This document shows, piece after piece, positions 1-64,000 of a DNA stretch of 64,000 nucleotides; positions within the stretch are counted from its first letter, which is position 1; every line of letters starts with the position of its first letter. The notes beneath the pieces are model-generated. The model ran no database searches and was not told where the DNA came from. It worked only from the letters and a program-made list of their open reading frames with translations. Source of the stretch: Solimonas sp. SE-A11. Lineage in GTDB: Bacteria > Pseudomonadota > Gammaproteobacteria > Nevskiales > Nevskiaceae. The position numbers and the translations under genes are program-made. The DNA lies in assembly GCF_030345715.1 (NCBI RefSeq), contig NZ_JAUASX010000001.1, forward strand, positions 372,001 through 436,000. The letters run 5' to 3'.

Positions 1-351
1 GGCGTGGCGGCCGCGGTGGTCGGCATGTCGGCCATGGTGTTTGCCAGCAAGTCCGGCGATGAGCCGGCTGCGGACAAGAAGGAAGTCGCGGCAACGCGCG
101 AAGAGTGCCGCACCGAGCGTGTGGTCACCAACAAGGAATGGGGCGTCAAGCGCGTCACCGGCACCCTGCTGGGTGGTGCCGCAGGCGGCGCCCTGGGCCA
201 CCAGATCGGCGGTGGCAGCGGCAAGGACGTAGCCACGGTGGCCGGTGCCCTGGGTGGTGCCTATGCCGGCGGCAAGGTGGCCCAGCAGCACTATCCTGAC
301 CAGGAAGTGAGCTACCGCGAGCGTTGCCGCCAGGTGCCGGCGAACTCGTAA
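1..351 (+). CDS. Glycine-zipper 2TM-type envelope protein, 5' end missing
   Basis: The frame is open from the first base, so the N-terminus lies outside the window. The visible 116 codons carry a Gly/Ala-rich segment (GGAAGGALGHQIGGGSG and then GALGGAYAGG) typical of glycine-zipper 2TM proteins of the SlyB/Rcc01698 type. These insert in or associate with the outer membrane. Two cysteines flank the zipper (in EECRTE and RERCRQ) and could form a disulfide. The N-terminal residues look like the end of a hydrophobic signal or anchor. A hairpin terminator follows at 375-397. The family call is good; the role is unknown. Confidence 0.75.
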   Translation, partial: GVAAAVVGMSAMVFASKSGDEPAADKKEVAATREECRTERVVTNKEWGVKRVTGTLLGGAAGGALGHQIGGGSGKDVATVAGALGGAYAGGKVAQQHYPDQEVSYRERCRQVPANS

Positions 352-374
352 GGGTTCCTCCGCAGCGTGCACGA

Positions 375-397
375 GGCGGGCCTCCGGGCCCGCCTTT
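375..397 (+). terminator. Intrinsic terminator after the glycine-zipper gene
   Basis: Arms GGCGGGCC and GGCCCGCC with a 4-nt loop are followed by TTT. The hairpin sits 24 bp after the stop codon of the preceding gene. The T-tract is short. Confidence 0.6.
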
Positions 398-472
398 CTC
401 ATGATCGGCCCATCGCGGGCCGTTTCGTTTTGCAGGACCACGACCGGTCGGCGGCGCATCGCGACCATTCAT

Positions 473-497
473 GCCGGGCAGTACATTTTGTCTACTT
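473..497 (+). promoter_or_regulatory. Shared upstream box (copy 1), candidate promoter
   Basis: The stretch runs GCCGG, AGTA and then TTGTCTACTT, and ends 58 nt before the NlpC/P60 start. A near copy at 40472-40494 ends 57 nt before another CDS, so it is likely a promoter for the same sigma factor or a shared activator site. GTCTAC could be a -10 of an ECF or stationary-phase sigma factor; that is inference. Confidence 0.4.
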
Positions 498-555
498 ACG
501 GTGGATAACCTCCCCGCTACGGTGCCTCCACTGGCACCTTCATGAGCCCCCGATC

Positions 556-1110
556 ATGCGATTGACGACTCGCGGCCCCCGCGCCGCAAGCCTGTTGCTG
601 TCCCTTTGCACCGTACTCGGCACCACCCCGGCTTCGGCCCTCGACCTCAGCACCCGGCTGGGCTCGGTAGGGTCCGCCGACCACATGATCGACGACGGCG
701 TGCAGACGCCGGTAGCCCTTGAAGCGTCCAACCGGCTGGACGACGAATTCGTGGTGGACCTGGTGATCAGCGACGCCCTGTCGATGCTCGGCACCGACTA
801 CCAGCTCGGCGCCCGCGACGAGAATTCGGTGGACTGTTCCTCGCTGGTGCAGCGCATCTTCCGCGTCATCGGCCTGGACATGCCGCGCACCACGCGCCAG
901 CAGGTCGGCTATGGCGAGCCGGTGGCACGCGACGACCTGCGCAAGGGTGACCTGCTGTTCTATCGCTGGCAGCCGCGCAACCTGCACGTGGCGGTCTACA
1001 TGGACGACGGCTACATCCTGCATGCCTCGCCGGGCCAGGGCCGCGTGGTGGTCACGCGCCTGACACCGGACTGGGAGCGCCGCCTGGTGGCCGCGCGCCG
1101 CATCATCTGA
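556..1110 (+). CDS. Secreted NlpC/P60 peptidoglycan hydrolase
   Basis: This 184-aa protein has a Sec signal peptide (residues 1-28, ending ASA) and an NlpC/P60 domain from about residue 66 to the end. The catalytic triad is visible: Cys94 in VDCSSLVQ, His143 in LHVAVY and His156 in ILHAS. Family members cleave peptide cross-links or stem peptides in the periplasm (MepS/Spr-like). The ATG at 556 is chosen because the signal peptide begins there; the frame is open further upstream, but that part looks non-coding. The gene faces the diguanylate cyclase with a gap of only 9 bp. Confidence 0.88.
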   Translation: MRLTTRGPRAASLLLSLCTVLGTTPASALDLSTRLGSVGSADHMIDDGVQTPVALEASNRLDDEFVVDLVISDALSMLGTDYQLGARDENSVDCSSLVQRIFRVIGLDMPRTTRQQVGYGEPVARDDLRKGDLLFYRWQPRNLHVAVYMDDGYILHASPGQGRVVVTRLTPDWERRLVAARRII

Positions 1111-1119
1111 GACTACCTT

Positions 1120-2361
1120 CTAGAGCCGCACCAGCTCGTAGTTGTTGCGGCCCGAATCCTTGACCCGGTACAGCGCCTCGTCCGCCGCGCGGTAGGCGTC
1201 CGACAGCCGCGCGTCCGGCAGCACCACCGCCGCGCCGATGCTGACCGTGATGATGCCCAGCGTCGCTCCGCGGTTCTCGATCTGCAGGCCCGACACCGTC
1301 TCCAGCAGCGATGACAGGCGCTGCCGCCCCGCCTCCTCGTCGCAGTCATAGAGCAGCAGCGCGAACTCCTCGCCGCCCATGCGCGCGGCCATGTCCAGCG
1401 GCCGGCGGGCGAAGCCGGACAGTGCCACCGCGATCTCGATCAGCACGCCGTCGCCGTACTCGTGCCCCTGAAGGTCATTGACCTTCTTGAAATGGTCCAG
1501 GTCGATGATCGCCAGCACCATCCGGCCCGTGCGGCTGCCCCGCGCCATCGCGCGGCCCATCGCCTCGTAGTGCTTCTCCAGCGCGCGGCGATTGGGCAGG
1601 CCGGTGAGCGGATCGCGGTGGGCCATCACCCGCAGCAGCAGTGCCGCCGCCCACTGCCGGCGCAGCGCCAGCTTGTTGGACGCCGAGGCCAGCACCACCA
1701 GCGCCGGCAGCATCCACTTGATGATCCAGGAGCTGGCGGCATGCGGATTGGCCGCCTCCTTCCAGATCCAGGCCTGGCTGACCGTGATCACCGCGAAGGC
1801 GCCGAGCAGCATCAGGCTGCGGCCGAAGCGTGGCCGGGCCATCAGGATCACCGCAATCGGCACCAGCACGCCCACGGACGGGTCCACCGGGAAGCCGCTG
1901 GCGTCGCTGTGGTGGCGCATCGTCTCGATCACCAGCATCTCGATGCAGTAGGCCCCCAGCATCAGCCACTCGGTGCTGTCGCGCTCGCCGCGCTTCCACA
2001 GCAGCCACAGCACCACCGCGAACAGCGGCGTCACCACCAGCAGCTCCATCGCCAGCACAAAACCGCTGCTGGACGGTGCAGAGCCGAGCAGGACAGGGGC
2101 CCACAGGGCGGCGGAGGCGAAGGACAGCAGCGTGATGGCCGCCAGGATGATGCGGGCGTTGCGGCTGGACGCGCGGTTGAAGGCCTGGAAATCGTCCTCC
2201 AGGCGCTGCGGGAAGCGGAAGCGCTTGGTGCGCGCCGCCACGATGTCCGCCACGTCCAGCGCCTCCTGCGGCGTCAGATCGTACTCCGGCAGGTCGCGCA
2301 GGGCAGCGACAGCCTTGCGCGGGGCCAGCCCGTCCTCCTGTGCATCTCGGTCGCTGTTCAT
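1120..2361 (-). CDS. Membrane-anchored diguanylate cyclase (GGDEF)
   Basis: This 413-aa protein has a cytosolic N-terminus, about six membrane segments between residues 70 and 230 (MASE-like, no recognised sensor), and a C-terminal GGDEF domain (about 245-413). The active site reads GGEEF at 329-333, with the metal-binding region IIDLDHFK at 285-292. An inhibitory I-site (RPLD) sits five residues before GGEEF, so product inhibition by c-di-GMP is expected. The domain should be active: the signature is intact and no EAL domain is attached. The gene lies downstream of prfH on the same strand, with a 79-bp gap. Confidence 0.9.
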   Translation of the reverse strand: MNSDRDAQEDGLAPRKAVAALRDLPEYDLTPQEALDVADIVAARTKRFRFPQRLEDDFQAFNRASSRNARIILAAITLLSFASAALWAPVLLGSAPSSSGFVLAMELLVVTPLFAVVLWLLWKRGERDSTEWLMLGAYCIEMLVIETMRHHSDASGFPVDPSVGVLVPIAVILMARPRFGRSLMLLGAFAVITVSQAWIWKEAANPHAASSWIIKWMLPALVVLASASNKLALRRQWAAALLLRVMAHRDPLTGLPNRRALEKHYEAMGRAMARGSRTGRMVLAIIDLDHFKKVNDLQGHEYGDGVLIEIAVALSGFARRPLDMAARMGGEEFALLLYDCDEEAGRQRLSSLLETVSGLQIENRGATLGIITVSIGAAVVLPDARLSDAYRAADEALYRVKDSGRNNYELVRL

Positions 2362-2440
2362 GAAGCGGCTCTTGATCTAGGGCCTGTTGACCCCTCTTGT
2401 GTCGCGCAGCCTAGCAGGCTGCGGGGCGAGTGCCGACCCC

Positions 2441-3070
2441 TCAATAAATACAGGTCCCCGCCTCCTCGAAGCGCGGCCCACGGAAGCAGCGCCGCGGGTT
2501 GCCCCGCTCCAGTTCGTGGTGCAGCTGGCGGCGCCCGGCGCGCAGCGATTGCCGCGCCTCTTCCGCCTGCTGCGCCAGGCGGCGGCCGAGCAGCAGCAGC
2601 GCCAGGCGCCGGTTGGCGTGCTGGCTGCGTTCCGACTGAACCTTCACACTGATGCCGCTGGCCAGGTGCGTGGCCCGCACCGCCGACTCGGTGCGGTTGA
2701 CGTGCTGGCCCCCGGCCCCGGAGGCGCGCAGCGTATCGATCCGCACCTCCCCGGACGGTGGCGGCGCCGGCAGTGCCAGCACCTGGCCGGCGAAGTACCA
2801 GTTCTTGCGCCCGTAGCCCGGCCGGTAGGGGCTGGGGCAGGTCCATAGCAGGCTGCCGTTCCAGCGCTGTGCCAGCGCCTCGGCCCCGGCGCCCTCCAGC
2901 GCCAGCAGCAGCGACTGCCAGGTGCCGGGTTCCGGTCCCGGCTCCTGTTCCAGCACATTGCAGTCCACCCGCATTGCCGCCGCCTCGTCCCGCAGGCGCT
3001 CCAGCGCCCTCGCCAGTGCCAGGCAGCATTCGGCCGGTCCCTGGCCGGCGGAGAGTTGCAGCAGGATCAT
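2441..3070 (-). CDS. prfH: PrfH, release-factor homologue for damaged-ribosome rescue
   Basis: This 209-aa protein is about half the length of RF1/RF2. It has no N-terminal domain and no PxT or SPF stop-codon recognition motif. It keeps the peptidyl-tRNA hydrolysis motif GAGGQHVN (GGQ at 120-122). The length and the partner gene identify PrfH, a family that releases peptides from ribosomes with a cleaved 16S decoding centre. The start is ATG at 3070, because its ATGA overlaps the rtcB2 stop codon by four bases, which implies translational coupling. A start three codons upstream is also possible. Confidence 0.9.
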
Positions 3071-4215
3071 GGGCAGCACCCCGCGCGCGTCTTGTAGGTG
3101 AGCACCGGCTTCAGCCGCGCCAGCAGCCGCAGCAGGCCCGCCTCGCGCAGCGCGCCCACCACCGAATCCACCGGCTTGTAGGCCTCCGGCGCCTCCTCCC
3201 AGATCAGCGCGCGGTCATCGCAGATCACGCGGCTGCCCAGCGCGGTGCGCTGCAGTTGCTCCGGCCGGTAGCGCCGCGACAGCCGCGCCTTGCAGTCGCC
3301 GCGCTGCCACTTGCGTCCGGCACCGTGCGCCAGCGAGTGCAGCGCCTCCGCGGCAGCGTCACCGGACAGCGGCTCCGCCAGGTAGCTGTAGTCGCCGCGC
3401 GAGCCCGGGATCACCACCGTGCCGCGGTCCGAGGGCGTCGCGCCCTTGCGGTGCAGCCAGCCGTCCTCGCCGCCGATGTGCGCCGGACCGACCAGGTTGT
3501 GATGGATGTCCAGCGCCGCCTCGCCCTCCGCCCGCAGGCGCTCCAGCAGGCGCCGCGCGATCAGCGTCCGGTTGGCCTCGGCATAGCGCAGCGCGCCGTC
3601 GTGGCGCGCCAGGTAATGCCGCGCGTCCTCGCTGCCGTGCTCCAGCCCGCCGTGGCCGTGGCGCTCCACCTGCTCGCGCAGGATCGCCTCGCCCAGTCCG
3701 CGCGAGCCGCTGTGCACGAGCAGCAGCAGCTGACGGCGCTCCAGCTTCAGCGCCGCCACCGCTTCGCCGTCGTAGACCTCGTCGAGCTGCTGCAGCTCGG
3801 CGAAGTGGTTGCCGCCGCCGATGGTGCCGAGCGAACGCGCATGCGCGCCGGCTTCCACGCCCAGTGCATCGACCTGCACCTGCCAGCGCGGCTCCAGCGG
3901 CCCGTCGATGGAGCCGAGGCGTTGCTCCAGCTTGTCCAGGTGTAGCCTCGCCGTGGCGATATCGGTGCGCCACAGCGACATGCCGCAGCCGATGTCGTTG
4001 CCGACCAGGGCCGGGTAGAAGCGACCTACCGAGAAGAATGCAGCGCCCACCGGGTAGCCGCGCCCGGCGTGCAGGTCCGGCATGCCGGCCACGCGCCGCA
4101 TGCCCGGCAGGGCTGCGGTGGTCTGCAGTTGCTGGATCGCATTGCCCTCGATCCAGCAGTCGTCCGCGGCGACGAGGACGACGCCCGCAGACAGGTTTTG
4201 AATGGGATTGCCCAT
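3067..4215 (-). CDS. rtcB2: RtcB2, GTP-dependent RNA ligase of the RtcB2-PrfH pair
   Basis: RtcB-type ligases join a 2',3'-cyclic phosphate or 3'-phosphate end to a 5'-OH, using GTP and Mn2+. Metal and active-site motifs are all present in 382 aa: DIGCGM (Cys77), GGGNHF (His137), LVHSGSR (His168), DIHHN (238-239) and AHGAGR, whose His297 is the expected guanylylated residue. It is shorter than E. coli RtcB (about 408 aa) and is overlapped by prfH, as in RtcB2-PrfH operons that repair 16S rRNA nicked by ribotoxins. The start is ATG at 4215 (GGAAA upstream); the frame is open further upstream without a better start. No rtcA or rtcR is seen nearby. Confidence 0.9.
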
Positions 4216-4281
4216 GTTTCCATTTCCAGAAATGGTGAAGAGAAGGTCTGGTGATGGCAGGCCGGGCGGGCCTGGGCACAG

Positions 4282-4300
4282 CAACCGCTGTCAGCGGTTG
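4282..4300 (-). promoter_or_regulatory. Perfect stem-loop between leader ORF and rtcB2
   Basis: On the minus strand CAACCGCTG, one base, then CAGCGGTTG form 9-bp arms. In RNA the central few bases would open as a loop. It starts three nucleotides after the stop codon of the 13-codon leader ORF and ends 66 nt before rtcB2. It has no U-tract, so it is more likely a protein-binding operator or part of an RNA switch than a simple terminator. Confidence 0.6.
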
Positions 4301-4303
4301 AGG

Positions 4304-4345
4304 CTAGGCTCGGCGCGGCCTGCAAAGGCGTTTCGACAGCGTCAT
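4304..4345 (-). CDS. Candidate 13-residue leader peptide ahead of rtcB2-prfH
   Basis: The ORF ATG...TAG encodes MTLSKRLCRPRRA. It has a strong Shine-Dalgarno (AAGGAG, 7-nt spacing), much better than the one in front of rtcB2. It is Arg/Lys rich (five of 13) and uses AGG and CGA, which are usually uncommon codons in high-G+C genomes. It ends three nucleotides before the stem-loop at 4282-4300. Its own ribosome-binding site can pair with codons 6-9 (see 4321-4362). This resembles a translational attenuator in which ribosome state sets expression of rtcB2-prfH. A chance ORF cannot be excluded. Confidence 0.45.
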   Translation of the reverse strand: MTLSKRLCRPRRA

Positions 4346-4362
4346 GAAGCGTCTCCTTTGCA
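4321..4362 (-). promoter_or_regulatory. Long imperfect dyad covering the leader ribosome-binding site
   Basis: TGCAAAGG and CCTTTGCA (8-bp arms, 26-nt spacer) lie at the ends, with a second inner pairing CGTTTC/GAAGCG that has one mismatch. On the transcript the first arm contains AAGGAG, the leader Shine-Dalgarno, and the second arm lies inside the leader ORF. Folding would hide the leader start; a translating ribosome would open it. Confidence 0.5.
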
Positions 4363-4385
4363 GTGGGGGGGATGAGAGGGCGCGC

Positions 4386-4414
4386 ATCCTATGCCTGGCC
4401 GCGCGCGAATGCAA
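4386..4414 (-). promoter_or_regulatory. Candidate promoter for the leader-rtcB2-prfH transcript
   Basis: TTGCAT and TAGGAT are separated by exactly 17 nt, with TAGGAT about 40 nt before the leader ATG. The -35 match is weak. No sigma-54 -24/-12 element (TGGCAC-N5-TTGC) was found, unlike the known RtcR-controlled rtcBA arrangement. Confidence 0.3.
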
Positions 4415-4421
4415 TGCGTCT

Positions 4422-4811
4422 TCACTGCGGCCAGAACAGCAGCGTCAGCACCAGCAGGCCGGAGTACATGCCGATCTCCAGCGTCTCGCTGATCGGCTGG
4501 ATGCCCTGCACCGCGCCGCGCACGTGCACCACGATCATCAGCACCGCCACCAGCGCCAGCACCTCGAAGGTGAACAGCATGCCGACCCCGGTGAGGCCGG
4601 CGCGCAGCATCAGGCACTCCACGATCAGGATGAATGCGCCCAGGCAGCGGCCGAAGTAGATCGCCAGGTCCGTGTCGGCCGGGATCTTCCAGCCGAAGCG
4701 CCGGGCCCAGGCCAGTGGTGCCAGGAAGATCGGCAGCGCGAACACCAGCGTCGTAGTGGCGGCGATGACCAACAGATAGACATGGGCGTACTTGCCCCAG
4801 AGTCCCAGCAT
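4422..4811 (-). CDS. Small integral membrane protein, unknown
   Basis: This 129-aa protein has about four hydrophobic helices (VYLLVIAATTTLVFALPIFLA near the N-terminus, and LVLTLLFWPQ at the C-terminus). I do not recognise a family with confidence; it resembles short four-helix DoxX-like or DUF-type membrane proteins. The ATG at 4811 is preferred over an upstream in-frame ATG because GGGAGA lies 7 nt before it and the hydrophobic N-terminus follows directly. It precedes the rtcB2 leader on the same strand, so read-through is possible. Confidence 0.7.
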   Translation of the reverse strand: MLGLWGKYAHVYLLVIAATTTLVFALPIFLAPLAWARRFGWKIPADTDLAIYFGRCLGAFILIVECLMLRAGLTGVGMLFTFEVLALVAVLMIVVHVRGAVQGIQPISETLEIGMYSGLLVLTLLFWPQ

Positions 4812-4971
4812 GCTCGTTCTCCCGGAGATCCGGGGAGGGTAGGTGCAGGCAGCCAGCCAGCGCAACACGTAATGGAATCAGTTACTTGAAGGGTACCGGC
4901 GCCGCCTTGAACTTATCCACAGGACGGCACGGAGTTTTCGCCACTGTTGCGGTGCAGCATGAAATCCGAAG

Positions 4972-5460
4972 ATGCCTCCCATGACTTCCAGCACGAACAA
5001 CCACAAGCCGCTGATGGCGCTGGCCCTGTCCATGGCGCTGCTGCTGGCCGCCCCGCTTGCGGAGGCTGCCCCGGCCAGGTCCAAATCCAGGGCTGCACAG
5101 CCGGTGAAGGCTGCCCGCCAGGCCGCGCCGCTGCGCGGCTACGTGTACAGCCCGCAGCAGGCCGCAGTGGCACTCGTACCGCCTCCCGCCATTGCCGGTG
5201 CCCACCCTGTGTCCAGCGTGCCGGCCGGCACCGAACTCACTCGCATCGCCGCCCTGATGCGCCAGTGCGAATCCGCCATTGCCACCGCCCACCCCTGGCG
5301 CGCCGCGCAGGCCCAGCGCGAGATGTTCCAGCTCAAGGTCAGCATGTCCTACCGCGCCGCGGCCGGACGCCTGAGCCCCCAGGACATGTCCAGCGCCATG
5401 GCCATCGAAACCCGCGCCTACGGCAACCTGGCCGCCACCTGCGCGCCGCTGCTGGTCTGA
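4972..5460 (+). CDS. Secreted protein of unknown function
   Basis: This 162-aa protein has a signal peptide (hydrophobic LMALALSMALLLAA, probable cleavage after AEA). A basic linker and an Ala-rich, mostly helical C-terminal half (about residues 85-160) follow. Two cysteines (MRQCESA and ATCAPLL) could form a disulfide. No family is recognised. The ATG at 4981 is an equally good start. The gene is followed by a strong terminator and lies opposite the lysyl-oxidase-like gene. Confidence 0.7.
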   Translation: MPPMTSSTNNHKPLMALALSMALLLAAPLAEAAPARSKSRAAQPVKAARQAAPLRGYVYSPQQAAVALVPPPAIAGAHPVSSVPAGTELTRIAALMRQCESAIATAHPWRAAQAQREMFQLKVSMSYRAAAGRLSPQDMSSAMAIETRAYGNLAATCAPLLV

Positions 5461-5494
5461 TCTCTCCCCTGTCCTTGCTCAAAGGACACTTTCT

Positions 5495-5522
5495 GGCCCC
5501 GCCCTGCGGGGCCTCTTTTTTT
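5495..5522 (+). terminator. Strong intrinsic terminator
   Basis: Arms GGCCCCGC and GCGGGGCC with a 3-nt loop are followed by a run of seven to eight T. It lies 34 bp after the preceding stop codon and separates two convergent genes. Confidence 0.9.
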
Positions 5523-5529
5523 GGGCGGG

Positions 5530-7065
5530 CTAGTCGCGGCGCTGGCGAACCGGCGACGCGCCTGGCCGCTCCAGGCGCAGCAGGGCGATCAGCGTGAGCA
5601 GCGCCAGCAGCCACTCCGAAGGCGCACCGCCACCGCCGCCATCGCTCGACGACCCCGTGTCGTCCTTGCCCGCGGCCACGGCTGACGCCGCGCGCCGAGC
5701 CGGCCCCGGCCCCTCGAAGGCGGTCTTGGCGGGATCCCAGGGGCTTTCGCCCCAGCCGCGCTCGATCAACTGGATGTTGTCGCCCTGCACCTCGATATAG
5801 GCGTAGGACAGGTTGTCGTCGTCGCGGGCTTCCAGTACGTGGTTGTTGGCATCGACGCGCGACTGCACCACGTAGCGGCCGTTGGGCATGCCGTCGAACT
5901 CCACGTACATGCCGGGACGCTGCCAGCGGTAGACGTCGCCCCAGCCGATCGACAGGCCGATGACGCCGTCGTTGGGCGAGAAGCAGCTGCCCAGCGCGGT
6001 GTCGCCCCCAGGCACTTCGTAACCCTGGTTGAACTGGGTCCAGTCGGCGAACAGCTGGTCCGCCGGGCAGAAGCCGGACTTGGTGCCCTCGCCGACGCGC
6101 GTCATGCTGCCGCGTGCCGCGTCGTTCACGGCAAACAGCTCGAAGCTCAACACGTAGTCGTCATGGAAATGCGCGTGGATCGGGTGGAAGCTGTAGGTGC
6201 CTGCCGTGATCTCCTGCGTGCTGCCGTCGGAGTAGTGGATCACCTGCTGCATCGGCCCTACCACGATGCGCGACAGCGCCTCCTGCAGGTTGAGCTGCGC
6301 GGTGCCGGCGATGAAGTCGTCGATCAGGCGGAAGCGCATGTCGTAGATGCCCGGCCCCAGGTTCATCGGCCCGGAGGTGAAGCGCAGGCAGCGCTTCGCC
6401 CCGCCGCCACCCAGAGCAACCGGCGCCGCCTCGTCGGCCGTGCAGGAGATCGGGTGGATGTCGCCGATCGCCAGCGGCGGATTGATGGTGTCGGGCGGAT
6501 AGACGCCGTTGAGCGGATTGGCCGGTGCGATGAAGGTGAATTCGTAGGGCGGCACGGTGCGCAGGTTGGGCAGCAGCGCGCGGCGCGCACCCTGGGCGGA
6601 GAGGTCCTCCGGCAGTACCGACTCCAGCTTTGCGCGCATGCGGAACGAAGCCTGCGTGACGCTTTCGGGCCGCACCCGAATGGTCCATTCGCCGGGCTCG
6701 GGATCCATCACCAGCGCCTCCGAGTTGAACTGGTTGGAGTTGCTGTCGCTGGCCGCGACCGCGCCGTGCGGGTCGATCAGGTCCACGGCGAAGGTATCGG
6801 TGCGCTCCGGTGTGTCGATGCCGACGCGCAGGCGACGGCCGCCCGGGGCCAGGGCGATCTTCCAGCTCGGACAGGGCGCGGCGCGGTCGCAGAGGGCGGC
6901 ATTGCTCACGCGGCCGGAGGCGATGGTGCCTCCGTCCCAGAAGGTCGATTCGCCCAGCCCCAGCGCGGCAGCAGGGCCGGCGGCCTTGGCTCCATGCGCC
7001 AGGGCGCAGGTGGGTGACAGCAGCAGCACGGCCAGCAGGGCGTGCTTCGAAAATGGCGATGGCAT
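5530..7065 (-). CDS. Lysyl-oxidase-like surface protein with GlyGly-CTERM-type tail
   Basis: This 511-aa protein has a signal peptide (PSPFSKHALLAVLLLSP...ALA), a beta-rich N-terminal half, and a region around residues 270-430 that resembles copper amine oxidases of the lysyl oxidase family. The His cluster HPIHAHFHDDY, then SGFCPADQ, GSCF, and a C-terminal PNGRYVVQSRVDANN segment match the copper site and fold order of that family. The tail is GGGGGAPSEWLLALL, a hydrophobic helix and then basic residues, the architecture of GlyGly-CTERM sorting signals processed by rhombosortase and used with type II secretion. The start is ATG at 7065, where the signal peptide begins. Enzyme activity is inferred. 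Confidence 0.75.
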   Translation of the reverse strand: MPSPFSKHALLAVLLLSPTCALAHGAKAAGPAAALGLGESTFWDGGTIASGRVSNAALCDRAAPCPSWKIALAPGGRRLRVGIDTPERTDTFAVDLIDPHGAVAASDSNSNQFNSEALVMDPEPGEWTIRVRPESVTQASFRMRAKLESVLPEDLSAQGARRALLPNLRTVPPYEFTFIAPANPLNGVYPPDTINPPLAIGDIHPISCTADEAAPVALGGGGAKRCLRFTSGPMNLGPGIYDMRFRLIDDFIAGTAQLNLQEALSRIVVGPMQQVIHYSDGSTQEITAGTYSFHPIHAHFHDDYVLSFELFAVNDAARGSMTRVGEGTKSGFCPADQLFADWTQFNQGYEVPGGDTALGSCFSPNDGVIGLSIGWGDVYRWQRPGMYVEFDGMPNGRYVVQSRVDANNHVLEARDDDNLSYAYIEVQGDNIQLIERGWGESPWDPAKTAFEGPGPARRAASAVAAGKDDTGSSSDGGGGGAPSEWLLALLTLIALLRLERPGASPVRQRRD

Positions 7066-7222
7066 GCGTTGGATCCCCGGATGGCGGCGATGCACCACGC
7101 CGGCGCGGCGGGGCTTGCGATGGCGCCATCCGGATCACCGGGAGCAACGGACGTGCCATGGGGTGCCGCGGGCGGCGGCGAGTGTGGATTTACCATCGCG
7201 ACCGCGGATGGCAGGTAAAATG

Positions 7223-7252
7223 TTGACATGCTGTAAATAAAGCGCCTTTAAT
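7223..7252 (+). promoter_or_regulatory. Promoter with overlapping TTGACA-TGC-TGTAAA dyad
   Basis: A sigma-70-like pair TTGACA (7223-7228) and TTTAAT (7247-7252) with an 18-nt spacer precedes the PpiC operon. The -35 is the left half of TTGACA-TGC-TGTAAA (7223-7237), one mismatch from the dyad seen at 23670 and 29298. A repressor bound here would block RNA polymerase. Confidence 0.55.
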
Positions 7253-7373
7253 GTCGCCGGCCGCGCCATGTACGCGACCGGGGGAGGGGTGCCTTGAAGA
7301 ACAGCCTGAATTCCATCGCGACCTGCGGCCCGCGTGCGCTGCGGCCGGCCTGTGCCCATGGAGGCTTCCGCGC

Positions 7374-8144
7374 ATGATCCAGCGATTCCTCGATACCCTC
7401 AGCCGCCTGCAGCAGCGCCACGCCCTGCTGCTGTTCCTGGCGCTGGGCGCCGTGCTGTTCGCCGCGGACTTCCTGAAGCAGCACGAGGCGCCGCTGTCGC
7501 CCCCAGCCGTGGCCGCCGAAGGGCAGAGCGCCGAGCAGTGGCTGGAAGACGAGGTGCTCTATCGCGAGGCGCTGGCGCGCGGCCTGGAAGAGGGTGACCT
7601 GATCGTGCGCCGCCGCCTGGTGCAGAAGATGCGCCTGCTGCTGGAGACCGGCGTGGACGTCGCCGAGCCCACGCCGGCGCAACTGCACGAATGGATCGAC
7701 CAGCACGCTGGCCGCTATGGCGGCCTCGAGCGCCTGAGCTTCGACCACGTTTTCCTGTCGCGCGGCTTGCGTGATGCCCACATGGCGGCGGACGCGGCGC
7801 GGCTGGCGGCGTTGCTGCAGCAGCCGGGCGCCGACCTCGCCTCGTTGAGCGACCCGCACCCCGGCGGTACGCAGGTGGTAAGCCTGGGCCCGCGTGAGAT
7901 CGTCAGCCTGTTCGGCATGCCCTTCGTGGCGCAGCTTGCCGAGCTACCGCAGGAGAGCTGGCAGGGTCCGCTGCCCTCGGCTACCGGCCTGCACTTCGTG
8001 CGCATCCATGAGCGTCGCGTCGGTCGGCCCGACTACGCCGCCGTGCGCGAGCGCGCACAGCGCGACTACCTGCTGGAGCACCGCCGCGAGCAGACCCGCC
8101 TGGCCCTGGCCCAGCTCAAGGCCCGCTACGGCTTGGAGCCCTGA
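7374..8144 (+). CDS. Membrane-anchored PpiC-type peptidyl-prolyl isomerase
   Basis: This 256-aa protein has one N-terminal membrane helix (ALLLFLALGAVLFAADFL, about residues 16-33) and a periplasmic helical plus parvulin-like region. The latter includes LSFDHVFLSRGL, GGTQVVSLGPREIVSLFG and GPLPSATGLHFVRIHER, the order seen in PpiC rotamase domains. The ATG at 7374 is chosen for GGAGG nine bases upstream. The stop shares its last base with the ATG of the HupE/UreJ gene, so the genes are translationally coupled. It probably assists folding of an exported partner, possibly the downstream lipoprotein (inference). Confidence 0.82.
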   Translation: MIQRFLDTLSRLQQRHALLLFLALGAVLFAADFLKQHEAPLSPPAVAAEGQSAEQWLEDEVLYREALARGLEEGDLIVRRRLVQKMRLLLETGVDVAEPTPAQLHEWIDQHAGRYGGLERLSFDHVFLSRGLRDAHMAADAARLAALLQQPGADLASLSDPHPGGTQVVSLGPREIVSLFGMPFVAQLAELPQESWQGPLPSATGLHFVRIHERRVGRPDYAAVRERAQRDYLLEHRREQTRLALAQLKARYGLEP

Positions 8145-9115
8145 TGCGCGCGCTGCTCGCCGCCCTGGTCCTGCTGCTCGCCGCGCCCTCCGCCTGGGCG
8201 CATGCGATGAGCAGCGCGCAATGGCGCGTGACGCAGGCCGACGCCTGGACCTGGGATAGCCGTCTACGCCTGCCTGAAGACTTCGAGGGCAACCTGCTGT
8301 CGCTGGAGCCGCATTGGCCGGCGAGCTGCACGCAGCTGGGCGAGACCCGCAGCCAGCCCGCCGACGAGGGCGTGGTGCTGCATTGGCGCCTGCGCTGCCC
8401 GCAGGGTCTCGACGGCACCCTGGGCCTGGCCGGCTTCACCGTGCAGTTGCCGGATGCCGTGCTGCTGGTGCAGCCGCTGCAGGGCGAGGGACGGTACAGC
8501 GTGCTGTCCGCCGCGCGCCCGGAATGGCACGCCGATGCGCACGTCGACATGCCGCCGGTGGCGCACTACTTCGTGCTGGGCGTGGATCACATCCTGCTCG
8601 GCATCGACCACTTGCTGTTCGTGGTCGGCCTGTTCGCGCTGTGGCGCCGCAGCGGTCGCGGGCTCGGCACCCTGGTCGGCACGCTCACCGCCTTCACGCT
8701 GGCGCATTCGATCACGCTGGCCGGCGCCATGCTGCGCGGCTGGCAGCTGCCCTCCGGCGCCGTGGAGGCCTGTATCGCCGCGTCGATCCTGCTGCTGGCG
8801 GTGGAGCTGGCCACCGGAGCCCGGGGCCTGGCGCAGCGCCGGCCCGCCTCGGTGGCCTTCGCCTTCGGCCTGCTGCACGGCTTCGGCTTTGCCGGCGCGC
8901 TGGCCGAGACCGGCCTGCCGGAGCAGGCCCGCGGCTGGGCGCTCGCCGCCTTCAACCTGGGCGTGGAAGCAGGGCAGTTGCTGTTCGTGCTGGGGCTGCT
9001 GGCGGTGGTGCGCCTGCTGCAGCCGCAGCGCCGCTGGGCGCCGCTGGCGCTCTGCGCCTATGGCGCCGTGTCGGCCTACTGGCTGATCGAGCGCAGTGTC
9101 GCGGTGCTGGGATGA
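8144..9115 (+). CDS. HupE/UreJ-family membrane protein
   Basis: This 323-aa protein has a signal peptide ending AWAHA, an extracytoplasmic beta-rich domain to about residue 135, then a six- to seven-helix membrane domain. It carries the His-rich motifs of the HupE/UreJ_2 family: VLGVDHILLGIDHLLFV, LAHSITLA and LLHGFGFAGAL. HupE/UreJ proteins are linked to nickel or cobalt uptake, but this long subfamily with an N-terminal exported domain is common outside hydrogenase and urease loci, and no such genes are present here. The substrate is therefore open. It overlaps the preceding gene by one base and lies within a few bases of the next. Confidence 0.8.
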   Translation: MRALLAALVLLLAAPSAWAHAMSSAQWRVTQADAWTWDSRLRLPEDFEGNLLSLEPHWPASCTQLGETRSQPADEGVVLHWRLRCPQGLDGTLGLAGFTVQLPDAVLLVQPLQGEGRYSVLSAARPEWHADAHVDMPPVAHYFVLGVDHILLGIDHLLFVVGLFALWRRSGRGLGTLVGTLTAFTLAHSITLAGAMLRGWQLPSGAVEACIAASILLLAVELATGARGLAQRRPASVAFAFGLLHGFGFAGALAETGLPEQARGWALAAFNLGVEAGQLLFVLGLLAVVRLLQPQRRWAPLALCAYGAVSAYWLIERSVAVLG

Positions 9116-9123
9116 GGAGAACC

Positions 9124-11403
9124 ATGAAAAGAACCATGATGCGTTACGCCGTGCCGGCCCTGGCCCTGCTGCTCGCGGCCTGCGGCCGCTCCGAGGCGCC
9201 GTCGGGGGGCAGCGAGCCGCCCACGGACAATCCGCCGGGCACCGTGCAGGGTGAGTGCGGGCCGGTGCTGCCGGGCCGCAAGCAGGCGCTGTACGGCGAC
9301 CTGCACGTGCACACCAGCTTCTCCTTCGACACCTACTTCTTCAACTCCATCAACGGCCCGCGCGAGGCCATCCGCTTCGCCAAGGGCGAGCCGGCCGGCT
9401 ACCCGGCGGGCGATACGGATCCCGACACCCCGGTCACCTTCGAGACTCTGGACCGCCCGCTGGATTTCGTCGCCATCACCGACCATGCCGAATTCCTCGG
9501 CGCCTTCGAGCTGATCTGCGAGGCAGGCGGCGCGCTGCCGGCCGGCACCAACCCGGTCTGCAACATCATCGGCAACAACATCCGCGGCAACATCCGCGCC
9601 TTCGTCGAAGGCACCACCACGCCGTTCCAGATCCTGATCCAGACGCTGCTCTCGGAGAGCCCCACCGACCGCACCGCCTGGGCGCAGGAGCGCGCCATCA
9701 CCGACGAGGAATACGTGCCCTGCAGCTTCACCACCATGCACGGCTACGAGTTCAGCTCCAACAAGCGCGGCCAGATGCTGCACCGGAACATCATCTTCCG
9801 CGGCAAGGCCGACGAGGTGCCGGACACCGTCTTCAGCTCCGTCTCGCCGACCAGCGGCATCGACGACCGCAACGTCAACGACGAGTGGATGCTGTTCGAC
9901 CACCTGAACACCGAGTGCGGCAAGGTCAAGGACTGCAAGGCGCTGACCATCCCGCACAGCGCCAACCTGTCCGACGGCCGCTTCTTCATGCCGCGCGATT
10001 TCGCTACCGGCCTGCCGCCGGGCCGCGACGGGGTCGCGCTGACGCGCGGAGACGCCGAGATTCGCCGCGGCTACGACCGCGTGTTCGAGATCTACCAGCA
10101 CAAGGGCGGCTCGGAATGCGCCGTGGGCCTGGAGGGCAACTATCTCAGCGGCGAAGAGGGCAGCTGCGACTTCGAGCTGTCCAAGAACGTCTGCGCCGGC
10201 CTCCCGGGCGACCCGCCGTCCTGCGCCAAGTACTGCACCGGCGACCCCTCGCGCGATCCCAGCTTCTGCTCGCTGACGCAGTCTCCCACCTACCTGACCA
10301 GCGTCTGCGAGACCGCGGGCGTCAACGGCGCCTCCGGCCCGGCTGCCAACTGCACCACGCCGCTGGACTACTTCCGCAACATCATGGCCGAGGGCCTGAG
10401 CCTGCGCAGCGTGCTGGGCATCAATCCCTACCGCCAGGGCATCATCGCCTCCACCGACACGCATAACGGCACGCCCGGCATGGTGCGCGAGAAGATGTAC
10501 CCCGGCCACGGCGGCGTGCTGGAAGACGAGCCCAAGGACCATCTCGGCCTCTGGGCCTGCGATAAGAAGAGCGAAGACCCCAACGACCCCGACAACTGCA
10601 CCAACCGCGTCTTCACCGATCGCGCGCGCGGCTTCGGCACCGGCGGCCTGGCCGGCGTCTGGTCCGCGGAGAACACGCGCGGCCAGGTCTGGGACGCGCT
10701 GCACCGCGGCGAGACCTTCGGCACCTCCGGCCCGCGCATGCGCATCCGCATGCAGGCCAGCTGGACGCCGCCGCCCTCCGACATCTGCGCCAGGCTGGCG
10801 CAGGGCGGCGAGAGCGTTACCGCCGCCACCGGCGCGGTGATGGGCGGCGACCTGCCGCCGAAGCCGGACGGCGCCACCGCGCCCTGGATCACCGTCTGGG
10901 CCATGCAGGATCCGGGCGGCAGTGAGCCCAGCCTGCCGCTGCAGGCCATCGACATCGTCAAGGGCACGCTGGATGCCGGCGGCGCGCCCAAGGTGCATGC
11001 CTACGACAATGTCGTGAAGACCACCCACCCGGTGGACCGTCCCGCGCCGGACTGCTCCGTCAACGCCGGCAGCCACCCCGACCAGCTCTGCGTCACCTGG
11101 CAGGATCCGGACTTCCACGGCGAGCGCGATGCCTACTGGTATGCCCGCACCCGCGAGATTCCGAGCTGCCGCTGGAGCACCCAGCTCTGCGTCAGCAAGA
11201 ACGTGGACTGCGCCGCGCTGAGTGCCGCCAACGGCGTCTTCCCGGCCGAGACCGGCTGGCAGGGCTTCGAAGGCTGCTGCCGCATGGAAGGCGGCCCCGG
11301 CACGTTCAAGGGCCGCAACATCTTCGCCACCATCGAAGAGCGCGCCTGGGCCTCCCCGGTCTGGTACGAGTCGCCCGCCGCACTGCTGATCAAGAATAAA
11401 TAA
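9124..11403 (+). CDS. DUF3604-domain lipoprotein (PHP-like fold)
   Basis: This 759-aa protein has a lipoprotein signal peptide ending LLAAC (Cys near residue 20) and a large DUF3604 domain. Metal-ligand-type motifs of a PHP-like phosphoesterase/amidohydrolase fold are visible: GDLHVHTSFS, AITDHAEFLG, TIPHSANLS and IASTDTHNGTPG. Many cysteines in the middle and C-terminal part suggest disulfides in the periplasm. The start is ATG at 9124 with GAGGAG just before it; an ATG at 9112 overlapping the previous stop is the alternative. It is the last gene of the PpiC-HupE-DUF3604 operon. Substrate unknown. Confidence 0.85.
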   Translation: MKRTMMRYAVPALALLLAACGRSEAPSGGSEPPTDNPPGTVQGECGPVLPGRKQALYGDLHVHTSFSFDTYFFNSINGPREAIRFAKGEPAGYPAGDTDPDTPVTFETLDRPLDFVAITDHAEFLGAFELICEAGGALPAGTNPVCNIIGNNIRGNIRAFVEGTTTPFQILIQTLLSESPTDRTAWAQERAITDEEYVPCSFTTMHGYEFSSNKRGQMLHRNIIFRGKADEVPDTVFSSVSPTSGIDDRNVNDEWMLFDHLNTECGKVKDCKALTIPHSANLSDGRFFMPRDFATGLPPGRDGVALTRGDAEIRRGYDRVFEIYQHKGGSECAVGLEGNYLSGEEGSCDFELSKNVCAGLPGDPPSCAKYCTGDPSRDPSFCSLTQSPTYLTSVCETAGVNGASGPAANCTTPLDYFRNIMAEGLSLRSVLGINPYRQGIIASTDTHNGTPGMVREKMYPGHGGVLEDEPKDHLGLWACDKKSEDPNDPDNCTNRVFTDRARGFGTGGLAGVWSAENTRGQVWDALHRGETFGTSGPRMRIRMQASWTPPPSDICARLAQGGESVTAATGAVMGGDLPPKPDGATAPWITVWAMQDPGGSEPSLPLQAIDIVKGTLDAGGAPKVHAYDNVVKTTHPVDRPAPDCSVNAGSHPDQLCVTWQDPDFHGERDAYWYARTREIPSCRWSTQLCVSKNVDCAALSAANGVFPAETGWQGFEGCCRMEGGPGTFKGRNIFATIEERAWASPVWYESPAALLIKNK

Positions 11404-11413
11404 CGAGGTCGCC

Positions 11414-11458
11414 GAAAGACCGTTCGCACTGAGTTTGTCGAAGTGTGAGCGGTCTTTC
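11414..11458. repeat. Dispersed palindromic repeat (core GAGnnTGTCGAA)
   Basis: Perfect outer arms GAAAGACCG/CGGTCTTTC continue through the G:U-pairing inner arms CGTTCGCACT/AGTGTGAGCG, giving a stem of about 18 bp around GAGTTTGTCGA. The same core occurs at 52330 and 53681, and inverted at 52390. It may also act as a terminator for the DUF3604 gene. Confidence 0.75.
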
Positions 11459-11501
11459 ACCACGACCCTCTCCGAGAACCTGCTGCACTCAGGAAGCACC
11501 C

Positions 11502-12359
11502 ATGATCAAGGATTTCAGGAACAAGCTCTGCGTCATCACCGGCGGCTCCAGCGGCATCGGCCTGGCCGTGGCCGAGGAACTGGCCCGCCGCGGCGCGCGC
11601 CTGCTGCTGGTGGCGCGTGGTGCCGAGCAGCTCGAGAAGGCCGCAGCCTCGCTGCGCGCGCTCGGCGCCGCCGAGGTGCAGACCATCAGCGTCGACGTCG
11701 CCAGCGACGAGGACGTGGCACGCCTGCCCGCCGCGATCCAGGCCATGGGCCCCGCCGCCGACGTCGTCATCAACAGCGCCGGCATCGTCAGCGGCGGCCT
11801 GCTGCACGAGCTGCCGATGCACGAATGGCGCCGCCTGCACGAGATCAACGTGCTCGGCGTGGTGCGCGTGCTCAACGCCGTGGTGCCCGCCATGCTCGCG
11901 CGCTCCGCGCGCGGCGAGGGTGGCGGCCACATCGTCAATATTGCCTCCGGCGCCGGCCTGGTCGGCTTCACCGGCCTGGGCGGCTATGTCGCCACCAAGG
12001 CCGCCGTGGTCGGCTTCACCGAGAGCCTGCGCAGCGAACTGGCCGCCGCCGGCATCGGCGTCACCGCCGTGTGCCCCGGCTTCGTGCAGACGCCCATCGC
12101 CTCCAAGGTGCAGCTGTTCGGCCGCATGGACACGCCGCGCACGCAGGCCTTCATCCAGAACTGGTTCAAGACCAACAACCTCCAGGCCGAGACCGTGGCC
12201 AAGCGCACGCTCGACGGTATCCGCCGCAACCGCGCCATCGTGGTCGTGGGCCGCGACGCCGTATCCGGCTACTGGACCAAGCGCGTCGCTCCCTGGCTGC
12301 TGGATCGCTTCCTGCGCCAATCGGCCCGGCCGCTGACGGCGAAGAAGAAGGCTGCTTAA
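11502..12359 (+). CDS. Short-chain dehydrogenase/reductase
   Basis: A classical SDR of 285 aa. It has the Rossmann motif TGGSSGIG at 13-20, NSAG at 91-94 in place of NNAG, catalytic Ser149, and Tyr162/Lys166 in YVATK. The C-terminal extension GYWTKRVAPWLLDRFL is amphipathic and may contact the membrane, as in SDRs acting on lipids or sterols. The start is ATG at 11502 with AGGAAG before it. The neighbouring MBL gene lies 55 bp downstream on the same strand. Substrate unknown. Confidence 0.88.
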   Translation: MIKDFRNKLCVITGGSSGIGLAVAEELARRGARLLLVARGAEQLEKAAASLRALGAAEVQTISVDVASDEDVARLPAAIQAMGPAADVVINSAGIVSGGLLHELPMHEWRRLHEINVLGVVRVLNAVVPAMLARSARGEGGGHIVNIASGAGLVGFTGLGGYVATKAAVVGFTESLRSELAAAGIGVTAVCPGFVQTPIASKVQLFGRMDTPRTQAFIQNWFKTNNLQAETVAKRTLDGIRRNRAIVVVGRDAVSGYWTKRVAPWLLDRFLRQSARPLTAKKKAA

Positions 12360-12414
12360 CAAAGAACCCTCTCCCGCTCGTGGGAGAACAGGCAACACTG
12401 TTGGAGTTCATGCG

Positions 12415-13476
12415 GTGAAAAAACTTCTCCTCGCCTTTGTCGCGCTGCTCGTCATCGCCTTCGTCGCCTTCCAGGTCCCCGCCGTGCAGGACCGCCTGGT
12501 TGGCGCCGTCATGAAGCGCAACATGGACAACCGTGATCGCCAGGCCCTGTTCGCAGACGACGCCATGCGCCTGCTGGTCTGCGGCAGCTCCTCGCCGTTT
12601 CCGTCGGAAGATCGCGCGCGCCCCTGCCTCGCCGTGATCGCGGGCGGCAAGTTCTACGTGGTGGACACCGGCTCCGGCTCCTGGAACCGCCTGGCCCTGC
12701 TGCGCATCCCCGGCGATCGCATCGGCGCCGTGCTGCTCACGCACTTCCACTCCGACCACATCGGCGACCTCGGCGAGTTCGACATGCAGACCTGGGTTGC
12801 CGGCCGCCCCGGCCCGTTGTCGGTCTACGGCCCGGAGGGCGTGGAGAAGGTGGTGAGCGGCTTCGGCCAGGCCTATGAGCTGGACCACGGCTACCGCGTG
12901 GCGCACCACGGCGCCGAGATGCTGAAGCCCGAGTACGGCCACATGAAGCCCATCACCGCCCAGCTCGGCGACGGCCCGCAGCCCCTGTTCACCGACGGCG
13001 ACCTGCGCGTCAGCATCTTCCCGGTGTCGCATGCACCGATCCATCCCGCCGTCGGCTACCGCTTCGACTATAAGGGCCGCTCCATCGTCATCAGCGGCGA
13101 CACCACCAAGGATGCGCGCGTCGTCGCCGCATCCAAGGGCGTGGATCTGCTGGCGCACGAGGCCCAGAACCAGGAGATGGTCGCGCGCCTGGCCGCCACC
13201 GCCGAGTCGCTGGACCGCCCGCGCCTGCGCAAGGTCTTCCACGACATTCCCGACTACCACACCAGCCCGGTCGAAGCCGCCGAGGTCGCCAACGAGGCCG
13301 GCGCCAAGCTGCTGCTGATGTACCACCTGACCCCGCCGCCGCCCAAGGCCCTGGAGCGCCGCTTCCTCGCCGGCGTCAGCGACATCCGCCCCAAGGGCGT
13401 CGCCCTGGCCCGCGACGGCATGCTGGTGGAACTGCCGCTGGCCGGCGGCGAGCCGGTGGTGACGCAGCTGCGCTGA
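12415..13476 (+). CDS. Membrane-anchored MBL-fold (RNase Z-like) hydrolase
   Basis: This 353-aa protein has an N-terminal membrane helix (LLLAFVALLVIAFVAFQV) and a metallo-beta-lactamase domain. Zinc motif HFHSDHIGD lies at 110-118, with later ligands in PVSHAPIHPA, ISGDTT and the final YHLTPPPP region. The layout resembles the RNase Z/arylsulfatase-like branch, but the membrane anchor argues for a periplasmic hydrolase rather than tRNA processing. The start codon is GTG at 12415: GGAG lies 8 nt before it, and the nearby ATG is out of frame and runs straight into a stop. Confidence 0.83.
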   Translation: MKKLLLAFVALLVIAFVAFQVPAVQDRLVGAVMKRNMDNRDRQALFADDAMRLLVCGSSSPFPSEDRARPCLAVIAGGKFYVVDTGSGSWNRLALLRIPGDRIGAVLLTHFHSDHIGDLGEFDMQTWVAGRPGPLSVYGPEGVEKVVSGFGQAYELDHGYRVAHHGAEMLKPEYGHMKPITAQLGDGPQPLFTDGDLRVSIFPVSHAPIHPAVGYRFDYKGRSIVISGDTTKDARVVAASKGVDLLAHEAQNQEMVARLAATAESLDRPRLRKVFHDIPDYHTSPVEAAEVANEAGAKLLLMYHLTPPPPKALERRFLAGVSDIRPKGVALARDGMLVELPLAGGEPVVTQLR

Positions 13477-13491
13477 TTCGCTGTGCCTTGC

Positions 13492-13629
13492 CCCTCTCCC
13501 CTTGCGGGAGAGGGTGAGCTGTCGCGCTTTGGCGATGACTCGATGTCATCGCCTGCGATGGATCACGGGCGGCCATGGAGGGCCGCCCAGGGGCTGGATG
13601 GGCGAGCAGAAGTCCCGCCATGGATGGCG
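13492..13629. repeat. Composite palindromic intergenic repeat, copy 1
   Basis: Four stem-loops in a row: CCCTCTCCC/GGGAGAGGG (13492-13514), GGCGATGAC/GTCATCGCC (13531-13553), GGGCGGCC/GGCCGCCC (13567-13588) and CGCCATGGATGGCG (13616-13629). The unit recurs at 30796-30932, and a shorter form at 26979-27078, always between genes. Confidence 0.8.
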
Positions 13630-13717
13630 TCACCGGAGTTGCACTCCTGCCCTAAAAGCGCACCGCCCCGCTTTCTGAAAGAATCCGCGCGATGACTGCC
13701 TTCCCACGTCTCCCGCG

Positions 13718-14779
13718 ATGAGTCTTGACCGCTACACCGACGACACCCTGGCCACGCTGTTCCAGCCCCTCGCCGATGGCCTGCTGGACTGGCCGGCCGA
13801 AGGCGGCGCCCTGTTCCTGCGCGCCCAGGACGGCCTCGCCCTGCGCCAGGCACCGCGTCCCGGCCTGGTCTGCGAGCAGGAGTTCAAGCCCGCCGCCGAT
13901 GCCCTGGGGCAAGCCGGCCTGCCCACCGTCGAGCTCGAATCGCTGGACCCGTCGCGCCGCTATCCGCTGGTGCTGCTGCTGCCGCCGCGCCAGCGCCAGG
14001 AAGCGCGCGGGCTGTTCGCCCAGGCCGTGGCCCGCTGCGCTCCCGGTGGCCGCGTGCTGGCCTGCATGCGCAACGACGAGGGCGCCCGCACCGGCGAGGA
14101 CGACCTGGCTCGGCTGGCCGGCGGCGTCAGCAACCGCTCCAAGCGCAAGTGCCGCGTCTTCTGGACCGCCCCGCTGCAAGGCCCCGCCGACACCGTGCTG
14201 GCCGAAGAGTGGGCGAGCCTCGACGCACCACGCCCGATCCTCGAGGGCCGCTTCACCAGCCGCCCCGGTGTCTTCGCCTGGGACCGGATCGACGCCGCCT
14301 CCGCCCTGCTCGCCGCCAACCTGCCCGCCGATCTCTCTGGCCACGCCGCCGATCTCGGCGCCGGCTACGGTTACCTCAGCGCCGAGCTGCTGGCGCGCTG
14401 CCCGCAGATCACCGCGCTAGACCTGTATGAAGCGCAATCACGCGCGCTGGCCATGGCCAGGCTCAACCTGCAGTCCGCGCGCGTGCCGGTGGAGTTCTCC
14501 TGGCATGACGTCACCATCGGCCTGCCGCGCCGCTACGACAGCATCGTCAGCAACCCGCCCTTCCACGCCCAGGGCGGCGAAGAGCGCCCCGACATCGGCC
14601 GCAGCTTCATCGCCGTGGCCGCGCAGTCGTTGAACCCCGGTGGCCGCTTCTGGATGGTGGCCAACCGTCACCTGCCCTACGAGCGGGCGCTGGACGAGCA
14701 CTTCGGCGAGATCCGCAGCGTCGCCCAGGCCGGCGGCTTCAAGGTCGTGGAGGCCCGCAAGCCGAGGCATCGGTCATGA
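13718..14779 (+). CDS. rsmC: 16S rRNA m2G1207 methyltransferase RsmC
   Basis: This 353-aa class I SAM methyltransferase has the RsmC duplicated layout: a degenerate N-terminal methyltransferase-like domain (about 1-165) and an active C-terminal one. SAM motif DLGAGYG lies at 212-218 and the catalytic/base-flipping motif NPPFH at 279-283. The late segment FWMVANRHLPYE is typical of RsmC/RlmG. RsmC modifies G1207 in the assembled 30S subunit. RlmG (23S) is the main alternative, but length and sequence favour RsmC. The stop overlaps the rsuA start (ATGA). Confidence 0.85.
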   Translation: MSLDRYTDDTLATLFQPLADGLLDWPAEGGALFLRAQDGLALRQAPRPGLVCEQEFKPAADALGQAGLPTVELESLDPSRRYPLVLLLPPRQRQEARGLFAQAVARCAPGGRVLACMRNDEGARTGEDDLARLAGGVSNRSKRKCRVFWTAPLQGPADTVLAEEWASLDAPRPILEGRFTSRPGVFAWDRIDAASALLAANLPADLSGHAADLGAGYGYLSAELLARCPQITALDLYEAQSRALAMARLNLQSARVPVEFSWHDVTIGLPRRYDSIVSNPPFHAQGGEERPDIGRSFIAVAAQSLNPGGRFWMVANRHLPYERALDEHFGEIRSVAQAGGFKVVEARKPRHRS

Positions 14780-15477
14780 GGCTGGTGCGCCTGATCGCCA
14801 ACCTCGGCTACGGCAGCCGCAAGGACGTCACCGCTCTGTTCCGCCAGGGCCGCATCACCGATGAGGCAGGCGAGGTCCTGTACGCCGACGACAAGGTCGA
14901 GCACGCCGCCATCCGCATCGACGGCGAGCCGCTGGACCCGCCCGCCGGCCTGACGCTGATGCTGCACAAGCCCACCGGCTATACCTGCTCCACCAAGGAT
15001 CGCGGGCAACTGATCTACGAGCTGTTGCCGCCGCGCTTCCGCGAGCGCTCGCCGCTGCTGTCGACGGTGGGCCGGCTGGACCGCGACACCAGCGGCCTGC
15101 TGCTGATGACCGACGACGGCGCCCTGCTGCACCGCATCGTCTCCCCCAAGGCCGGCCTCCACAAGATCTACGAAGCCACTCTGGCCCAGGACCTGCGCGG
15201 TGACGAGGCCGTCATCTTCGCCAGCGGCGAGCTGATGCTGGAATCGGAACAGACCCCCCTGGCCCCCGCCCAGATGGAAACCCTGGGCCCGCGCCACGCG
15301 CGCCTCACGCTGACCGAAGGCCGCTACCACCAGGTGCGCCGCATGTTCGCCGCGGTGGGCAACCACGTGAACAGCCTGCACCGCCCCAGCATCGGCGGCC
15401 TCTCCCTGCAGGACCTCCCCAGCGGCCAATGGCGCCAGTTGGGCCCCGAGCACCTGGAGACGCTGTTCGGGCGCTGA
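14776..15477 (+). CDS. rsuA: 16S rRNA pseudouridine516 synthase RsuA
   Basis: This 233-aa protein has an N-terminal S4 RNA-binding region (about 1-50, LIANLGYGSRKDV) and an RsuA/RluB/E/F-type catalytic domain. The catalytic Asp102 lies in GRLDRDTSG, and the late motif GRYHQVRRMFAAVGNHV is present. RsuA makes pseudouridine 516 of 16S rRNA. It starts inside the rsmC stop (4-nt overlap), so two 16S modification enzymes are made together. Confidence 0.87.
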   Translation: MRLVRLIANLGYGSRKDVTALFRQGRITDEAGEVLYADDKVEHAAIRIDGEPLDPPAGLTLMLHKPTGYTCSTKDRGQLIYELLPPRFRERSPLLSTVGRLDRDTSGLLLMTDDGALLHRIVSPKAGLHKIYEATLAQDLRGDEAVIFASGELMLESEQTPLAPAQMETLGPRHARLTLTEGRYHQVRRMFAAVGNHVNSLHRPSIGGLSLQDLPSGQWRQLGPEHLETLFGR

Positions 15478-15511
15478 GTCAGCAGCACTTGCGAGGGGCA
15501 ACAAACCATCT

Positions 15512-15534
15512 CCCTCTCCCCTTGAGGGAGAGGG
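15512..15534. repeat. CCCTCTCCC/GGGAGAGGG hairpin after rsuA
   Basis: Nine-bp arms with a 5-nt loop lie 35 bp after the rsuA stop codon. It matches the first module of the composite repeat at 13492 but stands alone. It could act as a terminator, although no T-run follows. Confidence 0.55.
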
Positions 15535-15695
15535 GCTGGGGAGAGGGGGCACCATCAGTTCCTGCCGCCACCCCATTCCCTCAACCCACCTCAATCTGTA
15601 AATGGCCGTATCAACCTGAGACCCCCGCCACAACTTCCCGCCCCTTGCCCGCCTAGAATCCCCACACCTCCAACACCCGCGCGGCGCCTCGACAC

Positions 15696-17063
15696 ATGCC
15701 CGATTCCCCGCCGCCCCCCAGACCCCTCAGCGCACTGCCCGCACCCCGCGGCTGGCCGCTGCTGGGCAACCTGCCGCAGCTGGGGCAGGGGCGGATTCAT
15801 CAAGTGCTGGAGCGTTGGGTGCAGCAGCACGGCCCGCTCTACCGGGTCCGCTTCCTCAACAAGCAGCTCCTGGTGATCGCCGACATCGAGCTTTGCCGCC
15901 GGGTGCTGCGCGAGCGCCCCGACAACTTCGGGCGCTTCCCCGCCTTCCACCGCATCATCTCCGACATGGGCCTCACCTCCCTGTTCTCCTCGGAGGGCGA
16001 AACCTGGCGTCGCCAGCGCCGCGTCTTCATGCGCGCGCTCAACATCCACCACATGGCGCCCTTCATGCCGAAGCTGGACGTCATCACCGGCCGCCTGCAG
16101 GGTCTGTGGCAGCGCGCCGCCGACAGTGGACAGCCGGTGACGGTGCTGGACGACGTCATGCGCTACACGCTCGACGTCACCACCCGCTTCGCCTTCGGCT
16201 ACGACGCCAACGCCCTGGAGACGCACGAAGACCCCATCCAGAAACACCTGAGCCGCATCCTCCCCCAGGTCAGCCGCCGCGCCCGCATCCCGTTTCCCTA
16301 CTGGCGCTGGTTCAAGCTCAAGGCGGACCGGCAACTCGACGCCGATATCGCCGGCGTACGCGGCTACATCGAGAACCTGATCGCCGACGCCCGCAAGCGC
16401 ATCGCCGGCGACGCCAGCCTCGCCGAGCGCCCCACCAACTTCATCGAGGCCCTGCTCGTCACGCGAGATGAGGATGGCTCCGTCTTCAGCGACAACGACA
16501 TCTTCAGCAACGCCCTCGGCACGCTGGTGGCCGGCGAAGACACCACCGCCATGACGCTGGCCTGGATGATGTACTTCCTCGCGCAGAATCCAGAGGCGCA
16601 GGAGCGCCTGCATGAGGAAGCGGTACAGGGCGGGGTAGAGCGCCCCTACCTGGATGCCGTCATGAGCGAGACCTTCCGCCTCAAGCCCGTGGCGCCCGTA
16701 TTTTTCCTGCACGCGAACGTGGACGTGGCACTGGGCGGCTACGCCGTGCCCGCCGGTACGGACCTGGTGCTGGTCACGCGCCCGGCTGCTGCCGACCCTA
16801 TTGAGTTCCCCGGCGACCCGGGCTTCCGACCCGAGCGTTGGCTCTCACCGCAGCCCAGCTATGTCAATCGCGCGCCGCTGGCCTTCGGCCACGGTCCGCG
16901 CCTTTGCCCCGGGCGCAATCTCGCGCAATTGGAAATCCGTACGGTCGCCAGCATGCTGGCACGCGAATTCCGCATCCGCCTGACAGACGATCGGCCAGTG
17001 GAAGAGAGCTTCGCGTTCACCATGGCGCCCCAGAACCTGAAGCTGCGTTTCGAGAGCCGCTGA
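15696..17063 (+). CDS. Cytochrome P450
   Basis: A complete 455-aa P450: I-helix AGEDTT at 279-284, K-helix ETFR at 325-328, and heme-binding loop FGHGPRLCPG at 397-406 with Cys404 as thiolate ligand. There is no signal or membrane anchor, and the Pro-rich start (SPPPPRPLSALPAPRGWPLLGN) resembles soluble bacterial forms of the CYP102/eukaryote-like lineage. No ferredoxin or reductase gene is adjacent, so it must borrow electron donors. The substrate is unknown; a fatty acid or steroid would suit the wider context (inference). Confidence 0.9.
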   Translation: MPDSPPPPRPLSALPAPRGWPLLGNLPQLGQGRIHQVLERWVQQHGPLYRVRFLNKQLLVIADIELCRRVLRERPDNFGRFPAFHRIISDMGLTSLFSSEGETWRRQRRVFMRALNIHHMAPFMPKLDVITGRLQGLWQRAADSGQPVTVLDDVMRYTLDVTTRFAFGYDANALETHEDPIQKHLSRILPQVSRRARIPFPYWRWFKLKADRQLDADIAGVRGYIENLIADARKRIAGDASLAERPTNFIEALLVTRDEDGSVFSDNDIFSNALGTLVAGEDTTAMTLAWMMYFLAQNPEAQERLHEEAVQGGVERPYLDAVMSETFRLKPVAPVFFLHANVDVALGGYAVPAGTDLVLVTRPAAADPIEFPGDPGFRPERWLSPQPSYVNRAPLAFGHGPRLCPGRNLAQLEIRTVASMLAREFRIRLTDDRPVEESFAFTMAPQNLKLRFESR

Positions 17064-17158
17064 GCTTTTCCTCCTTCTCACCGCTTGCGGGGAGAGAATT
17101 GGGATGAGGGGCCGCGCCCTCCGGCGGGTCGCCTGCCGCGGATCGAATACAGGGGGCT

Positions 17159-17560
17159 TCAATCCTCGATCGCCTCGATGCCTCGTCGCTCCAGTTCTTC
17201 GATCCCGTCGCGCATTTGCTTGAGTCGTTCCGGAGAGTGTCCTTCCCACTCGGTTACTTCGCCGATCACCCGGAAGCCGTGCCGAGAGCGATAGGATTCC
17301 GTGGGATTCCCGGGGAACTTCTTGTCCGTCAGATTGGGGTCGTCCTCGATGGGGCCCGTAGGTTCCACGACATAGATCCTGCCTACGCCGGCACCGGCGG
17401 CCATTTCGGCTCCCCAGATGGCCGCATCCAGGGTGGCGGTCAGATAAACGAAAACGGCTTTCTTCCTTTTTCCGTAGTTGGATGCATGACCTGGCACGAT
17501 CAGTTCACCCATCTTCAGGTGGGCTTTCGTGCCGTGGTAGTACGTCTGCGAATCCGACAT
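17159..17560 (-). CDS. arr: Rifampin ADP-ribosyltransferase (Arr)
   Basis: This 133-aa protein is close to the whole length of Arr, which inactivates rifamycins by moving ADP-ribose from NAD+ to the drug. Family signatures are all present: YYHGTKAHLKMGELI, SNYGKRKKAVFVYLTAT, AAIWGAEMA, GRIYVVEPTGPIEDD, NLTDKKFPGNPT, YRSR, and WEGHSPE near the end. The ATG at 17560 is chosen because the known proteins begin close to the YYHG motif and GGAG lies upstream; an ATG four codons earlier is possible. No integron or transposon flank is visible, so it looks chromosomal. Confidence 0.92.
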   Translation of the reverse strand: MSDSQTYYHGTKAHLKMGELIVPGHASNYGKRKKAVFVYLTATLDAAIWGAEMAAGAGVGRIYVVEPTGPIEDDPNLTDKKFPGNPTESYRSRHGFRVIGEVTEWEGHSPERLKQMRDGIEELERRGIEAIED

Positions 17561-17616
17561 TGCCTGCTCCATGCTGCCTGCCATTCCGGCAGGGCGCCGA
17601 TGCTGAACCCTCGACA

Positions 17617-17683
17617 GGGGCTTCCCGCAAGCCCCCTGGTGTTATATAAATTGGATGTGGGAGGCGCCTGGCGCCTCCTTTTT
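17617..17683 (+). terminator. Two hairpins, the second a rho-independent terminator, with no obvious gene
   Basis: GGGGCTT-5 nt-AAGCCCC lies at 17617-17635. GGAGGCGC-CTG-GCGCCTCC followed by TTTTT lies at 17660-17683. The T-run is on the plus strand, while the nearest upstream plus-strand gene ends almost 600 bp earlier, beyond arr on the other strand. A small RNA ending here is possible. The rest of the 17561-17858 gap shows nothing recognisable. Confidence 0.6.
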
Positions 17684-17858
17684 GGTTTGCGAGACAAGGC
17701 CGGGGCGATTCTTCAACGGGACACGGCACAAGCGCTCCCGCCCCAAGTCTGAAGAGCGCCGACACGGGATTGGATCAAAGGCTTGCTTGATTGCGGCAGC
17801 CCTCTCCCGAATGCTCAAATGCACCGGCTCCATCCAGGCGTCGCGCAGGACCCGGACC

Positions 17859-18698
17859 ATGAAATTCCATAAGTACCAGGCCCTCCGCAACGATTACATC
17901 GTGGTCGAGTTCGATGCAGCGCAAACGCCATCCCCAGCCCTGGTCCGGCGCATCTGCGACCGCCACTACGGCCTGGGCTCGGACGGCATCCTCATGCCCG
18001 GCCATGCCCCCAACGGCGACCACGCCCTGCGCATCTTCAACCCGGATGGCTCGGAAGCGGAGAAGAGTGGCAACGGCATCCGCATCTTCGCGCGCTACCT
18101 CTGGGACATGAAGCGAGTCAGCGACCAGCCGTTCCGACTGATAACCAAGGGCGGCGTCGTTCAGTGCCAGGTGCAGGACCACGGGCGGCAGATCATGGTC
18201 GACATGGGCAAGGTCACGTTCGACAGCGCTGAAATCCCCATCGCAGGGCCCCAGCGGGAAGTGATCGACGAGGAGCTGGATGTCGCGGGCGAGAAGATTC
18301 GTTTCAATGGCGCCAGCATCGGCAACCCCCACTACGTCATCCACGCTGACGCCACCAGCCGAGCCATGGTCGAGCGGCTGGGCCCGCTCATCGAGCGGCA
18401 CGAGAAATTCCCGAACCGGACCAATGTGCAGTTCGTGAAGATCGCCAGCCGTCGACGGATCGAGATCGAGATATGGGAGCGCGGCGCCGGCTATACGTTC
18501 GCTTCCGGCAGCAGCAGTTGTGCGGCGGCCGCTGCGTCCGTGCGTCGTGGCTTCTGCGATCCCGATCTGGTGGTCGCCATGCCAGGCGGGGAGTTGTCGA
18601 TCAGCGTGTCGACTGCATTCGAGGTCCGGATGACCGGCCCTGCCGCAAAGGTGGCCGAGGGCGTCCTCTCGCCTGAACTGATCCGGGCCGCAGCCTGA
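17859..18698 (+). CDS. DapF-fold protein lacking both catalytic cysteines
   Basis: This 279-aa protein aligns along its whole length with diaminopimelate epimerase: NDYIVVEF, FNPDGSEAEKSGNG, IGNPHYVI, FPNRTNVQF, WERGAGYT, MPGGELSI and MTGPA. The two thiols that carry out the racemisation are gone: Ser70 stands where DapF has Cys in CGNGAR, and Ser216 where it has Cys in ACGTG/ACGSG. It is therefore probably not the DAP epimerase. It may bind an amino acid, or use serines in a different isomerase or dehydratase reaction. No lysine-pathway gene is near. The start is ATG at 17859 (AGGA upstream); the frame is open further upstream without homology. Confidence 0.8.
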   Translation: MKFHKYQALRNDYIVVEFDAAQTPSPALVRRICDRHYGLGSDGILMPGHAPNGDHALRIFNPDGSEAEKSGNGIRIFARYLWDMKRVSDQPFRLITKGGVVQCQVQDHGRQIMVDMGKVTFDSAEIPIAGPQREVIDEELDVAGEKIRFNGASIGNPHYVIHADATSRAMVERLGPLIERHEKFPNRTNVQFVKIASRRRIEIEIWERGAGYTFASGSSSCAAAAASVRRGFCDPDLVVAMPGGELSISVSTAFEVRMTGPAAKVAEGVLSPELIRAAA

Positions 18699-18748
18699 TC
18701 GGAAAAGCGGAGGGCAGGGCCAGTCCCGCCTTTCGCGAAAGCTAGGGT

Positions 18749-19651
18749 TTACCCGAACAACATTGCCCGATGCGCCGAGGCTCCGGCCTGCGCGCCATCC
18801 CCCACCGCCAGCGCCACGTTGCCCGCCATGCGCGCGGCATCGCCGCAGGCGAACACACTGGGCACCGTGGTCTGCTTCAGGGCGTCGGTACGGATGTAGT
18901 GTCCCATCGGGCTTTCATCCAGCTCGCAGCCGAGTTGTTGCGCCAGTGGGCTGGCCATCGTCATATGCGTGGCGGTGAACAGCCCGTCCAGCACCACGCG
19001 CTCGTCGTCTTCCAGTTCCACCGTCGCGGTATCGGCCAGGCGCCGCACGCGACGTGTCTCGATGCGGACACCACGGGCCTGCAGTGCCGCACGCTGCTCG
19101 GCGTCGGGCTCGAAACTGCCGTTGATGAAGAAGGTGACTCGTCCCCAATGCGGCAGCATCAGCGCGTGGTGCATGGAATTCGGGCCCACGGCGAGCACGC
19201 CGATGCGGCCTTCGTTCAACTCATAGCCGTGGCAGTAGGGGCAATGGAAGACGCTGCGTCCCCAGCGCTCCGCCAGGCCCTCCACCGCCGGCAGTCCGTC
19301 CTTCACACCGGTAGCGAGCACCAGGTATGAAGCCTGGAAGCCTGCGCCATCTTCCATCGACACACTGAAGCCGCCTTCCTCGCGCCGGGCCGAGGCGGCG
19401 CTGCCGTCCTGCCACTGCACGTTGGGGTAGGCCAGCAGTTGCTGGCGCCCCTCGGCGGCGATCAGTTCGGGCGGCCGTCCGTCCTGTCCCAGGAACCCGT
19501 GGGAAGCCTGCGCGAAACGGTTGCGGCGGATGCCGGCGTCGATCACCAGCAGGCGGCGTCGCGCGCGGGCCAGTTGCAGGGCGGCAGACAGGCCGGCGTA
19601 GCTGCCGCCAACCACGATGGCGTCGTAGCGGCTGGGGTTTTCAGTGGACAT
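18749..19651 (-). CDS. FAD-dependent thioredoxin-reductase-like oxidoreductase
   Basis: This 300-aa protein has an FAD-binding GGSYAG motif at 15-20, a redox pair CPYC at 137-140 within HCPYCHGYE, and a closing ACGDAARMAGNVALAVGDGA segment. Such low-molecular-weight thioredoxin-reductase-like flavoproteins often lack a clear NADPH motif and form a separate family. Its start overlaps the Rrf2 gene by 11 bp, so the pair is one transcription unit. A thiol or redox stress role under Rrf2 control is likely (inference). Confidence 0.85.
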   Translation of the reverse strand: MSTENPSRYDAIVVGGSYAGLSAALQLARARRRLLVIDAGIRRNRFAQASHGFLGQDGRPPELIAAEGRQQLLAYPNVQWQDGSAASARREEGGFSVSMEDGAGFQASYLVLATGVKDGLPAVEGLAERWGRSVFHCPYCHGYELNEGRIGVLAVGPNSMHHALMLPHWGRVTFFINGSFEPDAEQRAALQARGVRIETRRVRRLADTATVELEDDERVVLDGLFTATHMTMASPLAQQLGCELDESPMGHYIRTDALKQTTVPSVFACGDAARMAGNVALAVGDGAQAGASAHRAMLFG

Positions 19652-20096
19652 GAGGTGTCTTCCTGCGCGAGTGCGCTTGGTAGCGTCGATTGAAGTCGGC
19701 CGAGAGGTCGGCCAGCGTGACGCCGGAGAGCCGGCCGATCAGCAAGGCCTCGGCCTCCTGGAAGGCCTTGTCCAGGCCTTCGTTCACGGCCTGCTCCACC
19801 AGGCACTGCGGGTTTTCCTCGCGGTGCCCCATGGCAAAGACGCCTGGCGCGCCTACGGCGTCATAGATGTCGCGCAGCGTCACCTTGGCCAGGTCGCAGC
19901 TCAGCGTCCAGCCGCCGCCCGGGCCCTTCACGGCCTCCACGTAGCCCAGCGCGCGCAGCCCCGCGAGCGTGCGCCGCACCACCACCGGGTTGGTCTGCAG
20001 GTATCCCGACAACTCCTCGGAGGTCAGGGCCCGGTCGCTGTGCGCCATGTGCAGCAGCACGTGCAGCACCGAGGAAAGCTTGCAGTCCTTTTTCAT
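19641..20096 (-). CDS. Rrf2-family transcriptional regulator
   Basis: This 151-aa protein has an N-terminal winged helix (MKKDCKLSSVLHVLLHMA...RRTLAGLRALGYVEAVKGPGGG) typical of Rrf2. The usual three-Cys iron-sulfur cluster region is not present; only Cys5, Cys67 and Cys98 are visible and are widely spaced. It more likely belongs to the YwnA/NsrR-like cluster-free or thiol-sensing branch. No clear Shine-Dalgarno precedes the ATG, so the message may be leaderless. A dyad overlapping the start codon suggests autoregulation together with the downstream flavoprotein. Confidence 0.85.
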   Translation of the reverse strand: MKKDCKLSSVLHVLLHMAHSDRALTSEELSGYLQTNPVVVRRTLAGLRALGYVEAVKGPGGGWTLSCDLAKVTLRDIYDAVGAPGVFAMGHREENPQCLVEQAVNEGLDKAFQEAEALLIGRLSGVTLADLSADFNRRYQAHSRRKTPHVH

Positions 20097-20115
20097 GTAA
20101 CAAACAATGATACAT
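20095..20115 (-). promoter_or_regulatory. Candidate Rrf2 operator overlapping the start codon
   Basis: ATGTATCA-N5-TGTTACAT (minus strand) is a 21-bp dyad with one mismatch per arm. It covers the first two bases of the rrf2 ATG and the space where a ribosome-binding site would sit. Confidence 0.5.
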
Positions 20116-20278
20116 ATTGGCGGACCTGTCGAGCCGCGCCGGCGGCAAAATCCTGTAGGTCACTGATTCGCGGTGAAATCGGGCGGGCCGGTGGCCCCTG
20201 AACTCCGGGCGTCGGCGCCGGTCTACACCCTTGAACCTGCAAAACGGCAGGCATTTCCATTCACTCAGGAGTTCAAGG

Positions 20279-20629
20279 ATGAGCGCCAACAAGATCGTCG
20301 AAACCGTCAAGGATGCTGTCGCCGAAGCCAAGGGGAAGGTCGAGTTGATCGGTGCCCACGGCAAGGACGTGATCCAGACCGGCGCACAGACCCTACAGGC
20401 CGCCAAGAGCGTTGTCGTGGAAGGCGGGCAGCAGACGGCCCAGGTGCTGGCCAACACCAAGGAAGAACTGCAGCGCACGCTCAAGGACGGCGTGGCGCAG
20501 ATCGGTCACAAGCTTTCGAACCTGGCCACGCCCACCCACAAGGAGCAGGCCGCCGCGCGCAAGGCCGAGGTCAAGGAGAAGAAGCAGCGCCGTCGCGGCA
20601 ACGGGGCCGCCGCCCAGGCCGGCGCCTAG
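20279..20629 (+). CDS. Small amphipathic-helix protein, phasin-like
   Basis: This 116-aa protein is almost fully helical (KIVETVKDAVAEAKGKVELIGAHG... up to about residue 90) with a basic tail (KAEVKEKKQRRRGNG). The heptad-like Ala/Val/Leu pattern resembles phasins or other proteins that coat lipid or PHA granules, but no family signature is certain. AGGAG lies 6-7 nt before ATG 20279. A GTCTAC box 52 nt upstream resembles those at 490 and 40487. A strong hairpin follows at 20677. Confidence 0.65.
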   Translation: MSANKIVETVKDAVAEAKGKVELIGAHGKDVIQTGAQTLQAAKSVVVEGGQQTAQVLANTKEELQRTLKDGVAQIGHKLSNLATPTHKEQAAARKAEVKEKKQRRRGNGAAAQAGA

Positions 20630-20676
20630 CTGCAGGAGCGCCTGCAAGGGCCTGAATTTCTGCGATAAGCTCCCGG

Positions 20677-20707
20677 GGCCGGCCGGTCCGTGATCGGCCG
20701 GCCCCTC
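20677..20707 (+). terminator. Long G+C hairpin between phasin-like and ADH genes
   Basis: Eleven-bp arms GGGGCCGGCCG/CGGCCGGCCCC with a 9-nt loop are followed by TCTC. Without a real T-run it may be a weak terminator or a transcript-stabilising hairpin. Confidence 0.5.
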
Positions 20708-20730
20708 TCACTGCAGAAGAAGCCAAGCCC

Positions 20731-21789
20731 ATGAAGACCATCGGATATGCGGCCCTGTCCGCCACCACGCCCCTGGCGCCGTTCACCGTCGAGCGCCGTG
20801 AACTGCGCCCCAACGACGTGGCGATGGAAGTCCTCTACTGCGGCGTCTGTCACTCCGACCTGCACACCGCCCGCAACGACTGGGGCTGGAGCACCTATCC
20901 CTCGGTCCCCGGCCACGAGATCGTCGGCCGCGTCACCGCGGTGGGCAGCGAGGTCAAGCGCTACAAGGTCGGCGACTCGGTGGCCGTTGGCTGCATGGTG
21001 GACAGCTGCCAGAGATGCGACCAGTGCCAGAAGGGTGATGAGCAGCTCTGCCGCCAGGGCAATACCCAGACCTACAACGGCAAGGACCGCATCACCGGCG
21101 AGCCCACCTTCGGCGGCTACTCCAAGCACCTCGTCGCGCGCGAGGAATTCGTGCTGCGCGTGCCCGAGGGCCTGGATCCTGCGCGTACGGGCCCGCTGCT
21201 CTGCGCCGGCATTACCACCTACTCGCCGCTGCGCCATTGGAAGGTCGGCCCCGGTACCCGCGTGGGCGTGCTCGGCCTCGGCGGCCTCGGCCACATGGCG
21301 GTGAAGCTCGCCGTGGGTCTGGGCGCCGACGTCACCGTGCTGAGCCGCACGCCCGACAAGCAGGCCGACGCACTCGCCCTGGGTGCCCACCGCTTGCTGG
21401 TGTCGTCCGACAAGGACGCCATGAAGAAGGCCAAGGGCAGCTTCGACGTCATCATCGACACCGTGCCGGTCAAGCATGACGTCACGCCCTACATGCCGCT
21501 GCTCGACATCGACGGCACACTGGTCATCGTCGGCCAGCTCGGCCCCCTGGCCGAGACCTCCAGCATGCCGCTGGTCTCCGGCCGCCGCCGCATCACCGGC
21601 TCGCTGATCGGCGGTATCGCCGAGACGCAGGAACTGCTGGACTTCTGCGCCGCCCGAAACATCCTGCCGGACTGCGAGATGATCCGTATGGACCAGATCA
21701 ACGAAGCCTTCGAGCGCATGGAGAAGTCCGACGTGCGCTATCGCTTCGTGATTGACATGGCCTCCCTGTCGCAGGCGAACGCCGACTGA
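20731..21789 (+). CDS. Zinc-dependent alcohol/aldehyde dehydrogenase (YahK/CAD type)
   Basis: This 352-aa medium-chain dehydrogenase carries the catalytic zinc motifs CGVCHSDLH and GHEIVGRV, structural-zinc cysteines in CQRCDQCQKGDEQLC, and the nucleotide-binding GLGGLGHMA. The cinnamyl-alcohol-dehydrogenase-like YahK group reduces many aldehydes with NADPH. The RNase-like ORF starts within its stop codon region. Confidence 0.9.
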   Translation: MKTIGYAALSATTPLAPFTVERRELRPNDVAMEVLYCGVCHSDLHTARNDWGWSTYPSVPGHEIVGRVTAVGSEVKRYKVGDSVAVGCMVDSCQRCDQCQKGDEQLCRQGNTQTYNGKDRITGEPTFGGYSKHLVAREEFVLRVPEGLDPARTGPLLCAGITTYSPLRHWKVGPGTRVGVLGLGGLGHMAVKLAVGLGADVTVLSRTPDKQADALALGAHRLLVSSDKDAMKKAKGSFDVIIDTVPVKHDVTPYMPLLDIDGTLVIVGQLGPLAETSSMPLVSGRRRITGSLIGGIAETQELLDFCAARNILPDCEMIRMDQINEAFERMEKSDVRYRFVIDMASLSQANAD

Positions 21790-22361
21790 AATCGCTGCTC
21801 GCTCGTCTCCGCGGCTGGTGGTGCGGGCTGGTCCTGCGCCTGCCCTGGGCGCGCCCGCCCGCCGCGCCCGCGCTCGCCGGTCCACCGCGCATCTTCATCG
21901 ACGCGCTGAACCTGGCCTACTGGACCGGCCAGCCGCCGTCCCTGCGCGCGCCACTGACCCTGCTGGCTCGGCTACTGGAACAGGGGCAGGATGCGGTGCT
22001 GTACTTCGACGCCAATGCCCGCTATCGACTGGGTGACGAGAGAGCCGTCTACGAGCTTTTGCTGGAGCATCCGCGCCATTGCATCGAGGTAGCCTCGGGC
22101 AAGCGTGCCGACGGCGTGCTGCTCCGCATGGCCACCGCCTGCAAGGGGTGCGTAGTGAGCCGCGACAAGTATCGTGACTTCCGCAAGCGTTACCGCCGGC
22201 TCATCGACGATCCGGCGCGGCTACTCGGCGGCGGCGTCCGCGAGCGATGCTTGCGGGTTCCACAGCTGCAGATCGATGTGCCGCTGCCGGCATCCGCGCA
22301 GGAGGCATGGGAGCGGTTGGCGCCGTTGCTCGTGAAAGATGTGCCGCGCGCTCGGGCATAG
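21786..22361 (+). CDS. NYN/Zc3h12a-like ribonuclease, start codon not canonical
   Basis: The reading frame encodes a PIN-like NYN domain of the RNase_Zc3h12a type: PPRIFIDALNLAYW (acidic Asp39), AVLYFDANARYR, GKRADGVLLRMA and CVVSRDKYRDFRKRY, i.e. the acidic metal-binding residues and the ordered strands of this endonuclease fold. The only ATG in frame (21996) lies inside the domain and would remove IDALN. Between the upstream in-frame stop (21753) and the domain there is no ATG, GTG or TTG. CTG at 21786 would give 191 aa and a 4-nt overlap with the ADH stop. The start is therefore inferred; a sequencing error is the alternative. Confidence 0.7.
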   Translation: MKSLLARLRGWWCGLVLRLPWARPPAAPALAGPPRIFIDALNLAYWTGQPPSLRAPLTLLARLLEQGQDAVLYFDANARYRLGDERAVYELLLEHPRHCIEVASGKRADGVLLRMATACKGCVVSRDKYRDFRKRYRRLIDDPARLLGGGVRERCLRVPQLQIDVPLPASAQEAWERLAPLLVKDVPRARA

Positions 22362-22371
22362 GCCCGTATCC

Positions 22372-23625
22372 TCAGGCCCCCGTCACCTTTTCCACCATCC
22401 ACAAGCGATCCTGTCCCCAGGTGTTGAAGTCGCCCGCACGGAAGCTCGGCACGCCCCACAACCCCGCCGCGAACAGCGCGTCGCGGTTGTCCTGCGCGTA
22501 CTGCGTGTCGATGCCACGCGCCAGCTTCGCCGCTGCCGGCGCCCAATCCAGGCGGCAGCGCTCGTAGATGCTCCGCAGCACGTCGTCACGTCCGGCATCC
22601 AGGCCCTCGGCCCATACGCTCTGGCCGGCGATGGCGCAGTAGCGCAGCTGTGTATCCACATCCGCCTCCAGGGGGAACACCGTCAGTAGCCGCGATGCCG
22701 GATCGCCCACCGGATCGTGGATGCGGCCGAAGGGGATGCCTTGCGCGTCGGCGCAGCGCTTCACGTCGCGCACGATGTACAGGCGCTTGATCGACGGCAC
22801 CGGCAGTCCGCGCATCACCATGGGCAGCACCGGGCGTACCCGCAGCTCCGTGCCGTGGCCGGTGGCGCGTCGGCGCAGCAGTTCCACCGCGGCCAGGTAG
22901 GAATAGGGGCTGCGGAAGCTATACCAGAACTCCAGCGGCGTGCCGGGTGCGACCGGCGCCTCCGGCAGTCGCGAGGCATCCAGCGTCGACAGTGGTGCCG
23001 AGTCTCCCAGCACACCGTCGGCCTTCAGCCGTGCCCGCAGGAATTCCAGACGGTCCAACGCCCAGAACCACTCGCCGTGGTACTGCCACATGGCGGGCAG
23101 GTAGTGAGCCAACTGGCGACGCCGTGCGGCATTGGCCTGCAGCAGTTTCTGCAGGCTGCCGGAATCGGCCACTGGCCCGCTGATCGGCCGGCCATCGTCC
23201 AGCTCCCGCAACGCCGCCTCCTCGGCCGCCAGGAACTCCGCGCCATCCCCGGCCGCCGCCAGGCGGGCCTGCAGCTGCGCGATCTGCACGGGCGTCAGCA
23301 TCCGGGGCACCGGCAGGCCATGGCAGGGCGCCAGGCGGGCCGCGTCGGTGGCGGCGAAGGCGCGCTGGCGGGCTTCCTCGGGATAGGTCTCGGCGTTGGG
23401 CGTGGGCACCAGGCGGATGCGCAACAGGGTGCCCAGGCGCGGCAGCAGGCGCCGCGCCAGCGCGGCGCAGAGCTGGGAGTGCGGGTCCCCGGCCTCGTAG
23501 TACAGCTCCAGGTCGGGGCCCGAGCGCCAGCGTGCCAGCAGGTTCTGCGAGCCGGCGATGCGCTCGGCAATACGTGACTTGAAGCTGGGCGGCAAGCCGG
23601 CAGCCGGCAGTGTGGCGTTATTCAT
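22372..23625 (-). CDS. Tandem DsbA-fold protein (2-hydroxychromene isomerase-like)
   Basis: This 417-aa protein has two DsbA/HCCA-isomerase-like modules: ELYYEAGDPHSQLCAALA... (about 38-195) and LEFWYSFRSPYSYLAAVELL... (about 230-417), the second ending GVPSFRAGDFNTWGQDRL. Neither has a CxxC. In the second, Ser in FRSPYSY matches the glutathione-contact serine of HCCA isomerases. A glutathione-dependent isomerase or binding role is likely. It is divergent from three GST-like genes, with a dyad operator between them. Confidence 0.8.
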   Translation of the reverse strand: MNNATLPAAGLPPSFKSRIAERIAGSQNLLARWRSGPDLELYYEAGDPHSQLCAALARRLLPRLGTLLRIRLVPTPNAETYPEEARQRAFAATDAARLAPCHGLPVPRMLTPVQIAQLQARLAAAGDGAEFLAAEEAALRELDDGRPISGPVADSGSLQKLLQANAARRRQLAHYLPAMWQYHGEWFWALDRLEFLRARLKADGVLGDSAPLSTLDASRLPEAPVAPGTPLEFWYSFRSPYSYLAAVELLRRRATGHGTELRVRPVLPMVMRGLPVPSIKRLYIVRDVKRCADAQGIPFGRIHDPVGDPASRLLTVFPLEADVDTQLRYCAIAGQSVWAEGLDAGRDDVLRSIYERCRLDWAPAAAKLARGIDTQYAQDNRDALFAAGLWGVPSFRAGDFNTWGQDRLWMVEKVTGA

Positions 23626-23649
23626 GGGGCCTATGGTCTCCAGGGTCCT

Positions 23650-23684
23650 TGACCGTGTCCAGAGGGTAGTTTACATAGTGTAAA
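23650..23684 (+). promoter_or_regulatory. TTTACA-TAG-TGTAAA operator in the DsbA/GST divergent region
   Basis: A perfect 15-bp dyad at 23670-23684 lies 44 bp from the minus-strand start and 55 bp from the plus-strand start. A possible plus-strand promoter TTGACC (from 23649) and TACATA (23672-23677) overlaps it. The same dyad occurs at 29298 and, with one mismatch, at 7223. Confidence 0.65.
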
Positions 23685-23739
23685 TATCAATGGAAGGGCC
23701 GCAGGCAAGGCCGCTTCCGCATAACCGGGGAGTGGGGAC

Positions 23740-24840
23740 GTGGACAAGCCTTATGTGATGCACGGCTGGCATCTGTCGTATTTCAGTGGCAAGACCCGCG
23801 CCTACCTGCGCTACAAGGGCGTGCCTTTCGAAGACCGCGCGGTGGACGCGCTGACGCTGCTGTGGAAGATCCCGCGCAAGACCGGCGCCGCCGTCATGCC
23901 GGTGGTGGTCACGCCGCAGGGCGAGTGGCTGCAGGACACCACCGACATCGCCGAGGCCATCGAGCGGCGCTTCCCGGAGGCGCCGGTCACCCCCGCCACC
24001 CCGCGCCAGCGCATCGCCGCGCTGCTGCTGGAAGCCTGGGCGGACGAGTGGTGGATCCCCCCGGCCATGCATTACCGCTGGATCTACCCGGAGAACTACA
24101 AGCTGTTCCAGGCCGACAGCGGCGACGGCCTGCTGCCCTGGTTCCCTCGCGTGGTGAAGGATCGCTTGGCGGCCTACGTGGCCGACAAGATGCGCAGCTA
24201 CCTGCCCGCGGTGGGTGTGATCCCCGAGCAGCGCGCCGTCATGGAGCGCTGGACCGAGGACATGCTCGACGCGCTGGAGAAGCACTTCGCCGTGCTGCCT
24301 TTCCTGTTCGGCACGCGCCCCTCGGTGGCGGACTTCGGCCTCATCGGCCCGATGTACGGCCACCTCGGTCGCGATCCCTGGCCGAAGAAGCACCTGGTGG
24401 AACCGCGCCCGCATCTCAAGGCCTGGATCGAGCGCATGAACCAGCCCAAGGTCCGCGGCGGCGAGTTCCTGCCGGACGACGCCATCCCGGAAACCCTGCA
24501 GCCGTTGCTGGACGCGGTATTCCGCGAGTTCTACCCGATGGTGGAAGGCATCCGCGATGAAGTGCGGGCCGCGCTGAAGCAGAAGCCCGCCCGCTCGCGC
24601 CTGCCGCGCGCACTGGGCACCATCGAATTCCCCATGGGCCAGGGCCGCTTCCGCCGCGCCGCCATGCCCTACACGCTGTGGATGATGCAGCGCGTGCTCG
24701 ACGCCTACGGCGCACTGGATGCCGCCGGTCGTGGCCGAGTCGATGCCTGGACCGCCGCGCAGGGCGTGCCGGATGCCATGCGCCTCGACATCGGCGTGAG
24801 GCTCAAGCGCGTGGGGCTGCACGTGAAGGCGGAGCGCTGA
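23740..24840 (+). CDS. GST-like protein 1 of a three-gene cluster
   Basis: This 366-aa protein is much longer than normal GSTs (about 200-220). The N-terminal thioredoxin-like part (YFSGKTRAYLRYKGVPFEDR... PVVVTPQGEWLQDTTDIAEAIE) is followed by a GST C-terminal helical domain (FLFGTRPSVADFGLIGPMYGHL) and an extra C-terminal region of about 150 aa. The start is GTG at 23740 (GGGGAG upstream). It is three bases from the next gene. A glutathione-dependent transferase, isomerase or lyase is expected; substrate unknown. Confidence 0.82.
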   Translation: MDKPYVMHGWHLSYFSGKTRAYLRYKGVPFEDRAVDALTLLWKIPRKTGAAVMPVVVTPQGEWLQDTTDIAEAIERRFPEAPVTPATPRQRIAALLLEAWADEWWIPPAMHYRWIYPENYKLFQADSGDGLLPWFPRVVKDRLAAYVADKMRSYLPAVGVIPEQRAVMERWTEDMLDALEKHFAVLPFLFGTRPSVADFGLIGPMYGHLGRDPWPKKHLVEPRPHLKAWIERMNQPKVRGGEFLPDDAIPETLQPLLDAVFREFYPMVEGIRDEVRAALKQKPARSRLPRALGTIEFPMGQGRFRRAAMPYTLWMMQRVLDAYGALDAAGRGRVDAWTAAQGVPDAMRLDIGVRLKRVGLHVKAER

Positions 24841-24843
24841 GAC

Positions 24844-25962
24844 GTGGGCTACCGCGTCTACCTCTCCGACGTCTCCTACTTCAGCGGCAAGCTGGAATGC
24901 GCGCTGCGCGCCAAGCGCATCGCCTACGAGCGCGTACCGGTGTCCAGCGACACCCTGCTGAACGAGGTCCTGCCCCACACCGGCTGGATGAAAGTGCCCG
25001 CCGTACGCCGCGACGACGGACTCTGGCTCTACGACAGCACGCCGCTGCTGCGCTGGCTCGACGCCGAACACCCGCAGCGCTCGCTGATCCCGCAGGACCC
25101 CTATCGCGCCTTCCTCTCCGCCCTGGTGGAGGACTTCTGCGACGAGTGGCAGTGGCGCCCCGCCATGTTCTGGCGCTGGGCCTGGCCGGACAACGCCCGT
25201 TATCTCGGCAGCCGCCTGGGAGAGGAACTGTCGCGCGGCACCATTCATCCCGCCGCCGGCATGGCCCTGTACTTCCGCAAGCGGCAGCAGCGCATCTTCC
25301 TGCGCGGCGACGGCGTGCGCGCCCATAATTTCGACGCCATCGCCGCGCTGTATCCGCAGGCGCTGGCCTGGCTGGAAGCGCTGCTGGGAAAGCGCCGCTA
25401 CCTGCTCGGTGACCGCCCCAGCCTGGTGGACATCGCCTGGTGCGGCCCCATGCTGCGCCACTACGCGCAGGACCCGCGCCCCGCCGCGCTCATGGCCGCG
25501 CAGGCGCCGCGCGTCTGGGCCTGGGTCTCTCGCGTCTGGAACGCCGGCAGCGAAGAGTGGGGCGCCACGGAGCTGGACGACTTCTCCGATTCCGCCTGGG
25601 ATGCCTTGTTCGCCGACATCGGTACCGCCTACCTGCCGTACCTGCACGACAACGCCGCGGCCGTCGCCGCCGGCCAGAAGCGCTTTTCCGGAGCCTATGG
25701 CGGCATCGACTACCCGGACTTGCCGGCGGTGCGCTACCGCGCGCGCTGCCTGGCCACGCTGCAGCGTGACTTCGAGGCCCTGCCGCCCGATGTGCGCCAG
25801 CGCATCGGGCAGCGCCTGGGCCCCGTCATCGGCGGGCTCCTGCAGCGCCGCAGCGCCGCGCAAGTGGCGCCCATCGACACCGCCATCGTGCAACCGCGAA
25901 AGGTGACGGCCGCCCAGCGCCTGCGCTATTACTTCAGCGGCACACCCTGGGACTGCGAATGA
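24844..25962 (+). CDS. GST-like protein 2 of a three-gene cluster
   Basis: This 372-aa paralogue of its neighbours has YFSGKLECALRAKRIAYERV, MKVPAVRRDDGLWLYDSTPLLRWLD and a C-terminal YLLGDRPSLVDIAWCGPM motif. The start is GTG at 24844, three bases after the previous stop. Its end overlaps the next ATG (ATGA), so the three proteins are made as a coupled set. That suggests a complex or consecutive steps. Confidence 0.8.
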   Translation: MGYRVYLSDVSYFSGKLECALRAKRIAYERVPVSSDTLLNEVLPHTGWMKVPAVRRDDGLWLYDSTPLLRWLDAEHPQRSLIPQDPYRAFLSALVEDFCDEWQWRPAMFWRWAWPDNARYLGSRLGEELSRGTIHPAAGMALYFRKRQQRIFLRGDGVRAHNFDAIAALYPQALAWLEALLGKRRYLLGDRPSLVDIAWCGPMLRHYAQDPRPAALMAAQAPRVWAWVSRVWNAGSEEWGATELDDFSDSAWDALFADIGTAYLPYLHDNAAAVAAGQKRFSGAYGGIDYPDLPAVRYRARCLATLQRDFEALPPDVRQRIGQRLGPVIGGLLQRRSAAQVAPIDTAIVQPRKVTAAQRLRYYFSGTPWDCE

Positions 25963-26951
25963 CCTACATCCTCTACGGCGGCAACCCTTCGCCCTACTCG
26001 CGCAAGCTGCGCGCCATCCTGCGCTATCGCCGGCTGCCGCACGTCTGGAAGGCCGGCACTCCGGAAACCCTGCCGGAAATCGCCCGGGTGAAGCCCAAGC
26101 TGATTCCGGTGCTGAAGCTGCCGGATACCGGTGAATTTCGCGTGGACTCCACGCCCACCGCACACCTGCTGGAGCAGCGCCACGCCGAGCGCTCCATCAT
26201 CCCGCCGGACGCTGCAGATGCCTTCGTCTGCCACCTGATCGAAGACTTCGCCGACGAGTGGTTGAGCAAGCTCATGTTCCACTACCGCTGGCATGAAGAT
26301 GCCACGGCGATGTGGGCCAGCCACTGGATCGTGCGGGACGCATTGCCCGCCGCCACCGGCAAGGCGCATGACCAGGCTGCGAAGATGTTCCACGACCGCC
26401 AGCGCAGCCGCATGGCCATGGTCGGCTGCACCCCGGAAAACGCGCCGGTGATCGAGGCCGCCTACGCTCGCCTGCTGGACATCCTCGGCCCCTACGTCGG
26501 CGGCCAGCACTATCTCTTCGGCAGCCGCCCCTCGCTGGCCGATTTCGGCCTCTACGGCCAACTCGCCCAGCTCACCACCGACCCCTGGCCGCAGCGACTC
26601 TGCCGCGAGCGTGCGCCCGCCGTGGAGGCCTGGGTGATCACCCTGGATGATTGCTCCGGCGTGGACGGCGAATGGAAGCCGGAGAAGGCCGCCGCCGTGC
26701 GCGAGGCCCTGCTGGAAATGGTGGGCGCCGAGTACCTGCCGTTCCTGCGCGCCAATGCCGCCGCGCTGGAGAAGGGCGAGCCGCAGATGACCGTCTCCAT
26801 CCGCGGCCGCGAGTACACCCAGCAGCCCTTCGCCTACCAAGCCAAGTGCTACGGCCAGATCCGCAGCCAGTGGGCGGCGTTGCCGGTGGAGGCGAGGGCG
26901 GGGCTTGAGCCGCTGATGGAGAAGACTGGCTGCTTGGGGTATCTGGCCTGA
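25959..26951 (+). CDS. GST-like protein 3 of a three-gene cluster
   Basis: This 330-aa protein is the shortest of the set: YGGNPSPYSRKLRAILRYRRLPH (a Ser in place of a catalytic Tyr is possible at NPSPYS), KLIPVLKLPDTGEFRVDST, and YLFGSRPSLADFGLYGQLAQL. It shares the extended C-terminal region with its paralogues. It overlaps the upstream gene by 4 nt and is followed by a composite palindromic repeat. Confidence 0.8.
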   Translation: MTYILYGGNPSPYSRKLRAILRYRRLPHVWKAGTPETLPEIARVKPKLIPVLKLPDTGEFRVDSTPTAHLLEQRHAERSIIPPDAADAFVCHLIEDFADEWLSKLMFHYRWHEDATAMWASHWIVRDALPAATGKAHDQAAKMFHDRQRSRMAMVGCTPENAPVIEAAYARLLDILGPYVGGQHYLFGSRPSLADFGLYGQLAQLTTDPWPQRLCRERAPAVEAWVITLDDCSGVDGEWKPEKAAAVREALLEMVGAEYLPFLRANAAALEKGEPQMTVSIRGREYTQQPFAYQAKCYGQIRSQWAALPVEARAGLEPLMEKTGCLGYLA

Positions 26952-26978
26952 TCTTTCTTTAGCCCTCGCCCGCTTGCC

Positions 26979-27078
26979 GGGCGGCCACAGATGGCCGCCT
27001 TGGTGGTCGATCGGGTAGATGAAGTCCCGCCATGGATGGCGCCATCGCTTGTCTTCCCTCTCCCGCCAGGGGAGAGGG
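26979..27078. repeat. Composite palindromic intergenic repeat, shorter form
   Basis: Contains GGGCGGCC/GGCCGCC (26979-26999), CGCCATGGATGGCG (27028-27041) and CCCTCTCCC/GGGAGAGGG (27056-27078). It lacks the GGCGATGAC module of copies at 13492 and 30796, and its CCCTCTCCC module is at the other end. It lies between two convergent genes. Confidence 0.75.
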
Positions 27079-27087
27079 AAGCAGGCG

Positions 27088-29232
27088 CTAGAACACCTTC
27101 GCCACGTAGATCGAAACGTTATCCCGATCCCTCAGCCGGTGATGCGTGCCGCCCCCGGTGAACACCTGGTAGCTGACGCCCGCCGTCCAGTCATCCGGGA
27201 ACTCCGCCATCAGGCTGCTGACCAGCACCTTGCGGCCCTCGATGAAGTTGATGATCGGTGCAGGCGAGATGCCCTTGATGTCGTGCAACCACAGGAAGGT
27301 GGGATACAGCGCGATGTTGCCCGGCAGCTCGTTGTAGGTGAAGCGCAGCAGGCTGCGGTAACCCCAGGCAAAGTCGTCGCCGAAGCCGCTGCGCATCTGC
27401 GTGGGATTGATGTGGCGTGTATCCGGCAGGCCGTCGGGCGTACCCGTGCCGTCGGCACCGGCCGAGGGATGCGTGCGGTCGCCGGCACCCTCGAAGTACA
27501 GCTCGCCACGGGCCGGCATGTCGTGGACCATCAGCGCTGCGCCCTCGATCACCCAGAACACCTGCGCCGCGCCAAAGGGGTTGTCGGCAAAGCTGCGGAT
27601 GCCGGTCAGCGACATCTGCGACACCTTCTGCCGCTCGTAACCCTGGACGTAGTCGCCGGCATTGACCGTCACGCCGCGGTAGCGCGAGAGGTAGTCCGGC
27701 ACCGCGCTGTTCTCGCCGGGTAGCGTGAACAGAGCGCCACCGGGCAGCAGCGCGCCCAGCCCGGCCTGCAGCCCCTGCAGTGCCGGCGCCAGCGCCGACG
27801 GCAGGCCGGCCAGCAGGTTGGGGTCCGACACTGCCGACACGCCGATGGGGATGTCCTGCGCCGGGAAGGCCGGCCCCAGCACCGTGAACAGCACGTCGGA
27901 CTGCAATACCTGCAGCGGCTGGTTGGGACGGAAGTTGTATTCGCCCGACAGTGCCCAGTCGCCCACGTTGGTATTGAAGCTGATGCCGAAGAGATCAATG
28001 TCTTCCGGATACTCGAGGAACAGCTGCGCCGTATCCACCGGCAGCGGCTCGCGGCCCAGAGGATTGATCGGCGCGTTGAAGCCCATGCAGGCCACGAAGG
28101 CGCCTGCGAAGCCACCGCCCGGAGAATCACGCGTGCAGCTGGCATTCGCCGCATAGCCGCTGAGCAGCGGATAGCGGCTGTGATAGCGCAGGTAGTGCAG
28201 GGTCAGCTCGGTGCCGCCGTTGAGCCAGTCCGCCAGGTAGTTCAGGCGCAGGCCGTACTGGCCGTCATCACTCGGCGCGGCGAAGTCCGCGTCGGGGATG
28301 CGCAGGGTGCGCGTGGACTGCGACACCAGCGACACCAGGCCGGCCGGCGAGAACTGCCCGTCCGGGTCCTCGCTGTAGTTGCCGAAACCGGTGATGGCGT
28401 ATTCGCCGCCACCCGCAATGTCGCTGAAGGACAGTAGGCTGCCGGTGGCCGGCAGCTTCGCGCCGCGCCAGCCGAGCTGGTACACCGCCTCCAGCGCCAG
28501 GTTCTCCGTCAGCGTCAGCGAAGCCACCGCCAGCGGCACCGCGAGCTGCAGCTGGCTGGGCTCGGAGCCCGGCATGCCCAGCACCGGCGCATCCAGCGGG
28601 CTGATTTCCGCCAGCGTGTTGAACTGCACCAGGTTGGCCTCGCCCCAGTTCAGCACCTGGTTGCCCACCTTCACCAGCAGCTCCTGCTCCCCCACGGCAA
28701 AGCTGCGCGAGACGAACAGGTTGCCCAGGCGATAGCCGCTGGCAAACAGCTCCTCGGCCGCGCCGTTGCGCCGCGAATGGCGCGGCTGGAAGCGCGTGTC
28801 ATTGTGGGTTTCCTGGAAGCCGCTGTTGACCACGTCGTGGAAGAACAGTGCCGAGGCCTGGAACTGCCAGTCGTCCCAGACCAGCTCCAGCTTGGGCCGC
28901 ACCTGGAAGATCGCCGCGGTGAGGTCGCCCTTGTCGTAGTTGAGGTTGCCGTTGTCCTCGTTCACGCCGGAGAAGCTGCCGCGCGCATCGACCAGGCGCT
29001 GGTTCGGCGCGGGGTCGCCGCTGGCGGACTGGCAGTCGTCGGCCACGCAGAGCCCCTGCTGGCCCGGCACGTTGAGCTTGCCCAGGAGGCGTTCGTCGCG
29101 GTCCTGCACGCGCATTGCGGCGCCGAAGGACAGACGGGTATTGAGCGCCCCGCTGACCGGGCCCCAGTCGAAATCCACCGCCTGTGCCGGCAGCGTCAGG
29201 AACAGCGCCGCCACCAATGCCGTCTGCTTCAT
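27088..29232 (-). CDS. DUF1302 outer-membrane-type protein
   Basis: This 714-aa protein has a signal peptide (MKQTALVAALFLTLPAQA) and an aromatic-rich, beta-strand pattern ending in YVAKVF, whose terminal Phe suits an outer-membrane barrel. Features of DUF1302 proteins: GALNTRLSFGAAMRVQDRD near the N-terminus, KVGNQVLNWGE, and FGISFNTNVGDWALSGEYNFRPNQPLQ. DUF1302 is usually paired with DUF1329 and often near RND/MMPL lipid exporters or hydrocarbon and steroid genes; no MMPL is seen here. The start is ATG at 29232 with GGAGGAG upstream. Confidence 0.85.
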   Translation of the reverse strand: MKQTALVAALFLTLPAQAVDFDWGPVSGALNTRLSFGAAMRVQDRDERLLGKLNVPGQQGLCVADDCQSASGDPAPNQRLVDARGSFSGVNEDNGNLNYDKGDLTAAIFQVRPKLELVWDDWQFQASALFFHDVVNSGFQETHNDTRFQPRHSRRNGAAEELFASGYRLGNLFVSRSFAVGEQELLVKVGNQVLNWGEANLVQFNTLAEISPLDAPVLGMPGSEPSQLQLAVPLAVASLTLTENLALEAVYQLGWRGAKLPATGSLLSFSDIAGGGEYAITGFGNYSEDPDGQFSPAGLVSLVSQSTRTLRIPDADFAAPSDDGQYGLRLNYLADWLNGGTELTLHYLRYHSRYPLLSGYAANASCTRDSPGGGFAGAFVACMGFNAPINPLGREPLPVDTAQLFLEYPEDIDLFGISFNTNVGDWALSGEYNFRPNQPLQVLQSDVLFTVLGPAFPAQDIPIGVSAVSDPNLLAGLPSALAPALQGLQAGLGALLPGGALFTLPGENSAVPDYLSRYRGVTVNAGDYVQGYERQKVSQMSLTGIRSFADNPFGAAQVFWVIEGAALMVHDMPARGELYFEGAGDRTHPSAGADGTGTPDGLPDTRHINPTQMRSGFGDDFAWGYRSLLRFTYNELPGNIALYPTFLWLHDIKGISPAPIINFIEGRKVLVSSLMAEFPDDWTAGVSYQVFTGGGTHHRLRDRDNVSIYVAKVF

Positions 29233-29286
29233 CGTCTCCTCCCTCATGCGCGGGCGGCGGATTGCCGCGGCCCCGTGGGCGGGGTC

Positions 29287-29320
29287 TTGACGCGAGATTT
29301 ACAGGGTGTAAAGTTTACAT
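29287..29320 (+). promoter_or_regulatory. TTTACA-GGG-TGTAAA operator between DUF1302 and DUF1329
   Basis: A perfect dyad (29298-29312) lies between TTGACG (29287-29292) and TAAAGT (29309-29314), a 16-nt-spaced plus-strand promoter candidate. An extra half-site TTTACA follows at 29314-29319. It is 65 bp from the DUF1302 start and 57 bp from the DUF1329 start. Confidence 0.65.
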
Positions 29321-29369
29321 CATGCCAATACAGGCGCAAGCGATGCGCCGCAGCCGGTCTGGAGGAGAC

Positions 29370-30788
29370 ATGCGGCAATTCCAAGCGTCGTCGGTGATCA
29401 GGATGTTGGGGGTGGGAATGCTGGCGCTGTGGCCTGCGCTGGCGGGGGCGGGCGTGCCGGAGGCCGAGGCGGCCAAGCTGGGGGGCACGCTGACGCCCGC
29501 CGGGGCGGAAGCTGCCGCCAATGCCTCCGGCACGATTCCGGCCTGGGAGGGGAGCAAGCGCTTCCGCCCGGAGCAGCTCAAGCTCACCTATGACGACCTG
29601 CAGCGGATGCGCAAGAGCGATCCTGCCGCCCTGGCGCGCGCGCTGGCGCCCAACGGCGCGGCCGACAAGCCGAGCTTCGTCATCACCAAGGCCAACGCCG
29701 CCCAGTACGCCGACAAGCTCAGCGCCGGCCACAAGGCGATGTTCGAGCGTTACCCCACCTGGCAGATGCGGGTATTCCCGACCATCCGCGGCGCCTTCCT
29801 GCCGCCGGTGGCGGAAGCCGCCACCAAGCTCAACGCCGTGCAGGCCAAGCTTGAAGGCACCGACAAGGTCACTGGCGCCAAGCTCGGCGTGCCCTTCCCG
29901 ATCCCGCGCAGCGGCGCCGAGGTGATCTGGAACCACAAGCTCAAGTTCCGCGGTTCCGCCGTGCGCCGTTTCAACAACGAAGTCATCGTCGCGCAGGACG
30001 GCAGCTACCAGTTGGCGCGCATCGTCGAGGACGTGAAGTTCAAGTACGGCGATCCCAAGGCGCCGAGCCCGATCGAGGACGGCATCATCCTGTACTACCT
30101 GCAGGAAGTGCTGACTCCCAAGCGCATCGCCGGTCAGATGCTGCTGGTCCACGAGACCACCGACCAGACCGAAGGCGGCCGCAGCGCCTGGATCTTCAAT
30201 CCTGGCCTGGGTCGCACGCGCCGCGCGCCCAACGTCGGCTACGACAACCCCAAGGCCTCCGCCGACGGCCTGATGTTCAACGACCAGACCGACATGTACA
30301 ACGGCGCCCTGGATCGCTACAACTGGAAGCTGCTGGGCAAGCGCGAGCTGTACATTCCCTACAACTCCACGCCCATCCTCGGCGCCGGCGTCAGCTACGA
30401 CAAGCTGATCCGCAAGGGCCACCTCAACCCCGAGCTGGCGCACTACGAGCTGCATCGCGTCTGGGTGGTGGAAGCCACGCTCAAGCCTGGCGTACGCCAT
30501 GCCTTCCGCCGCCGCATGTTCTATCTCGACGAGGACAGCTGGAGTGTGTCGATGGTGGACTGCTACGACGATCGCGACCAGCTCTGGCGCTTCCAGGAAG
30601 CCCACCTCACCAGCTTCCCCTTCGTGCCCGTCACCAGCGGTAGCCCCGAGGTGCACCACGACCTGCAGAGCGGCCGCTACTTCGTTACGGCCAGCTTCTC
30701 CGGCGACGACTACCCGGACTTCAGCCTGCAGCTGGAAGACAACTACTTCCGCCCGCAGACCCTGGCGAGCCGAAAGCTGAGGAAGTGA
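29370..30788 (+). CDS. DUF1329 outer-membrane lipoprotein-sorting-like protein
   Basis: This 472-aa protein has a signal peptide (ending ALAGAGV) and a DUF1329 domain: KLGGTLTPAGAEAAANASGTIPAW at the start of the mature part, then FPIPRSGAEVIWNHKLKFRG, TEGGRSAWIFNPGLGRTRRAPNVGYDNP, DMYNGALDRYNWKLLGKRELYIPYN and a C-terminal RRMFYLDEDSWSVSMVDCYDDRDQLW. The fold is related to LolB/LppX-type lipid carriers, so periplasmic lipid or sterol shuttling with DUF1302 is the working idea. The start is ATG at 29370 with GGAGGAG upstream. Confidence 0.87.
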   Translation: MRQFQASSVIRMLGVGMLALWPALAGAGVPEAEAAKLGGTLTPAGAEAAANASGTIPAWEGSKRFRPEQLKLTYDDLQRMRKSDPAALARALAPNGAADKPSFVITKANAAQYADKLSAGHKAMFERYPTWQMRVFPTIRGAFLPPVAEAATKLNAVQAKLEGTDKVTGAKLGVPFPIPRSGAEVIWNHKLKFRGSAVRRFNNEVIVAQDGSYQLARIVEDVKFKYGDPKAPSPIEDGIILYYLQEVLTPKRIAGQMLLVHETTDQTEGGRSAWIFNPGLGRTRRAPNVGYDNPKASADGLMFNDQTDMYNGALDRYNWKLLGKRELYIPYNSTPILGAGVSYDKLIRKGHLNPELAHYELHRVWVVEATLKPGVRHAFRRRMFYLDEDSWSVSMVDCYDDRDQLWRFQEAHLTSFPFVPVTSGSPEVHHDLQSGRYFVTASFSGDDYPDFSLQLEDNYFRPQTLASRKLRK

Positions 30789-30795
30789 TCCTTCG

Positions 30796-30932
30796 CCCGT
30801 CTCCCCTTGCGGGAGAGGGTGATGCGCCCCGCTTTGGCGATGACTCAATGTCATCGCCTGCGGCGAATCACGGGCGGCCATGGATAGCCGCCCAGGCGCT
30901 AGATTGAGTGATGAGGTCTCGCCATGGATGGC
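30796..30932. repeat. Composite palindromic intergenic repeat, copy 2
   Basis: Same module order as the copy at 13492: CTCCC/GGGAG hairpin, GGCGATGAC/GTCATCGCC (30836-30858), GGGCGGC/GCCGCCC (30872-30893), and CGCCATGGATGGC (30920-30932). It fills most of the gap between DUF1329 and the TetR gene. Confidence 0.8.
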
Positions 30933-30998
30933 ACCCCCGACTTGTTCCCTTCTGCCTCGGCTCCCTTTCGGCAAGGCGAGAGTGCGGAAAAGCTCGGC

Positions 30999-31634
30999 TC
31001 AGCTCTTCACCACTCTTTCCATGAAGCCATTGAACAGCTTCACCCCGCGCGTACGGCTGAGCTCACCGTCGCGCACCAGTTGCCGCATGCCCCAGAACGC
31101 CAGGATCGACATCCAGGCATAGGCGCGCGCATCGGCTTCGTTCATGTCGAGCGCCTTGCGCACCACCGGCGTCCAGATGCCGCTGATCAGCTTGCGGATG
31201 CCCTGGCGGATCTCCTCCAGCTCGGGCGTGCTGCCGGCGGTGCCGGCGATCAGCTGCCACAGCGCGTCGCCGCGGCCGGGCGGCAGGTCCAGCGAGAATG
31301 CTTCCGCCGCCTTGATGGCCTCGGTGAGATTGCCGGCGTTGGCCTCCACCGAGTCGGTGGTGCCCTTCGCCACTTCCATGAAGATGTGCCAGGCCGTATC
31401 GGCCAGCAGCTTCTCCATGCTCGGGAAATGCTGGTAGATCAGCTGGCGGCTGGTGCCGCCGCGTTCGGCCAGGGCGCTCATGTTCAGCCCGGCCCAGCCG
31501 TCGCTTTCGACGATCTGTGCCGCCACCTCCAGCAGCGTCTGCCGGCGCAGGTCCTTGCTGAGGTAGGCGCGCTTGGCGACGGCCGGCTTCTTGACACTGC
31601 CCTCGCGCGGCTTGGCCGTCGGCTTGGTGGCCAT
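30999..31634 (-). CDS. TetR-family transcriptional regulator
   Basis: This 211-aa protein has a basic N-terminal extension (KPTAKPREGSVKKPAVAKRAYL) and a TetR HTH (TLLEVAAQIVESDGWAGLNMSALAERGGTSRQLIYQHFPSMEKLL, about 33-77). A ligand-binding helical domain of unknown specificity follows. The start is ATG at 31634 (AGGG seven bases upstream). Near DUF1329 and divergent from an alpha/beta hydrolase, it is a good candidate regulator of one or both. Whether it reads TTTACA-N3-TGTAAA is untested; its own upstream dyad differs. Confidence 0.87.
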   Translation of the reverse strand: MATKPTAKPREGSVKKPAVAKRAYLSKDLRRQTLLEVAAQIVESDGWAGLNMSALAERGGTSRQLIYQHFPSMEKLLADTAWHIFMEVAKGTTDSVEANAGNLTEAIKAAEAFSLDLPPGRGDALWQLIAGTAGSTPELEEIRQGIRKLISGIWTPVVRKALDMNEADARAYAWMSILAFWGMRQLVRDGELSRTRGVKLFNGFMERVVKS

Positions 31635-31648
31635 TCTCATCCCTGGAA

Positions 31649-31663
31649 TGTTACGTGGTGACA
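31649..31663. promoter_or_regulatory. Dyad TGTTAC-GTG-GTGACA upstream of tetR
   Basis: Six-base arms with one mismatch lie 15-29 bp before the TetR start and are shared with the divergent hydrolase gene. It is typical of a TetR autoregulatory operator. Confidence 0.4.
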
Positions 31664-31792
31664 ATATTTTCCGTTACCCGCAGGCCGGTGTCGATAGCCG
31701 TCGGCTTACACGCGGGCCATGCAGAAAACGAATGGAGCCCCATCCATACGGCGCATTTCCATTCCCGGCAGGCCAGGTCTAGCCTGCCCGGC

Positions 31793-32620
31793 ATGAACGA
31801 ACTGAAGCTGCAGGACCGCTACATCGCCACTGTTCTGGGCCGGCTACGTCTGCGCGTGGCCGGGCAGGGGCCCGCCATCCTGTTCTGGCCCAGCCTGCTG
31901 ATGGACGGCTCCATGTGGCTGGCGCAGGCCCGCCATTTCGCCCCGAGCCATACCGTGATCCTGGTGGACTCCCCGGGCCACGGCGGCAGCGAGGCCCTGA
32001 CGCGCATGTTCAGCTTTGAGGAATGCGCGCAGTGCATCGTGCAGGTGCTCGACGCGCTGGGTATCGAAAAGGCCCACATGGTCGGCAACTCCTGGGGCGG
32101 CATGATCGGTGGCACCTTCGCCGCCCTGTATCCGGAGCGCATCGGGGCCGCCGTGCTGATGAACGCCACCGCCTCGCGCGCACCCCTGCGCCAGCGTCTG
32201 GAGTTCCGCCTGCTGACACACGTCGTGCGTCGCCTGGGCGGCTTCCGCGGCCCCTTCGTGTCGCGCGCCATCAAGGCCTTCGTCGGCCCCACCACCGCGC
32301 GTGAGCGGCCGCAGGTCGCCGAGCAAATCCGCGCCGCCCTGCGCCACATCGATGCGCGCTCGGTCTACTGGGCCGTCAACAGCGTCGTCCCCGCGCGCCC
32401 GGACCAGCACCAGCTGTTCGGCCGCATCCGCACGCCCGTGCTGGTGCTGGCCGGCATCGAAGACCCCACCTTCCCGGTGCCGGAGACCAGCGAGATGGCC
32501 CAGGCCATCCCCGGCGCTGAATTCCTCGTCATGGATCGCACCGGCCACCTCGCCGGCCTGGAACGCCCGGAAGAGGTCAACGCCATCGTCGAGTCCTTCC
32601 TGCAGCGCAGCGGGGCCTGA
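31793..32620 (+). CDS. Alpha/beta hydrolase
   Basis: This 275-aa protein has nucleophile elbow GNSWGG at 98-103 (Ser100), an Asp in GIEDPTFP and a catalytic His in RTGHLAGLE. The order matches the alpha/beta hydrolase fold (MhpC/3-oxoadipate-enol-lactonase-like branch). It is divergent from the TetR gene, so probably controlled by it. The ATG at 31793 has a weak ribosome-binding site. The frame is open to 31655, but that part overlaps the regulatory region. Confidence 0.87.
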   Translation: MNELKLQDRYIATVLGRLRLRVAGQGPAILFWPSLLMDGSMWLAQARHFAPSHTVILVDSPGHGGSEALTRMFSFEECAQCIVQVLDALGIEKAHMVGNSWGGMIGGTFAALYPERIGAAVLMNATASRAPLRQRLEFRLLTHVVRRLGGFRGPFVSRAIKAFVGPTTARERPQVAEQIRAALRHIDARSVYWAVNSVVPARPDQHQLFGRIRTPVLVLAGIEDPTFPVPETSEMAQAIPGAEFLVMDRTGHLAGLERPEEVNAIVESFLQRSGA

Positions 32621-32719
32621 GTGGCCCGAACTGTGGCTCATCGGATGACACGCGATCAGGCATTGCGGGCGCCCTGAACGCCGCCGATACTGCGCGCCAT
32701 CACGCATCCGGAGTCACCC

Positions 32720-33091
32720 ATGCCGCGCCTGGTCCTCGACGAATCCCGCATCCATCCCGCCGTGCGCGAGGTCATTGCGCAGAATCATCGCGACATCGTG
32801 GAAGAAGTCTCCGCCGCAGTGGACGCCAACGACATCGTCGTGGTTGGCATGGCGCAGAACCCCTCGCCCAAGAAAGCGCGCCAGTTGCTCGAAGCCGCGG
32901 GCCTGCAGTACCGCTACATGGAATACGGCAGCTACTTCAACACCTGGCGTCGCCGCAACGCGCTGAAGCTTTGGACCGGCTGGCCCACCTTCCCGATGGT
33001 GTTCGTCAAGCGCCAGCTCATCGGCGGCGCCAGCGATCTGGAAAAGCTCCTGGCGTCCGGTGAGCTCAAGAAGCTACTTGACGAGCGGTAA
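32720..33091 (+). CDS. Cysteine-free glutaredoxin-fold protein
   Basis: This 123-aa protein matches the glutaredoxin layout: strand IVVVGMAQNPSPKKARQLLEAAGLQY, then YMEYGSYFNTWRRRNALKLWTGWPTFPMVFVKRQLIGGASDLEKLL, with the TFP cis-proline turn and the GG glutathione site. Where glutaredoxins have CPYC or CGFS, this protein reads NPSP, and there is no cysteine anywhere. It cannot do thiol redox chemistry; glutathione binding or a structural role is possible. The 3' end overlaps the convergent lipoprotein gene by 18 bp. Confidence 0.82.
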   Translation: MPRLVLDESRIHPAVREVIAQNHRDIVEEVSAAVDANDIVVVGMAQNPSPKKARQLLEAAGLQYRYMEYGSYFNTWRRRNALKLWTGWPTFPMVFVKRQLIGGASDLEKLLASGELKKLLDER

Positions 33092-33739
33092 GTAAACGGG
33101 CGTCGGCGTAAAGCTGTAGCCGCCGGTTCCGCCGATAGCCGAGGCTGGAGGGCTGAACTCGTTCACATCCACGGAGTCGCTCCGCAGGCGTGCGTATTTC
33201 TTCTGTGCCAGAGCCCAGTCCCTCTCAAAAGGCTGGGTGTAGTCGACGCTCGCGGAGGTGACGACGAGTCCTCGGTTGGCAAGCTCCGTGAAATGGAAAT
33301 TGTCGATGTAGGTGATCCTGCCAGGCTGGATCCTGTACTTCATCGAGAAATGCGATGCGGGTCCTGCATGCGCAGAGCCCCCCACCACATCCCAACTGAA
33401 AAATTCATAGTCGCCCGGGGGTAGTTCCACCGCGAAGAGATCGCCCTTCATGCCGAGCGCGGTGAAGTCCTGATGGGCATAGCAACTCGGCTCCATGATC
33501 GAATCGCAGCCGGTCTCCACGAATTCGAAGCCCTTCTCTTGCCCCAAGGGCCGGTATAGCACCCGGTAGGCAGACAACCGCCCATCACGCGTGACGGAGC
33601 CGAGCATCACCCCTTTGTCCGCCGTCTGCTCGTAGTCCGCCCGGATGTTCTTTGCGGCGCAGCCGGAAACCAGCAGGCAGCAGGCAAGTAACGCCAGGCA
33701 AAGCGTTGGGCAGGGCCTCATCAGATTCGCGTCCACCAT
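33074..33739 (-). CDS. Lipoprotein of unknown function
   Basis: This protein of about 221 aa has a lipoprotein signal (CLALLACCLLVSGC). The mature part is beta-rich (YRVLYRPLGQEKGFEFVETG, LFAVELPPGDYEFFSWDVVGG, ITYIDNFHFTEL), resembling DUF2846-like carbohydrate-binding/lipoprotein folds; I do not commit to a family. ATG 33739 is preferred because GGAG lies 5 nt upstream; 33742 and 33721 are alternatives. Its stop lies inside the end of the glutaredoxin-like gene. Confidence 0.75.
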   Translation of the reverse strand: MVDANLMRPCPTLCLALLACCLLVSGCAAKNIRADYEQTADKGVMLGSVTRDGRLSAYRVLYRPLGQEKGFEFVETGCDSIMEPSCYAHQDFTALGMKGDLFAVELPPGDYEFFSWDVVGGSAHAGPASHFSMKYRIQPGRITYIDNFHFTELANRGLVVTSASVDYTQPFERDWALAQKKYARLRSDSVDVNEFSPPASAIGGTGGYSFTPTPVYLPLVK

Positions 33740-33777
33740 CATGGCTCCAGAGCTTAGCGCAACAGAAGCGCGCGCCC

Positions 33778-34581
33778 CTACTGATCGTCGTACTGCGGCT
33801 CCCGACGCTCCCGGAAAGCCGCCACTGCCTCACGGTGATCCGCCGTCTCGGTCAGGATGATCTGCTGGCGGTTCTCGATCATCAGCGCCGTCTCCAGGCT
33901 CGGTGCGTCGATCAGCGTGTTGAGCGTTTCCTTGGTCATGCGCAGGCCCAGCGGTGAAGCACGCAGCATGTCGGCCGCCATCGCCAGGGCGCCATCCAGC
34001 AACTGCTCCGCCGGCAGCACCTCGCTGACCAGGCCCATGCGCAGCGCGCGCGGCGCATCGATGAAACGCCCGCTGAGCAGGAACTCCGAGGCCGCCGCCA
34101 GGCCCACCAGCCTTGGCAACAGGTAGCCGGAGCCCAGGTCGCAGCCGCCCAGGCCCACACGCAGGTAGGCGGCATTCATCTTCGCCTCCGGCGCGGCGTA
34201 GCGCAGGTCCGCCGCCAGCAGCAGCGAAAAGCCCGCGCCGCAGGCCGCGCCCTGCACCAGGCAGATCACCGGCTGCGGGCAACTGCGCATCAGGCGGATC
34301 ACGCGTGCATAGCGCTCCTGGATTTCGGTCTGCCGATGCGCCCGGCCACTACCGCCCTCGGCGAAGGCCTGGGAGCCCAGGTCGGCACCGGCGCAGAACG
34401 CTCGGCCTGCCGCACGTAGGATCGTCACGCGTACCTGCGTACGGCGGTGCAGGCCCTCGTAGTAATCGGCCAGCTCGTCGATCACTTCCGGCGTCAGCAC
34501 ATTGAGCGCCTCCGGCCGGTCCAGCGTCAGGATCTCGATGGCACCGCGCGCTTCCACGGTGATGCTGCGATAACTGCCCAT
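33778..34581 (-). CDS. Enoyl-CoA hydratase/isomerase (crotonase) family
   Basis: This 267-aa protein has an oxyanion hole at GRAFCAGADL and QGAACGAGFSLLLAADLRYA, and CoA-binding features of the crotonase fold. In the segment MNAAYLRVGLGGCDLGSGYLLPRLVG the first catalytic Glu region is not conserved, and Asp takes the place of the second Glu. Hydration is therefore not assured; an isomerase or other crotonase reaction is possible. The start is ATG at 34581, with GGAGAG upstream, and fits the usual family length. No other beta-oxidation gene adjoins it. Confidence 0.85.
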   Translation of the reverse strand: MGSYRSITVEARGAIEILTLDRPEALNVLTPEVIDELADYYEGLHRRTQVRVTILRAAGRAFCAGADLGSQAFAEGGSGRAHRQTEIQERYARVIRLMRSCPQPVICLVQGAACGAGFSLLLAADLRYAAPEAKMNAAYLRVGLGGCDLGSGYLLPRLVGLAAASEFLLSGRFIDAPRALRMGLVSEVLPAEQLLDGALAMAADMLRASPLGLRMTKETLNTLIDAPSLETALMIENRQQIILTETADHREAVAAFRERREPQYDDQ

Positions 34582-34723
34582 GGCTTCTCTCCCCGCAAAC
34601 TGCATGGTCCCGGGAGGATTACAGCATGCCGGCGCAGCGCCTGGCTCCTGCATGCCGGGTGGGGAACTTCGCCGTTTTGGCCGGGGTCGCAATGACCCTG
34701 CGACACAAGCCATGGAGGGCATC

Positions 34724-35329
34724 ATGTCCGCAAGACTGGAAGGCAAGCGTGTAGCCATACTCGCCACCGACGGATTCGAGCAGTCCGAACTGCTGGAACC
34801 GCTCAAGGCCCTGCGCGAGGCCGGCGCCACCGCTGAAATCGTATCCCCCAAGTCCGGCAGGATCCGCGGCTGGAAACATACCGACTGGGGCCAGGAGGTG
34901 GACGTGGACGTCGAGCTGGCCAAGGCCGACGCCGACGACTACGACGCCCTGGTGTTGCCGGGCGGCGTCATGAACCCCGACCACCTGCGTGCCAACCGCA
35001 GCGCCGTGCAGTTCGTGAAGGACTTCAACGACGCGAAGAAGCCCATTGCCGCCATCTGCCACGGCCCCTGGACCCTGATCGAGGCCGGCGCGGTGAAGGG
35101 GCGCCAGATCACGTCCTGGCCGTCGTTGCGCACCGACCTGACCAACGCCGGTGCCCAGTGGGTGGACCAGGAGGTCGTCACCGACCGGGGCCTGGTCACC
35201 AGCCGTAAGCCGGACGACCTGCCGGCCTTCTGCCGCAAGATGATCGAAGAGATCGCCGAAGGTCCGCACGAGCGCGACAAGGCTACGATCAAGGCCGGCA
35301 AGCAGGAGCAGCGCGCGGCGCGTCACTGA
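34724..35329 (+). CDS. PfpI/DJ-1 superfamily protein (YhbO-like)
   Basis: This 201-aa type 1 glutamine-amidotransferase-like protein has KRVAILATDGFEQSELLEPLKAL at the start, the acidic residue in GFEQSEL, and the nucleophile Cys in AAICHGPW with the adjacent His. Homologues are reported as protein or nucleotide deglycases and stress proteins, or as proteases; which applies here is not visible. GGAGGG sits before ATG 34724. Confidence 0.88.
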   Translation: MSARLEGKRVAILATDGFEQSELLEPLKALREAGATAEIVSPKSGRIRGWKHTDWGQEVDVDVELAKADADDYDALVLPGGVMNPDHLRANRSAVQFVKDFNDAKKPIAAICHGPWTLIEAGAVKGRQITSWPSLRTDLTNAGAQWVDQEVVTDRGLVTSRKPDDLPAFCRKMIEEIAEGPHERDKATIKAGKQEQRAARH

Positions 35330-35345
35330 CCGTGTACGGGGCAGG

Positions 35346-35378
35346 CTGGAAGAGCGGGCTTGGCGCCCGCTCTTCCAG
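35346..35378. terminator. Long hairpin between two convergent genes
   Basis: Fourteen-bp perfect arms CTGGAAGAGCGGGC/GCCCGCTCTTCCAG with a 5-nt loop are placed between the PfpI-type and YjdM stops (16 bp and 9 bp away). There is no T-run on either side, so it is termination by structure or a boundary element. Confidence 0.65.
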
Positions 35379-35387
35379 TAGCCCGGC

Positions 35388-35744
35388 TCAGGCCTTCTTC
35401 AGGTACTGCGCCTTGAGCATGACACTCATGCCGTCGACCTTGCAGTCCACCTCGTGGTCGCCGGAGACCAGGCGAATGCCGCGAATCTTGGTGCCACCCT
35501 TGATCACCGTGGACGAGCCCTTGAGCCGCAGGTCCTTGATCAGCACCACCGAGTCGCCATCCGCCAGCAGGTTGCCGTGGGCGTCCTTCACCACGAGTCG
35601 ATCATCATCCTGCGCGGTAGCCGCAGGCGGTGCGTCGGCGGACCACTCATGCCCGCAGTCCGGGCAGATCAGCAGTCCACCATCGGGATAGGTATTCCCC
35701 TGGCGGCAGGCGGGGCAGGGTGGCAGCTCGGTCATGTCGTTCAT
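35388..35744 (-). CDS. yjdM: YjdM (PhnA) zinc-ribbon protein
   Basis: This 118-aa protein has an N-terminal zinc ribbon with CPAC and CPDC (residues 9-33) and the PhnA C-terminal domain ([40 protein letters not shown]). It was once named alkylphosphonate protein PhnA; the role is not established. It lies 10 bp after the beta-barrel protein gene on the same strand. Confidence 0.9.
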
Positions 35745-35754
35745 CGTTGCGAGC

Positions 35755-36402
35755 TCAGCCGCGCGCCAGCGCCAGCGGATTGGGCGTTGGCGCCGCCACG
35801 CGAGTCAGCGTGTTGCGGTCGGTATGGTGGAAGGGCTCGGCCTGGCCCTTGATCATCATCACGGTGTCTTCGTCATAGGACCAGCTGCCGTCGTCGTTGA
35901 TCGTCACCTGCATGCGGAACTCCACCGTGCGGAAGGCATGCTCCAGGAACGGCGCCGAGCGGATGCCGAAGGACGTCGAGTCCGCCGTGGCCACCACCTC
36001 GAAGCTCTTCGCATCGGCGCTGGCCTGGCCATAGGCCATCACCACCTGCCCGCGCGGGATCGTGAGCGTGTGGATGATGCCGCCGGTGGCCGGCTCCCAC
36101 AGCCAGTAACCCACCTGGTCATGGTAGGTCTTCACGTTGTTCGGCTTGGTGATGAAGGTGTGGTAGCGCAGCCCGTACAGCAGCTGAGGGCCGTTGGTGG
36201 CCGGGTCGATCGGCTGCAGTTCGATGCGTTCCACGTAAGCCTGCTTGCGCGGGCCGTCCGCCTTGGGCTTCACGTCGAGGCCGCGCGTGCCCTCCCAGAT
36301 GCCGGCGAGGCCGGCCAGCGGGCCGAGGTTCTTCAGGGTATCGACATCGACGTCGGACGGTTCGGTGTAGATGTCGGCGGGAAAGCCGCTGTCTGCGCTC
36401 AT
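35755..36402 (-). CDS. Nitrobindin/FABP-like beta-barrel protein
   Basis: This 215-aa protein has [60 protein letters not shown] and late [25 protein letters not shown]. The opening GxWxG and strand order fit the heme-binding nitrobindin/FABP-like barrel group. A proximal His (in FHHTDR) is available, but heme binding is inferred. It is read divergently from the penicillin-acylase gene. Confidence 0.7.
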
Positions 36403-36549
36403 GGAAAGGCTCTTGTTGTTCGAATGACGGGCGCGATTATGCCCGCTGCCCGGCGACTGCCGTAGGTGAATCTTCCCGCAGGCAGCCATCGCGGGCTCGG
36501 CTACACTGGCCCCAAACGACAAGCGCCGGACGGCGCGACGGAGGAGCCC

Positions 36550-39393
36550 ATGAAGACCCCCCTGCTCACGGCCCTGGCGGCCGTGGTCCTGCTGGCCGCC
36601 TGCAGCCGGTCCGACGACCGCAGCGACAGCGGTGGCGGCACGGTCACCCCGCCGGCCAACCTGGTCCTCAAGGCCGAGACCGTGCTCCCGCCCGGCCAGT
36701 CCGGCTTCGTCTCCCTGGCCGGCCAGCTGCGCGGCCTGCTCAGCGGCAACCCCGGCGACTACGGCGAGCACGTCGACGACCAGCGCCTGCTGTACTGGAG
36801 CTTCGACGCCAAGCCCGGCGTGCTCGGCACCAAGCCGGGCACCTCCGTGGTCCCCAAGGAAGGCGTCGAGATCTATCGCGATTCCCACGGCGTTCCCATC
36901 GTCTACGCCGCCAGCGTGCGCGACGGCTGGTACGGCGTCGGCTATGCCGTGGCACAGGATCGCCTGTTCCTGATGGACGCCGTGCGCCGCATGGGCTTGG
37001 GCACCTTCTCCGAGCTCACCGGCTGCGGAAGCGTGCCGGCCGACATCCAGCAACGCACGCTGACCTACACCGACGCCGAGTACCAGGCCATGTTCGAGGC
37101 CGGCTCGCAGGACTCCAAGGACGCCGTGCTGGGCTATGTCGAAGGTGCCAATGCCTGGCGCGAGAAGGCCCTGGCCAATCCCACGCTGCTGCCGGCCGAG
37201 TACGTGCTGCTGACCACGCTGCCCGCCGAGTTCACCGTGCGCGACGTGATCGCCGCCGGCGTCTACATCACCCGCTTCGTCGCCAGCGAGGGCGGCAACG
37301 AGTTCCTCAACATCCGCATGCTCAAGCAGCTCGAGGCCGAGTACGGCTCGCGCGACGAAGCCTACAAGGCCTTCCAGGACATGACCTGGCTGGAAGACCC
37401 CAAGGCCGTCACCAGCGTGCCGCGCGGCTTGAGCACTTTCTCCAACCAGGCCGAGCCCGCCGCCGGCCGCGAGGCCGTGTTTCGCCAGATGGCGGCCTGG
37501 GCGCTGACGCTGCCGGAGACCCTGTGGAAGGGCAGCGGCACCGGCCACGCCGCCACGCCATTCCCCTGCGCCTTGCCGCTGGCCCCGCCGAGCCTGCCGG
37601 GCGGCCTCGGCGCCTCCGGCAAGGTCGTGTATCCCAAGACTGCCGTCGCCGCGAAATCCCCTGCCAGCCGCCCCGCGAGCAAGACCGAGCAGCAGAGGGC
37701 CGTCGCCACCCGCGCCGCCATCCACAAGGTTGTCGCCTCGCTGCAGGACCTGCGCGCTCATCTGCACGGCGGCAGCATGGCCTACGCCCTGGCGCCCTCG
37801 CGCACCCGCGACGGCGGCACGCTGATGGTCAGCGGCCCGCAGCTCGGCTACACCTATCCGACGCTGCTGGTGGAATTCGAGCTGCATGCCGGCGACTACC
37901 ACTCGCGCGGCTCCTCCGTGCCGCTGCTGCCGGCCGTCGGCATCGGCTACAGCGAGCACGCCGCCTGGGGTCTCACCACCGGCTACAGCAAGACCATCGA
38001 CTCCTTCATCGAAACCACCTGCTCCACCGCGCAGCAGGCCGCCAGCACCTGCAAGGCCGACCAGTATTTCCACGATGGCCAGTGGAAGGACATGCAGTGC
38101 CGTGACGACACCGTGCGCTACCGAGCCGCCGCGCAGGGCATTCCCGCCGGCCCGGCCATCCTCAGCGCACCGGCGCGCATCTGCCGCACCGTGCACGGCC
38201 CGGTGGTGGCGCGCGACGATGCCGCCGGCCTGGCGCGCAGCGTCCAGTACGCCATGTTCGGCCGTGAGATCGAAACCATCGAAGGCGTCACCGCCTGGTC
38301 CAAGGCCAAGAGCTTTGCCGAGTTCAAGGCCGCCACCGCCAAGGTCACCTGGAACGAGAACGTCACCGTCGCTACGCGCGACGGCCACATTGCCTACTTC
38401 CACCCCGGCCTGTTCCCGCGCCGCCATCCGGACACCGACATGCGCCTGCCGATCCCAGGCACCGGCGCCTACGACTTTGGCGACAACCTGGCCTTCTCCG
38501 AATTGCCGCAGGTGGTGGACCCGCCGCAGGGCTACCTCGCCAACTGGAACAACAAGCCCGCCTTCGGCTGGCTCGACGGCGAAGGCCTGGGCAGCACCTC
38601 GCGTCCCGGTGGCGCCGGCCAGCGCGTCACCAGTATCCTGGAACTGCTCGCCACGCGCAGCGACTGGAGCTACGAAGACCTGCGCGGCATCGACCGCCAC
38701 CATGGCATCCGCGATCACCGCGCCCGCGAATACCTGCCGCTGCTGGCGAACTTCCGCAGCACCGCCGCCGCCCAGCTCAGCGATGTGCAGAAGGCTGCGC
38801 TCGACCAGGTCCTGGCCTGGAACGGCGACGCCTTCGGCCCGACCCAGGACGTGGAGTCTCCCAACGCGCGAGACGGCGTGCCGCAGACCCTGTTCGGCGA
38901 GATAGTCACCGGCTTGCGCGACGAACTGTTCGGTGGCCTGCGCGACAACATCCTCGACACCGGCGTGCCGGACCCCGATCCCAACAACCCCGACGCGGAA
39001 GCCGGCCTCACCGTCTATGGCCGCGTCGCCGGCGTCGGCAGCCATGTCTTCGACCAGAGCGTGATGGACAACCTCGTGCTGCGCATCCTCAAGCCCGAGA
39101 GCTCGGGCCTGGCACTGCGCCGCGACTACAGCGGCAACCGCGAGCGTGACGCCGTGATGCTGGCCGCGCTGAACCGCGCCATGTCGGCACTGGCAACCCA
39201 GTACAACGGTGGTGCGCCGCTGGCGGTGGCAGACCTGTCCAAGTGCACGCGCATCCACCCGCGCTCGAAGATATGCTCGCTGTCGGGCGTGATCGGCCCG
39301 GGCTCGGACACCATCCCCGGCACGAGTTGCGTGACCATGCCCTACGAGGATCGCGGCTCCTGGGTGCATCGCGTCGGCTACGAGAAGCCCTGA
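36550..39393 (+). CDS. Penicillin-acylase-family lipoprotein (AHL acylase-like)
   Basis: This 947-aa Ntn hydrolase has a lipoprotein signal ending LLAAC (Cys18). The alpha part includes YRDSHGVPIVYAASVRDGWYGVGYAVAQDRLFLMD, followed by a long linker and the expected autocleavage site LHGG/S, with Ser409 as N-terminal nucleophile of the beta chain (SMAYALAPSRT). Supporting beta-chain motifs are GPQLGYTYPTLLVEFELH and VTWNENVTVATRDGHIAYFHPG. Substrates could be acyl-homoserine lactones, other N-acyl amides or lipopeptides. GAGGAG precedes the ATG. The membrane anchor is unusual, since most family members are free in the periplasm. Confidence 0.87.
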   Translation: MKTPLLTALAAVVLLAACSRSDDRSDSGGGTVTPPANLVLKAETVLPPGQSGFVSLAGQLRGLLSGNPGDYGEHVDDQRLLYWSFDAKPGVLGTKPGTSVVPKEGVEIYRDSHGVPIVYAASVRDGWYGVGYAVAQDRLFLMDAVRRMGLGTFSELTGCGSVPADIQQRTLTYTDAEYQAMFEAGSQDSKDAVLGYVEGANAWREKALANPTLLPAEYVLLTTLPAEFTVRDVIAAGVYITRFVASEGGNEFLNIRMLKQLEAEYGSRDEAYKAFQDMTWLEDPKAVTSVPRGLSTFSNQAEPAAGREAVFRQMAAWALTLPETLWKGSGTGHAATPFPCALPLAPPSLPGGLGASGKVVYPKTAVAAKSPASRPASKTEQQRAVATRAAIHKVVASLQDLRAHLHGGSMAYALAPSRTRDGGTLMVSGPQLGYTYPTLLVEFELHAGDYHSRGSSVPLLPAVGIGYSEHAAWGLTTGYSKTIDSFIETTCSTAQQAASTCKADQYFHDGQWKDMQCRDDTVRYRAAAQGIPAGPAILSAPARICRTVHGPVVARDDAAGLARSVQYAMFGREIETIEGVTAWSKAKSFAEFKAATAKVTWNENVTVATRDGHIAYFHPGLFPRRHPDTDMRLPIPGTGAYDFGDNLAFSELPQVVDPPQGYLANWNNKPAFGWLDGEGLGSTSRPGGAGQRVTSILELLATRSDWSYEDLRGIDRHHGIRDHRAREYLPLLANFRSTAAAQLSDVQKAALDQVLAWNGDAFGPTQDVESPNARDGVPQTLFGEIVTGLRDELFGGLRDNILDTGVPDPDPNNPDAEAGLTVYGRVAGVGSHVFDQSVMDNLVLRILKPESSGLALRRDYSGNRERDAVMLAALNRAMSALATQYNGGAPLAVADLSKCTRIHPRSKICSLSGVIGPGSDTIPGTSCVTMPYEDRGSWVHRVGYEKP

Positions 39394-39401
39394 GCGATCC
39401 A

Positions 39402-40214
39402 ATGGCAATCGTGCTGGGCATCGACGCGGCGTGGACTCCGACCCAGCCCAGTGGGGTGGCCTTGCTCGATACCACGGTGAGCACGAAGTGCGTAGGCGTC
39501 GCTCCCAGCTACGCTGCTTTCCTGAAGCTGGCCGATGGCGTAGCGGTCGATTGGAGCGCGTCTCACCTCGGGCAGGAGCCACCGATTTCATCCCTGATGG
39601 AGGCGGCTTGCCGGATTGCTGGGGCTCCCGTCGATGCTGTGGCCATCGACATGCCGGTTTCCCGGCGGGCCATCGATTCAAGACGCGCGGCAGACAATGC
39701 GGTCTCCAGGGAATTCGGGGGACGCCGCTGTTCGACCCACACGCCGAGCAGCCTGAGGCCAGGGCCCATGGGGGCAAGGATTACCGAAGCATTCGCGGCA
39801 TTGGGTTATCCGGTGGCGACTGTCGACACTGCACCGGGAACACCCAGGCAACTGCTGGAGGTTTATCCCCATACAGCCTTGCTGTCGCTTCTCGCGCGAG
39901 AGATTCGCGTGCCCTACAAGGTCGGCAAGCTGAACCGCTACTGGAGGAATGAGACGCCCGGGATGCGCAGGGAGCTTCTATTCCAGGAACTGGGGGCGAT
40001 CGAAGCGGGACTGACTTCCGTCCTGGGCCCTCTGCCTATCGAACGGCCCTTGCCCTCGGCAAAGGTGAAAACCCTCAAGGCCTTCGAGGATGCACTGGAC
40101 GCCATGATCTCCGCTTGGGTTGGCTTGTTGTACCTGGAGCGTCGGGCAGTGGCCTTGGGCGACAGCCATGCCGCCATTTGGTGTCCCGCGGATGTGATCA
40201 GGCGAATGCCCTAG
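39402..40214 (+). CDS. DUF429 protein, predicted RNase H-like nuclease
   Basis: This 270-aa protein has GIDAAWTPTQPSGVALLD near the start (Asp at the position of the RNase H first acidic residue), VDAVAIDMPVSRR, RRCSTHTPSS, LLEVYPHTAL and AFEDALDAMISAWVGLLYL. These are the ordered conserved blocks of DUF429. The function is unknown. G+C looks a little lower than in its neighbours. It lies eight bases after the acylase stop. Confidence 0.82.
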   Translation: MAIVLGIDAAWTPTQPSGVALLDTTVSTKCVGVAPSYAAFLKLADGVAVDWSASHLGQEPPISSLMEAACRIAGAPVDAVAIDMPVSRRAIDSRRAADNAVSREFGGRRCSTHTPSSLRPGPMGARITEAFAALGYPVATVDTAPGTPRQLLEVYPHTALLSLLAREIRVPYKVGKLNRYWRNETPGMRRELLFQELGAIEAGLTSVLGPLPIERPLPSAKVKTLKAFEDALDAMISAWVGLLYLERRAVALGDSHAAIWCPADVIRRMP

Positions 40215-40283
40215 CCCTCGCCGTATCGGATGATGTCCCGGCCGCAGCGCTGGCCTGGGCTTGAGAGCCTTCTGGAGCGTTCC

Positions 40284-40415
40284 ATGTCCGGTCATCGCCC
40301 CAGTTCCACCGCCATCGGCGCCGCCATCCTGCCGCGCGACCGCCATGCCGAGGAACAACGGGAGCGGGCCATGGCGCGCGGCCTGCGCCAGATCTGCGCC
40401 GCGCTGTCGCCCTGA
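40284..40415 (+). CDS. Possible 43-residue protein
   Basis: An ATG with GGAG eight bases upstream opens a short frame (SGHRPSSTAIGAAILPRDR...MARGLRQICAALSP) in an otherwise gene-free gap of 337 bp. The C-terminal half could be an amphipathic helix. No family is known; it could be chance. Confidence 0.3.
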   Translation: MSGHRPSSTAIGAAILPRDRHAEEQRERAMARGLRQICAALSP

Positions 40416-40422
40416 AGCCCCT

Positions 40423-40454
40423 CGAATGGGGGGTAATGACGCGAATGGGGGGTA
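40423..40454. repeat. Two 13-bp direct repeats, 19-nt period
   Basis: CGAATGGGGGGTA occurs at 40423-40435 and 40442-40454, shortly upstream of the shared promoter-like box at 40472. The spacing of nearly two helical turns suits tandem binding of one regulator. Confidence 0.45.
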
Positions 40455-40471
40455 TGAGGCCTTTCTCGCAG

Positions 40472-40494
40472 GCCGGAGTATTTCTTGTCTACTT
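40472..40494 (+). promoter_or_regulatory. Shared upstream box (copy 2), candidate promoter
   Basis: GCCGG-AGTA-TTTC followed by TTGTCTACTT resembles the box at 473-497 and ends 57 nt before the start of the next CDS, almost the same distance as there. Confidence 0.4.
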
Positions 40495-40551
40495 CGCGCG
40501 CGTCGGGTTTTCCACAGACTTGACCTACCGCATCGAGCAGGGAGCTCCGTG

Positions 40552-41052
40552 ATGGACCCGTACAACCGAACCGCCGCTGCCATCCCGCAGCCGGCACCGA
40601 CCATGTCCGCCGCCCTGAGGATCCAACCCTGGCGTCGCGTACTGCTGGGCCTGGCCTGCCTGATGCCGATGCTGCTGATGTTCTCCGCCCTGCTGGGCTA
40701 TCGCGCGGAGCACGACGAAAGCCCCGTGCTCGCGGTGAGCAGCGGCGTCGCCTTCATCCTCTTCCTCGGCTGGTTGTTCGTGCATGTCTACCGCCTCGGC
40801 TCGGTCGTGGTGGATGCCGAGGGCCTGTCGCATGCCTCGCTGCGGCTGGGCATGCCGCGCCGGCAACGCCTGCGCTGGGATCAGGTGCAGCGTGTGCGCT
40901 ACACCGACTCGGCCTACCGCTTCAGCGGCGCCGACGGACGCGAGGTGATCCTCAGCGCGGCCCTGCTGCCCGACACGCAGGTCACCTTGCATGCCCTGCG
41001 CCTCTTCATGCCCACGCGCCTGCTGGCGCAACTGGGCCTGCGCGCACACTGA
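40552..41052 (+). CDS. Membrane protein with PH-like C-terminal domain
   Basis: This 166-aa protein has two membrane helices (VLLGLACLMPMLLMFSALL and VLAVSSGVAFILFLGWLFVHV) and a C-terminal region of about 80 aa (GSVVVDAEGLSHASLRLGMPRRQRLRWDQVQRVRYTD...). This pattern is common in bacterial PH-domain membrane proteins. Function unknown. GGAG lies before ATG 40552. The stop codon abuts the stop of the convergent oxygenase gene with no gap. Confidence 0.75.
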   Translation: MDPYNRTAAAIPQPAPTMSAALRIQPWRRVLLGLACLMPMLLMFSALLGYRAEHDESPVLAVSSGVAFILFLGWLFVHVYRLGSVVVDAEGLSHASLRLGMPRRQRLRWDQVQRVRYTDSAYRFSGADGREVILSAALLPDTQVTLHALRLFMPTRLLAQLGLRAH

Positions 41053-41841
41053 TCAAGTCGCGCGCCGATCGCGCATCCATTCGCGCTGCCGCTTCGCCGC
41101 CCGACGCATGAACGGCGTGACCGCCGCCAGGTCCAGGAAGCGCTGGTTGAGCCAATGCCAGGGCTGGCTCAGCGGCCGTGCAAAGTCGGCGAAAAGCACC
41201 ACGCGCGTGCCGTCCGTGTCGTTCCAGACCTGGTGGTTGAAGCTGTCGTCGAAGATCAGCGCCTGGCCCTCGCGCCAGTGACAGATCTGGTCGCCCACGC
41301 GGATGGAACAGCGGCTGGCCGGCTCCGGCACGCGCAGCGCCAGGTGCAGCCGCAACACGCCGTTGTAGGCCCCGCGGTGCGGCGGTATGTGCTTGCCGGG
41401 TTCCAGGATGCTGAAGAAGGCTGTGCCCAGACCCGGCACTTCGCGCAGTGCCGCCATCGTCGCCGGGCAGTGCCGGGCGTTCTCGCGGCAGTCCATGCCC
41501 GGTGCGTGGAGGAAGAAGGTCTTCCAGCGGGAATCCTGCTGGATCGTGCGGACTTCCTCGAGAATGTCCTGGAAATTCGGGATGCCGTCGACGTCCTGCA
41601 GCACCGCGTCCAGTTCCCGCCGGATTCCGGGTGCCCGCGCCTCCAGCCGCGTCACCCAGGGAAAGTCGCGGTTGTCGTAGACCACCGGGTCTCCCTGCAG
41701 CGAAGCCCGCGCCACGAAATCCTCCAGCCAGCCCTGCAAGCGCTGGCCGATGGCGCCCAGGCGCGTGCGCGGCGGCGTGAGCGTCTGCGCGCGCGTGCGT
41801 AACGCGGGGTCGGCGGCATGCCGGACCTGGGGATCGTTCAT
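41053..41841 (-). CDS. Aspartyl/asparaginyl beta-hydroxylase family oxygenase
   Basis: This 262-aa Fe(II)/2-oxoglutarate oxygenase has metal/cosubstrate residues in HIPPHRGAYNGVLRLHLALRVPEP and FDDSFNHQVWNDTDGTRVVLF (His, then His, then Arg for 2OG). The family includes LpxO, which hydroxylates lipid A acyl chains, and aspartyl hydroxylases. The lack of a membrane segment leaves the substrate open. ATG 41841 has AAGGA upstream. Confidence 0.87.
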   Translation of the reverse strand: MNDPQVRHAADPALRTRAQTLTPPRTRLGAIGQRLQGWLEDFVARASLQGDPVVYDNRDFPWVTRLEARAPGIRRELDAVLQDVDGIPNFQDILEEVRTIQQDSRWKTFFLHAPGMDCRENARHCPATMAALREVPGLGTAFFSILEPGKHIPPHRGAYNGVLRLHLALRVPEPASRCSIRVGDQICHWREGQALIFDDSFNHQVWNDTDGTRVVLFADFARPLSQPWHWLNQRFLDLAAVTPFMRRAAKRQREWMRDRRAT

Positions 41842-42000
41842 GGGGCGTTCCTTCGCGGCGGGTCTCCTAACTTCGGCCCCCGCGCCTGAATCCCCGCTGA
41901 AGCCGAGCCGACCCAGGCACAGGAAGAATCGACCCATCCGCGTCCGGCGCCCGTGCGCCGGGTTACCCTGTCGCCATTGCGAGTCCGGGGAGGGACCGTC

Positions 42001-42615
42001 ATGGGCAATGTGTCCGGGGGAATGCTGCAGGGCTGGCGGCTGTTCTGGCTCATTACGGCGGCGTTGGTGGCCATGAGCGGCGCCATGGTGGCCCTGCACC
42101 CGGGCGAGGAAGGCGCGCGACTGGTGATCCGTGCCACGGCGCGGACCTCGCTGCTGCTGTTCGCGCTGGCCTTCTCGGCCTCCACGTTGCGGCGGCTGTG
42201 GCCGGGCGCTTTCACCACCTGGCTGCTGCGCAACCGCCGCTACCTCGGCGTGGCCTTCGCCGCCTCGCATGCCATCCACCTGGCGGCCATCGTCGCCTTC
42301 GCCCGTATCGACCCCACGGAGTTCGGCCAGATCTCCCCGGTGGCCAATCGCATCGTCGCCGGCCTGGCCTACGTCTTCATCTTCGCCATGGCCGCCACGT
42401 CCTTCGACCGCATGGTGGCCCTGCTCGGCGCGCGCCGCTGGAAGCTGCTGCACACGGTGGGTGCGCACTACATCTGGCTGATCTTCCTGCTGTCCTTCGC
42501 CAAGCGCATCCCGCAGGGCCCGGGCTACGCCCTGGGCGTGGCGGTGCTGCTCGCGGTCATGGGCCTGCGGCTATGGGCGCGTCGGGTAGAGAGCCGCCAC
42601 CCCGCCAGGGCGTAA
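42001..42615 (+). CDS. Ferric-reductase-like heme membrane protein
   Basis: This 204-aa protein has six membrane helices and histidines placed like heme b ligands of the ferric reductase-like/MsrQ family (GVAFAASHAIHLAAI and LHTVGAHYIWLIF). There is no flavin or NAD domain, so it could pass electrons between membrane and periplasm as MsrQ does; no msrP is adjacent. ATG 42001 has GGAGGG upstream. Confidence 0.78.
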   Translation: MGNVSGGMLQGWRLFWLITAALVAMSGAMVALHPGEEGARLVIRATARTSLLLFALAFSASTLRRLWPGAFTTWLLRNRRYLGVAFAASHAIHLAAIVAFARIDPTEFGQISPVANRIVAGLAYVFIFAMAATSFDRMVALLGARRWKLLHTVGAHYIWLIFLLSFAKRIPQGPGYALGVAVLLAVMGLRLWARRVESRHPARA

Positions 42616-42629
42616 GGTGCCCGCGACAT

Positions 42630-43619
42630 TCAGTGCCGTGTCGCCCTGCGCGCCTTCTTGACCTCGTACATCTGCGCATCCGCCTGCTTCAGCAGCGCGT
42701 CGGCGTCGATGGCGCCCATCGATGATTCCACCACGCCCACGCTAGCACCCGCATAGTCGATCGGCACGCCCGCACTGACGTAGCGTCCGCGTATCAATTC
42801 CTCCAGGCGTCCGCGCAGATCCTGGCCGACCGCCGTCGGCGCCACCACCACGAACTCGTCGCCGCCGTAGCGGGCCACCAGGTCGCTGCTGCGCAGGCCA
42901 TCGGCCAGGCGCCGCGCCACCTGCGACAGGAACCGGTCGCCGGTCTCGTGGCCGTGCTGGTCGTTGATCGCCTTGAAACCGTCCAGGTCGATGAAGGCCA
43001 CCAGCAGCGTCGTGCCCTCGCGCTGCGCCTGTGCCAGGCGCTTGCGCAGTTCCTGTTCCAGCGCGCGGCGGTTGGCGACACCGGTCAGCGGGTCCACCAG
43101 CGCGTGGCCGGCTAGCTCCTGGTTGCTGCGGCGCAGGTTGTCCACCAGGCGCTCGCGCTCCACCTGGTGCGAGATCAGCCGCGCGAACATGCCCAGCACC
43201 TTCACCGTCTCCGGCGACACCGGCACCCTGGAGCCGCTGGCGGCGCAGAGCGTGCCGTAGAGCCCGCCATCGAGATTGCGCACCGGCTGGCTCAGGTAGG
43301 TCTGGATGCCCAGCTCCCGTGCCGCCGCGGAGTCACCCCAGCAGTCGGCGACGTTGTCGGTGTAGGCGCGGCCCTCGTCGAGCGCGCGTTTGCACAGCGT
43401 GTCGCCCCAGGGCACGTCCAAGCCCTCGGGTATCTGCATCTGCTGCGTGTTGCGCGAATACAGCACGTGCTGCACGCCGTGGTCCTGGTCGATGGTGGTC
43501 AGGTAGGTCGACTCCATGCCCGTCACGGTTTCCAGCAGTTCCAGCAGCGGGCGGGTCAGGCTCTCCAGGTCGTTGGCACCGGAGACCGATTCAGCGAGGC
43601 GATTGAGCAGATGTTCCAT
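42630..43619 (-). CDS. GAF-GGDEF diguanylate cyclase
   Basis: This 329-aa soluble protein has a GAF sensor domain (about 15-155, with PWGDTLCKRALDEGRAYTDNVAD) and a GGDEF domain with intact GGDEF at 252-256. An I-site RSSD sits five residues before it. It is expected to make c-di-GMP in response to a small ligand or redox signal bound by GAF. The start is ATG 43619, where the GAF region begins; it has no clear Shine-Dalgarno, and a longer TTG-started form to 43685 is possible. Confidence 0.9.
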   Translation of the reverse strand: MEHLLNRLAESVSGANDLESLTRPLLELLETVTGMESTYLTTIDQDHGVQHVLYSRNTQQMQIPEGLDVPWGDTLCKRALDEGRAYTDNVADCWGDSAAARELGIQTYLSQPVRNLDGGLYGTLCAASGSRVPVSPETVKVLGMFARLISHQVERERLVDNLRRSNQELAGHALVDPLTGVANRRALEQELRKRLAQAQREGTTLLVAFIDLDGFKAINDQHGHETGDRFLSQVARRLADGLRSSDLVARYGGDEFVVVAPTAVGQDLRGRLEELIRGRYVSAGVPIDYAGASVGVVESSMGAIDADALLKQADAQMYEVKKARRATRH

Positions 43620-43710
43620 GGGGAGAAATATACGGCGGGTCGGCGGCCGCGCCAAAAAAACGCGACCCTGGCCTGCAACATGCAACCCCTGCGCCCGGGA
43701 TGGGTTTTAT

Positions 43711-44394
43711 CTAGACCCCGACCCGTTCCAGTTCCGCATAGGCCTTGGCCAGCCACACGCGCACGCGCTGGCGCTCCAGCAGGCTCAGGCCGATGCCGTC
43801 GTTGGCCGCTGCCCAGAAGCTGGTGCTGCGCGCGTCGATGCGCGTCATCGCCGCGTCGTGGAGCTTCGGCAGCGTAGCGATCTTTGCCCCCAGTGCCAGC
43901 GCCCGACCCTTCTGGCCCGAGGCCTCCAAGATGTCGAAGTCGTCGCTGCGCAGCTGGTTGAGCACCAGCGTGTAGTCGAGCTGGTCGCCGAAGCGATCCA
44001 GCAGGCGCGCCAGCAGGTCCACGGAATCGCGTCCGGAGTCCATCACGTGCCAGTAGCGCACCGCGATACCGAGCTCGCGGGCCAACTCCAGCATCCCGGA
44101 TTCCTCCATCCAGCGCAGCAGCGGTCGCTGCGTCTGTGCCGCCAGATCCACCACGATGCGTCGCTGCTCCTTCTCCAGGGCCGCCTCCACCACCTGGTCG
44201 AGGCTGGCGTAGTCGTCGATTACCACCGGCGAGGCGTAGTCGGCGTAGAAGCGCAGCAGCGCCCCATGCGAGCGGTCCGAGTCAAAACCGAGGAAGGGCA
44301 GCTGGCGGTCGATCAGGTACTGCGCCATCAGGCGTGCCACCAGCGACTTGCCGACACCGCCCTTCTCGCCGCCGATGAAATGGATCGTTGCCAT
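43711..44394 (-). CDS. MinD/ParA-like P-loop ATPase
   Basis: This 227-aa protein starts with a deviant Walker A (GGEKGGVGKS, residues 8-17) typical of the MinD/ParA/CobQ family. LGFDSDRSHG and RRIVVDLAAQ follow as later nucleotide-site motifs. There is no partner parB or minE; it may position or regulate a surface or signalling complex. The start is ATG 44394 (GGAG eight bases upstream). The frame remains open upstream (to 44628) with a Pro-rich stretch that shows no homology. Confidence 0.82.
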   Translation of the reverse strand: MATIHFIGGEKGGVGKSLVARLMAQYLIDRQLPFLGFDSDRSHGALLRFYADYASPVVIDDYASLDQVVEAALEKEQRRIVVDLAAQTQRPLLRWMEESGMLELARELGIAVRYWHVMDSGRDSVDLLARLLDRFGDQLDYTLVLNQLRSDDFDILEASGQKGRALALGAKIATLPKLHDAAMTRIDARSTSFWAAANDGIGLSLLERQRVRVWLAKAYAELERVGV

Positions 44395-44747
44395 GCTGGA
44401 TGCTCCGGGGTGGGTCACGTCGGGTAGGGGAGGTGCGGCTGCCGGCTCGGGTTCCGGAGTGTCGGTCGCCGCCTGGGGCCCCGCGGGCGGCCGCGGCTCG
44501 GCCGCGCGCAACTGGCCCTGCTTCCAGGTCAGGCGCAGCTTCACGAAAACGGAGGGATTCAAGCGGGTGCCGGCGCCGCGGCGCCGCTCCAGTGGGTGCG
44601 GCGGTCGGGCGGACCACCGGGCACGCACGGGGCGTGCCAGGGTAGGGTAGCGGGCAAGCCCGGCCAGGGCAGCCGGGCGCCCAGCTTACGCGCTTGTCGA
44701 CTCGCCCGTGTTTCGCTCCCGGCGCTCCTCGTCCGTGGGTGCTGCGG
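44395..44747. other. Gene-free gap
   Basis: This stretch of 353 bp between the MinD-like and HDOD genes holds an in-frame, Pro/Ala-rich upstream extension of the MinD-like frame and no other coding signal, hairpin or repeat that I can support. Confidence 0.5.
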
Positions 44748-45578
44748 TCAGTGCACCAAAGCTTCCAGCCCGGCCGACATATGGGGCAGGGAGGGCATGT
44801 CGTGCAGGGCCGAATCCTCCAGGCCCAGGGCGCGCAGGCGGGCCGAGATCACCACCGGCAACTGCGAGGGCGGACTTCGGCGCCATTCGAACTCGCCGGC
44901 CACCCAGGCGCCCAGGGCCACCAACTGGCCCAGCTTGCCTTCGCGCCCCTCCGGCGCGCCCTGCGACTCCCGCAGTGCCTTCACCATCGGCGGGGGGAAG
45001 TTCCAGCGTTCCGCCAGCGCCGCCGTCACATCCACATAGGTGAAGCCTAGGCGGCTGCGCTCTGCGCCGGTACGCCCCTCGTCATAGAACGGGCAGAACT
45101 GGTCCAGCACGGCCATCTGCTCGTGCATCACGCTGGCCGCCAGCGGCTCCCCCAGGGCACGCACCAGGCCCACGGCGAACGCGGTCTCGGCATCGGAGCG
45201 CAGGCTCTGCGCCAAGTGCCGTGCGGCCACCGCGGAGTGCAGGCTGTAGCGCCAGAAGGGCTGTACAGGAAACTGCGCGGGAAACTGGACCGCACCGGAC
45301 AGCCCCACCGACATCACCAGGTTGCGCGTGGCATGCGTCCCCACGAAGACCACCGCGTCCTGCAGGCGTGTGACGGTGGCGGGACGATGGTAGTAGGCGG
45401 AGTTGGCCAGCCGCAGCAGTTTGGCCGACAGCACCGGGTCGGCACCCACCAGCCGCGCCACGCGGTCCACGTCGGTCTCCGGCTTGTCGAACTCCACCAT
45501 GAGGTCTCGGATCGCCTTGGGCACCGTGGGCAGGTTGTTGACGTGGTCCAGCAGGCTTTGCGCGTCGGCAATGGCCAT
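44748..45578 (-). CDS. HDOD-domain signalling protein
   Basis: This 276-aa protein has an HDOD fold: NNLPTVPKAIRDLMVEF, VARLVGADPVLSAKLLRLANSAYY, ATVTRLQDAVVFVGTHATRNLVMSV and the helix-rich rest. HDOD proteins lack the HD metal site and act as adaptors in c-di-GMP, motility or stress signalling. Two GGDEF genes in this window are possible partners. GGAGAC precedes the ATG. Confidence 0.87.
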   Translation of the reverse strand: MAIADAQSLLDHVNNLPTVPKAIRDLMVEFDKPETDVDRVARLVGADPVLSAKLLRLANSAYYHRPATVTRLQDAVVFVGTHATRNLVMSVGLSGAVQFPAQFPVQPFWRYSLHSAVAARHLAQSLRSDAETAFAVGLVRALGEPLAASVMHEQMAVLDQFCPFYDEGRTGAERSRLGFTYVDVTAALAERWNFPPPMVKALRESQGAPEGREGKLGQLVALGAWVAGEFEWRRSPPSQLPVVISARLRALGLEDSALHDMPSLPHMSAGLEALVH

Positions 45579-45641
45579 GGTCGTCTCCGGATTCAGGTCT
45601 ATCCGGAGGGATAACGGCAGCTTCGGCCGCCGCTTGAGCGA

Positions 45642-46526
45642 CTAGTGTGTTGTATCTAGCGGCGAGGCCTCACCGGACTGTTCCGCCCGCCCCAGCGCCG
45701 CCGCCACCTGGGCGCCGAACAGGAACACGGCCGCCGAGAAATACAGCCACATCAGGATCACCGCCAGCGAGCCGGCAGCCCCGAAGGTGTCCGCCGTGCC
45801 GGCCCGCGCCAGGTAGAGCCCGAACAGGTGCTTGCCGAAGGAGAACATCAGGGCTGCCACCAAGGCGCCGCGCAGCACATCGCGCCAGCGCGGCTGGCCG
45901 TCGGGCAACTCGCGGATCAGGGCCGCAAAAGCCAGGCTCATCAACGCCAGCGCCACCACGGTGCGTAGCAGGTTCAGCAGCCAGTAGGACTTCTCGCGTT
46001 CGCCCCACACCAGGTCCAGGGCAAAGCCCAGCGCCGCATCCATCACCAGCAGCACCAGCAGCAGGAAGCCCATGCCCATCACCAAGCCGAAGGACAGCAG
46101 GCGCGTCTTCAGCAGCGCCAGCAGGTCGGCCAGCAGGGGAGTGTCGGGTGGGCGGATGTTCCACACCTGGTTCAGCGCCGCGCGCAACTGTGCAAAGGTC
46201 GCCGAGGCGCCCACGATGATCGCCCCCATCGAGGCCAGTGCCACCGAGCCGGTGCTGTCCGCCTTCCAGGCATTGGCCACCATGGTCTGGATGATGCTGG
46301 CGCCGTCGCGGCCCATCAGCGAGGCAATTTCGGCGTAGAGCCGGCCCTCCGCCGCCTCGCGCCCGAAGACCGCGCCGGCCACCGCGATGACGATCACCAG
46401 CGTCGGTGCCAGCGAAAACGCCGAGTAGAACGCCAGGGCCGCCGCCTGGGTGGCGTTGCGGTCCTCGTTCCAGCGGCTGGCGGCGTCCTTCAGTGCGCCC
46501 AGCCATTCCGTGGCCTGACGGTGCAT
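45642..46526 (-). CDS. YihY/virulence factor BrkB family membrane protein
   Basis: This 294-aa protein has six membrane helices. The N-terminal ATQAAALAFYSAFSLAPTLVIVIAVAG and mid MGAIIVGASATFAQLRAALNQVWNI are the conserved YihY blocks; the end is cytosolic and acidic. Function in bacteria is unsettled (transport is suggested). It was formerly confused with RNase BN. Confidence 0.9.
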   Translation of the reverse strand: MHRQATEWLGALKDAASRWNEDRNATQAAALAFYSAFSLAPTLVIVIAVAGAVFGREAAEGRLYAEIASLMGRDGASIIQTMVANAWKADSTGSVALASMGAIIVGASATFAQLRAALNQVWNIRPPDTPLLADLLALLKTRLLSFGLVMGMGFLLLVLLVMDAALGFALDLVWGEREKSYWLLNLLRTVVALALMSLAFAALIRELPDGQPRWRDVLRGALVAALMFSFGKHLFGLYLARAGTADTFGAAGSLAVILMWLYFSAAVFLFGAQVAAALGRAEQSGEASPLDTTH

Positions 46527-46544
46527 GGCGGTCAGGGTGCGCCG

Positions 46545-46889
46545 CTAGCGCAGGGCGCCACCCACCGCCACTGGGCGCCGCAGTGTAGGCAGGGGCGGTG
46601 CACGACGCGGCCCGGCCGCCTCGGCGATGGCCGAGATCGTCTCCACCAGTTCGCCGCGCAGCACGATGGGTCCGTGGCCGTAGTTCATCCAGCCCCGTGG
46701 CGCTGTCCAATCCGACATCAGCGTCTGCAGCCGCCGCAGGTGCTTGAGCAGCACCAGGTTCGGCCCGCGCTCGTAGATTTTCTCGCAGATCTCCGCGGTG
46801 CGGATCAGGTTGGCCACACCCATTCCGGGGTCACCCTTGGCAAAGCGGTAGAGCTCATGGCACAGCGTGAGGGTCGGGTTTTCGTCCAT
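46545..46889 (-). CDS. Hypothetical small helical protein
   Basis: This 114-aa protein (DENPTLTLCHELYRFAKGDPGMGVANLIRTAEICEKIYERG...) has predicted helices and no recognised domain. ATG 46889 has GGGAG seven bases upstream and is preferred over an ATG 17 codons earlier. It ends 18 bp before the YihY start. Confidence 0.6.
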   Translation of the reverse strand: MDENPTLTLCHELYRFAKGDPGMGVANLIRTAEICEKIYERGPNLVLLKHLRRLQTLMSDWTAPRGWMNYGHGPIVLRGELVETISAIAEAAGPRRAPPLPTLRRPVAVGGALR

Positions 46890-47026
46890 GAAAAACTCCC
46901 TGGGATTCGTGGCTTGCAGCATCCCGGTCTCGCCATCCATGGCGCCGATGCCGCCCAGCCACTGTCGATCCGGCGCGCTGAACTTGCACTGAACACAGGG
47001 GAGCCATGCGGTAGGATGCCGGCGTC

Positions 47027-47494
47027 ATGGGAATCATCCGGCATATCTACATTGCCCCGGTGCGCGGCGCACCGATGGTGGAACTGGAGCAGGTCGAAGC
47101 CATCGCCGGCTGTGGCCTGAGCGGCGACCGCTATGCCGACGCCGCCAACCGCGAATCGCCGGACTACCAGCTCACCCTGATCGAGCTGGAGAACATCGAG
47201 GCCTACGTCGAGGCCAGCGGCCAGCTCATGGCCCTGCACGAGCCGCGCCGTAACCTGGTCACCAGCGGCGTGCGGCTCAATGAACTCTGCGGGCGGGTAT
47301 TCCGCGTCGGCGAAGTGGAACTGGAAGGCCTGGACCTCTGCGAGCCCTGCGCCCTGTTCGGCGAGCGCACCCGCTTCGAGGCCGTGCGCTTCTTCGTGCA
47401 TCGCGGTGGCCTGCGCTGCCGCATCCTGAAGGGTGGGGTGGTGAAGCAGGGCGATGAAGTTGGACTTTTTGTGGCATCAAAGAGTGGGCTTTAG
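47027..47494 (+). CDS. MOSC-domain protein
   Basis: This 155-aa MOSC domain has VEAIAGCGLSGDRY, LTLIELENIEAY, RRNLVTSGVRLNELCGRVFRVGEVEL and the conserved Cys in LDLCEPC (expected sulfur/molybdenum cofactor ligand). Stand-alone MOSC proteins resemble YiiM and may reduce or transfer sulfur compounds. The gene ends close to the AT-richer ORF that follows. Confidence 0.88.
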   Translation: MGIIRHIYIAPVRGAPMVELEQVEAIAGCGLSGDRYADAANRESPDYQLTLIELENIEAYVEASGQLMALHEPRRNLVTSGVRLNELCGRVFRVGEVELEGLDLCEPCALFGERTRFEAVRFFVHRGGLRCRILKGGVVKQGDEVGLFVASKSGL

Positions 47495-47509
47495 GAGTAA
47501 CTAGAAATC

Positions 47510-47956
47510 ATGAAATTCATCAAGATCATTCTTGCTGCTTTTTTGAGCACCTGTCTCTTTGTTCTGCTGAGTGCATCGGGCGAGTTTGTGGTTGCCAATT
47601 TCATTTCCAGTCGACCGGCTTTGTCCGATCAACAAGCCTTTCCATGGTTGCTGACGATCACATTCGCATCGTCTCCGTTTCATTTCATCCCTCAGCTTCT
47701 CGGCGGATTGCTGTCATGGCCTGCTCTACGTGAGATCAACGCCATAGGCATGGCTACTTGGGCATTTGCTTCTGCCGTGGCCGATGCGCTTCTTTCAACC
47801 ATATTGGTTACGGTAGATCTTTCGCTGTATCCTGCGGCATCGTTGCTACTCACACTCTGTCTGCCCCTGACGTTTCTGGTCATTGCCTTCTTTCTTGCCA
47901 AATGTCTGGCTAGATTCAGAGAAGAGCACAGGAAGCCGAGCGCTTCAGTTCCTTGA
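47510..47956 (+). CDS. AT-richer integral membrane protein, likely acquired
   Basis: This 148-aa protein has four hydrophobic helices (FIKIILAAFLSTCLFVLLSA, WLLTITFASSPFHFIP, INAIGMATWAFASAVADALL, LLLTLCLPLTFLVIAFFLA). Its base composition is about half G+C with many TTT, ATT and TTG codons, in contrast to the high-G+C neighbours. AGGAG lies 12 nt before the ATG, a long spacing. It is inserted between MOSC and YqaA genes and overlaps the YqaA start by four bases. No family is recognised. Confidence 0.65.
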   Translation: MKFIKIILAAFLSTCLFVLLSASGEFVVANFISSRPALSDQQAFPWLLTITFASSPFHFIPQLLGGLLSWPALREINAIGMATWAFASAVADALLSTILVTVDLSLYPAASLLLTLCLPLTFLVIAFFLAKCLARFREEHRKPSASVP

Positions 47957-48378
47957 GCGCCGCACTCGCCGCGCACGCCGGCCTCTTCCTCTCTGCCTTC
48001 CTCGCTGCCACGATCCTGCCGGCGCAGTCCGAGGCCGTGCTGGTGGGCCTGCTACTGGCCGGTTATACCCCTTGGACACTGCTGCTGGTCGCCACCGTCG
48101 GCAACGTGCTGGGCGCGTTGGTCAACTGGCTGCTGGGCCGCGGGCTCGCCGGCGCCTCTTCGCGCTGGGCGCCCAAGCAAGGCCCTATGCTGGAGCGTGC
48201 ACAGCGCTGGTATCACCGTTACGGCCGCTGGTCCCTGCTGCTGAGCTGGGTGCCCATCATCGGCGATCCGCTCACCGTGGTCGCCGGCATGCTGCGCGAG
48301 CCGCTGCCGGTGTTCCTGCTGCTGGTGACGGTGGCCAAGCTCGGGCGCTACCTGGTGCTGGCAGCGATCACGCTCTGA
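47953..48378 (+). CDS. YqaA/DedA-related (VTT domain) membrane protein, TTG start
   Basis: This 141-aa protein has AGLFLSAFLAATILPAQSEAVLVGLLLAGY, GNVLGALVNWLLGRGL, RAQRWYHRYGRWSLLLSWVPIIGDPLTVVAGMLREP and VTVAKLGRYLVLAA. These are the conserved VTT/DedA blocks of short YqaA proteins, linked to envelope lipid transport. No ATG is in place; TTG at 47953 overlaps the preceding TGA. The start site may have changed when the upstream gene was inserted. Confidence 0.8.
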   Translation: MSAALAAHAGLFLSAFLAATILPAQSEAVLVGLLLAGYTPWTLLLVATVGNVLGALVNWLLGRGLAGASSRWAPKQGPMLERAQRWYHRYGRWSLLLSWVPIIGDPLTVVAGMLREPLPVFLLLVTVAKLGRYLVLAAITL

Positions 48379-48381
48379 GCC

Positions 48382-48729
48382 TCAGCGTTTTCCCGGTGGC
48401 AGCGTGCGTCCCTTCTTGCCGTAGGCCGGCGGCGCATAGAAGTTCAGCGTGCGCAGCAGCGTGCGCCCGGTATTGCGGATCTCATGCGTGTCGCCATGCT
48501 CGATCAGCAGCAGTGATCCCGCCTTGAGCCGCAGGGTCTTCTCGCCGACCCGGGCCTTGCCGCTGCCGCTGACCACGTAGAGCCACTGGTCCGCGCCGCG
48601 ATGCCGGTTGTTCTCGTCGCCTTCCGCATCGCCGGGCGGGATCACCATCTCTGCTGCCTCCGCGCGGGCATTCTTGATGGCAACCCGGAATCCCTTCCCG
48701 AAACGCAGGACCTTGTGCTGGCTGGGCAT
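48382..48729 (-). CDS. Cupin-domain protein
   Basis: This 115-aa single cupin has HRGADQWLYVVSGSGKARVGEKTLRLKAGSLLLIEHGDTHEIRNTG, with the metal-type residues His, Gln/Asp and His in the two cupin motifs. A small-molecule-binding or isomerase role is possible. AGGAG lies eight bases before the ATG. Confidence 0.85.
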   Translation of the reverse strand: MPSQHKVLRFGKGFRVAIKNARAEAAEMVIPPGDAEGDENNRHRGADQWLYVVSGSGKARVGEKTLRLKAGSLLLIEHGDTHEIRNTGRTLLRTLNFYAPPAYGKKGRTLPPGKR

Positions 48730-48786
48730 GGCGTCGTTCTCCTTGAACTCCAGCGCTTCATAGCGCAGCTTGCCTGAATCGCGGAT

Positions 48787-49128
48787 TTACGGTGTCTTGG
48801 CCCGCTTTTCGATCCGGCGCTCGTCGTAGAACACGAAAACCCGCGAGCTCTCTTCGGTCAGGCGCACGCCATTCACCACCATCTCCTTGCGGCCGGGCAT
48901 CTTCAGCGGATAGAACTCCAGTTGCCCGCTGTGGCCGAAGTTGGCTTCCTGCAGCAGCGCCAATGCAAAGTCGCGCAGCGCCTCGCGCGAGGAGAAATCC
49001 AGGTTGATGCAGTACCGGTCCGCGTCGAAGTGCGCATGCATGCAACGCGTCTCGTCGTGCAGCACCTCGGGCGAAGGCGCGGCGCTTTCGCCCTCGCGGA
49101 TCACGATGGTTTCGGACTTGCGCGGCAT
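48787..49128 (-). CDS. Hypothetical protein
   Basis: This 113-aa protein (PRKSETIVIREGESAAPSPEVLHDETRCMHAHFDADRYCINLDF...) has mixed alpha/beta content and several His/Cys residues (HDETRCMHAHF), without a known family. ATG 49128 is preferred because the upstream part of the frame overlaps the start region of a divergent gene. Confidence 0.6.
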   Translation of the reverse strand: MPRKSETIVIREGESAAPSPEVLHDETRCMHAHFDADRYCINLDFSSREALRDFALALLQEANFGHSGQLEFYPLKMPGRKEMVVNGVRLTEESSRVFVFYDERRIEKRAKTP

Positions 49129-49207
49129 GCCGGGGCAACCTCTGGGGTAATCGGGCGCGGGGAGCATAGCCGAGCCCTGCCGCGCATGCCGCCGCGATCC
49201 CCGTAGA

Positions 49208-49810
49208 ATGCCGCCCATGCTGCTCATGCTCTTCCCCAGGTTGGCCTATCGCCGTGCCGTGCTGCACGCCGGCATCGCGCGGCCGGACGCCGTCTGGGCG
49301 CAGGCGCGCGCGATCCACTCCGGGCTGCCGCCGCCGCAGCGGGTGGGCTTGCCGGGCCTGGCGCTGATGCTGCGCTACATGGCCTGGAGCCGCGCGCTGT
49401 ACCAGGCGCTCTGCGAGTCGGGCCTGGCGCCGGATGCCGCAGGCGCGGTGGTGCGCGAGGTCAACTGGAGCATCTTCGGCCCCGGCATCGGCGTCGTGTT
49501 CACGGTCTCGCGCCTGCGTGGCATCGAGCCCCTGCCGCGTGTGCGCCTGATTACCGACCTGCTGTTCACCCTGTTGTTCACGCGCCCCTTCCGCCGCCGC
49601 CCGGTGGCCGACGGCGACAACGTCAGCTTCGAGGTCACCGCCTGTCCGCTGGCGGACTACTTCAAGGCCCAGGGCCAGCCGCAACTCACCCATCACGCCG
49701 CCTGCAGCCTGGACTTCCTGATGGCGCGGGACTGGGGTGTGGCGCTGAGCCGCGAGCGCACCATCGCCAACGGGTATGCGCTCTGCGATTTCCGCTTCCA
49801 CAAGCCGTAA
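49208..49810 (+). CDS. ATC-hydrolase-like protein (L-2-amino-thiazoline-4-carboxylate hydrolase family)
   Basis: This 200-aa protein shows the late family pattern: SFEVTACPLADYFKAQG, HHAACSLDFLMARDWGVALSRERTIANGYALCDFRFH. Family members open the thiazoline ring of ATC to give S-carbamoyl-cysteine, but many homologues are unassigned. The start could also be ATG 49217. Confidence 0.75.
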   Translation: MPPMLLMLFPRLAYRRAVLHAGIARPDAVWAQARAIHSGLPPPQRVGLPGLALMLRYMAWSRALYQALCESGLAPDAAGAVVREVNWSIFGPGIGVVFTVSRLRGIEPLPRVRLITDLLFTLLFTRPFRRRPVADGDNVSFEVTACPLADYFKAQGQPQLTHHAACSLDFLMARDWGVALSRERTIANGYALCDFRFHKP

Positions 49811-49840
49811 AATGGCCGGCCGTTCCACCGCAAGACCTAC

Positions 49841-50185
49841 ATGACCCTCCCGTCCTTCCTGCAGAAGCTGCGCGAATTCCCCGAGACCCTGGAATTCGCG
49901 GACACCATCGCCGCCATCGAGGCCGCGTACGCCTACACGCCCACCGCCTTCCGCAACGGCGAGGTGGAGAACGCCGCTGGCCAGAACGGCGGCTCCTGCA
50001 AGATATTCTCCTTTGCCAGGCTGCAGGGCTTCAGCGAGGCGCAGACGCTGGCCTGCTTCGGCCGCTTTTACCGTGAAGACGTGCTGCAGCACCCCGATGC
50101 CACCGACCACCAGAATATCCGCAACTTCATGCGAAGCGGATGGGCTGGCGTGTCGTTTTCTGGTGAGGCGCTGAAGCCGCTCTAG
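49841..50185 (+). CDS. HopJ-type protein
   Basis: This 114-aa protein matches the HopJ type III effector family along its length (FADTIAAIEAAYAYTPTAFRNG, NAAGQNGGSCKIFSFARLQGFSEAQTLACFGRFYREDVLQHPDATDHQNIRNFM). The family is widespread in bacteria without type III secretion, so the name should not be taken as function. It overlaps the convergent AraC gene by four bases. Confidence 0.85.
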   Translation: MTLPSFLQKLREFPETLEFADTIAAIEAAYAYTPTAFRNGEVENAAGQNGGSCKIFSFARLQGFSEAQTLACFGRFYREDVLQHPDATDHQNIRNFMRSGWAGVSFSGEALKPL

Positions 50186-50994
50186 CTTCGCTGCCCGAAG
50201 TAGCGGCTCGGCGGCGCGCCCAGCGCGCGGCGGAACATGCTGGTGAAGGCCGCCGGGCTGTCGTAGCCCAGGTCCAGCGCCACGGTGGTCACCGCCTCAC
50301 CCGCCGCCAGCCGCGGCAGCGCCGCGAACAGGCAGGCCTGCTGTTTCCAGGCGGCAAAGCTCATGCCGGTCTGCTCGCGGAACAAGCGCGTGAAGGCGCG
50401 GCGGCTCATCTCCATCGACTCCGCCCACTGGTCGATGTTGTCATGCGGTGTCGGCTGGTCCAGCAGGCGCCGGCAGCGCTTGGCCAGGCGCTGGTCGCGC
50501 GGGAAGGGCAGGGACAACGGCAGCACCGGCAGGCGCGTCATCTCCTGCTGCAGCAAGGCCATGAGCAAGCCGTCGCGGCCCTGCGCGTCGTACTCCAGCG
50601 GCACGTCGATCGATTCACGCAGCAGCTCGCGCATGAGCGGCGACATGCCCACCACCTGGCAGTGCTGCGGCAGGCCCGGTATCGCGTCGGGCCAGACAAA
50701 GGCGCTGTGCGTCTCCATCGGCCCCATGGTCATGTGCACGCTGTGCACCTCGCCGGCCGGCAACCACACTGCCTGCTCAGGCGGCACCACCCAGGCACCG
50801 TGCTCCGTCACCACCATCATCACGCCGGTGGCCCCATAGAGCAGTTGCGAGCGCTTGTGGGAGTGGGGCTGAACCACGTGGCCCGCGACATAGCGGTTGC
50901 CGATCGCCACCACGGCGCTGGCCACCCGGTCGTACAGCGGCTGGTAGTGGACGTCCCACATCTTTTGGCCCGATCTCGACAAAAGCGTGCCCAT
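50182..50994 (-). CDS. AraC-family regulator with cupin domain
   Basis: This 270-aa protein has an N-terminal cupin (about 28-115, GHVVQPHSHKRSQLLYGATGVMMV...WLPAGEVHSV) and a C-terminal HTH_18 domain (DQWAESMEMSRRAFTRLFREQTGMSFAAWKQQ...VALDLGYDSPAAFTSMFRRALGAPPSRYF). It is divergent from a Fsr-type pump, which it probably controls. The dyad GCGTGC-CCAT-GCACGC spans its start codon. Confidence 0.88.
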   Translation of the reverse strand: MGTLLSRSGQKMWDVHYQPLYDRVASAVVAIGNRYVAGHVVQPHSHKRSQLLYGATGVMMVVTEHGAWVVPPEQAVWLPAGEVHSVHMTMGPMETHSAFVWPDAIPGLPQHCQVVGMSPLMRELLRESIDVPLEYDAQGRDGLLMALLQQEMTRLPVLPLSLPFPRDQRLAKRCRRLLDQPTPHDNIDQWAESMEMSRRAFTRLFREQTGMSFAAWKQQACLFAALPRLAAGEAVTTVALDLGYDSPAAFTSMFRRALGAPPSRYFGQRS

Positions 50995-51000
50995 GCACGC
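50985..51000. promoter_or_regulatory. Dyad GCGTGC-N4-GCACGC at the AraC start
   Basis: Perfect six-base arms are centred on the araC-type start codon, in the divergent region with the MFS gene. It is a possible autoregulatory site. Confidence 0.35.
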
Positions 51001-51082
51001 AAGCGGGACAGATCATAGCGCGTAATCTGCCGCGCCATCGTCGGGAGCCGTTCTGCTCCCGGCCCGATACGGAGAGTTTTCC

Positions 51083-52300
51083 ATGCGTGACATCGCCGCT
51101 GCGCCGCAGGCGCAGCCCTCGGCCGAAAGCACCGCCTTCGGCATCATCGCCGCGATCAGCTTCTGCCATCTGCTCAACGACATGATGCAGTCGCTGCTGC
51201 CCTCGATCTATCCGATCCTGAAGGACTCGCACGGCCTCACGTTCGGCCAGATCGGCATGCTCACCTTCGTCTACCAGGTCACCGCCTCGCTGCTGCAGCC
51301 GCTGATCGGCCACTACACCGACCGCAAGCCGCAGCCCTACTCGCTGGTGATCGGCATGGGCTTCACCCTGGTGGGCCTGCTGGGCCTGGCCTATGCCAGT
51401 GGCTTCGCCACGCTGCTGGTGGCCGCCGCCCTGGTCGGCACCGGCTCCTCGGTGTTCCACCCGGAGTCCTCGCGCGTGGCGCGCATGGCCTCGGGCGGCA
51501 AGCACGGCCTGGCGCAGTCGCTGTTCCAGGTGGGCGGCAACGCCGGCTCCGCCATCGGCCCGCTGCTAGCTGCCTTCATCGTGCTGCCCTACGGCCAGCA
51601 CAGCGTCGCCTGGTTCTCCCTGTTCGCGCTGCTGGGCATGCTGCTGCTGTGGAACGTCGGCCTGTGGACCGCGCGCCATGGCCTGGCGCGGCTCAAGCCG
51701 CGCGCCTCGCAGGCCGCCGCCGCCCTGGTGCCGCTGTCACGCCGCCGTTTGATCCTGGCCGTGGGCGTGCTGCTGGCGCTGATCTTCTCCAAGTTCTTCT
51801 ACATGGCCAGCATCACCAGCTACTACACCTTCTACCTGATCGAGCGCTTCGGCGTGTCGGTGCAGTCGGCGCAGTTGCACCTGTTCCTGTTCCTGGGCGC
51901 GGTGGCCGCCGGCACGCTGGCGGGCGGCCCGCTGGGTGACCGCTTCGGCCGAAAGCCGATCATCTGGGTGTCCATCCTCGGCGTGCTGCCGTTCAGCCTG
52001 CTGCTGCCGCATGCCAGCCTGTTCTGGACCAGCGTGCTGACCGTGCCCATCGGCTTCATCCTGGCCTCCGCCTTCCCGGCCATCGTGGTCTACGCGCAGG
52101 AACTGCTGCCGGGCCGCACCGGCACCGTGGCCGGCCTGTTCTTCGGCTTCGCCTTCGGCATGGGCGGCGTCGGCGCCGCCGTGCTGGGCCTGCTGGCGGA
52201 CGCCACCAGCATCGGCTTCGTCTACCAGGTCTGCGCCTTCCTGCCAGCCATCGGCCTGCTGACGGTGCTGCTGCCGGAGACGCGGGAAGCTCGGGGCTGA
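51083..52300 (+). CDS. fsr: MFS efflux pump, fosmidomycin-resistance (Fsr) type
   Basis: This 405-aa protein has 12 membrane helices with the Fsr signature region SFCHLLNDMMQSLLPSIYPILKDSHGLTFGQIGMLTFVYQVTASLLQPLIGHYTDRKP (motif A variant), FHPESSRVARMASGGKHGLAQSLFQVGGNAGSAIGPL and GPLGDRFGRKP. Fsr pumps export fosmidomycin and other drugs. GGAGAG lies six bases before the ATG. It is divergent from an AraC regulator. Confidence 0.88.
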   Translation: MRDIAAAPQAQPSAESTAFGIIAAISFCHLLNDMMQSLLPSIYPILKDSHGLTFGQIGMLTFVYQVTASLLQPLIGHYTDRKPQPYSLVIGMGFTLVGLLGLAYASGFATLLVAAALVGTGSSVFHPESSRVARMASGGKHGLAQSLFQVGGNAGSAIGPLLAAFIVLPYGQHSVAWFSLFALLGMLLLWNVGLWTARHGLARLKPRASQAAAALVPLSRRRLILAVGVLLALIFSKFFYMASITSYYTFYLIERFGVSVQSAQLHLFLFLGAVAAGTLAGGPLGDRFGRKPIIWVSILGVLPFSLLLPHASLFWTSVLTVPIGFILASAFPAIVVYAQELLPGRTGTVAGLFFGFAFGMGGVGAAVLGLLADATSIGFVYQVCAFLPAIGLLTVLLPETREARG

Positions 52301-52329
52301 GCGAGCGTTGGTTCACCGCGAGGGTTCAG

Positions 52330-52370
52330 ATTGCCGTTCGCACTGAGCCTGTCGAAGTGCGGGCGGCAAT
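52330..52370. repeat. Dispersed palindromic repeat (core GAGCCTGTCGAA)
   Basis: Arms ATTGCCG/CGGCAAT plus inner GCACT/AGTGC enclose GAGCCTGTCGA. It is the same family as 11414-11458 and lies just after the Fsr-type pump. Confidence 0.75.
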
Positions 52371-52389
52371 CCACTAACTGCGGTGGCGG

Positions 52390-52422
52390 CCGTTCATGCT
52401 TCGGCAGGCTCTGCATGAACGG
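52390..52422. repeat. Dispersed palindromic repeat, opposite orientation
   Basis: Perfect arms CCGTTCATGC/GCATGAACGG enclose TTCGGCAGGCT, the complement-type core. It lies 20 bp after the repeat at 52330, so the two face each other. Confidence 0.7.
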
Positions 52423-52515
52423 CTGAAGCTGCGGAAATCACCCGAACCAGTGAGGCAGGCTCACCAGCCGCGCCCTAGGATGCCGGTCATTCCCTGACCA
52501 ACCCCCGTTCCGACC

Positions 52516-53667
52516 ATGGCCTTCGCAGACACCAACAGCGCCGAGCTCGCCTCCTGGCGCGACACCGTCATCCGCTTCCTCGCCGACGAGGTGGAGCCCC
52601 ACTACGAGAAGTGGGAGAAGGCCGGCATCGTGCCTCGCGAGCTGTACGGCAAGCTCGGCGCCGCCGGCCTGCTGTGCGTGGACCTGCCCGAGGAATACGG
52701 CGGCAGCGCCGCGCCGCTGGCCTTCTCCTTCGCCATCGCCGAGGAGAGCGCGCGACTGGGCTACATGTCGCTGACCTCCAACATGATGATGCACTCCGAC
52801 ATCGTCGCCCCCTACATCCTGCACCTGGGCACGCAGACGCAGAAGCAGAAGTACCTGCCGCGCATGGCCAGTGGCGAATGCTTCGGCGCCCTGGCCATGA
52901 CCGAGCCCGGCACCGGCTCCGACCTGCAGGCCATCCGCACCTCCGCCGTGCCGGACGGCGACGGCTGGCGCCTCAACGGCTCCAAGACCTTCATCACCAA
53001 CGGCCAGCACGCCGGCGTGGTGATCGTCGCCGCCAAGACCGACACCAAGGCCGGCGCCAAGGGCATGACCCTGTTCCTGGTGGACACCGAGCTGCCCGGC
53101 TTCCGCCGCGGCCGCAACCTGGAGAAGATCGGCATGCACGCCGCCGACACCTCCGAGCTGTTCTTCGACGACGTACGCCTGGGTTCCGACGCCGTGCTGG
53201 GTCGCATCGGCGGCGGCTTCGGCCACCTGATCGACGAGCTGCCACGCGAGCGCCTGATGCTGGCCGTGGCCGCCGTCGCCCACGCCGAGGGCGCCCTGCA
53301 GCGCACCATCGAATACGTCACCAGCCGCAAGGCTTTCGGCCAGACCGTCGCCAGCTTCCAGAACACCCGCTTCGAGCTGGCCAAGGTCAAGACCGACATC
53401 GAGACCACGCGCGCCTTCTACGAGAAGTGCTGCCGCCTGTATGAAGAAGGCAAGCTCGACGTGCCCACCGCCGCCGTGCTCAAGCTCGCCAGCAGCGAGA
53501 TGGAAGGCCGCGTGGTGGATGCCTGCCTGCAGCTCTTCGGCGGCTACGGCTACATGGCCGAGTACCCGATCTCGCGCTACTGGACCGACGCGCGCGTGCA
53601 GCGCATCTACGGCGGCACCAACGAGATCATGAAGGAAGTGATCGCGCGCTCGCTGGTCGGCCGCTGA
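52516..53667 (+). CDS. Acyl-CoA dehydrogenase
   Basis: This 383-aa protein has the full ACAD fold: DLPEEYGGSAA, AMTEPGTGSDLQAIRT, GWRLNGSKTFITNG, SRKAFGQTVASFQNTRF and the C-terminal LQLFGGYGYMAEYPISRYWTDARVQRIYGGTNEIM, with the catalytic Glu equivalent in GGTNEIMKE. It oxidises acyl-CoA to enoyl-CoA and feeds electrons to ETF. Chain length or substrate class is not visible. There is no coupled gene; it is flanked by palindromic repeats. Confidence 0.9.
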   Translation: MAFADTNSAELASWRDTVIRFLADEVEPHYEKWEKAGIVPRELYGKLGAAGLLCVDLPEEYGGSAAPLAFSFAIAEESARLGYMSLTSNMMMHSDIVAPYILHLGTQTQKQKYLPRMASGECFGALAMTEPGTGSDLQAIRTSAVPDGDGWRLNGSKTFITNGQHAGVVIVAAKTDTKAGAKGMTLFLVDTELPGFRRGRNLEKIGMHAADTSELFFDDVRLGSDAVLGRIGGGFGHLIDELPRERLMLAVAAVAHAEGALQRTIEYVTSRKAFGQTVASFQNTRFELAKVKTDIETTRAFYEKCCRLYEEGKLDVPTAAVLKLASSEMEGRVVDACLQLFGGYGYMAEYPISRYWTDARVQRIYGGTNEIMKEVIARSLVGR

Positions 53668-53680
53668 ACCGCGAACCCCT

Positions 53681-53739
53681 GGAAATCCGCTCGTGCTGAT
53701 CTTGAGCCTGTCGAAGGATCGAAGCGCGGGCGGATTTCC
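53681..53739. repeat. Dispersed palindromic repeat (core GAGCCTGTCGAA), long form
   Basis: Outer arms GGAAATCCGC/GCGGATTTCC enclose GATC...GATC and the TTGAGCCTGTCGAA core. It lies 14 bp after the acyl-CoA dehydrogenase stop codon. The next hairpin, ACCCC/GGGGT, follows within 20 bp. Confidence 0.75.
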
Positions 53740-53760
53740 TTGCCACCCCGCAGGGGTTGC

Positions 53761-54351
53761 CTAGCGCTTGGCCCAGGCCAGCGCATCTTCCAGCCGGTCG
53801 TTGCCCCAGAACAGCTCGCTGCCGGCCACCAGCGACGGCGCGCCAAAGACTCCCAGGCGGATCGCCTCGTCGGTCTGTGTCGCCAGCTTCTGCTTGGACT
53901 CCGGCGCCTGCGCCGCCGTCAGTACGGTTGCCGCATCGCTGACGCCCGCCTGCACCAGGCAATCCGCGATCACCGCGGCGTCCGCGATGTCGTGGTCCTG
54001 CGCGAAGTTCGCCGTGTACACCGCGCGGACGAAGGCCGGCAGCCAAGGCTCTCCGGAGAAGCGACAAGCCACCCGCGCTGCCAGCAGGCCGTTGCGCGGG
54101 AACGTGGATGGGCGCCGCAGCGACAGGCCCAGCTTTTCGCAGCCACGTTCCATGTCGCGCCACATGTACTGGCCCTTCACCGGGTAGAGGTTGAAGGGTG
54201 AATCGTTCCAGCCCTGGCTCTTGAAGATCGGCCCCAGCAGGAACACGCGCCACTCCAGCTCCACCCCGGCCTGCGCGGCGGCCTGCTCGACGCGCATCGC
54301 CGTGAGATAGGAATAGGTGCTGGCGAATTCGAACCAGAATTGCAGTTTCAT
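53761..54351 (-). CDS. DsbA-family 2-hydroxychromene-2-carboxylate isomerase-like protein
   Basis: This 196-aa protein starts KLQFWFEFASTYSYLTAMRV, with Ser (FASTYSY) at the glutathione-contact position and no CxxC. It ends GVFGAPSLVAGSELFWGNDRLEDALAWA, the cis-Pro loop of the fold. It is about half the size of the tandem protein at 22372. A glutathione-dependent isomerase role is expected; neither catechol nor naphthalene genes are near. Confidence 0.87.
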   Translation of the reverse strand: MKLQFWFEFASTYSYLTAMRVEQAAAQAGVELEWRVFLLGPIFKSQGWNDSPFNLYPVKGQYMWRDMERGCEKLGLSLRRPSTFPRNGLLAARVACRFSGEPWLPAFVRAVYTANFAQDHDIADAAVIADCLVQAGVSDAATVLTAAQAPESKQKLATQTDEAIRLGVFGAPSLVAGSELFWGNDRLEDALAWAKR

Positions 54352-54381
54352 CGCTCGTATCGTCCTGGACGGGCCGACAGC

Positions 54382-54780
54382 TTAACGGGCCTGGCGCAGC
54401 AGCCGCAGGATCGCCAACGCGATACCCAGGATGAACAGGCACAGGCTCCACATCATCGCCTGCGCCATCAGACCCCAATCGGCGTAGACACCGACGACGC
54501 CGGCCGTGAGCAGAGCCAGCCCCTGGCCGCCGTTGCTGACCAGGCCCATGCGCAGCACCCCGCGCGGAAACTCACCACGCCGTGCCTGCTCGATGCCGCC
54601 GTAGTAGCCCGCCAGCAGAGCCAGCGTGGAGAGGCCGTAGAGTCGCAGGAACAGCATCGTCGGCTGCGGTGGAAAGCCCAGCCACTCGTACAAGGCGGCT
54701 GGCGCCAGCAGCATCGGCAGTGCCGCCGCCAGCGCGGTGCCCACGATCTTGATCCACAGCAGGCGGATCACGCGGCTCAT
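54382..54780 (-). CDS. Hypothetical four-helix membrane protein
   Basis: This 132-aa protein has four hydrophobic segments (TALAAALPMLLAPAALYEWLG, FLRLYGLSTLALLAGYYGG, LALLTAGVVGVYADWGLM, MMWSLCLFILGIALAILRLL). It overlaps the dienelactone hydrolase stop by four bases (ATGA), so it is translated with it. Function unknown. Confidence 0.78.
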   Translation of the reverse strand: MSRVIRLLWIKIVGTALAAALPMLLAPAALYEWLGFPPQPTMLFLRLYGLSTLALLAGYYGGIEQARRGEFPRGVLRMGLVSNGGQGLALLTAGVVGVYADWGLMAQAMMWSLCLFILGIALAILRLLRQAR

Positions 54781-55610
54781 GCCGTAGCTCCCGCAACCTG
54801 AAGTCGGCTCCGGAAGAAATCCAGGATCTCATCGCGTGCGGCCACGGTGGGTTGCCCGACCTCGTCGACCAAGTGCGCCGTCACCACGCTGTGCGGGCTG
54901 GCCACGATCTTGGCGAAGAAGGGCGGCGGCTCCGGATGTGCTGCTTCGTCCGGCAGCACGCGCGCCACGAAGCGCGGCCCCAGGGCCGCGCCCAGCGCCG
55001 CGAAGCGTTCCGCGCGGCAATGCCGGTCGCCGGCGAAGCGGTAGGCCATCACCGTCAGGTCCTCGCGCTCCAGGCGTTCACGCACCAGCGCCAGGTCTTC
55101 CGGCGGGATATCGAGCGCGGTGGGCTGGTCCATCGGCATCGAGGGCTGGCAGACCACCGGGGCGACGGTGGCCGGCTCCAGCATCAGCGACAGCGCGAAG
55201 TTGCCGGTGAAGCACATGCCGATGGCGCCCACGCCCGGCCCGCCGCATTCGCCATGCGCCAGCCGCGCCAGCGCCCGCAGCCAGCGCGTCACCGGGCTGC
55301 TGCCCGCCGCCAGCCCGCGGAACTCCGCGCTGATGCAGGTGCGGCGGAACACCGCCACGCCTTCCTCCGCGCCCGGCACCGCGCCGTCGCGCCCGAACAG
55401 AGAGGGCATGTAGACCCTGAACCCGGCATCACGCACCCATCGGGCGAAGCGCGCCACCTGCGGGCTGATGCCCGGCATCTCCGTCATCACGATCACCGCC
55501 GGGCCTTGCCCCGAGACGTAGACCGCCTTCTCCACCCCTTCCAGCGTCAGCGGCCGCCGCTCGAAATCGTCCAGCGGATCGTCCACGTCCATCCTGCCTG
55601 CGTTGCCCAT
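54777..55610 (-). CDS. Dienelactone hydrolase family protein
   Basis: This 277-aa protein has GPAVIVMTEMPGISPQVARFARWVRDAGFRVYMPSLFGR and the nucleophile region GAIGMCFTGNFALSLM, where Cys (GMCFTG) takes the serine position as in true DLH. A late Asp/His pair is not clearly located. ATG 55610 has AGGAGG upstream. Substrates other than dienelactone are common in this family. Confidence 0.85.
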   Translation of the reverse strand: MGNAGRMDVDDPLDDFERRPLTLEGVEKAVYVSGQGPAVIVMTEMPGISPQVARFARWVRDAGFRVYMPSLFGRDGAVPGAEEGVAVFRRTCISAEFRGLAAGSSPVTRWLRALARLAHGECGGPGVGAIGMCFTGNFALSLMLEPATVAPVVCQPSMPMDQPTALDIPPEDLALVRERLEREDLTVMAYRFAGDRHCRAERFAALGAALGPRFVARVLPDEAAHPEPPPFFAKIVASPHSVVTAHLVDEVGQPTVAARDEILDFFRSRLQVAGATA

Positions 55611-55712
55611 GCATCCTCCTGGCGGCCGGGTCATTGCGGCCGGTTTGTATTGCAGCCGTTGCAGGGCCAGAATGGCAGTGTCCGATAAGACTGTTTTAAG
55701 GCGTAATCAGAC

Positions 55713-56690
55713 ATGCGTGATTTCACCGTCCTGGTGCTGGAAGGAGCCTATGCCAGCAGCGTTGCCCTGACCCAGGACATGCTGGCCACCGCTGCCAGCC
55801 TGGCCGCTCGCGCCCGCGTGCCGGCACCGCGCTGGCGGGTCTGCTCGCTCGACGGTGGCAGCGTGGCCCTGCAGGGCGGACTGAGCATCGAGACCACGCG
55901 CCTGCCGGTGCGCAGCCGCGACGACCGCTCCACCTGGGTGCTGCCGGGCCTGGGCATGGGCACTCCCACGCTGCTGGCCCGGCGCCTGGCGCGCGAGGAT
56001 TTGCCGCGCGCCGCCGCCGCCCTGCAGCGGCATGCGCGCGGCGGTGGCGCAGTGGCGGCCTCGTGCTCCTCGGTGTTCGTGCTGCAGGCGGCCGGCCTGC
56101 TGGAAGGACGCCGTGCGACCACCACCTGGTGGCTGGCGCCCTTGCTGCAGCAGAAGGAACCCGCTTGCCGGGTCGACGCCGACCGCATGGTCTGCGCCGA
56201 CGGCCCCGTCACCACCGCCGGGGCCGCACTGGCGCAGACCGACCTGATGCTGCACCTGCTGCGACAGCGCTGTGGCGCCGTCCTGGCCGACGCCGTGTGC
56301 CGCGCGTTGCTGATCGATGGCCGCCAGGCCCAGGCACCTTTCATCGTCCCGGAGCTGCTCGCCAGTGGCGACGACCTGGTCGCGCGTCTCGCCGCGCGCG
56401 TGGAGAAAGCCCTGCCCGCCGCGCCCAGCGTCGCCGCGTTGGCGGACGAGCTCTGCATGTCGGAGCGCTCGCTATCGCGCCACGTGCACCGAGCCACCGG
56501 CAAGAGCACGCAGGCGCTGGTGCAGAGCGTGCGCCTGCGCCGCGCCCGCGCCTTGCTGGAAGGCAGCCGCATGACCGTGGACCAGGTAGCGGCGGCCGTG
56601 GGCTACCAGGACGCCACCGCCCTGCGCCGCCTGATGAAGAAGGTGGCGGGTGCCAACCCCAGCCGTTATCGCCGCGTGGTCGCGGCCTAG
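55713..56690 (+). CDS. GlxA-type AraC regulator (DJ-1 domain plus HTH)
   Basis: This 325-aa protein has an N-terminal DJ-1/PfpI-like domain (FTVLVLEGAYASSVALTQDML...GGGAVAASCSSVFVLQAAGLLEGRRATTTWWLAP, Cys in AASCSS) and an AraC HTH (ALADELCMSERSLSRHVHRATGKSTQALVQSVRLRRARALLEGSRMTVDQVAAAVGYQDATALRRLM). It probably controls the divergent dienelactone hydrolase operon. Confidence 0.9.
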   Translation: MRDFTVLVLEGAYASSVALTQDMLATAASLAARARVPAPRWRVCSLDGGSVALQGGLSIETTRLPVRSRDDRSTWVLPGLGMGTPTLLARRLAREDLPRAAAALQRHARGGGAVAASCSSVFVLQAAGLLEGRRATTTWWLAPLLQQKEPACRVDADRMVCADGPVTTAGAALAQTDLMLHLLRQRCGAVLADAVCRALLIDGRQAQAPFIVPELLASGDDLVARLAARVEKALPAAPSVAALADELCMSERSLSRHVHRATGKSTQALVQSVRLRRARALLEGSRMTVDQVAAAVGYQDATALRRLMKKVAGANPSRYRRVVAA

Positions 56691-56725
56691 CGGGAACTTC
56701 GCGCGGCTGCGCGGTCCAAGCGCCC

Positions 56726-57271
56726 ATGAGTGCCGCCCCCTCCATCGACATGCAGATCGCCTCCAGCCGCGATCTGAGCGCTGCGCAACGGCAGGAAATC
56801 CTGGTGCTGTGCTCCGCCGCCTACGAGGAAGACTTCTCCGCCTACCTGGAGATGCTCGATCCCGCCATGCACCTGCTGGTGTACGCCGACGGCCTGCTGG
56901 TGAGCCATGGCGCCTGGGTGGAGCGCGAGTTGCGCGCCGAGGCTTATGGCCGCCTGCGTTGTGCCTACGTCGAAGCCATCGCCACCTTGCCGGAGCAGCA
57001 GGGCAGGGGCTATGGCAGCTTGGTGCTGTCGCGGATGCCCTCGCTGTTCGACGACTACGACATCGCCGTGCTGTCACCCTCCGCCGAGGCGTTCTACCAG
57101 CGCCTGGGCTGGGAAACCTGGCAGGGTGCGCTGTCCTATCGAAGCCCGGAGGGCGAGGAGATCGCCACGCCGGAGGAGCAGGTCATGATCCACCGCCTGC
57201 CGCGTACGCCGGCGTGGCTGGATACGCGCACCGCGCTGAGCGTGGACTGGCGTCCCCTGGAAGTCTGGTGA
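56726..57271 (+). CDS. GNAT acetyltransferase resembling aminoglycoside AAC(2')
   Basis: This 181-aa protein has the acetyl-CoA loop EQQGRGYGSLVLSRM and the order and ending of AAC(2')-I enzymes: LLVSHGAWVERELRAEAYGRLRCAYVEAIATL, LSPSAEAFYQRLGWETWQG and the C-terminal LSVDWRPLEVW (AAC(2')-Ic ends in a DWRAGDVW type). It may acetylate aminoglycosides or a cellular amine. ATG 56726 has no strong Shine-Dalgarno. Confidence 0.78.
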   Translation: MSAAPSIDMQIASSRDLSAAQRQEILVLCSAAYEEDFSAYLEMLDPAMHLLVYADGLLVSHGAWVERELRAEAYGRLRCAYVEAIATLPEQQGRGYGSLVLSRMPSLFDDYDIAVLSPSAEAFYQRLGWETWQGALSYRSPEGEEIATPEEQVMIHRLPRTPAWLDTRTALSVDWRPLEVW

Positions 57272-57275
57272 GCCC

Positions 57276-58178
57276 TCAGCGTCCCACCGGGATGCGCGCC
57301 GCCGGCGTCGGGCTGCCCTCGGAGGTGATCAGCAGCGCGCGGCCATCCGCCGTCCAGGTCACCGCCTCGATCTGCGGATAATCCGGCAGGTCCAGCGCGC
57401 GCGGCGCCCGCCGCAGCGCCTCAGCCCAGGTCTGGCCGTTACTGCGCTCGTAGAGATAGGCCCGCGTCAGCGTCACCATCGCCAGGCGGGTGCCGGAGGG
57501 GTCGAAGTCCATGCCCGTCACCCAGTTGATGGCCTCCGGGTTTTCCGCGCCGGCCGGCGCGCGTGGGATGTTGATCTCGCCCAGGGCCTCGGCAATCACC
57601 AGCGGCAGGGCAGGGCGCAGCGGTACGCGATACAGCCGCGGCACCGCGTCGCGCTTGCTCAGCAGGTAGATGAAGCCCTCCTGAGCATCCACCGTCACCG
57701 ACTCGCAATCGCGCGGGCCGTCCGGGTAGGCCATCAGGATCGTGCGCACTGGCGACGCACGCAGCTCCGGCACCGTGCCGGCCGGCAATTCGGGTTCGTT
57801 GGCGACATACAGCGTCAGCAGCGGCCGGATCGCGCCGTTGTCGCCGATGTCCGCCAGCAGCAGCCGCGGCGCGCCATCCTCGGTGAAGGAGCTCATGTCC
57901 TCCCAGTCGAGATTGATCGTGCCGCTCAGCGTCAGCGTGCCGCGCAAGCGGCCCGTCTCGTCGAAGGCATAGGTTGCCGTGGGGCCGCCGCTGTCGTTGT
58001 GGCTCCAGTACAGGCCGGCCTCGCGCTGCGAGCGCGCCAGGCCCGAGGACTCGGTCAGCGCCGGAGCGTCGATCTGGAACTCCCGGAGGCTGCCGCCACC
58101 ATCGACCTCATTGCTGTTCGAGCAGGACGCGAGCGCGAGTGTAAGGGCCAGGCCGGCCAGGCGCAGCGACAGAGTCAT
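57276..58178 (-). CDS. Propeller-like lipoprotein
   Basis: This 300-aa protein has a lipoprotein signal (LALTLALASC) and a repeating beta pattern (SSGLARSQREAGLYWSHNDSGGPTATYAFDETGRLRGTLTL, DWEDMSSF, DCESVTVDAQEGFIYLLSKR, GMDFDPSGTRLAMVTLTRAYLYERSN), suggesting a beta-propeller. Asp/Asn in HNDSGG and DWED may bind a metal. Function unknown. Confidence 0.8.
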   Translation of the reverse strand: MTLSLRLAGLALTLALASCSNSNEVDGGGSLREFQIDAPALTESSGLARSQREAGLYWSHNDSGGPTATYAFDETGRLRGTLTLSGTINLDWEDMSSFTEDGAPRLLLADIGDNGAIRPLLTLYVANEPELPAGTVPELRASPVRTILMAYPDGPRDCESVTVDAQEGFIYLLSKRDAVPRLYRVPLRPALPLVIAEALGEINIPRAPAGAENPEAINWVTGMDFDPSGTRLAMVTLTRAYLYERSNGQTWAEALRRAPRALDLPDYPQIEAVTWTADGRALLITSEGSPTPAARIPVGR

Positions 58179-58241
58179 GGAGGTCCCCGATGGAAAAGCC
58201 CGCCACGCTAGCGGAGGCGTTTGACCGCCGCGTGACAGCCT

Positions 58242-59861
58242 TCAGGCGGGCCACTCCCGCAGCCTCCAGCCCTGTGGACTTGCTTCCAGGCGATGGGTCA
58301 GTCCGAGGTTTGCCAGCAGGGCCTCGTCATGCGAGACCACCAGCAGCGTCCCGCCGTACTGGCGCAGCATCGCCTCCAGCGCCTGCAGCGAGGCTAGGTC
58401 CAGGTGGTTGCCGGGCTCGTCGAGCAGCAGCAGTCGCACCGGGCGCTCCGCGTACAACACCCGGGCCAGCGCCGCCTTCATCCGCTCGCCGCCACTGAGC
58501 AGCGCGCTGGGTTGCTGCACGCGATCCGCATCCAGGCCCAGCAGGGCCAGGCGCGTGCGCAGTTCACCTTCCGGCTGTTTCGGATTGTCGGCCATCATCT
58601 GCGCGAGTAGCGAGGCTCCAGGCTCCAGCACGGAGAAGTGCTGGTCCAGGTAGGCGACCTCCACCTGTCGCTCGCAGTGCCCCGACAGCGGTGGCAGCAA
58701 GCCCGCCAGCAATTTCAGCAGCGTGGATTTGCCGCAGCCGTTGGGGCCGGTCAATGCCAGGCGCTGTCCACGCAGGAGCTTGAGCGATAGTGCCTGCGTA
58801 GGCCCCTGCACATGCGGCAACTGAACCTCCTCCAGTTTCGCGACGCTGGCCGGCGCCGTGAAGGTGCCCGGCGAAAACAGCACCACCGGAGCGCTTTCCT
58901 CCACCTGCGCGGCGGCATCACGCACGCGCTGCGACAGCCGCTCGCGCGCCTCGTCCTGCTGCGCGCGCAGCCGGCCGCTGCTGGACTCGTTGCGCTCCTT
59001 CTGCCGGCCGAGCAGGATCGGCGCCTGGTTGGCCTGCGCCGCTTGCCTGGCGCCGCGAGACAGCCGGTGCTCCAGCCGCTCGCGCTGCTCCACCAGCGCC
59101 CGCTCCTCGCGCCGGCGTTCCGCCTTGCGCTGGTCCAGCAGTATCTGTGCCTGCTCGCGCTCCTGCGCCCGCGCCTGCGCGTAGAAGCCGTATCCGCCGC
59201 CGTAGCTGTGCAGCCCGAGCGCAGACAACTCCACGATGCGCTCCATGGTCTCCAGCAGTTCACGGTCATGGCTCACCACGATCAGGCCGCCGGGCCAGCG
59301 CTGTAATTGTGTGATCAGCGCCCGCCGGTGTTCGCGGTCCAGGTGATTGCTGGGCTCGTCCAGGATCAGCACGTCCGCGCCACTGAGGAGTGCGCCCGCC
59401 AGCGCCACGCGCATCGCTTCGCCGCCGCTGAGTTGCGTGGCGGGCGTGTCGTGCCGCAGATGCGAAAGGCCGGACGCGGCCAGCTCCTGCTGCAGGCGCT
59501 CGCGCATATCCCAGCGCTCGCCCACCGCGTCAAAATCCTCCTGCCGCGTGCTGCCACCCTCGATCCGCCGCAGCGCGTCGATCACCGGCTGCACGCCCGC
59601 CAGTCCGGCTACGCTCTGCCCCGGTTGCGGTGCTGTCTGCTGCGTTAGGTAGTGAACGCGGCCGCTGCGCAGGCAGCGTCCGGCAGAGGGAGCCAACTCG
59701 CCGGCCAGGATGCGCGCCAGCACGGTCTTGCCCACGCCATTGCGCCCGACCACACCGGTACGCCGGCCGTCGAAGCTTTCATCGAGATCGGAGAACAGCG
59801 CCCGGCCATCGGGCAACTGGAAACAAACGCCTTGCAGCGTCAGGGAGACGTGATTCGTCAT
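58242..59861 (-). CDS. ABC-F ATPase (no membrane domain)
   Basis: This 539-aa protein has two ATP-binding domains with Walker A GRNGVGKT and GPNGCGKS, signatures LSGGE (both halves), and Walker B LILDEPSNHLDREHRR and LLLLDEPGNHLDLASLQ. A charged helical linker lies between them (QEREQAQILLDQRKAERRREERALVEQRERLEHRLSRGARQA...). ABC-F proteins act at the ribosome (translation factors, some antibiotic-protecting). The start is ATG 59861 with GGAG upstream. Confidence 0.9.
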   Translation of the reverse strand: MTNHVSLTLQGVCFQLPDGRALFSDLDESFDGRRTGVVGRNGVGKTVLARILAGELAPSAGRCLRSGRVHYLTQQTAPQPGQSVAGLAGVQPVIDALRRIEGGSTRQEDFDAVGERWDMRERLQQELAASGLSHLRHDTPATQLSGGEAMRVALAGALLSGADVLILDEPSNHLDREHRRALITQLQRWPGGLIVVSHDRELLETMERIVELSALGLHSYGGGYGFYAQARAQEREQAQILLDQRKAERRREERALVEQRERLEHRLSRGARQAAQANQAPILLGRQKERNESSSGRLRAQQDEARERLSQRVRDAAAQVEESAPVVLFSPGTFTAPASVAKLEEVQLPHVQGPTQALSLKLLRGQRLALTGPNGCGKSTLLKLLAGLLPPLSGHCERQVEVAYLDQHFSVLEPGASLLAQMMADNPKQPEGELRTRLALLGLDADRVQQPSALLSGGERMKAALARVLYAERPVRLLLLDEPGNHLDLASLQALEAMLRQYGGTLLVVSHDEALLANLGLTHRLEASPQGWRLREWPA

Positions 59862-60132
59862 GCGCACTCCAGGAACAACACCCAGGACTTCCCCGCGAGA
59901 GATCGCGGGACGGAAGCGGGCCGTCAGGGGGACGGCGGGGTGCTACTGGCGCATCGGACGAGAGCTCCGGCAGGTGGAAGAGGAGGCGAGTCTACAACGG
60001 CTCGTGGCGTTGAACGCGAATGGCCGACGGGCGGATCAACAGGATGTCACTGTAGAGCGGGAGCATCCCGCCCTCTGCGAAGGCAGGCATGTCTATCCGC
60101 CAATCGATTGCGACACGCTATCCAACGATCCT
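59862..60132. other. Gap without recognised features
   Basis: This stretch of 271 bp lies between the ABC-F start and the APC permease stop. No ORF with a ribosome-binding site, strong hairpin or repeat is seen. It probably carries the ABC-F promoter. Confidence 0.4.
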
Positions 60133-61479
60133 TCAAGAGGCTTGCCGCCAATGGCGCTTGAGCAGGTAAAACACCGGCACCCCCGCCGCGATCAGCACTA
60201 GCCCGATCGCGCTGTCCACCGGCATGGTCCAGACCGTGTTGACGATCAGCAGCACCGACACCACCACGAATACGATCGGCACGAAGGGATAGCCCAGCAC
60301 GCGATAGGGCCGCGCCAGGTCCGGGCGCTTGTAGCGCATCACGATCACGCCGGCACAGACCAGGCCGTAGAAGATCCAGGACGAGAAAACCACGTAGTTG
60401 GTGAGCTGGTCGAAGCTGCCCAGGGCCGCCATCACCGACGCGATCACGGCCTGCACCAGGATCGACACCACCGGCACGCGGCTGCCCTTGCTGAGGATGC
60501 CCAACTGGCGGAAGAACAGGCCGTCTTGCGCCATGGCGTAGGGCACGCGCGCGTTGCTCAGTACGGAGCCGTTCATGGCGCCCAGCGCGGAGATCACGAA
60601 GGCGATGGACACCACGCCCACCGCGGCCACGCCCATGAAGGTCATCGCCGCCTTGGTGGCCACCGGCAATGCGCCGGGGTTCAGGCTGGAGTTGGCGCTC
60701 AGCACCTCCGACAGCGGCAGCGCCAGGAAGTAGCCGAGGTTGATCAGGCAGTACACCATCATCACCACCAGCACACCCAGGATCAGCGACAGCGGCACGT
60801 TCCTCTCCGGCTGCTTCACTTCGCCCGCGGCCATCGGCAGGTTGTTCCAGCCATCGTAGGCCCATAACGCCGCCAGCATCGCCAGGCCCAGGCCGGACAA
60901 GGTGAAGGCCTGGGCGCTGCTGCTTTCGCCCAGGTGCGTCGCATCCGCCTGCGGGCTGAAGAACAGCACGCCCACGATCAGGCCCAGCATCATCAACAGT
61001 TTCACGCCGGTGACGAGGGACTGCACACGCCCGCCCACCGACACCTGCAGGCAGTTGAGCGCGGTGAAGAACAGCACGAAGGCGATGCCCACGCCGGCCT
61101 TGCCGCCGGCCAGGTGCAGGCCCACCGCGCCCTCCAGGAAGGTGGCGGCACCCACGCCATAGGCGGCGATGGTGCCGGGGCCGGCGATCCAGAAGCGGGT
61201 CCAGCCATTGAGGAAGGCGGTGAGGTCGCCGTAGGTCTCGCGGAGGTAGACGTACTCGCCACCGGCCTTGGGGAACATGGCGCCCAGCTCGGCATAGCTC
61301 AGTGCGCCGGCCAGCGACAGCAGCCCCGCCAGTACCCAGGCCAGCACCACCCAGGACGGCGAGCCGACATGCTGCGCCATGATGGCGCTCTTCAGGAACA
61401 CGCCGGTGCCGATCATCGAGCCCACCACGATGGCGGCGGCATCGACGAAACCCAGGCCGCGGATCAAGCGAGCGCTCAT
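60133..61479 (-). CDS. APC-superfamily amino acid permease
   Basis: This 448-aa protein has 12 helices. GSMIGTGVFLKSAIMAQHVGSP in helix 1 is the LAT/APC substrate-backbone site, followed by SYAELGAMFPKAGGEYVYLRETYGDL and MAAGEVKQPERNVPLSLILGV. It is related to the eukaryotic-like L-type exchangers. It ends in a short basic tail. The substrate is likely a neutral amino acid. Confidence 0.88.
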   Translation of the reverse strand: MSARLIRGLGFVDAAAIVVGSMIGTGVFLKSAIMAQHVGSPSWVVLAWVLAGLLSLAGALSYAELGAMFPKAGGEYVYLRETYGDLTAFLNGWTRFWIAGPGTIAAYGVGAATFLEGAVGLHLAGGKAGVGIAFVLFFTALNCLQVSVGGRVQSLVTGVKLLMMLGLIVGVLFFSPQADATHLGESSSAQAFTLSGLGLAMLAALWAYDGWNNLPMAAGEVKQPERNVPLSLILGVLVVMMVYCLINLGYFLALPLSEVLSANSSLNPGALPVATKAAMTFMGVAAVGVVSIAFVISALGAMNGSVLSNARVPYAMAQDGLFFRQLGILSKGSRVPVVSILVQAVIASVMAALGSFDQLTNYVVFSSWIFYGLVCAGVIVMRYKRPDLARPYRVLGYPFVPIVFVVVSVLLIVNTVWTMPVDSAIGLVLIAAGVPVFYLLKRHWRQAS

Positions 61480-61541
61480 GGCAGGAGCCGTTGTGGAGAC
61501 ATCCTCATACTAGCCTGAGCGCCCGCCGCCGCGCGCGGTGG

Positions 61542-63329
61542 CTATTGGTTGATCTGCTCCAGGATCAGCGGGCGGATCAGGCGCCACAGGTTCACGCCGG
61601 TGGTGGAGCCCTCCAGCGTCCACAGGGCGGCGCTGTAGTCCTTGTCGAAGTCCATCCAGGGCATGGCACCGAGCAGGCCGGGGTCGCTGAGCTCCGGGCC
61701 GGCGCTGCCGGGGTGGGCGGATGCGCCCGACAGCCACCAGCCGTTGCTGTAGCCATCGAGCCCGCTGCTCTCGCCTATCGGCTGGAACAGCACCAGGCGC
61801 GAGCCGATCTGGCTGCCGGTCACGCTCGCGGCGCTCTGCGCCGACAGCACCGTGTTGCCGTTGGCGCGACCGCCGTCGATGAACATGCGCATGATGCGCA
61901 GGTAGTCGAGCGCATCCGACAGAGCGCCACCGCCGATGCGTGGGTTGTCGTTGCCCACGTAGCGGAAGGTCTCCAGGCCCAGCGGCGTGCCGATCTGCTG
62001 GGAAAAGAGCTGAGCCCAGGGCCTGCCCGCGGCCTGCTGCGCCACGTAGCCGGCCAGCTGGTAGCCCGCGCCGCTGTAGAAGAACGCCGCGTTGGGCGGG
62101 AAGTTGAGCGTCAGGTTGGCGATCTCCTGCGCGCAGGCCTGCAGGGTGATGCTGTCGTTCTCCATGCAGGGCGAGCCGAAGGGCAGGCCGGAGCTGTGGT
62201 TGAGCAGCATCCGCAGGGTGATCGGGGCCTTGTCCAGCGGCCAGGAGATCGAGTTGCCGAGGTAGGTCGACACCGGCGCGTCCAGGTCCAGCAGGCCCTG
62301 GTCCACCAGCGACAGGATCGCCGCGGCCGAAGGCGCCTTGCTGGCCGAGGCGATGGGGATGGTCATGCGCGGCGGCATGTTGCCGCCGCTGCGCTCGAAC
62401 AACAGGCGCCCGCGGATTTCCAGCGCAAAGTTGTAGCCGTCCATCTGGCCTTCGCCACTGCCCAACTGGTCGTCCAGCAGCTTCGCCAGCGCCGACCAGT
62501 CGTAGGTGATGACCTTGAGCGTGGTCTCTGCCGTGCGCACGCCGCCAGGGCCGGTCGCGGTCAAGCGATACGTGATGGTTTCCATCGGCGACACGCTGAG
62601 GCTGCCGCTGGCGGGTTGCGTGCCCAGGCCTGGCTGGATGCTCACCGTGGTCGCCTCGCTCGTGGCCCAGCTCAGAGTCGCGGATTCCCCGGGCTGCAGC
62701 GAAACCGCACTGCTGCCGAAGCTGGCGATCGTCGGTGGTGGCAATACCGTCACCGTGACCTCGCTGCTGCTGTTGCCGCCGGGGCCGGTCGCCGTGAGGC
62801 GGTAGGTGGTGGTCACGGCCGGGCTCAGGGTCACGCTGCCATCAACGGGAACCGCGCCCACGCCGTTGTCGATACTGACCTGGGTCGCGTCGGTGGTTGC
62901 CCACTGCAACTGGCTGCTGCCACCGGCGGCGATCGATGCGGGGCTGGCCGTGAAACTGTCGACCCGCGCGGCGGCCGCCTGCACCGTGACCTGCACGCTG
63001 GCGCTGCGGGTGCCGCTGCTGTTGGTGGCGGTGAGGGTGTAGGTGGTGGTGGCTGTCGGGCGTACCGTGGCCGTGCCCTGCGCGCCCCGGCTGCCCAGGC
63101 CCGGCTCGATCCGCACCGTGGAGACGTTGGTCGCGTCCCAGCTCAGCATGGCCGCGCCGCCGGAGACCACGCTCGAAGGGCTTGCGGTGAAGCTGCGCAG
63201 CACCGGCGCCGGCGGTTCCGCCGCGCCTTCCTTCTCGCCATCCCCTGCGCCCCCGCCACCGCCGCAGGCACTGACCAGCAGCAGGCCCAGGCCAAGCAGG
63301 GCAGAGCGGAAAGCGGGTTTCGGAGACAT
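61542..63329 (-). CDS. Lipoprotein serine hydrolase (class C beta-lactamase fold) with three Ig-like modules
   Basis: This 595-aa protein has lipobox LLVSAC (Cys22). Three repeats of about 80 aa (approximately 45-118, 120-197, 200-275) share SFTASPxS, GGxxxLxWxTTxAT, GxG, TTTYxLTATGPGG. The rest is a serine beta-lactamase/transesterase-like domain: SxxK in IASASKAPSAA, the YxN-equivalent FYSGAGYQLAG, and active-site loop NHSSGLPFG. It is probably a peptidase or esterase displayed on the outer membrane and pushed outwards by the modules. ATG 63329 has AAGGA upstream. Confidence 0.85.
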   Translation of the reverse strand: MSPKPAFRSALLGLGLLLVSACGGGGGAGDGEKEGAAEPPAPVLRSFTASPSSVVSGGAAMLSWDATNVSTVRIEPGLGSRGAQGTATVRPTATTTYTLTATNSSGTRSASVQVTVQAAAARVDSFTASPASIAAGGSSQLQWATTDATQVSIDNGVGAVPVDGSVTLSPAVTTTYRLTATGPGGNSSSEVTVTVLPPPTIASFGSSAVSLQPGESATLSWATSEATTVSIQPGLGTQPASGSLSVSPMETITYRLTATGPGGVRTAETTLKVITYDWSALAKLLDDQLGSGEGQMDGYNFALEIRGRLLFERSGGNMPPRMTIPIASASKAPSAAAILSLVDQGLLDLDAPVSTYLGNSISWPLDKAPITLRMLLNHSSGLPFGSPCMENDSITLQACAQEIANLTLNFPPNAAFFYSGAGYQLAGYVAQQAAGRPWAQLFSQQIGTPLGLETFRYVGNDNPRIGGGALSDALDYLRIMRMFIDGGRANGNTVLSAQSAASVTGSQIGSRLVLFQPIGESSGLDGYSNGWWLSGASAHPGSAGPELSDPGLLGAMPWMDFDKDYSAALWTLEGSTTGVNLWRLIRPLILEQINQ

Positions 63330-63479
63330 CACGGCGTCCTTGTTCGAAGAAGGGACGCCGGGGCGCCCTGCCGGCTCAAGGGGCCGGCAGGGTCATGCTG
63401 CAGGCTCGGGGCGCGCTTATGGCGCGTGGCAAGACGAGCGGCAGGGATGGCCGTGCGGAATGGGACTAAACGGAGATCA

Positions 63480-63494
63480 TTTAGATTTTCTAAA
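63480..63494. promoter_or_regulatory. Dyad TTTAGA-TTT-TCTAAA
   Basis: Perfect six-base arms, 3-nt spacer. It has the same geometry as TTTACA-N3-TGTAAA and differs by one symmetrical base. It lies 150 bp before the serine hydrolase start and 92 bp before the 36-aa ORF. Confidence 0.5.
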
Positions 63495-63586
63495 CGACCA
63501 CCCCAGAACATATCAATTGTTGCGCCGCACCAACCCCCGTACATTGCACATCAACGAAGTACTTGGAGCGCAGAAGGAGGTACCCG

Positions 63587-63697
63587 ATGTTTGCAACGAT
63601 CATTGTCGCCAGTGTCGCCGCCAGCTTGATGTCGGTAGCCGTTCTGGATGTCACGGATACCGTTGCCGACCTCCGCCGCGCCGAGTCCAAGCACTGA
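63587..63697 (+). CDS. 36-residue single-helix protein with near-perfect ribosome-binding site
   Basis: ATG is preceded by AAGGAGGT at an ideal distance. The product (FATIIVASVAASLMSVAVLD then VTDTVADLRRAESKH) has one hydrophobic helix of about 20 residues and a short polar tail, as in small membrane proteins or peptide toxins. A strong terminator for this strand lies at 63805. No family is recognised; it is too short for standard ORF calling. Confidence 0.6.
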   Translation: MFATIIVASVAASLMSVAVLDVTDTVADLRRAESKH

Positions 63698-63802
63698 CCT
63701 GACCGATTTTCCTGCCGCGGTGCGCGGCGCCGAGCCCTCCCCCAACAGGCTCCGCGCACCCCGGTAACGATCTCCTCCAGATCCCGCCATGGGATCTACT
63801 TT

Positions 63803-64000
63803 TCAAGGCCGCAATTTCCCTCGCGGCCTTTTCTTTTTTTCCGTCGCGCCCTGGGCATTCTTCGCATCCAGGGCAGCTTCTTCCAGCAACCATTTCCTGA
63901 ACGCCACCACCTCCGGCCGGCTGGCCGAGGCCGAGGCGGTAACCGCGTAGTACGCGCGGTCCAGCCGGATGGCCAGCGGAATCGCCACCACCAGGTCACC
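63803..64000 (-). CDS. LysR-type (GcvA-like) regulator, C-terminal part only
   Basis: The frame is open to the right edge of the window and ends at the stop codon at 63803. The visible 65 codons (GDLVVAIPLAIRLDRAYYAVTASASASRPEVVAFRKWLLEEA then a Lys/Arg tail) match the end of GcvA-type LysR regulators. The basic tail EKKKRPRGKLRP is encoded by the T-rich terminator region read from the other strand. Confidence 0.75.
   Translation of the reverse strand, partial: GDLVVAIPLAIRLDRAYYAVTASASASRPEVVAFRKWLLEEAALDAKNAQGATEKKKRPRGKLRP
63805..63840 (+). terminator. Intrinsic terminator inside the 3' end of the LysR gene
   Basis: Arms AAGGCCGC/GCGGCCTT with a 10-nt loop are followed by TT-C-TTTTTTT on the plus strand. 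It serves the 36-aa gene; on the minus strand the same bases encode the Lys-rich end of the LysR protein. Confidence 0.8.

Follow-up and report, generated by a model that had tools for sequence, protein, structure and literature searches.

Probably, a short gene and the competing RNA folds around it switch on a ribosome-repair operon, rtcB2-prfH, upon ribosome stalling in Solimonas sp. SE-A11. The element lies in a stretch of 64,000 nucleotides that was analysed as a whole (the window) and, judged by its sequence, is homologous to the PA5471.1 leader of Pseudomonas aeruginosa. It is likely to act as a translation-sensing attenuator of the PA5471.1 type, with rtcB2 translation as the output. 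The layout of a ribosome-sensing attenuator, named in the original prediction, is in kind well supported by conservation and coevolving pairings. Comparative evidence indicates that the leader element is functional, and the sensing half of the putative attenuator is well supported. The direction of the switch would follow in part from published work on P. aeruginosa, and control would be exerted via rtcB2 translation, from which transcript loss might ensue. Leaders of this kind are already described in P. aeruginosa, and their occurrence is wider than in the accessible part of that literature.

The identity of the operon is secured by two products scoring above curated cut-offs (Table 1) and by the adjacency of the genes, the start of prfH and the stop of rtcB2 overlapping in an ATGA (read from the sequence). 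Direct reading also bears out the 13-codon leader open reading frame (ORF) at 4345-4304 of the minus strand, whose ATG lies 130 nt 5' of rtcB2, and its Shine-Dalgarno (SD) sequence AAGGAG (4358-4353, minus), followed by 7 nt to the ATG. The predicted dyad between this SD and codons 6-9 is exact: CTGCAAAGG (4363-4355) is complementary to CCTTTGCAG (4328-4320) over 9 nt. The stem-loop behind the leader begins three nt past the stop, as had been stated, but its stem measures 8 bp with a GAC triloop rather than 9 bp. The range first delimited, 4282-4414, holds real elements but ends too early, as the conserved layout runs to the rtcB2 SD at 4220. Farther 5' of the leader, a 148-aa ORF (4422-4868, minus) has no NCBIfam match. 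Rfam, applied to 3500-7000 of the window, yielded two matches up to an E value of 1, both below the gathering threshold (25.6 of 69 and 20.3 of 41 bits). The plus strand was rejected as the carrier (z -1.21 over 159 nt vs z -2.47 for the minus-strand leader over 214 nt), and so was a repeated element, with a single genomic place by DNA similarity and a single match of the leader pattern in the genome.

Table 1. Elements of the rtcB2-prfH locus, in window positions
Feature	Position	Strand	Basis
Promoter-like pair TTGCAT (4414-4409), 17 nt, TAGGAT (4391-4386)	4386..4414	-	read from sequence
Segment 1, CTGCAAAGG; overlaps leader SD AAGGAG (4358-4353)	4355..4363	-	sequence, 1:2 swap tests
Leader ORF MTLSKRLCRPRRA, 13 codons + TAG; ATG 4345-4343, stop 4306-4304	4304..4345	-	read from sequence
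Segment 2, CCTTTGCAGGCCG; 4328-4320 pairs with segment 1, 4323-4316 (GCAGGCCG) with segment 3	4316..4328	-	sequence, 2:3 swap tests, paired changes
Stem-loop 3' of leader stop, 8 bp, loop GAC (4300-4293 / 4289-4282)	4282..4300	-	sequence, folding
Segment 3 core, CGGCCTGC; partner of segment 2	4257..4264	-	trimmed-block swap test, paired changes
Helix 3:4, 5' arm: CCAT (4257-4254) + CCAGA (4251-4247)	4247..4257	-	MFE structure, swap tests
Segment 4: TCTGG (4230-4226) + ATGG (4223-4220), over weak rtcB2 ribosome-binding site	4220..4230	-	MFE structure, swap tests
rtcB2, putative controlled gene; ATG 4215-4213	3067..4215	-	TIGR03073 567.9 bits, NF007153 563.7 bits, both above cut-off
prfH	2441..3070	-	TIGR03072 278.1 bits, above cut-off

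According to the accessible text of the respective papers, PA5471.1 is a 13-residue leader about 250 bp 5' of PA5471 (armZ) (PMC12057347, PMC13159725, PMC13041342, PMC3516279, PMC9765613, PMC3884212, PMC4335980). PA5471 is an RtcB-like RNA ligase and PA5470 a predicted release factor, named prfH (PMC12057347); both are encoded on a single drug-inducible message (PMC13041342, PMC3516279). The statement of the original prediction that no leader control is described for RtcB2-PrfH therefore had to be given up, since the homologous PA5471.1 precedes exactly such a pair. As far as these texts go, the PA5471.1-controlled operon is induced by ribosome-targeting drugs (PMC12057347, PMC13041342), stalling on PA5471.1 raises armZ, and ArmZ is also raised by a stop at codon 3 and by deletion of positions 1-226 (PMC13041342, PMC3516279). 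The effect of Cca loss is mediated by PA5471.1 codons 3 and 4 (PMC13041342, PMC3516279), which lie upstream of the segment termed segment 2 below, and leader mRNA is enriched on ribosomes in a cca mutant (P. aeruginosa leader papers including PMC13041342). The control of armZ was proposed to be transcriptional attenuation (PMC12057347, PMC13041342, PMC4335980), while one place in PMC3884212 has 'translational attenuation' instead; an intrinsic terminator between PA5471.1 and armZ is called unconfirmed in the review PMC12057347. The leader of P. aeruginosa PA7 (L056) reads MIQFSTLCRLRLA and carries Q3 and F4 as published (PMC13041342), so that the window's leader is regarded as a further member of the PA5471.1 type. 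The accessible literature on PrfH, RtcB2, ykfJ, and ArmZ, which covers few subscription papers, yielded no leader description outside P. aeruginosa, and 'leader' and 'attenuat' are absent from the main texts of two RtcB2-PrfH papers (PMC9223846, PMC1586002).

The conservation of the leader was assessed upstream of related rtcB2 genes. A scan of the collection genome_contigs gave at least 549 stretches encoding an RtcB2 relative, of which the best 80 loci were kept; 36 of these best 80 are from Pseudomonas, and the rest include Ralstonia, Cupriavidus, Rhodoferax, Pectobacterium, Serratia, and Xenorhabdus. Being the nearest relatives, they sample rtcB2 genes in general unevenly. The window, the same-genus genome G003, and three plasmid-collection records brought the number of upstream regions to 85. 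An SD-led ATG ORF of 8-30 codons is present in 84 of these 85 similarity-collected regions (best 80 of at least 549, plus five), and the sole miss, L104, comprises 100 nt of sequence only. The 84 leaders have 13 codons in 52 cases, 14 in 17, 15 in 7, 16 in 3, and 19 in 5. Where a locus offered a choice, the second candidate ORF (L028, L034) or the outer start (L098, L103) was left unused. As chance controls, dinucleotide shuffling of the window's upstream region produced an SD-led ORF of 8-30 codons in 107 of 2000 sequences, and shuffling 83 of the 85 regions (without L104, with its 100 nt, and L085, with N in the region) did so in 64 of 1660. Among 728 real 350-nt stretches from both strands of the window, 13 contained such an ORF. 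A chance ORF with chance dyads in a GC-rich intergenic region is thus a next to negligible explanation: some SD-led short ORF does turn up in 4-5% of shuffles, but the near-universal ORF, the coevolving pairs, and the near-constant spacing speak against it.

Within the genus, three genomes were sampled. In G002 (L099), rtcB2 is complete and 97% identical and is preceded by a 13-codon leader, MTLSNRLCRSRLA; G003 (L004) has kept a 13-codon leader, MTPSNRLCRSSLA, with the stop TGA instead of TAG; G001 has a distant RtcB only. In G003, the rtcB2 match is limited to residues 1-90 (89% identity), and the leader is nonetheless kept. Loss of the ORF and pairings in close relatives, which the original prediction named as evidence against itself, was looked for, and both turned out to be conserved. 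The stem-loop behind the stop, which had been expected to be conserved along with the ORF, is not the best-conserved element: G003 has another sequence there, for which an alternative stem can be drawn, and a stem of at least 5 bp just after the leader stop occurs in 18 of 35 representatives (mean 5.0 bp vs 3.8 in shuffles). A T-run after this stem-loop is absent from the window. The representatives stem from clustering at 80% identity, which gave 34; L104 is absent from clustering onward, L264 and L265 joined from the footprint modelling on, and L103 was dropped from the swap tests on.

Many leader peptides have an LCR motif in common, which is what could be expected of a peptide that is itself active, as an arrest peptide or as a small protein. 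This explanation is nevertheless highly improbable. The RNA of segment 2 is read in one frame in 28 of 32 representatives and in another frame (FAG or FAD) in the remaining four, L061 (a Ralstonia-like group), L136 (an IncC plasmid), L264, and L265; since segment 2 is kept in two reading frames, the RNA more than the peptide seems to be selected. The Rhodoferax-Hydrogenophaga group harbors an unrelated leader (MQKNTTSLWAGSAVAGL-) in the same place, and, according to the accessible text of PMC13041342, the exchanges Q3K and F4L leave expression in wild-type P. aeruginosa unchanged. The unrelated leader has 19 codons and occurs in L082, L088, L091, L094, and L096 (Rhodoferax, Hydrogenophaga, and a Burkholderiales MAG). 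In L082 and L088, the pairing of the leader to its own SD equals or exceeds every swap (-18.9).

The conserved core consists of four segments: the leader SD (segment 1), CTTTGCAGG within the ORF (segment 2), CGGCCTGCC (segment 3), and the rtcB2 SD (segment 4). Segment 3 starts 41-64 nt 5' of rtcB2 in 31 of 32 representatives and 140 nt 5' of it in L081. Pairing was assessed by swap tests, in which a representative's own partner is compared with partners exchanged among representatives (below 80% identity) over 20000 permutations; the resulting counts are uncorrected for remaining relatedness and base composition. For 1:2 (n=33), own partners gave a mean of -15.75 vs -13.95 (sd 0.38), and none of 20000 permutations was as good; for 2:3 (n=31), the values are -13.15 vs -11.90 (sd 0.29) and one of 20000, and for 3:4 (n=31) -10.77 vs -8.99 (sd 0.35) and none. 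L082 and L088, with segment 3 scores below 7, were left out of the 2:3 and 3:4 swaps, and L100 in addition out of the tests with trimmed blocks. Trimmed blocks (n=32) gave 10 permutations as good for 1:2, 0 for 2:3, and 10 for 3:4 out of 20000, where 3:4 denotes the stretch downstream of the segment 3 core against the rtcB2 SD. Control combinations were flat (n=32, of 20000): leader SD with rtcB2 SD 16153, segment 2 with rtcB2 SD 14378, leader SD with segment 3 core 11344. The segment 3 core and the rtcB2 SD alone show no coevolution (4203 of 20000, n=32). A local hairpin at segment 3 was rejected as the OFF structure, with 11536 of 20000 permutations as good in a test that is blind to an invariant hairpin. 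In the window taken by itself, own partners beat 47% (1:2), 93% (2:3), and 93% (3:4) of the swaps.

Paired changes point in the same direction. Pairs 2 to 5 of helix 2:3 are formed in all 32 representatives, pairs 2 and 4 being invariant; at pair 3, 30 representatives have A-T and 2 have G-C, and at pair 5, 27 have G-C, one has G-T, and 4 have A-T (3 of 31 without L264). Segment 3 of L264 was placed by hand, so that its changes in 2:3 are not independent of the observer's eye. In the window, 2:3 joins GCAGGCCG (4323-4316) with CGGCCTGC (4264-4257), and 3:4 joins CCAT and CCAGA with TCTGG and ATGG and is present in the minimum free energy (MFE) structure; the two helices overlap by one nt.

The placement of segment 2 relative to the leader fits a ribosome-operated switch. 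Spacings were counted in the 32 representatives (80 of 86 loci) that have the segment 2 motif, which is absent from L082, L088, L091, L094, L096, and L100. Counted from the A of the leader ATG, segment 2 (TTTGC) starts at a distance of 19 nt in 19 of the 32, 21 nt in 4, 22 nt in 3, and 25 nt in 6. The footprint of an initiating ribosome is expected to end just short of this start. Across differing leader lengths, the leader stop lies 20 nt past the segment 2 start in 26 of 32 (range 15-23), and in the other two frames the stop spacing scatters without a peak. With a modelled ribosome at codon 1, the expected number of pairs between the ORF and the later leader rises from 7.3 to 13.2; with the ribosome at codons 9-13 it is at most 0.6, a loss of 2:3 that is partly built in because the modelled footprint masks segment 2. 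From the offset of segment 2, the stop spacing, and the footprint model together, it follows that early arrest of a ribosome should keep segment 2 accessible and permit 2:3, and that a ribosome finishing the leader should cover segment 2.

The following course of events is supposed. Freely translating ribosomes would get to the leader stop and mask segment 2; after they leave, 1:2 could pair, so that segments 2 and 3 would stay apart and the rtcB2 start region would be covered by helix 3:4, keeping expression low. A ribosome held at the start or the first few codons by a drug, cut rRNA, or an uncharged tRNA would mask segment 1 and leave segment 2 free. Helix 2:3 would then form, 3:4 would be shortened or loosened, and rtcB2-prfH would be expressed. 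Stalled or damaged ribosomes would thereby induce their own repair and rescue.

Regarding the output, the published proposal offers a first alternative, i.e. the same leader and sensor with a transcriptional output, in which completion of the leader permits an intrinsic terminator formed by segments 3 and 4 before rtcB2. Transcriptional attenuation is what is described for P. aeruginosa (PMC12057347, PMC13041342, the latter with a 3:4 terminator hairpin in its accessible text). Yet terminator-like sites after the leader stop were found in 2 of 35 representatives (L089, L264) where 3.7 are expected, and scans detected none on the minus strand of the window between 4000 and 5000 and none after the leader of the PA7 representative L056. 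The coevolving partner of the stretch 3' of segment 3 is the rtcB2 SD, and the review PMC12057347, in the text at hand, itself asks for additional studies. As terminators are unenriched and the helix over the rtcB2 start region coevolves, the terminator proposal is called into question, and a terminator is deemed quite unlikely to be the output.

The favored output is a covering of the region where rtcB2 translation starts. The unpaired probability of the rtcB2 SD is 0.32, compared with 0.41 when the upstream sequence is shuffled; it is lower in 25 of 35 representatives (p 0.0005). In the predicted resting MFE structure, helix 3:4 covers this SD. Together with the lack of enriched terminators, this reduced accessibility favors rtcB2 translation over the published terminator. 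No excess hiding was found for the leader SD (0.31 vs 0.30 with shuffled downstream sequence, 17 of 35, p 0.8). The strong SD release supposed at first had to be dropped: the calculated release is weaker, from 0.32 without a ribosome to 0.34 with one at codon 1, and the value is higher in only 22 of 35. In the window, placing a ribosome at codon 1 changes the modelled value from 0.27 to 0.38, and the modelled structure has a shortened 3:4; the mean gain in SD accessibility across the representatives is small.

A second alternative retains the same sensor and lets Rho terminate between segment 3 and the rtcB2 SD, where the RNA is rich in C and poor in G, if rtcB2 is untranslated or 2:3 unformed. 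After the leader stop, C exceeds G in 34 of 35 representatives, and the stretch from -45 to -14 contains on average 21.3 pyrimidines and 3.8 G among 31 nt (35 representatives). Owing to this composition, Rho-dependent polarity is a real alternative or companion, which would reconcile SD occlusion with the published changes in transcript level. However, an unpaired loop would be expected to show such a composition as well, the figures cover these leaders alone, and termination by Rho is compatible with SD occlusion, not exclusive of it. As an explanation in its own right it is considered unlikely, and occlusion of the rtcB2 start remains the favored output.

The promoter-like pair noted 5' of the leader was likewise recovered by reading. 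TTGCAT/TAGGAT agrees with 7 of 12 consensus positions, and a pair of the form TTG-N19-21-TANNNT recurs at this site in 30 of 35 representatives, where shuffles would give 2.2; a stricter promoter scan of the leader region listed no promoter. Judged by this pair, the transcript would start near 4379. Directly 3' of the -10 element, the window and many relatives display a GC-rich stretch (GCGCGCC, window 4385-4379). Such a stretch after the -10 element is a feature of stringently controlled promoters.

A fairer sample than the best 80 loci is provided by 398 evenly drawn genomes of the phylum. TIGR03073 scores above its cut-off in 11 of these 398, and the leader was seen directly in seven of the 11 (the window, L259-L262, L264, and L265). 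In G604, the leader and an rtcB2-like start lie on one contig and the remainder on another, which we take to be one split gene. L269, from another class, has a different 13-codon leader, and in L266 and L268 no leader was found within 350 nt 5' of rtcB2. Speaking against a wide reach, PrfH exceeds its cut-off in no more than 6 of the 369 genomes that were sampled in the class. Among these six, the window and L107 have the leader, the SD-led ORF of L108 has 12 codons and lacks the motif, L109 and L110 show no leader 5' of rtcB2 within the sequence examined, and in L105 prfH occurs without an RtcB2 match in the stretch examined. The last also applies to L253 (Thiodictyon plasmid pTs485). On plasmids of alphaproteobacteria, short ORFs are present in L254 (Methylosinus) and L255 (Shinella), and L256 (Novosphingobium) shows none within the sequence examined; these are leads only. 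The wider ORF calls used a looser SD rule, and under the stricter rule L254 fails while L255 and L269 pass. L255 and L269, outside the gamma-/betaproteobacterial group, have 13-codon SD-led ORFs sharing ATCTCC-N-CACGCCCC, unlike the leader of that group. A use of the leader before other genes was rejected: the exact pattern occurs in 9 of 398 genomes, seven times at rtcB2 starts and twice chance-like (L296, L297), with one occurrence in a reversed control. In the collection viral_contigs, 115 stretches match the leader pattern, and tblastn with RtcB2 over all 115 loci gave no match. The Klebsiella pneumoniae IncC plasmid NZ_CP086440.1 (L136), typed as conjugative, carries rtcB2-prfH with its own leader (MQNTSTSFAGLVR) between qnrA6 and sul1.

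Escherichia coli was queried with 180 nt of L135 that comprise the leader, the spacer, and the 5'-terminal 20 nt of rtcB2. Matches occur in 5347 of 5426 complete E. coli genomes and cover at least 80% of the query length in 3806; as at least one listed match spans only 20% of the query, a match does not equal an intact leader. In strain U14A, the rtcB2-prfH pair lies 3' of the matched leader, and in MG1655 both genes are annotated as incomplete. Insertions with a common CAACTTGAAGTATGACGAGTAT-like end are found between leader and rtcB2 in MG1655 (L298, 1500-1830) and in the enterobacterial loci L103 and L090; the MG1655 insertion sits between segments 3 and 4. According to the accessible text of PMC3516279, 4-azaleucine induces the E. 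coli gene ykfJ, which is homologous to PA5471 but truncated; this fits leader control.

Tentatively, in what we hold to be nearly an even call, the PA5471.1 leader, described as special to mexXY control, would be an ancient RNA device for sensing ribosome damage or stalling. It would be a regular part of rtcB2-prfH repair operons in gamma- and betaproteobacteria, among them E. coli, and alphaproteobacteria would have look-alikes of it. The leader would act on rtcB2 translation via the four-segment switch, and the role of ArmZ in mexXY induction would be a later addition to a repair response. Two literatures are thereby joined, the one on the drug-induced efflux leader of P. aeruginosa and the one on RtcB2-PrfH, whose operon gives E. 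coli protection against colicin E3. The prediction is that damage to ribosomes turns on, by way of a short leader, the operon for their repair, with laboratory E. coli as a natural test bed.

Compared with known systems, the window's leader is closest to PA5471.1 as represented by L056. Both have 13 codons, an LCRxRxA end, and the same kind of SD, precede an rtcB2-prfH pair, and share the CTTTGCAGG segment, a further segment (TCTGCC vs CCTGCC), and a promoter-like pair at 17 nt. They differ in that the leader start lies 254 nt before the gene in PA7 and 130 nt in the window, and, unlike in the window, the P. aeruginosa PA5471 product is also a MexZ anti-repressor and the published output, in the accessible text, is transcriptional (PMC12057347, PMC13041342). 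As L056 itself is without a scanned terminator, a terminator is not counted as defining for leaders of the PA5471.1 type. Translational attenuators of the ermC type rest with 1:2 and 3:4 paired, form 2:3 when the leader stalls, and have the gene's SD in segment 4. The window's leader resembles them in its four segments, the gene SD in segment 4, and a predicted occlusion at rest; unlike there, the stall seems not to be peptide-specific, and 2:3 and 3:4 overlap by one nt. In attenuators of the trp type, a ribosome at the leader stop masks segment 2. The same would hold for a ribosome at the stop of the window's leader, which differs from the trp type in having neither a run of control codons nor, by scan, an intrinsic terminator. 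The RtcR-activated rtcAB operon, as far as accessible sources describe it, is similar in that the regulated operon encodes an RtcB RNA ligase, but RtcR is a protein activator and rtcAB another operon.
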